Source: Anaerolineae bacterium
GTDB taxonomy: Bacteria; Chloroflexota; Anaerolineae; UBA4142; SHND01
Assembly: GCA_021463195.1 (NCBI GenBank)
Contig: JAJTXZ010000042.1
Location: forward strand, 1 to 41,349
Direction of reading: 5' to 3'
Length of the DNA: 41,349 nucleotides
Shown: in pieces, positions 1 through 41,349 of the stretch
Position numbering within the stretch: position 1 is the stretch's first letter
Layout: each line of letters opens with the position of its first letter
Notes under the pieces: generated by a model
Databases searched by the model: none
The model's input: only the letters and a program-made list of their open reading frames with translations
Told to the model about the DNA's origin: nothing
Translations under genes and position numbers: made by a program

Positions 1-606
1 ACCATACTCGCCGCGCCGACGCGCCAAGTTGTTCGCTTGCCCACTGCCGCGCCGGGTTGGAATCAATTTACGCGTTCGACGTATCAAATCGCTTTGCCCG
101 CGAGCTGGCAAGAAATCACATTGCAACCGGACGCGCTGCGTGACGCGCTCGCGCGCGCCCAAGAAAATAATCCGCCGCTCGCCGACGCGCTTGAAACGCT
201 GCTTGCTTCGGGCCAATATCAGGGTTTTATTTTTTACGCGGCGGACGATAACGCCGCGCCGTTGGCGACCACGCTCGCGCTTGCGCGCGCGCCGCTGCCG
301 CCAAATCAAACGATCGAAACGCTAGCGCAAACCTATAGCGAGGCGCTGCCGAATCTGATACGCGGCGCGCAAGTGACGCGCGCGCCAAGCACGCTCAAAA
401 TTAACAACATGGATGTCGCCGCATTTGAATATACTCTTGCGCTGGTGGATACGCGCGGCAAGCTGGTGACACTGCGCGGACAGCAATATCTGTACATTCT
501 GGATTCAGGCGACGCGTATCTGGTCACCATCACTGGCGACGCCGCCGACACCGCGCTGCCAGCCCAAGCGCGCGCCATTGCCGAAACTTTTGCGGCAAAT
601 CCCTAG
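1..606 (+). CDS. Probable exported protein, 3' part (5' end outside window)
   Basis: The reading frame is open from base 1 to a TAG at 604-606, so at least 201 residues are seen and the true start lies upstream. A TTG at 37 could be read as a start, but the frame continues open to the edge and no ribosome site precedes it. The visible N-terminal part is Pro/Ala/Thr-rich, like the linker after a lipoprotein signal. It is followed by a compact alpha/beta region with alternating hydrophobic residues. The end (ARAIAETFAANP) resembles the final helix of PsbP/DcrB-like small exported domains. That family link is a guess from shape, and no catalytic motif is visible. It converges with the flippase-like gene, with only 18 bases between the two stops. 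Confidence 0.6.
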   Translation, partial: TILAAPTRQVVRLPTAAPGWNQFTRSTYQIALPASWQEITLQPDALRDALARAQENNPPLADALETLLASGQYQGFIFYAADDNAAPLATTLALARAPLPPNQTIETLAQTYSEALPNLIRGAQVTRAPSTLKINNMDVAAFEYTLALVDTRGKLVTLRGQQYLYILDSGDAYLVTITGDAADTALPAQARAIAETFAANP

Positions 607-624
607 CTAGAATCAGCGCTGCGC

Positions 625-1635
625 TCAGGCCGTTCGTTCCTGTTCGAGCGGTTGCGCGGCTTGGGTCAAGGTAACGCCTGCGCGCGCCATAAAGAAAACG
701 CCCAAGCTCGTAATCAACGCGAATTGGACGAGATGCGACACCAACACCGCCGGCAGCGCCAACGCTTTGGGAACGCCGAACGCGCCGAGCGCCAAAATGC
801 CCGCGGCTTCAAAGGGGCCCACACCGCCGGGCGCGGCGGGAATTGAAATACTCAGATTCACAATCACCATCAGAAATAACGCCGCGAGCGCGCGTTCGCC
901 AGACGCGGGCAGCAAACCGAACGCGCTCAACACCAGAAAATACGAACCGCCCTCGCACAGCCACGTCGCCGCCGAAAAAAGCGCCACCGCCAAAATATCG
1001 CGCGGCGAGCGCAGCGCGTGCAAGCCCATGACGAACGACGCGAACATATTGGCGAGCCGCTGCGAAAAACGCGCGGGCAACAGATGAATCACGCGCTGTA
1101 ACTGACGCGTCATCCAATGTTCGCGCCACAACATCAAGAGCATAAAGCACAACGCCGCGCCAAAAATCAAAAGCGCCAGCGTTTCGATTTGCTGACCCCA
1201 GCCCGGCAATTCGATAAACAGCGCAAGCGCGGCGAGCGTCGCAATCAGCGTCAAGCCATCCGCGACGCGTTCCAACACGACCGTCGCGATGCCCAAGGTT
1301 TTGCTCAATGCCTCGCGCTGCCCAAGCGCCAAGCCGCGCGCGATTTCGCCCGGGCGCCCCGGCAGCACATTATTCAACGCAAAACCGCTAACGAGAACAG
1401 GAAACAAGCGTCGCGCGGGAATTTCTTTTTGCGGACGCAGCAAACGCTGCCAGCGCCAAGCGCGGAACACATAGCTCGATAACGTTAACCCCGCCGACGC
1501 GAGAATCAGGCGATAATCCGCATGCGCCAGCGCGCGCGCCGCCTGCGCGAAATCAACGCGATACAATGCCAACGCGAGAAAGAGCGCGGAAATTCCAAAA
1601 CCGATGAGCGTGCCAAGAACGCGACGTTTATTCAT
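625..1635 (-). CDS. Flippase-like integral membrane protein (LPG_synthase_TM / UPF0104 family)
   Basis: This is a 336-residue polytopic membrane protein with about eight hydrophobic segments. It carries hallmarks of the lysylphosphatidylglycerol-synthase transmembrane (YbhN/AglD-type) family: RAWRW near residues 58-62, NNVLPGRPGEIAR at 88-100, VVLERVADG at 119-127, and PAAPGGVGPFEA at 266-277. Relatives are proposed to translocate lipid-linked sugars or phospholipids, but substrates are mostly unproven. The frame can be extended to a GTG at 1683, but those 16 codons run into the inserted palindrome at 1668-1763. I therefore choose the ATG at 1633-1635, which gives the usual family length. No strong ribosome site is visible. 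It lies downstream of the Agl23-like gene but beyond that gene's terminator, so it is probably transcribed separately. A paralogue lies at 23380-24537. Confidence 0.85.
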   Translation of the reverse strand: MNKRRVLGTLIGFGISALFLALALYRVDFAQAARALAHADYRLILASAGLTLSSYVFRAWRWQRLLRPQKEIPARRLFPVLVSGFALNNVLPGRPGEIARGLALGQREALSKTLGIATVVLERVADGLTLIATLAALALFIELPGWGQQIETLALLIFGAALCFMLLMLWREHWMTRQLQRVIHLLPARFSQRLANMFASFVMGLHALRSPRDILAVALFSAATWLCEGGSYFLVLSAFGLLPASGERALAALFLMVIVNLSISIPAAPGGVGPFEAAGILALGAFGVPKALALPAVLVSHLVQFALITSLGVFFMARAGVTLTQAAQPLEQERTA

Positions 1636-1667
1636 CCAAAGAGTGACCCGCGGCGCTATTTTGCGCG

Positions 1668-1763
1668 CTAGAGCCGATTCCACTTTGATTTGTGGGTAGA
1701 CCTTTCAGGTTTCCGAAAACCCGAAAGGTCTTGCCCCACAAACGAATCAGGAATTCGCGCTAG
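1668..1763. repeat. CTAG-bounded palindromic repeat, copy A
   Basis: This 96-bp imperfect palindrome begins and ends with CTAG. The inner hairpin pairs AGACCTTTCAGGTTT with AAACCCGAAAGGTCT around a CCGA loop, with one mismatch. The outer arms, CGATTCC...TTTGTGGG and its complement, also pair. The same design occurs at 21170-21266 and 41043-41140. It lies between the terminator of the Agl23-like gene and the start of the flippase-like gene. No protein is encoded, so it looks like a MITE- or REP-like element. Confidence 0.9.
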
Positions 1764-1767
1764 CGCG

Positions 1768-1797
1768 AAAAAAGAGGAAAGAGTGTTGGCTCTTTCC
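1768..1797 (-). terminator. Intrinsic terminator of the GT-C operon
   Basis: Read on the minus strand, GGAAAGAG, a six-base loop CCAACA and CTCTTTCC form a perfect 8-bp stem, followed by TC and six T. It lies 22 bases after the stop of the Agl23-like gene and just before repeat copy A. It marks the end of the long minus-strand operon. Confidence 0.85.
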
Positions 1798-1819
1798 CCT
1801 GATAGCTAAATCAAGCGCC

Positions 1820-4800
1820 TTATTGTTTGAGCGCATCAAAAATTAAAACGCGATTGTTGCCCGCGTCGGCGATATAGATTTGGCCTGCGGCATTGAGCGC
1901 GATGCCCGTCGGCAGCTGCATCCCCGCCAAATCACTGCCGGGCACACCCCACGCCGCGCGCACTTGGCCATCTTTGCCATATTTGATTACGCGATATCCT
2001 TCGGGGTCGGTGACATAGATGCTGCCCTCCGCGTCCACCGCCAGATACGGCTTGTTGACCACCGATTGCGAATCCCATGCCGCGACATCAATCTGACGCA
2101 GCGGATTCAAATCGGCGTCAAAAATCTGAATGCGCCGATTCCAAGTATCCGCGATATAAAAATTTCCCGCCTGATCAATCGCCAAGCCCACTGGCTCGAG
2201 AAATTGTCCTATCGCCGCGCCGGCGCCGCCAAAGACATCGAGCGGTTCGCCCTCCGCCGAATATTCAATCACGCGCTCATTGCCTGTGTCCGCGACCCAA
2301 AGATTGCCCTCTTGATCCAATGCCAGCGCGCGCGGGCCATACAGCTGCAAAAGGTCGGAATCGAATTTCTCGCCCACATCGCCGAACGCGCCCCAGGCGC
2401 TGATAAAATTGCCGTCCTTGTCGAATTTCTGAATGCGATGATTCCACGTGTCCGCGACATAGACCGAACCATCGGCGCCCACCGCCAAACCCCATGGTTC
2501 ATTGAATTGACCCGGCGCGCTGCCCTGACTGCCCCACGCTTTGACAAAATTGCGCGCGGCATCGAATTTTTGGATGCGATGATTATTTGTGTCCGCGACA
2601 TAGAGCGAACCGTCCGGCGCGAGCGCCATATTCTTGGGCGCGTTGAAACCGCCGTCGCCGCCCGCGACAGTCGCCTGCGCTTGCAGATTGTTGATTGTTT
2701 TTTCCGCGATGGGATCGCTCTCGACCGTCGGCGGCGCGATGCCGGCATATTGCCATAATTGACTCGCCACATCTTTGCGAATGTAAAATGAAAAGCGATG
2801 CACATAGGGCCAGCTGTTCAAGCTGTAACCGTATTTGCGATAGAACCAAATATCGCGCACGATTTTTTTGAAATTTTCCGGTTCCAAAAAGCCCTGCACC
2901 GGATTGCCGCTCTCATCCACGCCGCCCAAAAGTTTTTGCCACGTCAAACCTTTATAATCTTCGACGGGCCACCACACCAAACGCATTTCGCGCTCCAAGT
3001 AGCGATTGCCCAGAAACGGCTTGACTTCGCTCTTGTTCGCGTCGCCCACAATCACCACTTCGGCATCGAACGGCCCGCCGGGTTTTTTGCCATAATATTG
3101 CGCGTTCGGATAATCGCGCAAATACCACACAAAGGGCCACGACGAATCGTCATCATACGCGACTTTGATTTTGCCATTATCGCAGTTGAGTTTCACTTTT
3201 GAATCGTTAGCGTTGCCCGCGCACAAACGTTGGGACAATGCTTCAATCTCGCGCATCGCCGCCGGCACATCGGGCGTGCCTTGCGCGTACACCAACACTT
3301 CGGTCGCCATATCTTTGTTGTAATACGCCGCGCTCGCCGTCGCGCGAATCGTAAACAACGCCATGATGATAAACAACGTCACGAGCAACACACGCGCGGC
3401 GTTTTTCAAGCCCAGCGTCATGCCCACATATACGGCGATGCCCGCGCAGAGACCGACAATCAATATCGCCACAATCGTGCTGGAGCGCGCGGCGAGGTCA
3501 TCCAATGGCGTGCCAGCCAAAGGCGCGGGTCCAAAAAAGAATTGGAACGCCAACACGAGCAAGCCGAGCATCAGAACGATTGCCATCCACAACGCGCCCT
3601 GTTTGAACAAGACGCGCCAATCCGCGCGTAAAACATCGTTCATGAAATAACCCGCGACAAACGCGAGCGGAATTGTGAGGTGCATATTGAGCCACGGCAT
3701 TTTTTCGCCTGCCCATGAAAACAACACCAACACGCCAATGCTCCACACGCCCAACAAGGTTGGAAAACGCGAACGTTCATCATTCGGATCATACGCCAAC
3801 GCAAAAAACAGCGGCATTAACAAGCCGAGCAGCAGCACGGTAAAGTTCGCCGCTTGCAAACTATCTTTGCCGCCGAAAAATGGAAAGCTCTGCAACAACC
3901 AACTTTGGTCCGCCGCGCCGGGGACGGGCTGCACGATGCCCGGCGTAAACCAGATGTACGCTTCAAGCGCCGCCAAACCCAACGCCGCTGCCGCAAAAAT
4001 CGCCGCGCGCTGCCAACTGCGCCGCCACAAAATATAGAGCAAACCCAAACTGCCGAAAAAATACGACAGATATTCATACATCGGCATCGTAATCAAGAAA
4101 TAGTAATATTGCGGTTGACCGCCGCGCTGAACGCTCTGCTGTGAAATCCAGTAACCGAGCGAGCCGACAAAACCGGAACCGATACCGGCGGGATTTGTAA
4201 AAAACGTGGTAAACAAAACGAGCATGATGGGATAGAACCATGCCGCGCAAATCAACCACTTGCGCCAATTCCACAGCAAACCCACCGCCGCCGAGAGAAG
4301 AATAAAGAACACTAACGCGATGCCGCTCGCCTGAATCGAAGCGACGGCAGCGTAATCGGTCGGATTCGTCGTCAAATTCAAATTGAACACGCGGTTTAAC
4401 GCGGCGAAACCGTATTTGATAAACAGCGGGGTCGCGCCCAACGGCGCCAAAAAAGCGCCCAACACGAGCAACAAATCGAACGCCGCCGTATCGAACGCGC
4501 TCTCGCCGGCGGGCGTCTGTTTGTCGCGCCACCATCCAAACTTTTCCAAAATAAATAATCCGACCGCCAACAGCGCGAACGGCAGGCCCAAAAACGTCGC
4601 GAGCGCCATGTTGGACCATTTCGCTTCGGGCATTCGTTGATTGAACCAATCAAACGTAAACGCGGACGCGAGGAAATAGCCAAACAACGCCATGAAAATA
4701 AACGTCGTCTCCATCGCCGTAAACGCGAACGCCAACATCGCCACCGCGAAATATAACCAATTCGTTTTACGCGCGGTCAGATATTTCATAATCGCGAGCG

Positions 4801-5278
4801 CGAGCAAAACCACAAACACTTCGACATAAATATCATGACGGTCCACGCGCGAATAGGCGGCGACGACGGGCGAAATTAAAAGCATGACGCTCGTCAGCGC
4901 CCAGCCACGCTTGCCTAACCATTGACGAAACAAGAACGGCGTCGCAATCAAGACCAGTCCGAACAAAACGGGCATGACGCGCGCGGAAAAATCATTGTCG
5001 CCCAAGACAAAGAACGCGAGCGCCGTCGCGTGATATAACAGGGGCCCATGATAAATCGGATTGTGAATATAGCCGCGCCCCATGTACAAATCATTCGACC
5101 AGTGCGTGTGAATGGCTTCGTCGTGACTCCACGCCGCGCTGCCCAAATCATAAAAGCGCGTCAGCGCCGCAATCAATAACAGCGCGACCAAAAGCGCCAC
5201 ATCCCAGTTGATATTCATCAACGCGGCGAGCGGCGTATCCCAAATGGATTGTTCTGATTTTTCAATCTGCGCAGACAT
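1820..5278 (-). CDS. Agl23-like GT-C membrane protein fused to six C-terminal NHL repeats
   Basis: The protein has 1152 residues. Residues 1 to about 640 form a polytopic membrane region of the TIGR03663 (flippase-activity-associated Agl23-like) type. Its first outside loop has SHDEAIH at 51-57 (acidic pair D53 E54), followed by NPIYHGPLLYH at 73-83. A large soluble region follows. From about residue 873 to the end there are six NHL-type repeats with the recurring core LYVADT.N.RIQ.FD, enough for a six-bladed beta-propeller. Agl23 homologues are linked to N-glycosylation in Archaea. Here a role in transferring a lipid-linked sugar outside the membrane is inferred. The NHL propeller, presumably extracellular, could bind glycan or protein. 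This is the last gene of the operon and is followed by a terminator. The upstream gap of 87 bases contains a 9-bp inverted repeat. The start ATG has only a weak GAGA-type ribosome site. Confidence 0.85.
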   Translation of the reverse strand: MSAQIEKSEQSIWDTPLAALMNINWDVALLVALLLIAALTRFYDLGSAAWSHDEAIHTHWSNDLYMGRGYIHNPIYHGPLLYHATALAFFVLGDNDFSARVMPVLFGLVLIATPFLFRQWLGKRGWALTSVMLLISPVVAAYSRVDRHDIYVEVFVVLLALAIMKYLTARKTNWLYFAVAMLAFAFTAMETTFIFMALFGYFLASAFTFDWFNQRMPEAKWSNMALATFLGLPFALLAVGLFILEKFGWWRDKQTPAGESAFDTAAFDLLLVLGAFLAPLGATPLFIKYGFAALNRVFNLNLTTNPTDYAAVASIQASGIALVFFILLSAAVGLLWNWRKWLICAAWFYPIMLVLFTTFFTNPAGIGSGFVGSLGYWISQQSVQRGGQPQYYYFLITMPMYEYLSYFFGSLGLLYILWRRSWQRAAIFAAAALGLAALEAYIWFTPGIVQPVPGAADQSWLLQSFPFFGGKDSLQAANFTVLLLGLLMPLFFALAYDPNDERSRFPTLLGVWSIGVLVLFSWAGEKMPWLNMHLTIPLAFVAGYFMNDVLRADWRVLFKQGALWMAIVLMLGLLVLAFQFFFGPAPLAGTPLDDLAARSSTIVAILIVGLCAGIAVYVGMTLGLKNAARVLLVTLFIIMALFTIRATASAAYYNKDMATEVLVYAQGTPDVPAAMREIEALSQRLCAGNANDSKVKLNCDNGKIKVAYDDDSSWPFVWYLRDYPNAQYYGKKPGGPFDAEVVIVGDANKSEVKPFLGNRYLEREMRLVWWPVEDYKGLTWQKLLGGVDESGNPVQGFLEPENFKKIVRDIWFYRKYGYSLNSWPYVHRFSFYIRKDVASQLWQYAGIAPPTVESDPIAEKTINNLQAQATVAGGDGGFNAPKNMALAPDGSLYVADTNNHRIQKFDAARNFVKAWGSQGSAPGQFNEPWGLAVGADGSVYVADTWNHRIQKFDKDGNFISAWGAFGDVGEKFDSDLLQLYGPRALALDQEGNLWVADTGNERVIEYSAEGEPLDVFGGAGAAIGQFLEPVGLAIDQAGNFYIADTWNRRIQIFDADLNPLRQIDVAAWDSQSVVNKPYLAVDAEGSIYVTDPEGYRVIKYGKDGQVRAAWGVPGSDLAGMQLPTGIALNAAGQIYIADAGNNRVLIFDALKQ

Positions 5279-5299
5279 TTCTGATCTCTAATTACTGAA

Positions 5300-5349
5300 A
5301 TATGATTTAGGCACAGAGCGCCAACCGCGCGCGCAATCAAAAATCATAT
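5300..5349. repeat. 9-bp inverted repeat upstream of the Agl23-like gene
   Basis: ATATGATTT at 5300-5308 is exactly complementary to AAATCATAT at 5341-5349, with a 32-base GC-rich spacer. It fills most of the 87-base gap between two operon genes. It could be an operator, a transcript hairpin or chance. Confidence 0.45.
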
Positions 5350-5365
5350 CGCATAAATTCTAAAC

Positions 5366-7282
5366 TTATTGCTCTGTCGGCAGCCACATCATTGTCGTTT
5401 GTGTGGATTCGCTGCCGCCTTGCCGAAACACAAACCATTTCCAAAGATCAAGTCCGTTCGCATTAGCCAGAGTCCATTCGCGCTGAACGGCATAACGCTG
5501 TCCCATCCAATTCCCCGGCGGCGGCGTTTCGACCGCTGACACCAATGCTTGCGCGTCCGCCGCGCGCGCCACTTGGCGCGTCCACTCGATATTCACAAAC
5601 TCGCGCAAATACCAGCGACCCACCGCGCCCAATTCCGTGTCCGCCGCGATTCGCATCACATGCGCGTCGCCATGTCGAATTTGCGAATACCATTCCAAAT
5701 CTTGCGCCAACGTTCGCCAGTGGCGCGGCGTTTGCGTTGTGACAATAATTTCGCGCAGCGGTTCATTCGGATCAAAATTCAACAGCCACAGCGCGCGCAG
5801 CTGTCCCAACAATAAAATCGCGCTCACCGCCAACGCCAACAAAGTTGTCGTGCGGCTCACCCCCACCAATACAATGCTCAAGCCGATAAACACCGCGAGC
5901 AGAACCAGCGTAATGACGCCGAGCGTAATAAACGCCGCGAGCGCGGAATTTTCGCTGCCGCCGCTCAACATTTGATAAAACGCATCGAGCGCGGGCGAAA
6001 AACGGGTCTGTTGCAAAAACGCGCCGACCTGAAAATAAATCAACACGGTCAATAACAACAGCATCAAAAAAATTGGCAATTCGCCCGTTAGCGTCGAGCT
6101 CCAGCCGCCGCCCACGCGAATTTCCGCCGCCGCGCGCTCCAACAAAACGCCGATGAACCAACCGGCGAGCAGCATCAGCGGCAGCGTTAGCGTCGTCATA
6201 GCGCCGGGCGTTTGGCGCGCGCTCAACATGTGCCACCCAAACGCAAACAGCGCGCTGACGGCAAACATTCGCAAAAGAGCCAAATCTTGCGCGCCTGCGT
6301 CGCGCGTCGTCAGAGCCAACATAATGCCCGCGACGCCAAAAATCAGCGCGAGCGGTTCATACACCAATAACAAACTCAACGACGATATAAACGCGCTAAT
6401 GTTCGGACCGATCGCCAACCACGCGCCAAATAAATCGAACGCCGCGCCAACGCCATCGCGATTCAGCAAAAAAGTCGAGGCAATCAGTCCGTACGTCAAT
6501 CCGAACAAGAGCGTCGCGCGCAGGTACAGATTACGCGCCAGCGGCGCGTCTACATTCGGCGCGACCGTCTCTGCTTGCGCGCGCCCGCGGCGCGCGCGCG
6601 CCAACGCGAAATACAACACGCCGCCAAGCAGCGTTGTAAACGCGGCGGCATCGGCGGTCAACGCCAGCGCGGCGAAAATAGCGGCGAGATACAGCTGGCG
6701 CGGCCTTGGCGTCGCGCGAAAATTCCAGAACAAAATCAACGCCGCCAACATGCCGCCCACCGCCAAACCGGACGCGTCTAAATAACGACCGAAAAAAACC
6801 AGCGACGGCGATATCGCGATTAACAGCGCCGCGCTGAGCGCGCCCGCGCGTCCCAGCGCGGCGCGCGCCAGACCGGGAAGCAAGACCAGCAGCGCGCTCG
6901 CCGCGGCAGGCAACAAGCGCGCGGTCAAGTCAAACGCGCCAAACAAGAAAAACGCGAGCCAATCGAGCGTAAACAACAGCGGACTGGAAAATTCCGCGAT
7001 GGGCTTGCCGTTCAAAAATTCCCACGCTGCCGCCGCCGTCTGCGCTTCAGTCGGAGCCAACGGGCGCGCGTCCAAATTCATCACACGCAGCAAAAACGCG
7101 ATGACTATCAACGTCGCGTACGCGACCCTTTGCAATGTCACCATGCGCGATATGCCATTAAGCGTCAGCGGCGCGCGCGTTGTGACGGGCGACGTGTCCG
7201 CGCCGACGGCAACCGCGACGGGGGTCAGATTTTCAGTTAGCGTTCCAACACGCTTTTGTTTTTCGGAACGTGATTTCGACAT
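5366..7282 (-). CDS. GT39/PMT-type membrane glycosyltransferase homologue
   Basis: This is a polytopic protein of 638 residues from the ATG at 7280-7282. A longer frame to 7360 would overlap the preceding gene and adds a basic, unlikely leader, so I reject it. A disordered N-terminal stretch of about 45 residues precedes the first membrane segment. The first outside loop, RPLAPTEAQTAAAAWEFLNG, matches the GT39 pattern around the catalytic acidic pair, but the expected Asp is Thr (T78, E79). About a dozen hydrophobic segments follow, then a small soluble C-terminal domain ending in MMWLPTEQ. GT39 enzymes move sugars from polyprenyl phosphate to proteins or lipids on the outer face of the membrane. 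Acceptor and donor here are unknown. It starts 31 bases after the stop of the DUF2298 gene, in the same operon. Confidence 0.8.
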   Translation of the reverse strand: MSKSRSEKQKRVGTLTENLTPVAVAVGADTSPVTTRAPLTLNGISRMVTLQRVAYATLIVIAFLLRVMNLDARPLAPTEAQTAAAAWEFLNGKPIAEFSSPLLFTLDWLAFFLFGAFDLTARLLPAAASALLVLLPGLARAALGRAGALSAALLIAISPSLVFFGRYLDASGLAVGGMLAALILFWNFRATPRPRQLYLAAIFAALALTADAAAFTTLLGGVLYFALARARRGRAQAETVAPNVDAPLARNLYLRATLLFGLTYGLIASTFLLNRDGVGAAFDLFGAWLAIGPNISAFISSLSLLLVYEPLALIFGVAGIMLALTTRDAGAQDLALLRMFAVSALFAFGWHMLSARQTPGAMTTLTLPLMLLAGWFIGVLLERAAAEIRVGGGWSSTLTGELPIFLMLLLLTVLIYFQVGAFLQQTRFSPALDAFYQMLSGGSENSALAAFITLGVITLVLLAVFIGLSIVLVGVSRTTTLLALAVSAILLLGQLRALWLLNFDPNEPLREIIVTTQTPRHWRTLAQDLEWYSQIRHGDAHVMRIAADTELGAVGRWYLREFVNIEWTRQVARAADAQALVSAVETPPPGNWMGQRYAVQREWTLANANGLDLWKWFVFRQGGSESTQTTMMWLPTEQ

Positions 7283-7313
7283 AACGCCATGAGGCGCCAA
7301 ACGCGCGCGATTT

Positions 7314-9785
7314 TTATTCGGACGCGTCGACGCGATAAATTCGCATCGAGTTCTGTTCAAAGACCAATTCGCCGACTTGGGCGAACTTGTTCACGAGCGT
7401 TGGAGTCATTTGATACTTGTCACGCTCGATATTTCCGACAATCACATAGGCGACGTTGTATTTGTCCAACAACGCGCGCGTCTCGTTCGCGTCGCGCGCG
7501 CGATAAATTTGTTCAATATCTTGTTCGCGCGGGCCCGCCTGGTCGTAATTGCCGCGCCATTGCAACTCGTGGCCGCCCCACCCCAGCACGGTTGAGAGAC
7601 CGGTGGCGACGGAAACGCGATTGTCGAACGAATATTGTCGCCCCGCCGCTTCCACAATCACCGCGTCGCGTGGAATATGCGCGCGCGCCCATTCAATCGC
7701 CGCGTAATCGTCGGGAAAAGCGCCGCGCACCCAGACCCAACCATCCAACGTCGGCGTGCCGGCGCGTGCGTCGGCTTGGAAATTATTCGCGCGGTCCGGC
7801 AGCGCGAAAAATGGATACACTAAACTCAAGAACATTAACGCGCCGAACGCGCTGAACCAAACCATTCGACTCGCGACGCGCGTGGTCTGCCAAATATAAT
7901 ACGCGCCGAACGCCGCCGCGACCGCGAGCAGCAGCCACGCCTGATAATAAAGTTTAAAGACCGTGTTCATCCGCGACTCGAACGTATCGCGGATGTACAG
8001 AAATTCCACGCCAAAGGTGAGAATCAATCCGACCAACGCGAGCAATAACGCAAACACCACCGCGTTCCGCCGCGCCGCGTTTTCAGATTCGAGATTCGTC
8101 GCATTCAAACGTCCCAGCGCGGCGACGGACGCGCTGAGGAGCGTCAACAAAATAAACGTTCCGGGGCGCGCAAGCAACGTTCCCGCAAAGGCGCGCGCGA
8201 CGCCCAAGGGCGTATCTTGCGGCGCGAGATTCAAAACCCCCGCCAGCATATTTTGCAATTCGGGACTGCTCGATAGAACCACAATGCCCAATCCGGCAAT
8301 CACCAAGGGCGTCGCCAAAAACGGCAGAGTGAATTGCGCGATTTCGACAAGCGCGCGTTTGCGATCCTTTTGCTGCCAGAACAACAACGCGGAGAAACTC
8401 GCGACCGCGAAAATAAACAAGCCGAACATGATGAGATATTGCGCGAGCGGCGTGCGATTAAAAATATTGGGCGCGATGCCGCGCGCTTGCGACGCGAAAC
8501 TGAAATAAAAGGGTAGAAATAAAATGATCGCGCCAAGATATAAAATCAGAAAATGCGCGGTGGACATCGCAAACATACGCCCTGACGCTTTGCCGAACGC
8601 GCGATAGCGCGCAAGGGCAAACGCGGCGGCGACCACAATGCCATACGTCACAATGTCCCATGTGTTCAACATGCCCAACGCGCCGACGACGAGCATAGAC
8701 GGCAAAAGGCGCGGCGTCAAAACTTGCGCGCGCCAATCGGAAATCAAATCGGCTGATTCAGTTTTTGCAATAGGGCGCGTTATTAGATTCAACGCGAACG
8801 CGAGAGCCAGCACGCCGAACGGCAGCGCCAGAACGTGAGGATGCAAATCGCCGAGCAAAAAGCTAAAGAGCGGAAATTCGTCAATGACTTCGACATGTCC
8901 GCCGCCGTTGGGATTTATATCGTTCAGCACGCGCGAAGCGCGCCACCACCACCAACCGTCTTGCGGTTGAAATGCGCCGGACGGCTGCACCTCTTCCAAG
9001 CCGTGCAAATTGAGACTGGCGTAAAATTCGCGCGAGCCGATGCCCGCATTATAGCCCGCCTCGAACGCGCCTTCCAGATTGCCAATCACCAATAATAAAA
9101 ATACCGCCAACGCGCCAAAGACATACGGCGCGCGCGAACGTTTCATTGCGGCGGCGTCGGCTTGGGCGTGACGCACGAGATTATAAAGCAAACCGAACAC
9201 GCTTGTCGCCGCCAACGCGAACGTCATAATCAATCCAAGATTGAACGCATACGCGGAAGGAACGCCGCCCAATTTCGCCAACGCCGCCACAATCACATAG
9301 CCGAGATAATAATAACTGATGGCGAACCCCGACAGCCACGCATCATGCGGCGGAAAGGTTTGACTCTGCAAAATGGAATTTAAAAACATGAATTCCATCG
9401 GTTTTTCGGTATTGGAAATTTCGGGATTGAACGCGCGAAAATAAGCGAACGCGAGATACGCGGCGAGAAAGACGCCTTCCACCACCAGCGCGTATTTCCA
9501 ATTCGCGCGCAGCCATGCAATGGCGGAATGTTCGCCGCTGCCGCGCAACAAGCCCCAACTCGCCGCGGCGAGCGCGCCGAGTAAAAACGCCAACACACCG
9601 AAATTGTTTTGCAAAAAACCGAGCGACGCGAGCAGCCAAAATGGATATACCCATAACAGCAGCGCGAACGGTTTGGCGAACGCGTACCCGCGATCGGGCA
9701 AAAAGCGCAGCGCGCGCAGCGTCACCGGCAGCGCGGCGAAACTGACAAACAGAATAAGCAGCCACCAGCTAAAGAGATAGAGCAT
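7314..9785 (-). CDS. DUF2298 (Chlor_Arch_YYY) polytopic membrane protein
   Basis: This 823-residue protein matches the DUF2298/TIGR03662 family of Chloroflexota and Archaea. It has an N-terminal membrane block with DRGYAFAKP and a conserved EKPMEFMFLNSI loop. SGFAISYYYLGYV follows, then SRMNTVFKLYYQAW, and an exported C-terminal domain with NRVSVATGLSTVLGW. The family is thought to be GT-C-like with unknown chemistry. It closely parallels the C-terminal half of the preceding fusion protein in motif order. Its ATG comes two bases after the TAG of that gene, and AGGTGG lies about ten bases upstream, within the preceding gene's end, so translational coupling is likely. Confidence 0.88.
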   Translation of the reverse strand: MLYLFSWWLLILFVSFAALPVTLRALRFLPDRGYAFAKPFALLLWVYPFWLLASLGFLQNNFGVLAFLLGALAAASWGLLRGSGEHSAIAWLRANWKYALVVEGVFLAAYLAFAYFRAFNPEISNTEKPMEFMFLNSILQSQTFPPHDAWLSGFAISYYYLGYVIVAALAKLGGVPSAYAFNLGLIMTFALAATSVFGLLYNLVRHAQADAAAMKRSRAPYVFGALAVFLLLVIGNLEGAFEAGYNAGIGSREFYASLNLHGLEEVQPSGAFQPQDGWWWWRASRVLNDINPNGGGHVEVIDEFPLFSFLLGDLHPHVLALPFGVLALAFALNLITRPIAKTESADLISDWRAQVLTPRLLPSMLVVGALGMLNTWDIVTYGIVVAAAFALARYRAFGKASGRMFAMSTAHFLILYLGAIILFLPFYFSFASQARGIAPNIFNRTPLAQYLIMFGLFIFAVASFSALLFWQQKDRKRALVEIAQFTLPFLATPLVIAGLGIVVLSSSPELQNMLAGVLNLAPQDTPLGVARAFAGTLLARPGTFILLTLLSASVAALGRLNATNLESENAARRNAVVFALLLALVGLILTFGVEFLYIRDTFESRMNTVFKLYYQAWLLLAVAAAFGAYYIWQTTRVASRMVWFSAFGALMFLSLVYPFFALPDRANNFQADARAGTPTLDGWVWVRGAFPDDYAAIEWARAHIPRDAVIVEAAGRQYSFDNRVSVATGLSTVLGWGGHELQWRGNYDQAGPREQDIEQIYRARDANETRALLDKYNVAYVIVGNIERDKYQMTPTLVNKFAQVGELVFEQNSMRIYRVDASE

Positions 9786-9787
9786 TC

Positions 9788-12700
9788 CTATTTGACCACC
9801 TGCGCGACGCGCGCGCTGAGCGCGTAAATTTGCACGCCGTCATTGTCGTACACTTTTTTCAACGCGCCCGCGTCCGCCAACGCCGCGAATTTTTCTAGTC
9901 CCTGTTCGCCGTATAAAACGCGTTCGAGCGGGCCGACATAGATCAGCGAAACATTGTAGCGCCGCGCCAAGTCCAACGCTTCAGCCGGGTCAGTCGTTTG
10001 ATAAAATGTATTTACGTCGCGAATGCGATTATCCACAATCTCGCCGGGCAGCAGCGAATATTGCTGTTTCGTATGCCAGTCCCAACCAATCGTCGTCGGC
10101 AAACCCGTGTTGATGGAAATGCGATTGCCCCAACGATACAAGCTGTCGTTCGCCTCAAAGATCACTGGCGACCCTTGAATATTTTCGCGCAGCCACTGAA
10201 TCGCCTGATAATCTTGAAGCAGCGGCAGCGCGCGGTCGTGCGTGTTATAGACCGCTTGCTTCATGTAATCCAACCCGTTCAAACCCGGCGCGGAACCTGC
10301 CGTAAAACGGTCATTCACTTTCGCCCACGCGGCAAAGGCGGGATACAACAAGCCCGCGAAAATCAATAACGTCGCAATGCCCCACCACGCGGCTTTGGCC
10401 GTTTGCAGCGCCGGCGAATCGCCGCCGACTTTTTGCCCCGTCGCGATATCGAGCGTCGCGTCGCGGAACCACAGATAACGCGATACCAATGCCAAGCCCG
10501 CGACATTCGCCACCGCGAAAAATATCCACGCCTGCAGATAAAATTTAAACACGGTGTTCATGCGTCCGATGTCGCCTTTGAGCGTAATGACCTCGACCAT
10601 CACGGTTAACAGCAGCGCCGCCACCAAGATCAACGCAAGCAAACGATGCAGCGTATGCGTTTCGCGTTCAAACAAAATCCACGCGCCCGCCGCGAGCAGC
10701 GGCGCGATCAACGCAAACACATGCAGTCCCATAAAGATTAAACCGGCTTCGAGAACCACGAGCGCAGGCACGAGATAAATCAACCAACCGTCCAGCAATG
10801 CCTGCGACGAAAAAGCAGACGTTGCCGCGCGCAGCGCGCGCGCGGCGGGTTTGAATAGCAGAACAATAAAATACGTCGCGGTGAAAAATATAAAGATTCC
10901 ATGCACCACTAAATAATCGCTCAACACGGTGCGGTCGTCTTGCCACAATTCCACGCTGGTATACGCGGTGCCGTAATTGAGAATGTACGGCAGATAAAAT
11001 AACACCGCCAACGCAATCAACGCGACCATACGCCAGCCCAGCGCCCACCCCACCGCGCGCGGGTCAAGCCGCCCACCCCAACGCGCCAAGCCAAATAGCA
11101 ATGCAAACAGCATGACGAGAATAAAAATCGCCATGTCAAAGGTGACGCGCACGCCCGCCGCGTTCGTCGGAATCACCACCACCGCGATTTGGACAAACAC
11201 TAAAACCAGCAGCCACAAATAACGCTGAATCAGTTCACTCCAATTCAAGCCGTGTTCCGATGTGTCTAACGCCTCGTCGCGCATTGACACATTTCGGTCC
11301 GCGAAAAAACCCAAGCCCAGCGCGCAGCCGATGAGCGCGAGATAAGTCGGATAATCCCACGTGTTGATGGCGCGCAGCGAACCCAAGACCATTGCCGCGA
11401 TTCCGAGGTCGTACCATTTCCATTGCGCGCGGTTCAGCGCCGCGTGCGCGGCAATGCCCAACGCCGCAAGCGTAAAGGGCAGCGCGATCAGATGCGCGTG
11501 CAAGTCGGCGTACACAAATGTAAAAAATGGAAATTCATTAATGGTATCGGGAATGACGCGCGTCGCCGTCCAATACCAGTTGCCAATCGGCACGGGAATT
11601 TCTTGGCCGCCAATCCACGTGAACAAACCTGTCAAGAGATTTGACAAACCGCCCGCGCCGCCATGATTTTGACCCAACTCCATCAAACCTTTGTACAAGA
11701 CGCCCATTTGGCCCAGATTGCCCAAAAGGAGAACAAACGCCGCGGCGAGGAGGCCCGCCAAAAAAGCGCGCCAAGAAATCGGCAGTTCGAGCTGCAAGTT
11801 TGATTTTTCCAACTCGTCATCGCCAATCGCGCGATTTTTTTGACTCGTCAGATTAAAGACAATGCCGAACGCGCCGCTCGCGGTCAACGCGAAAAATGTC
11901 GGCAGCAGCAAATTGTACGCGACTTCGGGAACGATGCCGATAAATTTCACCAAGGTCGCGCTAATGACCTGACCGAAATAGTAATAGTTGATAAAGCCGC
12001 CTTCGAACCACGGATTGTACGCGGGAAAATACGTCGTCTTGATGACGGCATTCAAGTACGCAAAATCCATTGGTTTTTCGCCGCCAAACCACGGATGCCA
12101 CAAATCGGGATTGCCGTACCGAATCGCCAAGTCAAGCGCGAAAAACGCGAGATAGACAATTTCGATGCCGAGCAGCAATTTCCAACGCGCGCGTATGAAC
12201 TTGAAAAATTCGGCGCGTTGAAACCACACAATCGCCGCCGCGCCCGCGAGCAGCGCCGCCAGCGTCAAAAACATCGTCACGCGTTCAAAGGGCAAAACTT
12301 GATAACTCGCCAGCGTCCACGATAACCATGCGAACGCCAGAACGCCGAGCGTTTTCGCGAACGCGTAACCGCGATCGGTGAATTGACGAAATGCCATGAA
12401 CGCGTACGGGTACGCCAGCGCGCCAATTGCCCACACCATGACCAACCACGCGAGCAGCGGAAATTGATTCACCGCATCATGCGGATTGAAAATATCCGAC
12501 CACGTGCCGCCCGCGTAATTCGCCGCTTGCAGTTCAGGCGACATACGAAAACCATTTTTCGATGCGACGGCATCAATCGGTTTCAGTTTCTCTAGTTCCG
12601 ACAAATCCACGCTGTTCAAAAGTCGCGCGGTATGTTCGGATGAATAACGCGCGCTCTTTTTGAAAATCAAAACTTTTGGATGGTCGTACACCGTGAACGC

Positions 12701-14695
12701 TTCATCCGAAGAGTCGTCGTTAATGGTAATGCCCAACCACTGCGGGTACGACGTAAATTCCTGAACCTTGTCGAAACCGAGTTCGCCGTCAAACAGCCAT
12801 TCGTAATATTTGGTCGTCAACGGATAACGGCGCGGCAGACGCGGAATGGATTGATACAACCGATTGGACGACAGCACAATATAATCCGCTTCGTCGAGCC
12901 ACGCTTGCAGCGAATCGCGTTTTTCGGGACCGTCCTCGCCGTAATTGTCCATCAAACCGTCGCTGGACGATTTCAAACCTTGATAGCCGCCAAAAGGTAA
13001 AGGGTCGTCCCAATGTTCGTTTGCGATAATCGCGCCCGGCGGCACATTCGCCTTGAGCCAATTCGACGCGGCAATCCGCGACACCGGGCGCGTATAGATA
13101 GAAGCGAACGCGTTTGCCCAGAAAAAGGTATAGCCAAGAACGATGACGATGAACGCTGTCGTCGCCACGCGCGCCGCGATGCGCCACGGCGCGCGCAATG
13201 CGCCCGCGTGACCCCACAACCAATAAATGAAAAAAGCCGCATAGATGGCGAAAAAGGGATACAGCGGCAAATAGTAACGTATGACAAGCACAAACTGCTG
13301 TCCGAGATACAAAAAGAATCCGCCGACCCATAGCGCCATCAACAGATGATTCCATTTGCGGTAACGCAAAATTTCGTACACGCCCACAATGAAACCGCCG
13401 AGCGCGGCAAGCGCAAAAGGAAAACCCAATCCGTAATTGAAAATATTGTATAGCGGAAAAAGATACGCCGCGCGCCCCGTCCATTGATGGCTCGGCGGAT
13501 AATCAATCTGTCCGCTAATGAGCTCGCTGATAAATTTCATATCGTCGAGCCATTTCGGATTCAATGAAAACAAACCCTTGAACGCGTACGGCTGCGCGAC
13601 GCGAAAGACCAACAGCGAAGCGAGCGCCGCCAAACCCAAGCCCATCATCACAAACCCAAGCGCGTTCCAAAAATTCGCGCGCTCGGCTTGATCGGCGGGC
13701 ATCCGATCGGACGACTTGGGCGATTCAATTTCAATCACGAGCGGGCCAATGTTAATTATCCGCGCGGCGGATTGCGCGCCGCTATCCACCGACAGTTCAC
13801 TGCGCGCGGACAATTCTTGTTGGTCTATCGCGGCTTGTTCGTCATTCGCGACCGCATCGTTTTGCGGCGCCCAGGCGACGCGTTTGATTGGATTCAACAA
13901 GGTCGCCAAACGCAGCAGCGCCGCCAATACAATGATCGCCGCGAACGTCGCGAAATTGATGCGCGACGCGACCGCCAAACCAAACGCCATCCCCGTCCAG
14001 AGATACGCCCACCAGCCGCGTTTTCCTTCCGCAATGTCAAGCGTGAACCAGAACGCGAGCGCAATCGGCACGTTGCCGAATGAATCCACTGTAAAGAAAT
14101 GCGCTTCTTGAATCGGCAAAACCGCGAGCGCGTACAGCAGCGCGGCGAATAAACCGACTTGCGCGTTAAACAGGCGCCGCCCGATAAAAAAGACCATCGC
14201 GCAAGTGAACAAATCAAAGAACGCGGACAGAATGCGCCCGACCATGTGAATATTCCAATAGTCGGTCATGTGCGCCCATTCCGCCGCGACGCGCACGATA
14301 AACAACGGCGCGGTGCCGTACACGAACGAGCCGAAATTATTGTTGTACGGATTCATCGGCGATTTGTCGGTGTCAAAATATTCGCCGATGGAAGAGGGCA
14401 AGCGAATCGCCGACGAAACCATGGTCAAAAAACGTTCGTCGGGATGCAAATGTTGGTCGCCGTCCCACGAACGAAACGTCAAGACGGTTTGCTCGGGATT
14501 TTCTTTATCGGGCGTAAACTCGAGCGCGGGAAAACGCAAAAACGCCGCCAACACCAAAATAAGGGTCAGCAAAATGGCGACATGATTTTTGACAAACCAT
14601 GCGCGCGCGTGTTCGAGCGCCGCGCCGTTCTCTGGCGGCAGCGCGGTTTCCGCGCGCGCGTCCGCGTGCGCATTGTCAACATTCGGTAAATTCAT
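9788..14695 (-). CDS. Giant fusion: GT39-type half plus DUF2298 half
   Basis: The protein has 1635 residues from the ATG at 14693-14695. A GTG at 14749 would add 18 residues without support. Residues 1 to about 740 resemble a GT39 enzyme: a first membrane segment at about 39-54, then QHLHPDERFLTM with acidic pair D86 E87, many hydrophobic segments, and a soluble end with the VYDHPKVLIFKK motif. From about 742 to the end is a complete DUF2298 module: DRGYAFAKT, EKPMDFAYLNAV, FINYYYFGQV, GRMNTVFKFYLQAW and NRISINTGLPTTIGW. Two GT-C-like units in one chain suggest coupled sequential steps or an obligate complex, which is inference. Separate homologues of each half lie at 26544-28352 and 7314-9785. 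The next gene starts two bases after this stop. Confidence 0.88.
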   Translation of the reverse strand: MNLPNVDNAHADARAETALPPENGAALEHARAWFVKNHVAILLTLILVLAAFLRFPALEFTPDKENPEQTVLTFRSWDGDQHLHPDERFLTMVSSAIRLPSSIGEYFDTDKSPMNPYNNNFGSFVYGTAPLFIVRVAAEWAHMTDYWNIHMVGRILSAFFDLFTCAMVFFIGRRLFNAQVGLFAALLYALAVLPIQEAHFFTVDSFGNVPIALAFWFTLDIAEGKRGWWAYLWTGMAFGLAVASRINFATFAAIIVLAALLRLATLLNPIKRVAWAPQNDAVANDEQAAIDQQELSARSELSVDSGAQSAARIINIGPLVIEIESPKSSDRMPADQAERANFWNALGFVMMGLGLAALASLLVFRVAQPYAFKGLFSLNPKWLDDMKFISELISGQIDYPPSHQWTGRAAYLFPLYNIFNYGLGFPFALAALGGFIVGVYEILRYRKWNHLLMALWVGGFFLYLGQQFVLVIRYYLPLYPFFAIYAAFFIYWLWGHAGALRAPWRIAARVATTAFIVIVLGYTFFWANAFASIYTRPVSRIAASNWLKANVPPGAIIANEHWDDPLPFGGYQGLKSSSDGLMDNYGEDGPEKRDSLQAWLDEADYIVLSSNRLYQSIPRLPRRYPLTTKYYEWLFDGELGFDKVQEFTSYPQWLGITINDDSSDEAFTVYDHPKVLIFKKSARYSSEHTARLLNSVDLSELEKLKPIDAVASKNGFRMSPELQAANYAGGTWSDIFNPHDAVNQFPLLAWLVMVWAIGALAYPYAFMAFRQFTDRGYAFAKTLGVLAFAWLSWTLASYQVLPFERVTMFLTLAALLAGAAAIVWFQRAEFFKFIRARWKLLLGIEIVYLAFFALDLAIRYGNPDLWHPWFGGEKPMDFAYLNAVIKTTYFPAYNPWFEGGFINYYYFGQVISATLVKFIGIVPEVAYNLLLPTFFALTASGAFGIVFNLTSQKNRAIGDDELEKSNLQLELPISWRAFLAGLLAAAFVLLLGNLGQMGVLYKGLMELGQNHGGAGGLSNLLTGLFTWIGGQEIPVPIGNWYWTATRVIPDTINEFPFFTFVYADLHAHLIALPFTLAALGIAAHAALNRAQWKWYDLGIAAMVLGSLRAINTWDYPTYLALIGCALGLGFFADRNVSMRDEALDTSEHGLNWSELIQRYLWLLVLVFVQIAVVVIPTNAAGVRVTFDMAIFILVMLFALLFGLARWGGRLDPRAVGWALGWRMVALIALAVLFYLPYILNYGTAYTSVELWQDDRTVLSDYLVVHGIFIFFTATYFIVLLFKPAARALRAATSAFSSQALLDGWLIYLVPALVVLEAGLIFMGLHVFALIAPLLAAGAWILFERETHTLHRLLALILVAALLLTVMVEVITLKGDIGRMNTVFKFYLQAWIFFAVANVAGLALVSRYLWFRDATLDIATGQKVGGDSPALQTAKAAWWGIATLLIFAGLLYPAFAAWAKVNDRFTAGSAPGLNGLDYMKQAVYNTHDRALPLLQDYQAIQWLRENIQGSPVIFEANDSLYRWGNRISINTGLPTTIGWDWHTKQQYSLLPGEIVDNRIRDVNTFYQTTDPAEALDLARRYNVSLIYVGPLERVLYGEQGLEKFAALADAGALKKVYDNDGVQIYALSARVAQVVK

Positions 14696-14761
14696 GGAAT
14701 AGTCCGAGAAAAATCCAGTCCGATAATTTTCAGATTCTATCCGCAGCACGTGAAAGCCAGA

Positions 14762-17098
14762 TTAAGGCGTGTTGACTTGATAGATAAAAAATAACAATTT
14801 CCCATCGGGTTTATCAAAGCGAATCACCTGCCCATCGGGAAAGGTCTGCTGCACAATCGGAAATTCATTCTCGCGCGCCGGCACAAAGACAAATAACGCG
14901 GGACGCGCGCGCCGAACAAATTCCAAATCCTCCGCGCTCCGAATCGGCTCTAACACATCTTCGCCTTTTAAATTCGGCAGCATGAATTTCCGCGAGCCGA
15001 TGCCCAAATAAATGTACGGCGGCGCGACAAAATAAACGTGATACTTGTCGCTGCGTCCCTGCAGATACTTGACGAGTTCGCCCGCCACCCAGTTCGGTTC
15101 GCCGCCGTACGAATAACGCGGCGTATATTCCAGAAAATAAAAGCCCAAGTTCCACGCGGCAAATAGCGCCACAAACAACGCCGCCACCTGCCAACGCACG
15201 CGCGCCAATGGCCGCAGAACGCGCGCCGCCAGTTCAATCAATTTATCCAAACCCAACGCCACAAAAAAAATCGCTGGCACGCTAACGATAATAAAGCTAG
15301 GACTCGTCGGGGGATTTTCCAAGAGCGTGCTGCCGAAAAACACGCCCAGCGTCAGCCAAATCAAAAGCAACGCATAATTCTTTTTGCGCCACTGTATTCC
15401 GCTGTACGCCGCGCCGAAAACAAAAAACATGCCCGAGAGCGGATCAAGCAGCGGCATGCCCGTGCCAAACCAATTTGTCGGGTCAGGCACAGCATTGAAC
15501 GCCAAAAAAGAACGGCGCAGCTGTTCCAATAAAACTTGGGCGCCCGTCCGTCCGCCTTCGATTTGTTTTTCAAACCAACCCGATTGAAAAATGCCGCGCT
15601 GCGAAAGACGCGCCATAAAATCATTCGGATGCAAATAAAAGAAATACAGCAAGGGGCCAGCGACAATCAACGCGCCGAGAGCGAGCCAAACAAAATTCAA
15701 TAAATTTTTCCAAATCAGTTCGCGCTCGGTAAAAAATAAATAGAGCGCAAAGACGCCCACAATGATTGGAATCAGCCGCGCGCCGTGATAGAAATAAATC
15801 GCCAACCCCATCGCGAGGCCCGCCGCCGCGAAATACGCGGCGCGACGCGATTCCAAACCCGCGTACACCAGCAGTAAAACCAACGGCGCAAACACCGCGT
15901 CAAAAATATTGTTCAACGCGAGCCGACTATAGTGAATATGAAAATTGTAAACCGCCAAGAGCGCCGCGGTGATGAGCGCGAGCCGCGTATTAAACAGGCG
16001 CCGAATCAAAAGATAGGCGATGAAAACGCTGAGCGTTCCGCCAACTACGCTGACCAAACGCAGACCATACACCGTCGCGCCGATGAGACGCAAAGAAAAA
16101 GATTGGACAAAAAAATAAAGGGTCGCGTGAGACAACCAGCCCGTGATAAACGGGTTTTTCAATTCGCCGTTTAGAATTTGCAGCGCCTCATTGCCCATCT
16201 CGCCTTCATCGCCGCCGAAAATACCGGGAATCCATGCCAGCCGCCAATAACGCGCGACGAACGCGACCGCCAGAATCGCCGCGAGCAAACACAGTTCTAC
16301 GCGGCGCTGCCACATCGCTTGCGCGAGCGAACGAATCCAGCGCGTATCGCGCGCGCGCAACCAACGCGTCAACCGCGCCCATGGCGCAAACGCGAGCGCG
16401 TACAAGGCAATCACGCCAAACCACAAAAAAATATTTCCCGTCTGCGGCGCGTTCCATGCAGTCGTCGCGCCCACCACCGTCACGCTTAACGCGCCGAGCG
16501 CGGCAACTATGACAAGCGCCATCCGCCCGCGACTGCGCCGCGGCGAATCAAGCGTTTCGTTTGCCACATGTCCGTCAGAAACATTCGACGCGGCGGGCTG
16601 GTCGAACAAAAGCGTCAATAGCGCAAAACAAAAAATGGAAACAAGATAGGCGTACAACCCCAACGCCCAACTTTTTTCGCCGCTAAACGCGAACTGTCCG
16701 TACAACGCCAAAATCACCGCGCCCAAAAGACAACCGACCGCCAAGCGAAATGAACCGCTCCCGGCATCGGCGCTTGAACGCAGCTCCGCGCTCGTCCGTT
16801 CCCACCATTCATTATCGTAACGAATCGAAAAGCGGCTTGAGCCAAGTTGCCATTGGCGAGACCGGGCTTGGGGCGGCGCGTTCACCACAGATACGGCATC
16901 CGTAGATTCAGCCGTCTTGGGCCCAAAGCGCGCGCTCGTTACGCGCATTAACGCGGCGCCCGTAAGCATACCGCCAAACACAAGCAAAACCATCGTCAGC
17001 AGCCCATAGCGGTCGGGCATGAGCCAGCGACCGACAAGCGCGCCAATAAGCAATCCGAGCGATAGCATTGCCAGCGGCAAAAGAATGCGGCGATTCAT
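14762..17098 (-). CDS. GT39/PMT-type glycosyltransferase with extended N-terminal membrane region
   Basis: The protein has 778 residues from the ATG at 17096-17098. A TTG four codons earlier is possible. The first 290 or so residues are an extra block of several membrane segments and a hydrophilic loop with low similarity to known domains. The GT39 signature follows: GGDEGEMGNEALQILNG near 293-309, with the Asp-Glu pair expected to position or deprotonate the acceptor. Then come about ten membrane segments, including HIHYSRLALNN, and a short soluble C-terminal domain. It would act on the outer face of the membrane with a polyprenyl-phosphate sugar donor. It lies 66 bases before the fusion gene and 37 bases after the preceding GT39 gene, inside the operon. 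Confidence 0.85.
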   Translation of the reverse strand: MNRRILLPLAMLSLGLLIGALVGRWLMPDRYGLLTMVLLVFGGMLTGAALMRVTSARFGPKTAESTDAVSVVNAPPQARSRQWQLGSSRFSIRYDNEWWERTSAELRSSADAGSGSFRLAVGCLLGAVILALYGQFAFSGEKSWALGLYAYLVSIFCFALLTLLFDQPAASNVSDGHVANETLDSPRRSRGRMALVIVAALGALSVTVVGATTAWNAPQTGNIFLWFGVIALYALAFAPWARLTRWLRARDTRWIRSLAQAMWQRRVELCLLAAILAVAFVARYWRLAWIPGIFGGDEGEMGNEALQILNGELKNPFITGWLSHATLYFFVQSFSLRLIGATVYGLRLVSVVGGTLSVFIAYLLIRRLFNTRLALITAALLAVYNFHIHYSRLALNNIFDAVFAPLVLLLVYAGLESRRAAYFAAAGLAMGLAIYFYHGARLIPIIVGVFALYLFFTERELIWKNLLNFVWLALGALIVAGPLLYFFYLHPNDFMARLSQRGIFQSGWFEKQIEGGRTGAQVLLEQLRRSFLAFNAVPDPTNWFGTGMPLLDPLSGMFFVFGAAYSGIQWRKKNYALLLIWLTLGVFFGSTLLENPPTSPSFIIVSVPAIFFVALGLDKLIELAARVLRPLARVRWQVAALFVALFAAWNLGFYFLEYTPRYSYGGEPNWVAGELVKYLQGRSDKYHVYFVAPPYIYLGIGSRKFMLPNLKGEDVLEPIRSAEDLEFVRRARPALFVFVPARENEFPIVQQTFPDGQVIRFDKPDGKLLFFIYQVNTP

Positions 17099-17135
17099 CT
17101 TGAAATTCAAGCGATAAATTATAACACAAGCATTC

Positions 17136-19160
17136 TTACGGTCTCTGCGTAAAAAACGCGACGAAATCGCGTCCGGGGGTTCGAGAAATTACCGGCGTCG
17201 CCAGCCCATCGGGATACAAGCGCCTGAGCAGCGCCAACGATTCATCATCTTGATTTTTCAACACATACAACTTGGACGCGGGATCGCGCGCCTGCGCTTC
17301 AAATTGCGCCGCATTTTCGACCAGATGGTCGTGAAAATCGAAATTGCCGAGATGAATGCCCACCGCGCGATAATCCACCCAATGCGGCGCGGAAACGACG
17401 TAAAGATGTTCCCAATCATTTTGTCGCGTCGCAAAGGCGCGCAGCGCGTCAGCGATTTCAGTTGAATTCCACGCCGCGCGGCGGTACTGTTCGTCATAAC
17501 GCTCGAAATACAAACCGAAATTCGTCAGCGTCACGCCGACCAAAATGACGCCGACCAAAAACGCGCCCAAGTTGGGTGAACCGACTTGCGCGAACAATTT
17601 GCGTCCCCACGCCAACGGCAGCGCGGCGAGCAACATCACCAATGGCGCGACGCCACCCGCGCGCACCACGCTCGGATTTTCTTCGGGAAACGCGAACGCG
17701 AGCGTGGACGGCAATAGCAAAATAAAGACCGCGCTAAAAATTAACGCGAACGGATATTCGCGGAACCGCGTCAAGCGATAGAGCGCGTACAACGCGCCTG
17801 CCGCTAAACACGCGCCCAACCAAAAATCCACCGCCGGCGCGTTGGGCAGCGAATTCACCCACACCACATCGCCGCGCACATTAAACATTTGCAGCGCGCG
17901 CCAATTATTATCCAAAAAAATCCAGAACGGATTTCCAAGCACCGGCGTTTCAAGCGAAGTCAAACGCGTCGCCATCCGGTACGCAAACATATCGGGATGC
18001 GTCGAAATGTAACCGAGCAACGGCGTAAACACGAGCAGCGCCGCGCCAAACAGCGCCGCCGAATTTTTGATGAACCGCCCCGCGCGCGCGGCAGGCACAA
18101 ACCCAAACAACCACCACAGCGCGAGCCACGCCAGAACCAATCCGACCACGACGCGAAACGGGCTATAGCCGTTCAAGCCGATGCCCAGCAAGACGCCCGC
18201 GCTTAGAAAATCATTGCGCGATTGTCGCCGCAGCGCGCGCAGCAAGAAAAACAACGTCCACGCGACAAACAGCGGCGCCAGCGGATAGCGCAATCCGATG
18301 CGCGCAATGGCGACAGGAAAAATGCTGACCGCGCCCAAGAACGCGGCGAACAAACCCACTTCATCGTCAAACATTTCACGCGCGAGCAAAAACAGCGCCG
18401 GCAGCGTCAATACACCGGCGCCCGCGCCGACGATTTTTAACGCGAGCATATCCAACGGCGCGAGACCGAGCCACACGACCAACGCGTTCAGATAAAATTG
18501 CAACGGTTCGCGTCCTGTGTTGCGCTCGAAAAAAACGGAAAATTCGCCATGCAAAATATCGTACGTGTCCAAAATCTTTTCCGCGTGATCGCTCGTCATT
18601 TCGGCGGGCAGCGCGTCGAGCCGATAAAAATAAAAAAACGCGCCGAGAGCCATGATGCCCAACAGCGCGAGGCACAGCCAGCGCGCGCGTCGTCCGCGTG
18701 GGTCGCGCCGCGCCAATGCGGCGATTTTCGCGCGGGCGCGATTCCAAGCGTGGCGCGGCGAACCTTCCCAGAACGCGCCGATAAAGAGGACGAGACTCGT
18801 CGCCCACGCGGAAACGCCGAGCGGCGTAAATACATTGGGGCGCGCTTCAAAAAACGCAATCAGCGCAAACACGAACGCGGGAAGCGCAAATAACCAACGC
18901 GCGGAATTTGCGACGCGCGCCGGCGGCGGTTCAACCCAAGGCGCACGGGCGACCAGCGCGAACGCAGAGTCCGCGCGCGCGTACGCGGCGCCAAGCAACA
19001 AGAGCGCGCAGACATAAACAAGTCCGGCGGCGAGCGACGCGCCATTGTCATAAATGACGCGCTGCGTCAGAAACGCCAGGAACAACCCAAACGTGAATAG
19101 CGTGAGGGTAATCCATTCGTGACGATGGACAGAGGTTAGACGTACGCGAACATGCGCCAT
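17136..19160 (-). CDS. GT39/PMT-type membrane glycosyltransferase
   Basis: This 674-residue polytopic protein has a clear ATG at 19158-19160. Its N-terminal 180 residues form an extra membrane block. The GT39 loop then reads LPAEMTSDHAEKILDTYDIL, with acidic residues D191 and E194 rather than the adjacent DE pair. NTGREPLQFYLNAL follows, as in many bacterial GT39 enzymes. About ten membrane segments come next, then a soluble C-terminal end with LYVLKNQDDE. The donor is probably a polyprenyl-linked sugar and the acceptor is unknown. The gene begins nine bases after the methyltransferase stop, which supports co-translation within the operon. Confidence 0.85.
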   Translation of the reverse strand: MAHVRVRLTSVHRHEWITLTLFTFGLFLAFLTQRVIYDNGASLAAGLVYVCALLLLGAAYARADSAFALVARAPWVEPPPARVANSARWLFALPAFVFALIAFFEARPNVFTPLGVSAWATSLVLFIGAFWEGSPRHAWNRARAKIAALARRDPRGRRARWLCLALLGIMALGAFFYFYRLDALPAEMTSDHAEKILDTYDILHGEFSVFFERNTGREPLQFYLNALVVWLGLAPLDMLALKIVGAGAGVLTLPALFLLAREMFDDEVGLFAAFLGAVSIFPVAIARIGLRYPLAPLFVAWTLFFLLRALRRQSRNDFLSAGVLLGIGLNGYSPFRVVVGLVLAWLALWWLFGFVPAARAGRFIKNSAALFGAALLVFTPLLGYISTHPDMFAYRMATRLTSLETPVLGNPFWIFLDNNWRALQMFNVRGDVVWVNSLPNAPAVDFWLGACLAAGALYALYRLTRFREYPFALIFSAVFILLLPSTLAFAFPEENPSVVRAGGVAPLVMLLAALPLAWGRKLFAQVGSPNLGAFLVGVILVGVTLTNFGLYFERYDEQYRRAAWNSTEIADALRAFATRQNDWEHLYVVSAPHWVDYRAVGIHLGNFDFHDHLVENAAQFEAQARDPASKLYVLKNQDDESLALLRRLYPDGLATPVISRTPGRDFVAFFTQRP

Positions 19161-19169
19161 GAAATTTAT

Positions 19170-20012
19170 TTAGGGTTTGCGGAGCAGCAGCGCATTAATC
19201 ATGAATGAAGTATTTTCGGGCAAATCTTCATTGAATTGGTCAATCCAGTTGAACAAATTCAACCCGAGCCGCACCGGATTCAGCGCGCTTGACGGCGCGG
19301 TTTCGCCGCCGAAACGGTCCGCCGCCGCGCGCATATTTTCGGGCAACATGCCTTTTTCAAACAACGGCTTGCCCAAACCGTACACCAGATTGTGCGCGAA
19401 CGGAAAACAATAATGCAGAATCGGATAAAACCCTCTGAGTTCAAAACCCGCGCGCGCCACCAACGCCTTGATTTCGTCGGGATAATACAGGCGTTCGTGA
19501 TTCGCCCAAATGCCCGCGAACGCGCCATGTTGAATGTGCGTGTGAAAGACGGTTTCGAGCGATTTGTTGATGGGATCCCACCAAAACGGATAATTGTGAT
19601 TCGGCACAGTGAGAAATAACAAGCCGCCCGGCTTTAACACGCGCTTGATTTCATTCAAGCCGCCCCAATCATCCGGCAAATGTTCCAGCACTTCGCTGAA
19701 AATGATTTTGTCAAAAGTATCGTCGGCAAACGGCAGCGGTTCAATCAGACTGCGCGCCACGCTTGCGCCGCGCGCGCGATTTTGGCGGAGCGCGATTTCC
19801 AAATGTTCAAAGTCCAAGTCCACGCCAAAATAACGACACGGCGCGAGTTCGGTCACATATTTCATAAAAAAACCGCGTCCGCAGCCCGCGTCCAACACCC
19901 GGTCCATCGGTTGAAAATCGAGCGCGCGAAATAGATAACGCACGCGGCGTTTGAAACCCATGTCGGCTTCATTTTGCAAAAGGCGCAGTAGGCGCGCTTG
20001 GTCAATGCTCAT
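19170..20012 (-). CDS. Class I SAM-dependent methyltransferase
   Basis: This is a 280-residue soluble protein. Motif I is VLDAGCGRGFF at 39-49, the acidic end of strand 2 is GVDLDFEHLEIA near 60-71, and IEPLPFADDTFDKIIFSEVLEHL gives motifs II and post-II of the Methyltransf_11/25 type. LKPGGLLFLTVPN follows. It would methylate a small molecule, sugar or lipid intermediate; a glycan-capping or sugar-methyl role is inferred from its place between GT4 and GT39 genes. The ATG at 20010-20012 lies inside the preceding gene, an 11-base overlap that implies coupled translation. Confidence 0.88.
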   Translation of the reverse strand: MSIDQARLLRLLQNEADMGFKRRVRYLFRALDFQPMDRVLDAGCGRGFFMKYVTELAPCRYFGVDLDFEHLEIALRQNRARGASVARSLIEPLPFADDTFDKIIFSEVLEHLPDDWGGLNEIKRVLKPGGLLFLTVPNHNYPFWWDPINKSLETVFHTHIQHGAFAGIWANHERLYYPDEIKALVARAGFELRGFYPILHYCFPFAHNLVYGLGKPLFEKGMLPENMRAAADRFGGETAPSSALNPVRLGLNLFNWIDQFNEDLPENTSFMINALLLRKP

Positions 20013-21162
20013 TTTGGGTTATCAGCGTTTCGAATAATTTTTCGTACTCGTCCAACGTTTTCGCGGTGTTGAAAATCGCGCGAATTTGCGCGCGCGTTTT
20101 CATGTACGCGTCGCGTCGCGTCAAGACCTCGACCAGCCCATCCGCCAGCGCTTGCGGATCGCGCGGCGCGACGAGTTTACCCATGCCCGTCACGCGCACC
20201 ACTTCGCGCGCGCCGGGAATATCGGTGGCGACAACGGGCGCGCCGGACAACATGGCTTCGATTTGCACGCTCGGAAAACAATCCGTGCGGCTCGGCAGCG
20301 CAAACACATCGTTCATGGCATAAAAATTCGCGAGCCGCTGCGGGTCGAGCAGCAGCCCCAGCGTCACGATGCTGTCGCGTTCCTGTTCCACCAAATATTT
20401 CCATTTGTCGAAAAAGCGTTCGTACACCACATTGATTTCGCCCGCGTACACAAATTTCACGTTCGGAATTTTCGCGCGCACACGCGGAATCGCCTGCAAT
20501 AAATAATCAAAGCCTTTTTCTTCGACAAAGCGTCCGGCGAAACCGACAAGTTTATTTTGCGTTAGCCCCAAATCCGCGCGCCATTGCGCGACGACCGCCG
20601 GCTGCGGTTCGGGAATTTCGACGGGCGGATAGATGCAATCGAGTTTGGAACGAAACGGCGAAAGAAATTTGCTGTGCGCGGCATAATCGCAGCTGTGAAC
20701 GGTAATGCGCGTCGCCTCGCGTTCGCCTTGCGTCATCAGCGCGGTCATGACGCGTTCAATCATTTGGTCAGAATTCTTTTTGGGCATGACCAAATCGCCG
20801 TGATGCGTTATGACTGTCGGTTTATGCTGCCATAAACCGATGCGCGTGACAAAATTCGTTTCCAACATCGGCGTATGCACTTGGAGCAAATCATTTTCTT
20901 TAGCCAGCCGATTCAGCGTCGGAATAAAGCCGGGCATAATCACGCCGCGGCTCAGGTGCAGCGCCGTCGGCAGGCGCACAATCCGCACGCCGTTATGTAT
21001 TTCTTCACGCGCCAAAGTTGATTTGAATTGCGCCGTGAGAACCGTAATTTGATGCCCGCGTTTCGCCAATCCTTCTGCCAAACGCTGCGCGTACGCGGTC
21101 AGACCTGTCCAATGTGGATAATAGTACGTTAAGGTAACAAGTAGCTTCAAGCGCAACTCCAT
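20002..21162 (-). CDS. GT4 family (GT-B fold) glycosyltransferase
   Basis: The protein has 386 residues from the ATG at 21160-21162. A longer frame to 21249 is only the translation of the inserted palindrome (copy B) and is rejected. The N-terminal Rossmann half opens with LLVTLTYYYPHWTGLTAYAQRLAEGLAKRGH, typical of GT4. The C-terminal half has GFAGRFVEEKGFDYLL, and PSRTDCFPSVQIEAML near the nucleotide-sugar site, where the classic E-x7-E appears as D-x7-E. It should add a hexose from a nucleotide sugar to a lipid-linked acceptor at the inner face of the membrane. No ribosome site precedes the ATG. Before the repeat inserted, the start probably overlapped the stop of the preceding gene (TGATG), so expression may have depended on coupling. 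Confidence 0.92.
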   Translation of the reverse strand: MELRLKLLVTLTYYYPHWTGLTAYAQRLAEGLAKRGHQITVLTAQFKSTLAREEIHNGVRIVRLPTALHLSRGVIMPGFIPTLNRLAKENDLLQVHTPMLETNFVTRIGLWQHKPTVITHHGDLVMPKKNSDQMIERVMTALMTQGEREATRITVHSCDYAAHSKFLSPFRSKLDCIYPPVEIPEPQPAVVAQWRADLGLTQNKLVGFAGRFVEEKGFDYLLQAIPRVRAKIPNVKFVYAGEINVVYERFFDKWKYLVEQERDSIVTLGLLLDPQRLANFYAMNDVFALPSRTDCFPSVQIEAMLSGAPVVATDIPGAREVVRVTGMGKLVAPRDPQALADGLVEVLTRRDAYMKTRAQIRAIFNTAKTLDEYEKLFETLITQNEH

Positions 21163-21169
21163 CAAGAAT

Positions 21170-21266
21170 CTAGACCAGTTTCCGATTTGATTTAGGGGAC
21201 AGACCCTTGGGGTTTCCGAAAACCCAAAGGGTCTTTTACCTTGGACCAAACAGGAATTCGCTCTAG
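21170..21266. repeat. CTAG-bounded palindromic repeat, copy B
   Basis: This 97-bp element begins and ends with CTAG. The inner hairpin AGACCCTTGGGGTTT / AAACCCAAAGGGTCT has a CCGA loop and one mismatch. Relative to the other copies, one stem pair has changed on both sides (T-A to C-G). It forms the last codons of the YfhO-like gene and separates it from the GT4 gene. Excision leaving a single CTAG gives CTAGATTCTTGATGG, in which the upstream frame ends at TGA and the GT4 ATG overlaps it by one base. Confidence 0.92.
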
Positions 21267-23324
21267 CACGGCGGCGCGGGATGGCGGAACGGGCGCACCA
21301 TCATTGGTCAGGTCAGCTTGGCGCCACAAATAGACGCACATTACACAACCCAAACCAAACAGAATAAACCCAAGAATCCCTTCCCACGGACGATAGCGCA
21401 GTTGAATGTCATGCGCGCCCGCCGGCAGAGCTACATTGAGCCATTGTCCAGAGCCGAGCGCCGCGAATTTACCGTCAACGGCAGCTCCCCATCCGGGCCA
21501 ATTATTTTCTTTGACCGTCAATGTTCCCGCCCGAGTCATTTCGCAATGCACGTCAATATCGCCCGCCGCGCCGCGCGCCGCGCAAATAGCTGTATCGCCC
21601 GAATCGAGCAATACGCGCGCATATTCGCGCTCGGACGATGCGCGATACATTTTCACCGCGTCTTCGTTCGGAACCATTCCGCTTGCAGTCATATTTTCGG
21701 GCGTCCATTTATTTTCTGCGGCAACGAGCGGTTCGGGCGCAGGGCGATCTTTCCACCCCCAAGCAAACGGATAGGATGAGATTTTCAAACCTTTTGCCAT
21801 TGCCGCCTCCAAATAAGCGGGTTCGCCCCATGGAAAATTGGCCCATTCCAAAGTTGGCGTTTTGAGCGCGTCAATCACGCGCGCAACCGTCGGCAGCAGT
21901 GTGGCAGGATATAACCAACCACGCGTCACCTGCGTGACATTCCATACCCCCCAAAGCAATATCGGCACGAGCAGCCAATTCAGCGGCAAAGTCAACGCGC
22001 GCAGCGCGCGCGTCCCCTGAAAGGCAAGTTGCAAATGAATATTCAGACGGGCGTACAAACGGTCCACCCCCAACGTCGCCAAGCCCACAATGGGCAAGAC
22101 AGCCAAGCCGGCAATGACGGGCGAGCTGCGTAAACTCATAATCTGATAATCAAATCCGGATTTCGGGAACAGGTGAATCAGAAATTGACGCGGCTCTAAA
22201 CTCGCGGCGAGAATCGCAGCCATCGCGGTCAAAAGCAAAAAAAGCATTACACGCGTTTCCTGACCGGGGCGCGCCATGCGGACGCCGACCAAAGCCAAGA
22301 GCGCCGCGAGCCAGCCGATATAGTTTGTGTACAAAGCGGGAAATCTAATCATGCCAAGAATTTCGGTCCCATAAAACCGCGCATTGTTTACCACAAAACT
22401 CAAGGGAATAAACGTAAAGGACTGAATGCCGCCCAAATTCACGTCCGCCGCTTTGGTCATTTGCGAAGCATTCATCAAAAAGGGCAAGAGCAACGGCGCG
22501 CTCAAAAGGAACGCCAAGCCACCCGCCAAAGTATAACGTCGCACGACCAACCAAAAATTCGGTTCACCCCATGGCAATAGCACAAGAGTCAGCGGCAGCA
22601 CAAGCAGCAAGCCAAATTGAATATAACCTTGGCCGGCGACGAGCGCGCACGCGAACACGATGCCCAATAAAATCGCGGCGCGCCGCGAAGCGCTCCCAGC
22701 CACCTGCACGAGCGGCGGAAAAACGAGCGCGGCGGATGCGGTTGCCAAAGCTACACCGAACCAACCCATCTGCATCCGTCCCACAATATTTCCCGCGACA
22801 ATCGCGAGCAAACCACCCCACAGGCGCGCCAACCAGCCCAGACCCATCACGCGCGCCAACCACCATTGCGCCAAGCCCGCCATAAAAAAAATGCCCACAA
22901 GAGCTAGCTTGCTGCCGTTCAGAACGCCCCATCCCATCGTAGTAAAAATAACGAGCGGATGCAGACTACTCGGAAATAGATCGGCGAAAGCGGGCGACCC
23001 GCCATTCAATCCGCCGTTCCAGAAAAAACACGCGCCGCACTCGCTCCAGCGCGACCAGACATGGTGGAATTGAATGGTCATTAAATAATCCGCGCCAGCT
23101 GACACGAGACGCGAATCAAAATTCAAAATCGGCGCGCTCATCCACACCGCCGCTAAAACCAACACCCCCAGTTCGAGCAGCGTCCCGCGCGCGGAACTGA
23201 ACTTGACGCTCAGCTGTTTCCACCCCATCCGCAGCCGCGCGACATCCGGAACGCGGCGCCGCCAATTCTCCAAAGCGCTACAAGCCAAAGCAATCACAGC
23301 AACCAAACGCACTTGCTCAGACAT
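21192..23324 (-). CDS. YfhO-like polytopic membrane protein, C-terminus altered by repeat insertion
   Basis: The protein has 710 residues. The ATG at 23322-23324 has a strong GGAGG site six bases upstream (complement of 23331-23335). About a dozen membrane segments are followed by an outside soluble domain with PAGAHDIQLRYRPW, then one last membrane helix. This order resembles the YfhO family, which is linked to glycosylation of wall polymers in Firmicutes. The early outside loop ILNFDSRLVSAGADYL takes the place of the GT-C acidic loop. The last 23 codons, after AAVL, are read from the inserted palindrome. Without it the protein would end in VLDS. The missing or added tail lies after the last membrane helix and is probably tolerated. 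The family assignment is fairly secure, the precise role is not. Confidence 0.75.
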   Translation of the reverse strand: MSEQVRLVAVIALACSALENWRRRVPDVARLRMGWKQLSVKFSSARGTLLELGVLVLAAVWMSAPILNFDSRLVSAGADYLMTIQFHHVWSRWSECGACFFWNGGLNGGSPAFADLFPSSLHPLVIFTTMGWGVLNGSKLALVGIFFMAGLAQWWLARVMGLGWLARLWGGLLAIVAGNIVGRMQMGWFGVALATASAALVFPPLVQVAGSASRRAAILLGIVFACALVAGQGYIQFGLLLVLPLTLVLLPWGEPNFWLVVRRYTLAGGLAFLLSAPLLLPFLMNASQMTKAADVNLGGIQSFTFIPLSFVVNNARFYGTEILGMIRFPALYTNYIGWLAALLALVGVRMARPGQETRVMLFLLLTAMAAILAASLEPRQFLIHLFPKSGFDYQIMSLRSSPVIAGLAVLPIVGLATLGVDRLYARLNIHLQLAFQGTRALRALTLPLNWLLVPILLWGVWNVTQVTRGWLYPATLLPTVARVIDALKTPTLEWANFPWGEPAYLEAAMAKGLKISSYPFAWGWKDRPAPEPLVAAENKWTPENMTASGMVPNEDAVKMYRASSEREYARVLLDSGDTAICAARGAAGDIDVHCEMTRAGTLTVKENNWPGWGAAVDGKFAALGSGQWLNVALPAGAHDIQLRYRPWEGILGFILFGLGCVMCVYLWRQADLTNDGAPVPPSRAAVLERIPVWSKVKDPLGFRKPQGSVP

Positions 23325-23379
23325 GTTTTGCCTCCGTCAAACGAATCCAACGGCAAAGTCTGCGGCGCGATTTCGCGTG

Positions 23380-24537
23380 TTATTCGCGCGCGCGCGCTTT
23401 TGTTTCAGACAACGGCGTAGACGCGTCCAACGCGCCAGATGCTTGGGCTTGAGCGCGCGGTGGCGCGCCGTCAGCGTTTTCCAAAGACACCTCCGACGCG
23501 GTTTGGGTCGCGTTATCGGCGTCAGAGAATGGCGCGGATTCTATCGCGTGATTCGACGCGCCCAATTCCTGAATTTTCGCCAAATCAATTCCTTCGCGCA
23601 GCGTAGAAATAATACCCAACAACGTCAACATTAAATAAGTGAGTCCGTGCATCACGAACGCGTACGCTAATGCCTGATTGTTATCCGCGCCAAAAAGAGT
23701 GGTCATGACAAAAACGGCGGTCAGATGAAACGCGCCCAACTGTCCCGGCGTCGCCGCGACAGTGACAACGAGCGCGGTGGCGACCTGTACCCAGAACCCC
23801 GCAATCAAGGGCGCGTCAACACCCATCGCAAGCATTGTGAGCCACGACAACACCGATGCCACAAACCAAACTTCGATGGACCAAAAAATCGCCTTGAGCA
23901 GCGGGCGCGGCGCGCGAATCACCGCAAAGCCCGCGAGGAGCTGTTCGACAAAACGCCACAACCCTTCGCGCCGCAAAAACGGAAAGGGCTTGGCGAGTCT
24001 TTGCAAAAACGCGATGCCGCGCGCTTGCTGATAGGAAATAATCGCCAGCGCAAACAAGACGCTCAAACCCACCGCGCCTAAAATCAGCGCGGCGCGCACA
24101 TACTCTTCCGGCACGCGCGGCGTGAACGGCAGCATGATCAACAAAAATAAAACGACGGTCAAACCATCGAGCGCGCGTTCGACGACAACGGTGGACAGCG
24201 CGCGCGCGACGGGAATCTTTTCGCGCGCGCCGAGCAAATACGCGCGCGCGAGATCGCCGATGCGCGCCGGCGTCACATTGTTCAACAAATAACCGATGTT
24301 GAGCATGTCAAACACGCGCAGCCAACGCGGCTGATAGGGATGAAACAACGCCTGCCATCGGAACGCGCGCCCCGCATAACTGAGCATAAAAACCGCAATC
24401 AAAAACGGCAGCCACACCCAATTAAACTGCGCGAACGATTCCAGCAATTTATCGAATTGGATGCCCTGAAACGCCAACCCAAGCGTCACAATCGTAATGA
24501 CGCCCCCAATCCAGAACCGTTTTGATTTTAGCAAAAA
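23380..24537 (-). CDS. Flippase-like integral membrane protein (LPG_synthase_TM / UPF0104 family), first gene of operon
   Basis: The protein has about 385 residues. The frame is open to a TTG at 24567 and no ATG exists near the start. I favour the TTG at 24535-24537 because GGAG lies nine bases upstream and the first membrane helix starts a few residues later. Family marks are RAFRWQALF, YLLNNVTPARIGDLARAYLLG, VVVERALDGLTV and ATPGQLGAFHL. The last 60 residues are hydrophilic, Ala/Ser/Glu-rich and probably a disordered cytoplasmic tail. Relatives are proposed to move lipid-linked sugars or phospholipids across the membrane. As the first gene of the GT-C operon it is a candidate transporter for that pathway, which is inference. 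It is followed by the YfhO-like gene after 55 bases. Confidence 0.82.
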   Translation of the reverse strand, partial: FLLKSKRFWIGGVITIVTLGLAFQGIQFDKLLESFAQFNWVWLPFLIAVFMLSYAGRAFRWQALFHPYQPRWLRVFDMLNIGYLLNNVTPARIGDLARAYLLGAREKIPVARALSTVVVERALDGLTVVLFLLIMLPFTPRVPEEYVRAALILGAVGLSVLFALAIISYQQARGIAFLQRLAKPFPFLRREGLWRFVEQLLAGFAVIRAPRPLLKAIFWSIEVWFVASVLSWLTMLAMGVDAPLIAGFWVQVATALVVTVAATPGQLGAFHLTAVFVMTTLFGADNNQALAYAFVMHGLTYLMLTLLGIISTLREGIDLAKIQELGASNHAIESAPFSDADNATQTASEVSLENADGAPPRAQAQASGALDASTPLSETKARARE

Positions 24538-24573
24538 TTGTCGCTCCAAACATACGCGCAAGGTCAAACATTT

Positions 24574-24601
24574 TTGACGCGGCGCGAGGCGTTATTATAA
24601 T
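24574..24601 (+). promoter_or_regulatory. Sigma-70-type promoter for the YkgJ-like gene, with a shared divergent -10
   Basis: TTGACG at 24574-24579, a 16-base spacer and TATAAT at 24596-24601 make a near-consensus promoter, with transcription expected near 24608 and the ATG at 24632. The -10 lies in ATTATAAT, a perfect palindrome. The minus strand therefore also reads TATAAT (24599-24594), placed about 57 bases before the flippase-like start, but its -35 is poor. Confidence 0.75.
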
Positions 24602-24631
24602 GCGGATATTTGGAGAGACGAAACGAGAATT

Positions 24632-24913
24632 ATGGATTGCCGCATTGGCTGTGGCGCGTGCTGCATTGCGCTTTCGATTTCTTCGCCCATCCCCGGAATG
24701 CCGAACGGCAAGCCCGCGGGCGTGCGCTGCGCGCAGTTGACGGATGATAACCGCTGCGCCATTTTCGATGCGCCCGAACGTCCCGCGGTCTGCGCGCGTT
24801 TGCGCCCGACGCGGGAAATGTGCGGCGAAACGTTCGCGCACGCCATGCGCTATTTGGAATGGCTCGAACATGAAACGCGCCCCGCGGCGGAACGCGTTTT
24901 TCCAAAGCGTTAA
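24632..24913 (+). CDS. YkgJ-like cysteine-cluster protein (UPF0153)
   Basis: This 93-residue protein has eight cysteines. MDCRIGCGACC at the very start gives C3, C7, C10 and C11, and C33, C42, C54 and C64 follow in the order seen in the YkgJ/CxxCxxCC family (PF03692). That family is thought to bind zinc or an iron-sulfur cluster, and its function is unknown. The sequence RCAIFDAPERPAVCARLRP is typical of the family core. It is short for the family, so this is a minimal version. It has its own promoter and diverges from the GT-C operon. GGAG lies about 16 bases before the ATG, a long spacing, so the ribosome site is uncertain. Confidence 0.85.
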   Translation: MDCRIGCGACCIALSISSPIPGMPNGKPAGVRCAQLTDDNRCAIFDAPERPAVCARLRPTREMCGETFAHAMRYLEWLEHETRPAAERVFPKR

Positions 24914-24936
24914 CCGCCGCCGCGCCCAAACTTTTT

Positions 24937-24964
24937 TTTGCATTTTACGCAAGCTGCGTATAAT
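24937..24964 (+). promoter_or_regulatory. Probable promoter of the glutamine synthetase gene
   Basis: TTTGCA at 24937-24942, a 16-base spacer and TATAAT at 24959-24964 give a good promoter match. It predicts a leader of about 70 bases ending in the AAAGGAG ribosome site before the ATG at 25040. No riboswitch or operator could be recognised in the leader. Confidence 0.6.
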
Positions 24965-25039
24965 CAACGCAACCCCACCGTGACGTGAAAAAAACCATAC
25001 GAGCGCCAATGACGGATTGCTCCAATAAAGGAGTCTGCT

Positions 25040-26473
25040 ATGAGCGCTCAACTGCGCGATTTTTTGGATATTCCGTACGCCGAGCTAGAAGAACTGAATC
25101 TAGCCGCCAAAGCCCAACGCATCGGTCACGTCGCCCCCGATGTGGTGCGTGAAGAACGCCTCAAATACCTCACCGACGAAAAACGCATCAAAGCGGTGAC
25201 AGTCTGCTTTACCGACCTCGAAGGGCGCCTCCACATGCTGGACTATGACAAAAAGTTTTTGCTCCAGTCCGCAGACAATCTCACTTTTGACGGCTCTTCC
25301 GTGCGCGGTTTTTCGCGTCAAGCCGAATCCGATTTACGGCTCGGCATTGATTGGCATGCCTTTTATTGGCTTCCCGCTGATTTTTTTGGCCCCGGCAAAG
25401 TGCTAGTCTTTGGCGATGTGCAAGAACGCGACGGCGCCTCTTATCCGGCGGACATGCGCGCGCGGCTCAAAGCGTTCTCGCAAGAATTGTGGGACCGCGA
25501 CGGCGCCGTGTGTCATGTCGCGAATGAAATCGAAGGTTTCCTTTTTCAAGGGCGCGACGCCGAACGCGCGTATTATGAAAAAGGTCATTTTGAATTTGTC
25601 AGCACCGGCGGTTACTATCATTCGCTGCCCGGCGACGCGCTGCGAATCTTTATTGACACCGCCGCCGAAGTGCAGCGCGCGATGGGTTTCGCCAATGAAA
25701 AAGATCATCCCGAAGTCGCGCCGTCGCAATTCGAAATGAATTACAACTATACCGAAGCCGCTATCGGCGCCGACCAAATTCAATTGTACAAATTGATTTG
25801 TCGCCAAGTCGCGAGCCGCCTCGATATGACCGCGTCCTTTTTGCCCAAACCTGTCACCGGCGTCAATGGCAACGGCATGCACACCAATCTTTCCGTCGCG
25901 CGCAAAGACAAGAATCTATTTTGGGATCCCAAGGGCCCCGAAAATCTCAGCAAGTTCGCGTGGAACTTTGTGGACCGTCTGCTCACCAGCGGCGACCAAC
26001 TGTGTCTCGCGCTCAACTCGAGCGTCAACTCGTATCGCCGCCTCGACCCGCATTTTGAAGCGCCGAATCAAATCAAAGCCTCGCCCATTGATCGCGGCTC
26101 GATGGTGCGTATTCCAATCGGCAACGCCAAATCCGCGCGCATCGAAGTGCGTTCGATCGCTCCCGACGCCAATCCTTACATGGCAATCTTTACGCTGCTA
26201 AAAACCGGCCTCGAAGGTCCGCTCGCGAAAAACGCGCCGACGCTCCGCGCGCAAAAACGGTATCTGCCGGACAATATTTATGACGCCGTCGCGAAATTCA
26301 GCGCCAGCAAATATATGCGTCACGCGCTGGGCGATGATATTGTTACCAAGTACGCGGAATTAAAACTCGCCGCGGCGGAACGCTGCCCCAAGGCGCTTGG
26401 CACGCGCATCAAACGCGCCGAAATCATGTTCCATCACGAAGTCACCAATCAATATCTCTGGACGCAATTCTAA
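25040..26473 (+). CDS. glnA: Class I glutamine synthetase
   Basis: The protein has 477 residues and would make glutamine from glutamate, ammonia and ATP in the cytoplasm. All expected metal and substrate residues are visible: FDGSS at 83-87, E163 and E165 in NEIEGFLF, E225 and E232 in HPEVAPSQFE, H281 in GNGMHTN, R334 and E340 in NSYRRLDPHFEAP, R352 and R357 in DRGSMVRIP, and E369 and R371 in IEVR followed by DANPY. The usual NRS is DRG here and the HHE motif is DHPE, so this is a divergent subtype. A gamma-glutamyl-amine ligase cannot be excluded. A possible counterpart of the adenylylation tyrosine is Y414 (NIYDA), but no GlnE is seen. AGGAG eight bases before the ATG is a strong ribosome site. 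It has its own promoter and a terminator. Confidence 0.88.
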   Translation: MSAQLRDFLDIPYAELEELNLAAKAQRIGHVAPDVVREERLKYLTDEKRIKAVTVCFTDLEGRLHMLDYDKKFLLQSADNLTFDGSSVRGFSRQAESDLRLGIDWHAFYWLPADFFGPGKVLVFGDVQERDGASYPADMRARLKAFSQELWDRDGAVCHVANEIEGFLFQGRDAERAYYEKGHFEFVSTGGYYHSLPGDALRIFIDTAAEVQRAMGFANEKDHPEVAPSQFEMNYNYTEAAIGADQIQLYKLICRQVASRLDMTASFLPKPVTGVNGNGMHTNLSVARKDKNLFWDPKGPENLSKFAWNFVDRLLTSGDQLCLALNSSVNSYRRLDPHFEAPNQIKASPIDRGSMVRIPIGNAKSARIEVRSIAPDANPYMAIFTLLKTGLEGPLAKNAPTLRAQKRYLPDNIYDAVAKFSASKYMRHALGDDIVTKYAELKLAAAERCPKALGTRIKRAEIMFHHEVTNQYLWTQF

Positions 26474-26474
26474 C

Positions 26475-26519
26475 GAAAAACCTTCGAGGTTGACGATACA
26501 ACTCTCGAAGGGTTTTTTT
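26475..26519. terminator. Bidirectional intrinsic terminator between glnA and a GT39 gene
   Basis: CCTTCGAG-GTTG at 26481-26492 pairs with CAAC-(T)-CTCGAAGG at 26499-26511, a 12-bp stem with one bulged base. On the plus strand it is followed by seven T (26513-26519). On the minus strand it is followed by five T (complement of 26476-26480). It lies between two convergent genes and can serve both. Confidence 0.9.
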
Positions 26520-26543
26520 AGCTTTGCCGCGCGCGCGTTTGAA

Positions 26544-28352
26544 TTAGCGCAGCGCTTGGTCAATTTCCGCCGCGCTCAAGTCGCGCGTTTTTTCAAATAC
26601 AATCGGCTGCGGATGGTCGTACACCGAAAAACTTTCATCCGCAAAACCCCAATTCCACGCGCACGCCTGCGACGGCAATAACGCGCGTACGCGCGCCGCG
26701 TCAAAAGGCAAACCCGCAAACGGGTCATCGCAAATTGAGAGACCGAAAAGCTGCGGATCATTGCGCACGGTCAACGTCGGCTCGAATCCCAATGCGCCGT
26801 CAAACAATTTTTCATAATACCGCGTCGTCAGCGGATAGCGCGCGCCATTGCGCCCAAGACTGCCGTACGCGCGTTGACTCGCCAACACGACCGCGTCCGC
26901 GCGCGCCAACGCGTCCGCCAACGCCGCGCGCTTGGCATCCGAATCATCGTCGTACAGGCGCAACACGATTTGATTGTATTCCGAACCGAAATGTTTAACG
27001 CCGTCAATTTGAATTTGCGTCGGCAGCGCGTCGTCCCATTCTTCCACCGCCAAAGTTTTTCCGGCGGGAATGTTTTCATAAATCCAACGCGACGCGGTCA
27101 GCCACGGATGTTCGCGCGCATAGATTTGCGAGAACGCGGCAGCATACAGGAACGACGCGCTCAACACAACGCAACCCAACGCATACGCCAACCCGCGGCG
27201 CCTTGTCAAAACGCGCGCCCACGCGCAGGCGGCGATAATGTACAACACGGGCAACAGCGGCGCCAGGTAACGCAAATACTTGGTATACTGAAACGCAATC
27301 GTGAAAAAATAAAACAGCGCGAACGACAATAAAAAAGCGTCGCGCCACGCGCGCGTCTTCCGCCACTGCCATACAAACAGCGCGCCGCCGCTCCACGCAA
27401 AGATTCCCAACGGCAAGCCCATGCCCCACAGCGCGCTCTGCGTCACCGCATACGCTACCGGCAGCGCGCCGCTGAACTGTCGCGTATAGGGATAATCCAA
27501 CCAGCCGCGCGCGACAAGCGTTTCGCGTATCACATCGCGCCCAAAGGTATAGCCATCCAGCAGCGCGTACGGCTGCGTCGCCGCAAACGCCAATAGCGCG
27601 ACGCCGAGAATCTTTATAAACGGGCGCCATACTAGACGCGTAATTTCTTGAACGCGCGCGCGTGAAAAGCGCCAAGATGGCGCGTTTACGGCGCGCGCGC
27701 ACGCATACAAAATGGGCAGCGCCAACAGCGCGGCGGTGATTTTAGTCGCGAGCGCAAGCCCCAACGCCAAGCCACATAGGATCCACCATCTTTGCGGCGC
27801 GCGCGTGTTTTGCGATTCCGCCACGCGCAATGCCGCGTACAATGTCGCCAGCGTAAAAAAGGCGAGCAGTGTATCCACCGCGTAAAAATGCGCCAACTGA
27901 ATATGCAGAACCGTTACGGCAAGACACGCCGCCGCGAACAAGCCAATCCGCGCGCCGTACATACGGCGCCCCAATGCATAGGTCAGCGCAATTGTGCCGA
28001 GATCAAATAATCCCGATAACCAGCGTCCAAACAAGACCCACCGCGCGAGTTGGTCATCCGCCCACGGTCCGACCAGCTGCGTCGGCGGCGCCACGGGAAT
28101 CAAGACGCGTAGCAGATAAATCGGCAGCGAGCCGTACGCAAAAAATTTTGGATTGAGCGAGCTAGCGGGAGAAAAAAATTCGTCAAGAGAATGGGGCAGC
28201 GCGAGCGTCGAGACAACCAGCGTGATTTGGCGTTCGTCGGGATGAAACAGATAGCCATTGTCCCACGCCAAACCGCTCCAACGGAAATACGCGGCGACGA
28301 CGAGAATCAACGCCAGCCCCACCCATTCGCCATAACGAATGTATCTTTGCAT
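26544..28352 (-). CDS. GT39/PMT-type membrane glycosyltransferase, paralogue of the N-terminal half of the fusion
   Basis: The protein has 602 residues from the ATG at 28350-28352. A TTG at 28367 lies in the T-run of the upstream terminator and is rejected. A first membrane helix at about 9-26 precedes YLFHPDERQITLVVSTLALP, with the acidic pair D40 E41. About ten membrane segments follow, then a soluble C-terminal domain with SFSVYDHPQPIVFEKT. Both signatures closely match the first 740 residues of the fusion at 9788-14695 (HPDERFLTM and VYDHPKVLIFKK), so the two are paralogues. It would use a polyprenyl-linked sugar outside the membrane. The start lies only 14 bases after a strong terminator, so expression needs read-through or some other arrangement. 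Confidence 0.86.
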   Translation of the reverse strand: MQRYIRYGEWVGLALILVVAAYFRWSGLAWDNGYLFHPDERQITLVVSTLALPHSLDEFFSPASSLNPKFFAYGSLPIYLLRVLIPVAPPTQLVGPWADDQLARWVLFGRWLSGLFDLGTIALTYALGRRMYGARIGLFAAACLAVTVLHIQLAHFYAVDTLLAFFTLATLYAALRVAESQNTRAPQRWWILCGLALGLALATKITAALLALPILYACARAVNAPSWRFSRARVQEITRLVWRPFIKILGVALLAFAATQPYALLDGYTFGRDVIRETLVARGWLDYPYTRQFSGALPVAYAVTQSALWGMGLPLGIFAWSGGALFVWQWRKTRAWRDAFLLSFALFYFFTIAFQYTKYLRYLAPLLPVLYIIAACAWARVLTRRRGLAYALGCVVLSASFLYAAAFSQIYAREHPWLTASRWIYENIPAGKTLAVEEWDDALPTQIQIDGVKHFGSEYNQIVLRLYDDDSDAKRAALADALARADAVVLASQRAYGSLGRNGARYPLTTRYYEKLFDGALGFEPTLTVRNDPQLFGLSICDDPFAGLPFDAARVRALLPSQACAWNWGFADESFSVYDHPQPIVFEKTRDLSAAEIDQALR

Positions 28353-28365
28353 TGCACGCGCTTTC

Positions 28366-28398
28366 AAAAAAAGAGGTCAGGCAGCCGACGCCTGACCT
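28366..28398 (-). terminator. Intrinsic terminator after the enoyl-CoA hydratase gene
   Basis: On the minus strand AGGTCAGGC, a seven-base loop and GCCTGACCT form a perfect 9-bp stem, followed by C and seven T. It lies 30 bases after the hydratase stop and immediately before the GT39 start. It could end the lepA operon or act as an attenuator for the GT39 gene. Confidence 0.9.
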
Positions 28399-28428
28399 GC
28401 GAATTATCGCGTAAAAAAAATCGGCGGG

Positions 28429-29232
28429 TTATCCTTCGCTGTCCGGCGCGACGGCCGCCATGCGTTCTTGCATCATTTGCGCGATTGCCGCGCCAAATTC
28501 TTCCGAACCAACCAACTGCAGCTGCGCGTATTCAGCCGCTTTGAGCGCTTGCGCTAATTGCGTATCGAATGTCGCGTTGATTAATTTTTTGGAATGCGCC
28601 AACGCTTTGAACGGCAGTTTGGCGAATTGCTGCGCCCAGTTGCGCGCAATGCCGGGCACGTCGCCGGGGTCGGCGACGCGATTCACCAAACCGATGCGGA
28701 GCGCTTCCATCGCGCTGACATTGCGCGCGCGCAAAATAACTTCTTTAGCCCATGCCGGTCCGACCAGCCGCGTCAAACGCGTAATCCCGCCGAGATCGGG
28801 CAAAATGCCAAATTTCACTTCGGGCAGAGCCAACGACGCGCGCGACGACGCGATGCGAAAATCGCACGCCAAAATCATTTCCACCCCTGCGCCGATGCAG
28901 ACGCCATTTACGGCGGCGATGGTGATTTGCGGCAGCGCTTCGAGTTTATTAAACGTCTCTTGCCAGCGCCGAATCATCCCGCGCAAATCGTCTTGGGTCC
29001 AATCCGCCAGCAGCTGCATAAAAATATTCAAATCGAGCCCCGACGAAAAACCCTTGCCGTGTCCGGTCAAAATGACGGCGTGAATATCGGGCGTCTCTTG
29101 CAATTCATCGCACAACGCGGCGAGATCGTCCATCAAATCCGGCGAAATCGCGTTCATCACTTGCGGACGATTGAGCGAGACAGTCAGCGTCGTCCCGTCA
29201 GCATGCAGTTTAAGATTTTTGTATTGATTCAT
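28429..29232 (-). CDS. Enoyl-CoA hydratase/isomerase (crotonase) family enzyme
   Basis: The protein has 267 residues from the ATG at 29230-29232. A longer frame overlaps lepA and is rejected. The crotonase fold is shown by SLNRPQVMNAIS, the oxyanion-hole sequences GFSSGLDL at 61-68 and NGVCIGAGVEMILACDFRIAS, and LPEVKFGILPDLGG. Both glutamates that catalyse hydration in rat enoyl-CoA hydratase have counterparts 20 residues apart (E118 and E138), so a true hydratase is likely. It would add water to a trans-2-enoyl-CoA in fatty-acid or amino-acid breakdown, but the acyl chain cannot be told. It follows lepA after 26 bases and is followed by a strong terminator. Confidence 0.9.
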   Translation of the reverse strand: MNQYKNLKLHADGTTLTVSLNRPQVMNAISPDLMDDLAALCDELQETPDIHAVILTGHGKGFSSGLDLNIFMQLLADWTQDDLRGMIRRWQETFNKLEALPQITIAAVNGVCIGAGVEMILACDFRIASSRASLALPEVKFGILPDLGGITRLTRLVGPAWAKEVILRARNVSAMEALRIGLVNRVADPGDVPGIARNWAQQFAKLPFKALAHSKKLINATFDTQLAQALKAAEYAQLQLVGSEEFGAAIAQMMQERMAAVAPDSEG

Positions 29233-29258
29233 GTTGGCTTGTCCGGGCAAAGAGCTTG

Positions 29259-31064
29259 CTATTCTTCGCCCAATTTGAGCACCGCCATAAACGCTTCCTG
29301 CGGCAATTCCACCGCGCCCAACTGCTTCATGCGCTTTTTGCCCTTTTTTTGTTTCTCTAACAATTTCTTTTTGCGCGTAATATCGCCGCCATAACATTTC
29401 GCCAACACATCTTTGCGCATCGCGCGAATTGTCTCGCGCGCGATAATGCGCCCGCCGAGCGCGGCTTGAATCGGCACCGGGAACATTTGCGACGGAATCA
29501 CTTGTTTTAATTTTCTTGCCAACGCCGCGCCGCGTTGATACGCGTAATCTTTATGCACAATGAGCGCCAGCGCATCCACCGGTTCGTCGTTCAACAGCAG
29601 CGTCATTTTTTGCAGCGGCGCGGCGCGATAGCTGTCGAATTGATAATCCATCGAAGCGTAACCGCGCGTGCGCGATTTCAACTGGTCGTAGAAATCAATA
29701 ATCAATTCCGACAGCGGCAGCAAAAAATCCATTCGCACGCGTTCCGGGTCCAGATATTCGAGTTTGCTCTGTTCGCCGCGGCGATTGCGCGCCAAATCCA
29801 TCACCGTGCCGATATATTGCGCGGGCGTAAAGACCGACACTTTCATCCACGGCTCTTCGATTTCTTCAATCGCGTCGGGTTCGGGCAGCGCGGCGGGATT
29901 ATCCACCGTCGCAATTTCGCCATTGGTTTTCAACACATGATATTCCACGCTCGGCGCCGTCGCGATTAAATCCAAATCGTATTCGCGCTCCAAACGCTCT
30001 TGAATAATTTCCATGTGGAGCAAGCCGAGAAACCCGATGCGAAAACCGAAACCAAGCGCGGCGGAAGTTTCCGCTTCGTACGTCAACGCGGCATCGTTCA
30101 ATTTCAATTTGTCGAGCGCGTCGCGCAGCAGCGGATAATCGTTCGGCGCGACGGGATAAAAGCCCGCGAACACCATCGGCTTGGCGGGCCGAAAACCGGA
30201 CAGCGGAAATTCGGCGGGACGCTCCGCCTGCGTGAGCGTATCGCCGACCTGCACTTCGCGTACGCTTTTCAAGCCCGTCGCCACATAACCCACTTCGCCC
30301 GCGTTCAAATCATCCGCCGCAATCAATTTCGGGCGAAAGATGCCGACCTCTAACGCGTCAATATCTTTGTTGTTGGACATCATTCGCAGCTTGTCGCCCT
30401 TGCGCAGCGCGCCATCCACAACGCGCACGTACGCGACCACGCCTTTGTACGCGTCGTAATGCGAATCGAAAACTAGCGCGCGGGCGGGCGCGTCGGGTTT
30501 GCCGCGCGGCGGCGGCACTTGCGCCACAATCGCTTCCAAAATATCGCCCATGCCGGCGCCTTCTTTGGCGGACGCGCGAATAATCTCATGCGCGGGAAAA
30601 CTCAACAGATTTTCAATATCCGTCGCGATTTCATCCGGGCGCGCCGAGGGCAAATCAATCTTGTTAATAACCGGAATAATGACGAGATTGTTTTCGAGCG
30701 CGAGATACATGTTCGCAAGCGTTTGCGCTTCGACCCCTTGCGTCGCATCCACCACCAAAATCGCGCCTTCGCACGCCGCGAGCGCGCGCGACACTTCGTA
30801 GGTGAAATCAACGTGACCGGGCGTGTCAATCAAATTCAATTCGTACTCGTTGCCATCGCGCGCGGTGTACAACATCCGCACCGCTTTCGCTTTGATGGTG
30901 ATGCCTTTTTCGCGCTCGAGCTCCATTTGGTCCATCACCTGCTCGACCATCTCGCGTTTAGCGATGGTGCCGGTGATTTCGAGCAAACGGTCGGTCAGCG
31001 TAGACTTGCCATGGTCCACATGCGCGACGATAGAAAAGTTGCGGATGAATTTTTCAGGAATCAT
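29259..31064 (-). CDS. lepA: Elongation factor 4 (LepA) GTPase
   Basis: The protein has 601 residues, the normal LepA length, from the ATG at 31062-31064. Sixteen further in-frame codons upstream do not match the family. The GTPase domain shows AHVDHGKST at 14-22, [17 protein letters not shown] and NKIDLPSA. Domain 2 and the EF-G-like domains follow, and the LepA-specific C-terminal domain includes [18 protein letters not shown]. LepA is a ribosome-associated GTPase acting on stalled or misassembled ribosomes. No clear ribosome site is present. The 288-base gap upstream, the longest in the window, holds a 59-base palindrome. Confidence 0.97.
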
Positions 31065-31183
31065 ACATTTATAGAAATCGCGCCGACAGCGCGCGCAGAC
31101 CATCGAATACAATTCAACGGCAAAACAAGGCGTTCAAAAAAACAACGCAAATGCCAATGCCTTTGCCAAATCACCAAAGCCCC

Positions 31184-31242
31184 TTTCAAACTCGCAAATT
31201 CTGGCGATGTACGTCATCGCCGAGAATCTCGAAAGTTTGAAA
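31184..31242. repeat. 59-base imperfect palindrome between HIT and lepA
   Basis: TTTCAAACT at 31184-31192 pairs with AGTTTGAAA at 31234-31242, and GGCGATG at 31203-31209 pairs with CATCGCC at 31215-31221 around a TACGT loop. The segments between (CGCAAATTCT and GAGAATCTCGA) also pair with small gaps. No T-run follows on either strand, so it is not a standard terminator. It may be a REP-like element or an mRNA structure. No second copy was seen here. Confidence 0.75.
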
Positions 31243-31352
31243 CGCCGTTGACGCGGAGATTAAAACGCTAAACAAGATTTAACGCGCATTATTTTTTTCT
31301 GTTTCGTATTCAGCCGTTGATTCAATTTAATGGAACGCTGGCTCATGTTACG

Positions 31353-31694
31353 CTATCCGGGCGGCCAACTCAGGCGTCTGCCGGCGAGCAAATGAAAATG
31401 CAAATGAAACACCGATTGCCCCGCGTCCGCGCCAATATTGGTCACCAGACGATAGCCGTTCGTCAAGCCGCGCGCCCTAGCGATTTCACGCGCCACGCGC
31501 AAACATTGCGCCGCCGCGTTCACTGCAACCTCATCGGCGAGGTCGTCTACCGATACAAGATGCGCGTTGGGAATAATCAAAATGTGCGTCGGCGCGCGCG
31601 GATGCAAATCCTTGAACGCGGTCACGTGTTCGTCCTGATAAACTATTTCAGCGGGCAATTCACGCGCGACGATTTTGCAAAATAAACAAGGCAT
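31353..31694 (-). CDS. HIT-family (histidine triad) nucleotide-binding protein
   Basis: This small soluble protein has 113 residues from the ATG at 31692-31694. It has CLFCKI at 3-8, whose two cysteines match the zinc-binding pair of HinT/Hit enzymes. The core is FKDLHPRAPTHILIIPNAH, and the triad is HLHFHLLAGR at 97-106. HIT proteins hydrolyse purine nucleoside phosphoramidates or similar adenylated compounds. Length and order match bacterial HinT. It lies 102 bases after mtaB on the same strand and 288 bases before lepA. Confidence 0.95.
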   Translation of the reverse strand: MPCLFCKIVARELPAEIVYQDEHVTAFKDLHPRAPTHILIIPNAHLVSVDDLADEVAVNAAAQCLRVAREIARARGLTNGYRLVTNIGADAGQSVFHLHFHLLAGRRLSWPPG

Positions 31695-31796
31695 AATCAA
31701 ACTTAATTGGAGCTGGGAAATTGGAATTTAAAGCGATGAAATAAAAAACAAGCGTCCTTTAGCAATATCTTTTTTTTCGCAAAGCGCAATCTGAAA

Positions 31797-33134
31797 TCAC
31801 AACGTCTCGCCGCGCGCGCCATCTTGAACGCGTTCGCTTAGACGCGTGGATAAAATACGATTGCCCAAATTTTCGCGGCTGCGCGTGGTAACGCGAATGT
31901 AATTGTCGGTGTAACCCAACCATTCGTCGCCGCCCGACGCGTTTTCTTCGTACAAGACATTTAGCGTCTGCCCGACGAATTTTTCCGTAAAGCGGCGCAA
32001 ACCGTCATCGGCGACGCGCTGCATCGCGTCGCGGCGCGCGTCCTTGACGCGTTCGTCCACAGGCAGCGGCAATGTCGCCGCCACCGTGCCTTCACGCGCG
32101 GAATACGGAAAAACATGCACGCGCGCAAAATTCATCCGTTCGACAAAATCAAGCGATTCTTGAAATTCCGCGTCGGCTTCGCCGGGAAAACCCACAATCA
32201 CATCCGTCGTAATCGCGGCGGCGGAAATTTTCGCGCGCGCCAATTCAACCGCGTCCGCGAACTGTTCCGCGCTGTACGGGCGGCGCATTCGCCGCAGAAC
32301 CGCGCTGCTGCCGCTTTGCAGCGACAAATGTAAATGCCGACACAAGCGCGCGTCCGAAAACAGTTCGAGCAGTTCCGCGTCCAAATCCCACGGCGCAATC
32401 GAAGTCAAACGCAGACGCGGCAAATTTGTTTCGCGCAAAAGCGCGCGGACCAAAGCGCTCAAACCGCGCAAACGTCCGCCGCCGTTTTCGCGCTCTGCCA
32501 AACGATAATCGGAAATCTGCACGCCGGTCAAAATCACTTCTTGATAACCCGCGTCAACCAGCTGTTTGATTTCAGCGACGATTTCATTTTGCGGACGACT
32601 GCGCGCTCTGCCGCGCGCCAGCGGAATGATGCAATACGCGCAGGACATGTTGCAGCCGTCTTCGATTTTCACAAACGCGCGCGTGCGCAACTTGTCATTC
32701 AACGCGGCAACGCGCGACGACGCGGGTTCTAAAATCGCGCCGCTCGTCGCTTCGGGCACGCGACAACCATTCGCCGCGATTTGAAAATCGAGTTGGCGCA
32801 AACGTTCGCCCGCCAACCGCGCCAACTGGTCTTTGTCGGCGTTCGGCACCACGAACGCCACATTCGGCAGATTTTGCGCTTGCGCGGGCGACATGGTGGC
32901 AAAACAGCCGGTTAGCACCAACCGCGCGTCCGCATTGGCGCGCGCCAGCTGACGCGCGAGATTGCGCGATTTGCGCGCGGCTTGCGCGGTGACGGCGCAG
33001 GTGTTCAACACAATCGTTTCCGCCAGACGCGGGTCATCTACGAGCTCATCGCCGCGCGCGGCAAAATCGCGCGCCCACGCTTCGAGTTCGCTTTCGTTTA
33101 ATTTACAGCCGAGCGTTTGCAAATAAACTTTCAT
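31797..33134 (-). CDS. mtaB: tRNA t6A37 methylthiotransferase MtaB
   Basis: The protein has 445 residues from the ATG at 33132-33134. The extra upstream 23 codons contain the promoter and are not coding. The N-terminal UPF0004 domain has cluster cysteines in QTLGCKLNESE (C10), LNTCAVT and LTGCFA. The radical SAM domain has DGCNMSCAYC, the C-x3-C-x2-C motif. A C-terminal TRAM-like region follows (NVLYEENASGG...GYTDNYIRV). It converts t6A to ms2t6A at tRNA position 37 using two iron-sulfur clusters. The GCKLNESE start and the overall order point to MtaB rather than MiaB or RimO. It begins a minus-strand set with HIT, lepA and the hydratase. Confidence 0.93.
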   Translation of the reverse strand: MKVYLQTLGCKLNESELEAWARDFAARGDELVDDPRLAETIVLNTCAVTAQAARKSRNLARQLARANADARLVLTGCFATMSPAQAQNLPNVAFVVPNADKDQLARLAGERLRQLDFQIAANGCRVPEATSGAILEPASSRVAALNDKLRTRAFVKIEDGCNMSCAYCIIPLARGRARSRPQNEIVAEIKQLVDAGYQEVILTGVQISDYRLAERENGGGRLRGLSALVRALLRETNLPRLRLTSIAPWDLDAELLELFSDARLCRHLHLSLQSGSSAVLRRMRRPYSAEQFADAVELARAKISAAAITTDVIVGFPGEADAEFQESLDFVERMNFARVHVFPYSAREGTVAATLPLPVDERVKDARRDAMQRVADDGLRRFTEKFVGQTLNVLYEENASGGDEWLGYTDNYIRVTTRSRENLGNRILSTRLSERVQDGARGETL

Positions 33135-33152
33135 CGTTATTCCGACTGAACG

Positions 33153-33181
33153 ATTATAAGTAGGAGCGGCGAATACGTCAA
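33153..33181 (-). promoter_or_regulatory. Promoter of mtaB
   Basis: On the minus strand TTGACG (33181-33176), a 17-base spacer and TATAAT (33158-33153) form a near-perfect sigma-70-type promoter. Transcription would start near 33146, leaving a leader of about 12 bases before the ATG at 33134. This also fixes the start codon. Confidence 0.85.
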
Positions 33182-33316
33182 AAGCCATCAACGCGGCATA
33201 CACGCCTTGAATTTTTGACCATCCACGATTGTCCGCGCGCGCATCTTTCGGCGCAAGGCGACTTTTGCCGCGTCTCGCAGAACGCGCCGCAAAATCACGC
33301 TTTGCCGCATTCGACG

Positions 33317-33359
33317 TATAATATGAACCGTTTGGCGCGCGGCGTTCCGTCCGCGCGCC
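33317..33359 (+). promoter_or_regulatory. Probable -10 and leader hairpin of the ArsA-like gene
   Basis: TATAAT at 33317-33322 is a perfect -10, with no good -35 at the expected distance (ATCACG at 33294-33299). Just after the expected start near 33329, GGCGCGCGG at 33334-33342 pairs perfectly with CCGCGCGCC at 33351-33359. This gives a very stable hairpin at the 5' end of the message, about 20 bases before the ATG. Confidence 0.55.
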
Positions 33360-33379
33360 GCTGAAAAGAGAAATTAGAC

Positions 33380-34540
33380 ATGCGAATTATTTTATATACA
33401 GGCAAAGGCGGCGTAGGCAAAACCTCTGTCGCCGCCGCCACCGCCGTGCGCTGCGCCGAATTGGGTTATCGCACGATTGTGCTATCCACCGACGCCGCGC
33501 ATTCACTCGCCGATTCGTTTGATTTGCCGATTGGCAAGGAACCGGTCGAGCTCGCGCCCAAATTATGGGGTCAAGAAATTGATGTGTTGTATCAGATGGA
33601 CAAATATTGGGGCAAAGTGCAAGCGTATTTCCGCTCCATTCTGCAATGGCGCGGCGTGGATGAATTGATTGCGGATGAGGTCAGCGTTCTGCCCGGCATG
33701 GAAGAATTGGCCGCGCTGCTGCAAATTGTGTATCTGGCGGAATCGGGCAAATACGACGTCATTATCGTGGATTGCGCGCCGACCGGCGAAACGTTGAAAC
33801 TTTTGTCGCTGCCCGAAGTCGCGCGCTGGTATCTGACGCATATTTTCCCCATGGAACGCATGGCGATGCGGCTCGCGTCGCCGTTCATGCGCAGTCTCAC
33901 CGATATTCCAATGCCCGACGACCAGGTGTTTGCCACTATCAAAGAATTGATTCAACAATTGGATCGGATGCACAAATTGTTGAGCGACACCCAAACCTCG
34001 TCGGTGCGAATTGTTTTGAATCCCGAAAAGATGGTCATCAAAGAATCGCAGCGCACCTTCACTTATATCAATTTATATGGTTTCGCCTGCGACCTCATTG
34101 TGTCAAACCGCGTGCTGCCCGATTCCATCACCGATGAATATTTTACCGCGCTCAAACAAGCGCAAGCGCGCTATGGTCAAATGATTGTGGAATCGTTCGC
34201 GCCGGTGCCGATTTTCAAGGCGCCGCTTTTGGAGCAAGAAGTGGTCGGCTTGAAGATGCTCCAACGCGTCGCGCGAATTTTGTACGCCGAGACAGACCCG
34301 ACACGCGTTTTTTATCAAGGCAGTCCGCAAGAAATCGTAAAAAACGACAAAGGTTATTTGTTAAAGCTAAATTTGCCGTTCGCGTCCAAAGCGGACGTGC
34401 AGCTCACGCGCGCGGGCGATGAACTCGCCATCAGCGTCGGCAATTTTCGCCGCAACACGATTTTGCCGCGCGCGCTCGCGACGTTAGAAGTGCAAAAAGC
34501 GAAAATGGACGAGGGCAAACTTGTCGTGAGTTTTGTGTAG
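33380..34540 (+). CDS. ArsA/Get3-type ATPase with C-terminal HSP20-like domain
   Basis: The protein has 386 residues. The deviant P-loop is TGKGGVGKTS at 7-16, switch I is STDAAHSLADSF at 36-47, and switch II is DCAPTGETLKLL at 131-142, all typical of the ArsA/TRC40 family. From about 307 to 386 the sequence looks like the alpha-crystallin-type domain (ArsA_HSP20) found in Chloroflexota, Chlorobi and cyanobacteria homologues. There is one ATPase unit, so it would act as a dimer. No arsenite pump or ArsR lies nearby, and the arsenite-binding cysteine set is not apparent. A role in targeting or folding membrane proteins is therefore a better guess than arsenic resistance, but unproven. AGAGA precedes the ATG. 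It heads the plus-strand cluster. Confidence 0.88.
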   Translation: MRIILYTGKGGVGKTSVAAATAVRCAELGYRTIVLSTDAAHSLADSFDLPIGKEPVELAPKLWGQEIDVLYQMDKYWGKVQAYFRSILQWRGVDELIADEVSVLPGMEELAALLQIVYLAESGKYDVIIVDCAPTGETLKLLSLPEVARWYLTHIFPMERMAMRLASPFMRSLTDIPMPDDQVFATIKELIQQLDRMHKLLSDTQTSSVRIVLNPEKMVIKESQRTFTYINLYGFACDLIVSNRVLPDSITDEYFTALKQAQARYGQMIVESFAPVPIFKAPLLEQEVVGLKMLQRVARILYAETDPTRVFYQGSPQEIVKNDKGYLLKLNLPFASKADVQLTRAGDELAISVGNFRRNTILPRALATLEVQKAKMDEGKLVVSFV

Positions 34541-34578
34541 CTTTTCGACAAAATATTCAATGTGAATATAGTTAGCTT

Positions 34579-35466
34579 ATGTCCGCAAAGCATTTCATCG
34601 AACCAACGCCCGCCGAACGCTGGCGCAAATATCTGACCGATTATAATGAAGGACTCGGCTTGGTGTACGAACGTTTGATGCTCAATGATTTTTTGGAAAC
34701 GTTACGCGTCAAACATCGCATCGAAACCGCGCTCGAAGCGCCCCTTTATGGAATGGCGGGCGTGAGCGGCATCAATTCTGTCTTGCTCGCGCGCAATGGC
34801 GCAGCGGTCACGCTCGTGGACGACAACGCGGAACGGCTTGCAGGGATTCGACGCATTTGGGGTGAACTCGGACTCGACGCGATCTTTTGTCTCCAGACAC
34901 CCATCTCAACGCTCCCTTTTTCAAATCATGCTTTCGACCTTGTATGGAACTGGGCGGCGCTGTGGTATCTGACTGACCCCGAAAAACTCGTCGCGGAAAT
35001 GACACGCGTGTCGCGCCAGCTGATTTTTATCGCGATGCCGAATCGCGCGCAGGTCGGTTATTTGATGCGAAAATATATTTTGGAAAAAGATTTTACGCGT
35101 TATGTGGATGAAGCCTGGGCGGACATTGGACGCGTAAAAAATATTTTGCGCGCGCGCGGCTGTCAAATCATTGACGAAGGCGTGCTGGATGTGCCGCCGT
35201 GGCCCGATACAGTCATGCCCGCGGCCCAAGTCTTGCGGCGGCTCGGCATTCAATCCAAAGAAATGCAAGCGCGTTTCGAGGGCGACGGCTGGCAGTGGAG
35301 CTCAATGGATTATTATTTGGGCAAGAAACCGACTTTGAAGGCGCAGATGGACAAATACGCGTTTCTAGAACGCGCGCCGCTGCCTTGGCAAATCAAAAGC
35401 GTGTGGGCGCATCATCGCTACGTGGTCGCGCGCAAAAATCAAAACAAGAGCGAGCGCGCCGCTTGA
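34579..35466 (+). CDS. Class I SAM-dependent methyltransferase with degenerate motif I
   Basis: The protein has 295 residues. Its Rossmann fold is suggested by APLYGMAGVSGINSVLLARNG, where motif I departs from the usual G-x-G-x-G, and by VTLVDDNAERLAGI for the acidic strand 2. STLPFSNHAFDLVWNWAALWYL for motif II and an MTRVSRQLIFIAMPNR segment also fit Methyltransf_11. The C-terminal half has a long helical and aromatic region (WQWSSMDYYLGKKP) of unknown role. The substrate is unknown. Lying between the ArsA-like gene and a polyprenol-type GT2 gene, it may act on a lipid or glycan. It starts 38 bases after the previous stop, with no ribosome site visible. Confidence 0.72.
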   Translation: MSAKHFIEPTPAERWRKYLTDYNEGLGLVYERLMLNDFLETLRVKHRIETALEAPLYGMAGVSGINSVLLARNGAAVTLVDDNAERLAGIRRIWGELGLDAIFCLQTPISTLPFSNHAFDLVWNWAALWYLTDPEKLVAEMTRVSRQLIFIAMPNRAQVGYLMRKYILEKDFTRYVDEAWADIGRVKNILRARGCQIIDEGVLDVPPWPDTVMPAAQVLRRLGIQSKEMQARFEGDGWQWSSMDYYLGKKPTLKAQMDKYAFLERAPLPWQIKSVWAHHRYVVARKNQNKSERAA

Positions 35467-35502
35467 ATCGCAACTCGAAAAAAATTACGCTCGCGAGATT
35501 GA

Positions 35503-36420
35503 ATGATTACAGCTGAACCATTGCCCGCGTCCCAAACCGAAACGGCTGAATATGCCAACATTGCGCTTGTGATTCCCGCGTTCAACGAACAAGAGAGTTT
35601 GCCGCAGGTCTTGCAAACTTTACACACGTGGCGACAGCGCGGCGCCCAAGTGATTGTGGTGGATGATGGCTCAACTGATGCAACCGCGCGCGTCGCCGCG
35701 GAGAGCGGCGCGCAGGTGATTCGACATCGGCGCAATCGCGGCTATGGCGCGTCGCTCAAATCCGGCATTCGCGCGGCAGAGCGCGCCATTGTCGTCACCT
35801 TTGACGCGGATGGGCAATTCGACCCAAACGACATTGAAAAATTGACGCGCGCGCTGGCGGATAGCGACATGGCGGTTGGCGTAAGACCCAAGGGCGCCGG
35901 TTCACCAACCCTTCGCAAACCCGGCAAATGGTTGTTGGGCAAAACGGCGAACTATTTGGCGCAAACGCATATTCCCGATTTGAATTGCGGTTTTCGCGCG
36001 CTGCCGGTTGAGACCGCTTTGCGGTTTTTAAATCTGCTGCCAAATGGTTTTTCTTTTACGACAACTTTAACGCTTGCCATGTTCCAAGACGGATATAATG
36101 TAGCGTATGTGCCGATTACGGTGCATCCGCGCGCGGCGGGCAAAAGCCGCGTGCGCGTGGCGGATGGATTCAATACACTGCTGCTGATTATTCGCATCAT
36201 CGCCTTGTTCGACCCCTTGAAAGTTTTTCTGCCCGCGAGCGCGCTGTTATTTCTCGCCGGCATCGGGTACTGGGCGCTCGATAGTTTCGCGCTCGGACGT
36301 TGGAATATTCCATCGGGCGCGGTCATTTTGATCGTCTCTGCGATTATGGTATTCATGTTCGGCATTCTCGCCGATCAGGTGAGCGCCATGCGTAGACAAC
36401 AAACCGAGACTAGCGATTAG
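35503..36420 (+). CDS. GT2 family polyprenyl-phosphate glycosyltransferase (DPM1/DPG-synthase type)
   Basis: The protein has 305 residues. The GT-A domain shows IPAFNEQESLPQVL at about 24-37, VVDDGSTDAT and GYGASLKSGIRAA. The metal-binding DxD is in TFDADGQFDP, and NCGFRALP completes the family pattern. Two membrane helices at the C-terminus (about 238-290) anchor it. Such enzymes transfer a sugar from a nucleotide sugar to a polyprenyl phosphate on the inner face of the membrane. The product is the donor type that GT39 enzymes use, which links this gene to the GT-C genes in the window. The specific sugar cannot be told. It starts 36 bases after the methyltransferase stop. Confidence 0.92.
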   Translation: MITAEPLPASQTETAEYANIALVIPAFNEQESLPQVLQTLHTWRQRGAQVIVVDDGSTDATARVAAESGAQVIRHRRNRGYGASLKSGIRAAERAIVVTFDADGQFDPNDIEKLTRALADSDMAVGVRPKGAGSPTLRKPGKWLLGKTANYLAQTHIPDLNCGFRALPVETALRFLNLLPNGFSFTTTLTLAMFQDGYNVAYVPITVHPRAAGKSRVRVADGFNTLLLIIRIIALFDPLKVFLPASALLFLAGIGYWALDSFALGRWNIPSGAVILIVSAIMVFMFGILADQVSAMRRQQTETSD

Positions 36421-36454
36421 AGCCGCGCGATTGCAAGTGACAATCACTCGGCTC
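36420..36454 (+). other. Possible intergenic hairpin between GT2 and radical SAM genes
   Basis: GAGCCG at 36420-36425 pairs with CGGCTC at 36449-36454, enclosing AGTGA-CAA-TCACT at 36436-36448. The two stems are separated by a ten-base one-sided loop and no T-run follows. It occupies most of the 57-base gap and could modulate message stability. Low certainty. Confidence 0.35.
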
Positions 36455-36477
36455 CAATCCCAAATTCTAATCTTCAA

Positions 36478-37680
36478 ATGGCATTATCCACCTACAGTAA
36501 TATCGCGACTTCGATTCTCAATAATCGCGCCGGGCGCCTCACGCTGCCCAGCATGGTGACTTTTATCGTCACATGGCGCTGCAACTTGCGCTGTTTCATG
36601 TGCGACGTTTGGAAAAAAACCGACCACGACGACATGACGCCCGCGGAAGCGGCGGCCATTTTCAAACAAATACCAAAACTCGATACGCTGCGTCTCACCG
36701 GCGGCGAACCGTTCCTGCGGCCCGATTTCGAACAACTCGTCGGCGCGATCCTCCAAGTGACCGACCCAACAGTGGTGCATATCACGACCGCCGGCGTTCT
36801 GTACGACCGCATCATCAAATTCATAAAAACGCACGGCTCGAAAAAATTGCATTTAAAAGTTTCGATTGACGCGGTGGGCGACCGCCACGACGAAATTCGC
36901 GGCTATCGCGGCTTGTACAATAAATCGCTGCGCACACTCAAGACTCTGGTGGAATTGCGCGAACAGTACGGTTTTTATCTCGGCGTCAATCAGACCATTT
37001 CCGACCGCAACTGGGATCACATCGAACCACTGCGCGAGGTGATGAATGAACTCGCGGTCCCGATACATTACGCGATTGCCACAGACCATTACACGCTGTA
37101 TCGTTTAAACACCTCCAAAGAAAATGAAAAACCGGATATGCGTTCGGTATCGCTCAGCGACTTTACGCCGGAACAGTTGCAATATATTTTTAACCAACTG
37201 GACCGTCGCGACGCGATTCACGATGTGCCGGAATGGCTCGTGCAGCGCTATTATTTGCACGGCTTGAAAAATCGTTTGCTCAGAGGCATCGAATCGCCCA
37301 AGCCCGAGTGTATCGAACTTCACAATCACATGCGGCTCATGCCGAACGGCGACGTAATGACCTGCGTGTATTATCCGAATGTCGTCGGCAATCTACGCAA
37401 ACAAACATTGGAACAAGTGTGGTTTGGCAAAGAGATTGAACCGCAGCGCAAGGTAGTTAAAAACTGCGTCGGCTGTTGGGCCGGCTGCGAAGTGAAACCC
37501 AACGCGATTTATACAGGCGATATTGTCAAGACATTCACGATGGGGCCCGTGAGCGACCGCTCCAAAGACGCGCCGATGCCGGTTGTCAATCCGCCAACAG
37601 ACGCAGCTAACGTCCCGTCGGCAGCGGACAATGGCCAAACAATGAAAAAAACATCGAACGTGACGTTAATGGATGGCTAA
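36478..37680 (+). CDS. Radical SAM protein with SPASM-type C-terminal cluster
   Basis: The protein has 400 residues. TWRCNLRCFMCDVW at about 32-45 gives the C-x3-C-x2-C cluster (C35, C39, C42), and LRLTGGEPFLRPD follows as the GGE motif. The C-terminal part has ECIELHNHMRLMPNGDVMTCVYYPNVVGNLR, then NCVGCWAGCEV, the cysteine spacing of a SPASM or twitch domain binding extra iron-sulfur clusters. The last 40 residues are hydrophilic and low-complexity. It catalyses some radical reaction; peptide, lipid-head-group and sugar modification are all possible, and no precursor-peptide gene is seen nearby. It overlaps the asparaginase gene by eight bases, so their translation is coupled. Confidence 0.88.
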   Translation: MALSTYSNIATSILNNRAGRLTLPSMVTFIVTWRCNLRCFMCDVWKKTDHDDMTPAEAAAIFKQIPKLDTLRLTGGEPFLRPDFEQLVGAILQVTDPTVVHITTAGVLYDRIIKFIKTHGSKKLHLKVSIDAVGDRHDEIRGYRGLYNKSLRTLKTLVELREQYGFYLGVNQTISDRNWDHIEPLREVMNELAVPIHYAIATDHYTLYRLNTSKENEKPDMRSVSLSDFTPEQLQYIFNQLDRRDAIHDVPEWLVQRYYLHGLKNRLLRGIESPKPECIELHNHMRLMPNGDVMTCVYYPNVVGNLRKQTLEQVWFGKEIEPQRKVVKNCVGCWAGCEVKPNAIYTGDIVKTFTMGPVSDRSKDAPMPVVNPPTDAANVPSAADNGQTMKKTSNVTLMDG

Positions 37681-38686
37681 ACGTATTTACATCGCCTATA
37701 CGGGCGGCACAATTGGAATGCTACATACCGGTCAAGGGTACGCCCCTGCGCCCGGTTTTCTGGAAAAATTTTTGCGCGCCATGCCCGAATTAAAGGACGC
37801 GGCGCTGCCCGAATTCGTGTTGCGCGAATACGACCCGCTGCTCGATTCGTCCAACATGACGCCACGCGAATGGCTCGATATCGCGCGCGATATTTTCGAC
37901 CACTATGACGCGTTCGACGGCTTTGTCATTTTGCACGGCACCGATACAATGGCGTACACCGCGTCGGCGCTGCCATTTCTGCTGCACGGCTTGAACAAAC
38001 CCGTTATTCTCACCGGTTCGCAAATCCCGCTAATCGAACTACGCAGCGATGCGCGCGAAAATATCATCACCGCGCTGCTGCTCGCCGCCAATTACCCCAT
38101 TCCCGAAGTCTGTTTGTATTTTGGCAACAAACTTTTGCGCGGCTGTCGCACGGCCAAAGTAAACGCGACGGGATTCGACGCGTTCGAATCACCCAACTAT
38201 CCGCCGCTCGGCAATGTTGGAATTGACATTCACATTGATTGGGGCTTGACGCGCCCCGCGGCGTTGACGCCCTTGAATCCACCGCCGACAGAATTGAACG
38301 CGACGGTCGGCGCGCTGCGTTTATTCCCCGGCTTTTCCGCGCGTTTGCTCGATAATGTTTTACAAACGCCGCTGCAAGGTTTGGTGTTGGAAGCATACGG
38401 CGCCGGCAACGCGCCAAATAATGACCACACTTTTCTTGACGCGCTCGCGGCGGCGACGCAGCGCGGCGTCATCATTGTAAACTGCACGCAGTGTCTGCGC
38501 GGGACCGTCAAACTCGACGCGTACGCGACGGGCACGGCATTATTACGCGCCGGCGTCATCAGCGGCGCGGACATGACGCCGATTGCGGCGCTAACCAAAT
38601 TGCATTATTTACTCGGCAGCGGTTATACGGCGGAAGAGACGCGCGCGTTGATGCAAGAAAATCTATACGGAGAATTGACGCGCTAA
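37673..38686 (+). CDS. ansA: Type I L-asparaginase
   Basis: The protein has 337 residues, the usual length of cytoplasmic type I asparaginases, and no signal peptide. The two catalytic threonines are T13 in YTGGTIGM and T90 in HGTDTM, with D91 and K162 (AKVNATGFDAFESPN) completing the usual set. It hydrolyses asparagine to aspartate and ammonia. A tRNA-type amidotransferase subunit GatD is less likely because the GatD N-terminal domain is missing. Its ATG lies inside the end of the radical SAM gene, and the HAD gene starts one base after its stop. Confidence 0.92.
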   Translation: MAKRIYIAYTGGTIGMLHTGQGYAPAPGFLEKFLRAMPELKDAALPEFVLREYDPLLDSSNMTPREWLDIARDIFDHYDAFDGFVILHGTDTMAYTASALPFLLHGLNKPVILTGSQIPLIELRSDARENIITALLLAANYPIPEVCLYFGNKLLRGCRTAKVNATGFDAFESPNYPPLGNVGIDIHIDWGLTRPAALTPLNPPPTELNATVGALRLFPGFSARLLDNVLQTPLQGLVLEAYGAGNAPNNDHTFLDALAAATQRGVIIVNCTQCLRGTVKLDAYATGTALLRAGVISGADMTPIAALTKLHYLLGSGYTAEETRALMQENLYGELTR

Positions 38687-38687
38687 C

Positions 38688-39386
38688 ATGGCTCGCCCTT
38701 ATCATTGGCTCCTCTTTGACGCCGACGATACCCTTTTTGATTATCAGCGCGCCGAAGTGAACGCGCTGCAAGCGGTGTTTCGCGAATTTGAATTGCCGCT
38801 TGACACGCGCGCGCACGCGCTCTATCGCGCCTTTAATCACGAACTTTGGCTGCGCTTTGAAAAAGGCGAGGTCACGGGCGAACAAATCCGCGCGCAGCGT
38901 TTTACTCTATTATTCCAAGCGCTACAACAACGCGAACCACCCACGCTTGCCGAGCGCTATATTGACCATCTCGCTGAACAAACGACGCTTGCGCCCGACG
39001 CGCGCGAAACGCTGGACGCTTTACATACAACCTATCGCCTCGCCATCATCACCAACGGCATGACGCGCGTGCAGCGAACGCGGCTAGCGCGCTCGGCGCT
39101 CGCGCCGTACATTTCCGAATTGATTATTTCCGAAGAGGTTGGCGCAGCAAAACCCGCGCCCGAAATATTCGAATACGCGTTCGCGCGCATGGGACACCCG
39201 CGCAAAGACCAAGTCCTAATCATTGGCGATAGTCTGACTTCGGATATGCAAGGCGGCGCGCGCTTTGGCATTGATACCTGTTGGTACAATCCCAAGCATC
39301 AGCCGCGCCCCGCCCAGCCGCGCCTGACGCACCAAGTGCATGCCTTGCGCGAGTTGATTCGCTGGCTTGGCGCCAAGCCAGTCTAA
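38688..39386 (+). CDS. HAD-superfamily phosphatase, YjjG-like
   Basis: The protein has 232 residues. The four HAD motifs are LLFDADDTLFDY (nucleophile D11, acid D13), IITNGM near 119-124, the conserved lysine in GAAKPAPEIF, and IIGDSLTSDMQGG. The alpha-helical cap and DADDTLFDYQRAE start match the YjjG/YfnB group (pyrimidine 5'-nucleotidase type). It probably dephosphorylates a nucleotide or sugar phosphate. It sits one base after the asparaginase stop and four bases before the next ATG, so it is clearly co-transcribed. Confidence 0.9.
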   Translation: MARPYHWLLFDADDTLFDYQRAEVNALQAVFREFELPLDTRAHALYRAFNHELWLRFEKGEVTGEQIRAQRFTLLFQALQQREPPTLAERYIDHLAEQTTLAPDARETLDALHTTYRLAIITNGMTRVQRTRLARSALAPYISELIISEEVGAAKPAPEIFEYAFARMGHPRKDQVLIIGDSLTSDMQGGARFGIDTCWYNPKHQPRPAQPRLTHQVHALRELIRWLGAKPV

Positions 39387-39390
39387 ACTC

Positions 39391-41046
39391 ATGAACAAAG
39401 TATTTATCATCGGCCTCGACGGCGCGACGTTCGACCTCATTCATCCTTTTATCGCGCAAGGTTATTTGCCTAATCTCCAAGCGCTCATTGCCAAAGGGAC
39501 AGCGACGGAACTTGCTTCGACGGTGCCACCGGTCACCGCGTCGGCGTGGAATTCGTTCATGACCGGCAAGAACCCGGGCGGACACGGTCTGTTCGATTTT
39601 ATGCGACAGCGCAAAAATTCATACGACCTCACACCCATCTCCAGCCACGACCGCGACGGCAAGGCGGTGTGGGAAATCGCGGGCGACGTGGGTAAAAAAT
39701 CCATCGTTATGGGCGTGCCAATCACTTGGCCGCCGACGCCATTGAACGGCGTGATGGTGACGGGCATGTTGACGCCGCGCGGCGCGTCCAATTACACCTA
39801 TCCCGTCGAATTAAAAGATGAAATCGCGCAAAATGTCGGCGAATACATCGTCTATTCCGACGAAGTGTATTCCAAGGGGCGCGGCGAAATTTTCTTGGCT
39901 GCGCTCTGTTATTCCATTCAACAGCGCGCGAACACAGCCGCGTATCTTTTGCGAAAATACGATTGGGATTTGGGTATTCTCGTCTTTCCCGAAACCGATA
40001 CAGTGTGTCATGGTTTGTGGTGGGCATATGACGCGACGCACCACGAACACGCGCAAGAGGACGCGGCAAAATTCAAGCATGGCATCCGCGACATTTATCA
40101 AGCCATTGACGCGCGCATCGGCGAACTCGTCGCGACGCTGCCGAGCGACACGACGATTTTTGTCATGTCCGACCACGGGCACGGTCCGCTGCGCAATTTT
40201 TTGTACGTCAATAATTTTTTGAAACAGCGCGGTTATTTAAAAATCAAAAACACGCCCGCGTCGCAACTCAAAAATTTCGCGTTTCGGATGGGCTTGACGC
40301 CGCGCGCCGCGTACAGCATGTTGCTGAATATGGGTTTGGGCAAATTACGCCGCACAATGGACAAACGCCGCAGCGGACGCAGCATGTTGAAACGTTTTTT
40401 CCTTTCGCTCAACGATGTAGATTGGCAAAACACACGCGCCTATTCCATCGGTTACATCGGCGAAGTTCACATTAACTTGCGCGGGCGCGAGCCGCAAGGC
40501 ATCGTCGAACCCGGCGCCGAATATGATACATTGCGCGATGAATTGATTCGCGATTTGCGCGCGCTAAAGACGCCCGACGGCGCGCCGTTGGTCGAACACC
40601 TTTGGAAAAAAGAAGAAATCTACAGCGGCGCGCATTTAGCCGACGCGCCCGATATTTTGTTCCTGCCAAAAAATCTCGAAACGATTGCGTTCGGCGATTT
40701 TGAATTCGGCTCGAATAAAATCATTGAACCCTCTTACGGCGTTTCCTCGTCCCATCGCATGAATGGAATCTTTATCGCCGCCGGGCCAAACATTCGCCCC
40801 AATGTTCCAAGCTCCAGTCTCCAATCGCCCAATCTCACCGACCTCGCGCCGACGATTTTGCACGCCCTGAATTTGCCCGTGCCGCCTGACCTGAACGGGC
40901 GCGTCTTGAGCGCGCTTTTCACGGACGCGCGCGCCGTCGAGTACGGCGGCAGCGCGGCGGCAGAACGCGCAACGGGCGAAGGATATTCCCAAGACGAAGA
41001 GGCAGAAGTTATCGAACGCTTGAAAGATTTGGGCTATATTTCCTAG
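39391..41046 (+). CDS. Alkaline-phosphatase-superfamily enzyme (phosphodiesterase/nucleotide pyrophosphatase type)
   Basis: The protein has 551 residues from the ATG at 39391. A frame eight codons longer overlaps the HAD gene and is rejected. Metal-site and nucleophile motifs are IIGLDGATFDL (D10), PPVTASAWNSFMTGKNPGGHGLFDF (probable nucleophile T49), a mid-sequence FPETDTVCHGLWW, and MSDHGHGPLRN near 257-267. There is no signal peptide, so it appears cytoplasmic. Relatives split phosphodiesters or phosphates of nucleotides, glycerol-linked lipids or sugars. The substrate is unknown. The stop TAG is part of the CTAG at the left end of repeat copy C. It is the last gene of the plus-strand cluster. 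Confidence 0.88.
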   Translation: MNKVFIIGLDGATFDLIHPFIAQGYLPNLQALIAKGTATELASTVPPVTASAWNSFMTGKNPGGHGLFDFMRQRKNSYDLTPISSHDRDGKAVWEIAGDVGKKSIVMGVPITWPPTPLNGVMVTGMLTPRGASNYTYPVELKDEIAQNVGEYIVYSDEVYSKGRGEIFLAALCYSIQQRANTAAYLLRKYDWDLGILVFPETDTVCHGLWWAYDATHHEHAQEDAAKFKHGIRDIYQAIDARIGELVATLPSDTTIFVMSDHGHGPLRNFLYVNNFLKQRGYLKIKNTPASQLKNFAFRMGLTPRAAYSMLLNMGLGKLRRTMDKRRSGRSMLKRFFLSLNDVDWQNTRAYSIGYIGEVHINLRGREPQGIVEPGAEYDTLRDELIRDLRALKTPDGAPLVEHLWKKEEIYSGAHLADAPDILFLPKNLETIAFGDFEFGSNKIIEPSYGVSSSHRMNGIFIAAGPNIRPNVPSSSLQSPNLTDLAPTILHALNLPVPPDLNGRVLSALFTDARAVEYGGSAAAERATGEGYSQDEEAEVIERLKDLGYIS

Positions 41047-41140
41047 AACGAATTCCCATTTGGTCCGAGAGATGGGACCTTTCGGGTTTCCGAAAACCCG
41101 AAAGGTCTTTTCCCCCAGACCAAATAGGAATTTTCTCCAA
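41043..41140. repeat. CTAG-bounded palindromic repeat, copy C
   Basis: The left end is CTAG, which supplies the stop codon of the preceding gene. The right end is degenerate (CCAA in place of CTAG). The inner hairpin ACCTTTCGGGTTT / AAACCCGAAAGGT is a perfect 13-bp stem with a CCGA loop, followed by CTTTT, so it may act as a terminator. The outer arms AATTCCCATTTGGTC and GACCAAATAGGAATT also pair. Confidence 0.92.
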
Positions 41141-41150
41141 ACTGCGACTT

Positions 41151-41177
41151 TTGCATTCCGCTTTGCTGTGCTAGAAT
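41151..41177 (+). promoter_or_regulatory. Possible promoter of the lipoprotein gene
   Basis: TAGAAT at 41172-41177 is preceded by TGC, forming an extended -10. TTGCAT at 41151-41156 gives a -35 with a short 15-base spacer. The position fits a gene starting at about 41215-41227. Confidence 0.45.
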
Positions 41178-41214
41178 CGTCACGTTTGCATCGCCCCGCG
41201 TAAAACCGTTTCCC

Positions 41215-41349
41215 TTGGAGGTCTCTATCAAACAGCGCTATTCAAACCGGCTGGCTTTTGGCGCGCTGGCGCTTTTGCTTGGCATCATCGGCTGCGGCAC
41301 GCCGCCCACCGTCACGCCGCCCACCATCACAGCGCCGGCGCAGCGGCGC
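41215..41349 (+). CDS. Lipoprotein, 5' part (3' end outside window)
   Basis: From TTG at 41215 the frame is open to the edge (45 codons). It encodes a basic start (KQRYSNR), a hydrophobic stretch (LAFGALALLLGIIG) and a lipobox cysteine (GIIGC, C25), then a Thr/Pro-rich linker with repeated PPTVT/PPTIT. This is a typical lipoprotein signal for signal peptidase II. The start codon is uncertain: GGAGG at 41217-41221 would overlap the TTG, but is ideally placed for the rare codon ATC at 41227. The mature function cannot be seen. Confidence 0.7.
   Translation, partial: MEVSIKQRYSNRLAFGALALLLGIIGCGTPPTVTPPTITAPAQRR

Follow-up and report, generated by a model that had tools for sequence, protein, structure and literature searches.

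Probable IS630-Type MITEs in an Anaerolineae Genome Enclose a 34-bp Palindrome That Also Occurs Alone in Other Phyla

Results

Three homologous palindromes in the window

The window (the whole stretch of DNA analysed here, 41,349 nucleotides long) corresponds to contig C81 in the draft genome of an Anaerolineae bacterium, an assembly of 4.72 Mb in 143 contigs. It contains three homologous palindromes of approximately 97 bp, located at 1668-1763, 21170-21266 and 41043-41140 (96, 97 and 98 bp), exactly where a preliminary description of this DNA had placed them. In an alignment of the three copies, the mean column identity is 74%, flanks counted in. We compared their folding on both strands with that of 200 dinucleotide shuffles. 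Every shuffle was beaten in five of the six folds; in the sixth, the plus-strand fold of copy 2 (z -2.5), three of the 200 were not. On the minus strand, all three copies fold far better than shuffled sequence. Each copy encloses the same 34-bp palindrome, AGACC-N5-GGTTT-N4-AAACC-N5-GGTCT, which we refer to as the core.

Copy 1 (1668-1763, plus strand, subfamily A) has a duplicated TA at 1669-1670 and 1761-1762. Its parts are a left IS630-type end (1669-1696, plus strand), the core hairpin (1698-1731), recognised by folding and by the core pattern, and a right IS630-type end (1732-1762, minus strand). A native terminator-like hairpin (GGAAAGAG...CTCTTTCC) adjoins this copy at 1766-1802. Copy 2 (21170-21266, plus strand, subfamily A2) is flanked by two minus-strand genes, with TA at 21171-21172 and 21264-21265; one N5 position is unpaired in its core hairpin (21201-21234). 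Copy 3 (41043-41140, plus strand, subfamily A3) has its left TA at 41044-41045, while the right TA has decayed to CA (41138-41139), and the first base of its core hairpin (41075-41108) has changed from A to G. The gene at 39367-41046 has this copy inserted in its stop codon, and the copy itself supplies the TAG. The earlier statement that the palindrome encodes nothing thus holds for the element as such, but not for this stop codon.

The ends had been described as shared, in the form CTAG...GAATTCC. The left ends read TAGAGCCGATTCC, TAGACCAGTTTCC and TAGAACGAATTCC in copies 1, 2 and 3; GAATTCC is thus exact in copy 3 only, and the right terminus of copy 3 reads CCAA, so that CTAG is absent there. 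An Rfam search of the whole window gave no match above the gathering score, all others being far below threshold.

Element families, target site and empty sites

The element belongs to an abundant set of repeats, as the preliminary description had predicted. Over the 4.72 Mb we counted 167 occurrences of the central 14-mer GGTTTYCGRAAACC, 211 of the 34-bp core framework and approximately 78 (43 + 35) of the left ends of the window-copy family; the reversed control gave 0 in each case. BLAST finds the window element at no fewer than 40 loci. In five congeneric genomes, the same left-end pattern occurs 46, 15, 9, 4 and 3 times (control 0).

We sorted families from the cores and flanks listed over 0.77 Mb of the genome and at other loci. 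Families A, A2, A3 and E, which include the window copies, have the form TAGA.C..nTTCC..TTTGATTT..GGG ... GGAATTCGCTCTA and clearly make up one superfamily. The ends of family B are CTGGTGATTACC ... GGTAATCACCAG, and those of family C are CTATAGA..TTCAG ... CTGAA..TCTATAG. All of these families hold the core. Within the 0.77 Mb, it follows 35 of 40 A-type left ends; the remaining ones are nested, degraded, truncated where a listed stretch stops or, in one case, shortened. The window palindromes have the traits of miniature inverted-repeat transposable elements (MITEs): they are short, non-coding and of high copy number, with terminal inverted repeats and paired arms. We found no paper on Chloroflexota MITEs resembling the window family.

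Two further observations concern repeats in these genomes. In the draft genome that contains the window (G000), several contigs, with L011 and L031 among the contig ends concerned, start less than approximately 100 bp from a core, which would be expected of repeats that interrupt an assembly. A separate repeat family, made of GAGACTGGAGACT/GAGATTAGAGACT units in long hairpins, is present at L080, L085 and L087 of the same genome as the window, and similar units occur in sister genomes of CHL1, another member of the Anaerolineae.

What does the element duplicate on insertion? We examined 24 A copies in which both ends could be recognised. The left TA follows C or T in every one of them, the right TA precedes G or A in 23, and the inner G and C are constant. 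Only TA is therefore duplicated, within a YTAR target. One copy nested in an A2 copy (L074:1538) has exactly one extra TA. The constant 4-bp CTAG ends of the preliminary description dissolve accordingly into the duplicated TA, one terminal base of the element (G or C) and a preferred flanking Y or R; the apparent motif reflects target preference plus a single element base. In family B, on the other hand, the duplications are approximately 8 bp long (perfect at 8 of 8 positions in three copies and at 7 of 8 in three more), with a mean match of 4.9 versus 2.4 for mismatched pairs. A transposase other than that of family A is thus expected for family B.

Comparison within the genus, where all of the genomes are drafts, gives examples of empty sites. 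The window is syntenic with contig C4 of G002 and partially syntenic with other congeners. Copy 3 has an empty site in G002 (L334), where ATTTCTTGACGCGTCGCTTTTGGC stands against ATTTC-CTAG[element]CCAAACTGCGACTTTTGC in the window. Copy 2 is missing at the syntenic place in G002, G003 and G005. Copy 1 has no counterpart at the orthologous place in G005 (L337), while the adjoining terminator-like hairpin is retained there. Copies fixed at orthologous sites, the outcome that would have counted against mobility, are thus excluded.

An IS630-family element with matching ends

We searched for IS630-type DDE_3 genes across the genus and then inspected the ends of the elements that carry them. In the congeneric genome G005, a 1,027-bp IS630-family element flanked by TA (L345:1005-2031) contains an ORF with a helix-turn-helix domain (HTH_Tnp_IS630) and, in another frame, a DDE_3 ORF (E-value 3.7e-29). 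Its ends, TAGAGCGAATTCCACTTTGATTTGTGGG and TAGAGCGAATTCCTAATTGATTTGTGG, are identical to the MITE consensus at 26 of 28 and 29 of 34 positions; the left end of copy 1 itself matches at 26 of 28. A full-length insertion sequence with the same ends, which the preliminary description had proposed to look for, thus exists in a sister genome. This is the one genome with a complete matching element, and truncated relatives are present in G004.

Among the DDE_3 genes searched, the draft assembly that contains the window has no IS630 element or other transposase with matching ends. Its sole DDE_3 match belongs to an insertion sequence with other ends (TAGACAACTC). This IS630-type element, at L048:1382-2511 (contig C67 of G000), is itself inserted at a TA within the core hairpin of a B-type MITE. 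The lack of a matching transposase in this assembly suggests that the MITE family may be inactive there now. A fuzzy search for insertion sequences with B or C ends returned chance-like pairs only, and the ORFs between pairs of facing A MITEs in G001 (L137, L138), judged by eye, include no obvious transposase.

Taken with the copy number, the TA duplication at nested insertions and the empty sister sites, the IS630-family element of the congener bears out the suggestion that the palindromes are MITEs moved by an enzyme encoded elsewhere. Very probably, each window palindrome is an IS630 (Tc1/mariner-like) MITE in which two insertion sequence ends of approximately 30 bp surround a separate and older REP-like unit of 34 bp. 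The 34-bp palindrome would have taken the place of the transposase gene between these ends. By analogy with other IS630 elements, a DDE transposase would act in trans, cutting the MITE ends and joining the element into TA.

Structure and distribution of the core

The core is common to at least two other MITE families of the genome, with different ends, and stands alone in unrelated flanks in relatives from other families and orders. It is present in the genomes of 36 of 119 relatives, at 1 to 211 copies each (control 0 throughout). A scan of 84,980 genomes returned at least 113 core stretches; the taxa among the matches listed are Chloroflexota, Bacteroidota, some Geobacteraceae, Methylococcales, Calditrichota and Ignavibacteriota. 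In 25 of the scanned genomes we counted the cores and found 1 to 245 in each (control 0), with favoured N5 words per genome. Genomes with a single copy may represent chance, while those with nine or more cores do not. The papers on bacteria that we searched do not contain the core words.

Pairing of N5 was not required by the scan pattern; nevertheless, N5 is fully paired in 95 of 112 listed scan matches and paired at four of five positions in 15 more, over 35 N5 types, so that the two N5 arms covary. In 183 copies gathered under a requirement for pairing, the stem ends sharply, with the first flank position paired in 25%. Each arm is itself palindromic (ARACCY-NNN-RGGTYT), and the first and last bases of N5 pair in 88% of cases. 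We considered a strand-specific constraint on the RNA and set it aside: the loop has no detectable strand preference (TNNG versus CNNA on the gene strand, 21 versus 15, p = 0.41), and the mispairs, three G.U and two A.C, are too few to weigh. We also considered spread by viruses or plasmids and rejected it: the core occurs in 3 of 2.9 million viral contigs (control 0), and the one core sequence that we tried has no plasmid match. At sites L224 (L371, L380) and L208 (L375, L377), there are long-loop cores with a second small hairpin (GGCAACCAAAGGTTGC) in the loop.

Position and turnover of the core

With genes defined by a simple ORF caller, the distance from the preceding stop codon to the core peaks at 3-13 nt. 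Distances of 6-10 nt to the 3′ end of a gene make up 23% of cases versus 1% in the null, and 24% of intergenic cores lie between convergent genes versus 12% in the null. Part of this post-stop placement could come from neutral insertion where spacers are short.

We examined eight standalone sites of CHL1 in comparison with four sister genomes, with flanks mostly 80-94% identical. One site retains the core in three N5 states, each fully paired (GTCAG, CTAAG and CTAAA). A second site has it in three genomes and lacks it in the other two (ttcacaaAGATGagagg). Other sites have a different hairpin repeat in the same slot, and at L201 the native terminator downstream is conserved where the slot holds such a repeat. 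These comparisons show that sister species differ by gain and loss of the core, that N5 pairing is restored after change and that the core is not itself the terminator. Other repeated palindromes in the same post-stop slots of the CHL1 sisters (L386/L406, L398, L400), e.g., AGAAACCGGGTTTTTCTCAAAAACCCGGTTTCT and AGACGTCCGATTTTTCGGAAAAATCGGATGTCT, also have AGA...TCT ends.

If transcribed, the core would give the upstream message a 15-bp hairpin at its 3′ end. In E. coli, ribosomes stall at REPs that lie no more than 15 nt from a stop codon (PMC12306157). By analogy, the core could stall or recycle terminating ribosomes or slow decay from the 3′ end, and a ribosome effect like that of the E. coli REPs is plausible.

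Discussion

Could the palindromes be bidirectional intrinsic terminators that merely look alike? They are strong GC-rich hairpins near the 3′ ends of genes, they are enriched between convergent genes, and the A2 copies end in GGTCTTTT. However, T occupies the first and second positions after the hairpin in only 25 and 23 of 64 cases, with no T-run beyond, and the core, which has no U-tract, is not an ordinary intrinsic terminator. A terminator would not need fixed stem positions conserved in sequence, nor does it account for the TA duplication and the empty sites; moreover, copy 1 and L201 adjoin a native T-run hairpin that is present in sisters without the element. We consider this explanation quite improbable. 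It is likewise improbable that families A, B and C derive from a single element whose ends diverged and that they share the core by common descent. The same 34-bp core in all of them, and the unity of A, A2, A3 and E, are what such descent would give, but the B ends are unrelated and come with duplications of another length, and the core stands alone, lacking any such ends, in other phyla.

The sharing across phyla might in turn be an artefact of a pattern search over millions of hairpins, and some genomes with a single copy (some Flavobacterium, Algoriphagus and Methylococcaceae) could be chance matches. Yet the reversed control, likewise palindromic and of the same make-up, has no match in any of the 144 genomes searched, several genomes outside the Chloroflexota have 9-55 copies, each with its own favoured N5, and the N5 pairing lies outside the scan pattern, so that we regard an artefact as highly improbable. 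A more serious alternative, though an unlikely one, is that a RAYT (Y1 HUH) transposase mobilises the inner core, which would then be a genuine REP element. The preliminary description had offered a REP-type element as an option, and this partly fits the inner 34-bp hairpin, which had not been set apart there: the core is an intergenic palindrome with many copies, near stop codons, gained and lost between sisters. Of 119 relatives, 90 have Y1_Tnp genes, and the numbers of these genes and of cores show a weak correlation (rho 0.42). Nonetheless, we rejected a RAYT association on proximity, a core lying within approximately 1.5 kb at only 2 of 40 Y1 loci examined; three genomes with cores lack a Y1 gene, and 14 with at least three Y1 genes lack the core. 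Immediately outside the stem the flanking sequence already looks random, with neither a GTAG nor a CGTC tag.

It is tempting to propose instead, as a tentative reading that we hold at somewhat less than even confidence, that ARACC-N5-GGTTT-N4-AAACC-N5-GGTYT represents a class of intergenic unit, mobile or repeatedly regenerated, that has not been described before. Such a unit, present in several phyla, would settle just after stop codons, with four ARACC quarter-sites approximately one helical turn apart; it would be moved by some enzyme and taken up repeatedly as the interior of unrelated MITEs.

ERIC, the enterobacterial RU and the Correia (NEMIS) elements are small non-coding inverted-repeat elements that fold as RNA and duplicate a TA target. 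To our knowledge, no core common to unrelated families is known among them. Judged by their descriptions, they are among the systems closest to the window MITE (PMC2229807, PMC2759123). The closest described case is the pneumococcal RUP (Repeat Unit of Pneumococcus), which is an IS630-Spn1-related MITE, palindromic and with IS630-like ends as in the window; it is approximately 107 bp long, has approximately 110 copies and is over-represented between convergent genes (PMC3049150). It differs in sequence and in host phylum. The window family has a discrete 34-bp palindrome that is also found outside the MITE, and the passages on RUP consulted here describe no such unit. SPRITE (PMC3049150) is a short repeated intergenic hairpin like the core, but it has a uridine-rich tract that the core lacks. 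The core resembles REP elements, the GTAG- and CGTC-tagged palindromes, in being a 20-40-bp intergenic palindrome of high copy number, often less than 15 nt from a stop codon (PMC3733652, PMC12306157). In contrast to REP/RAYT systems, it lacks two of their defining features, the tag tetranucleotide and an adjoining RAYT, and its stem words are kept across phyla (PMC3733652, PMC12306157).

As a MITE, the window element is of a familiar sort, a new sequence family within the known IS630 MITEs. The core is less familiar, since one small hairpin is both the common interior of MITEs with different ends and a free-standing post-stop element in distant phyla. This raises two testable questions. Why do MITEs keep particular interiors? 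And do palindromic intergenic repeats that lack a RAYT have a single mobiliser in common, or a single function as translation ends?

Longer elements around the core were also seen in other genomes. Go_Eff_bin_125, the genome with 245 core matches, has a MITE-like family (CTTAGTGAACATCTAAAAATAACTTCCCG ... CGGAACTTATTTTTGGACGATTACTTAG) with the same 34-bp core at L157:6032, L171:2513 and L212:6013. In Saprospiraceae/Lewinellaceae (L142:4036, L175:3702, L177:4031), the core lies within a longer inverted repeat (GGACATTTTGGTTTC-core-GAAACCAAAATGTC) in elements of the Bacteroidota.
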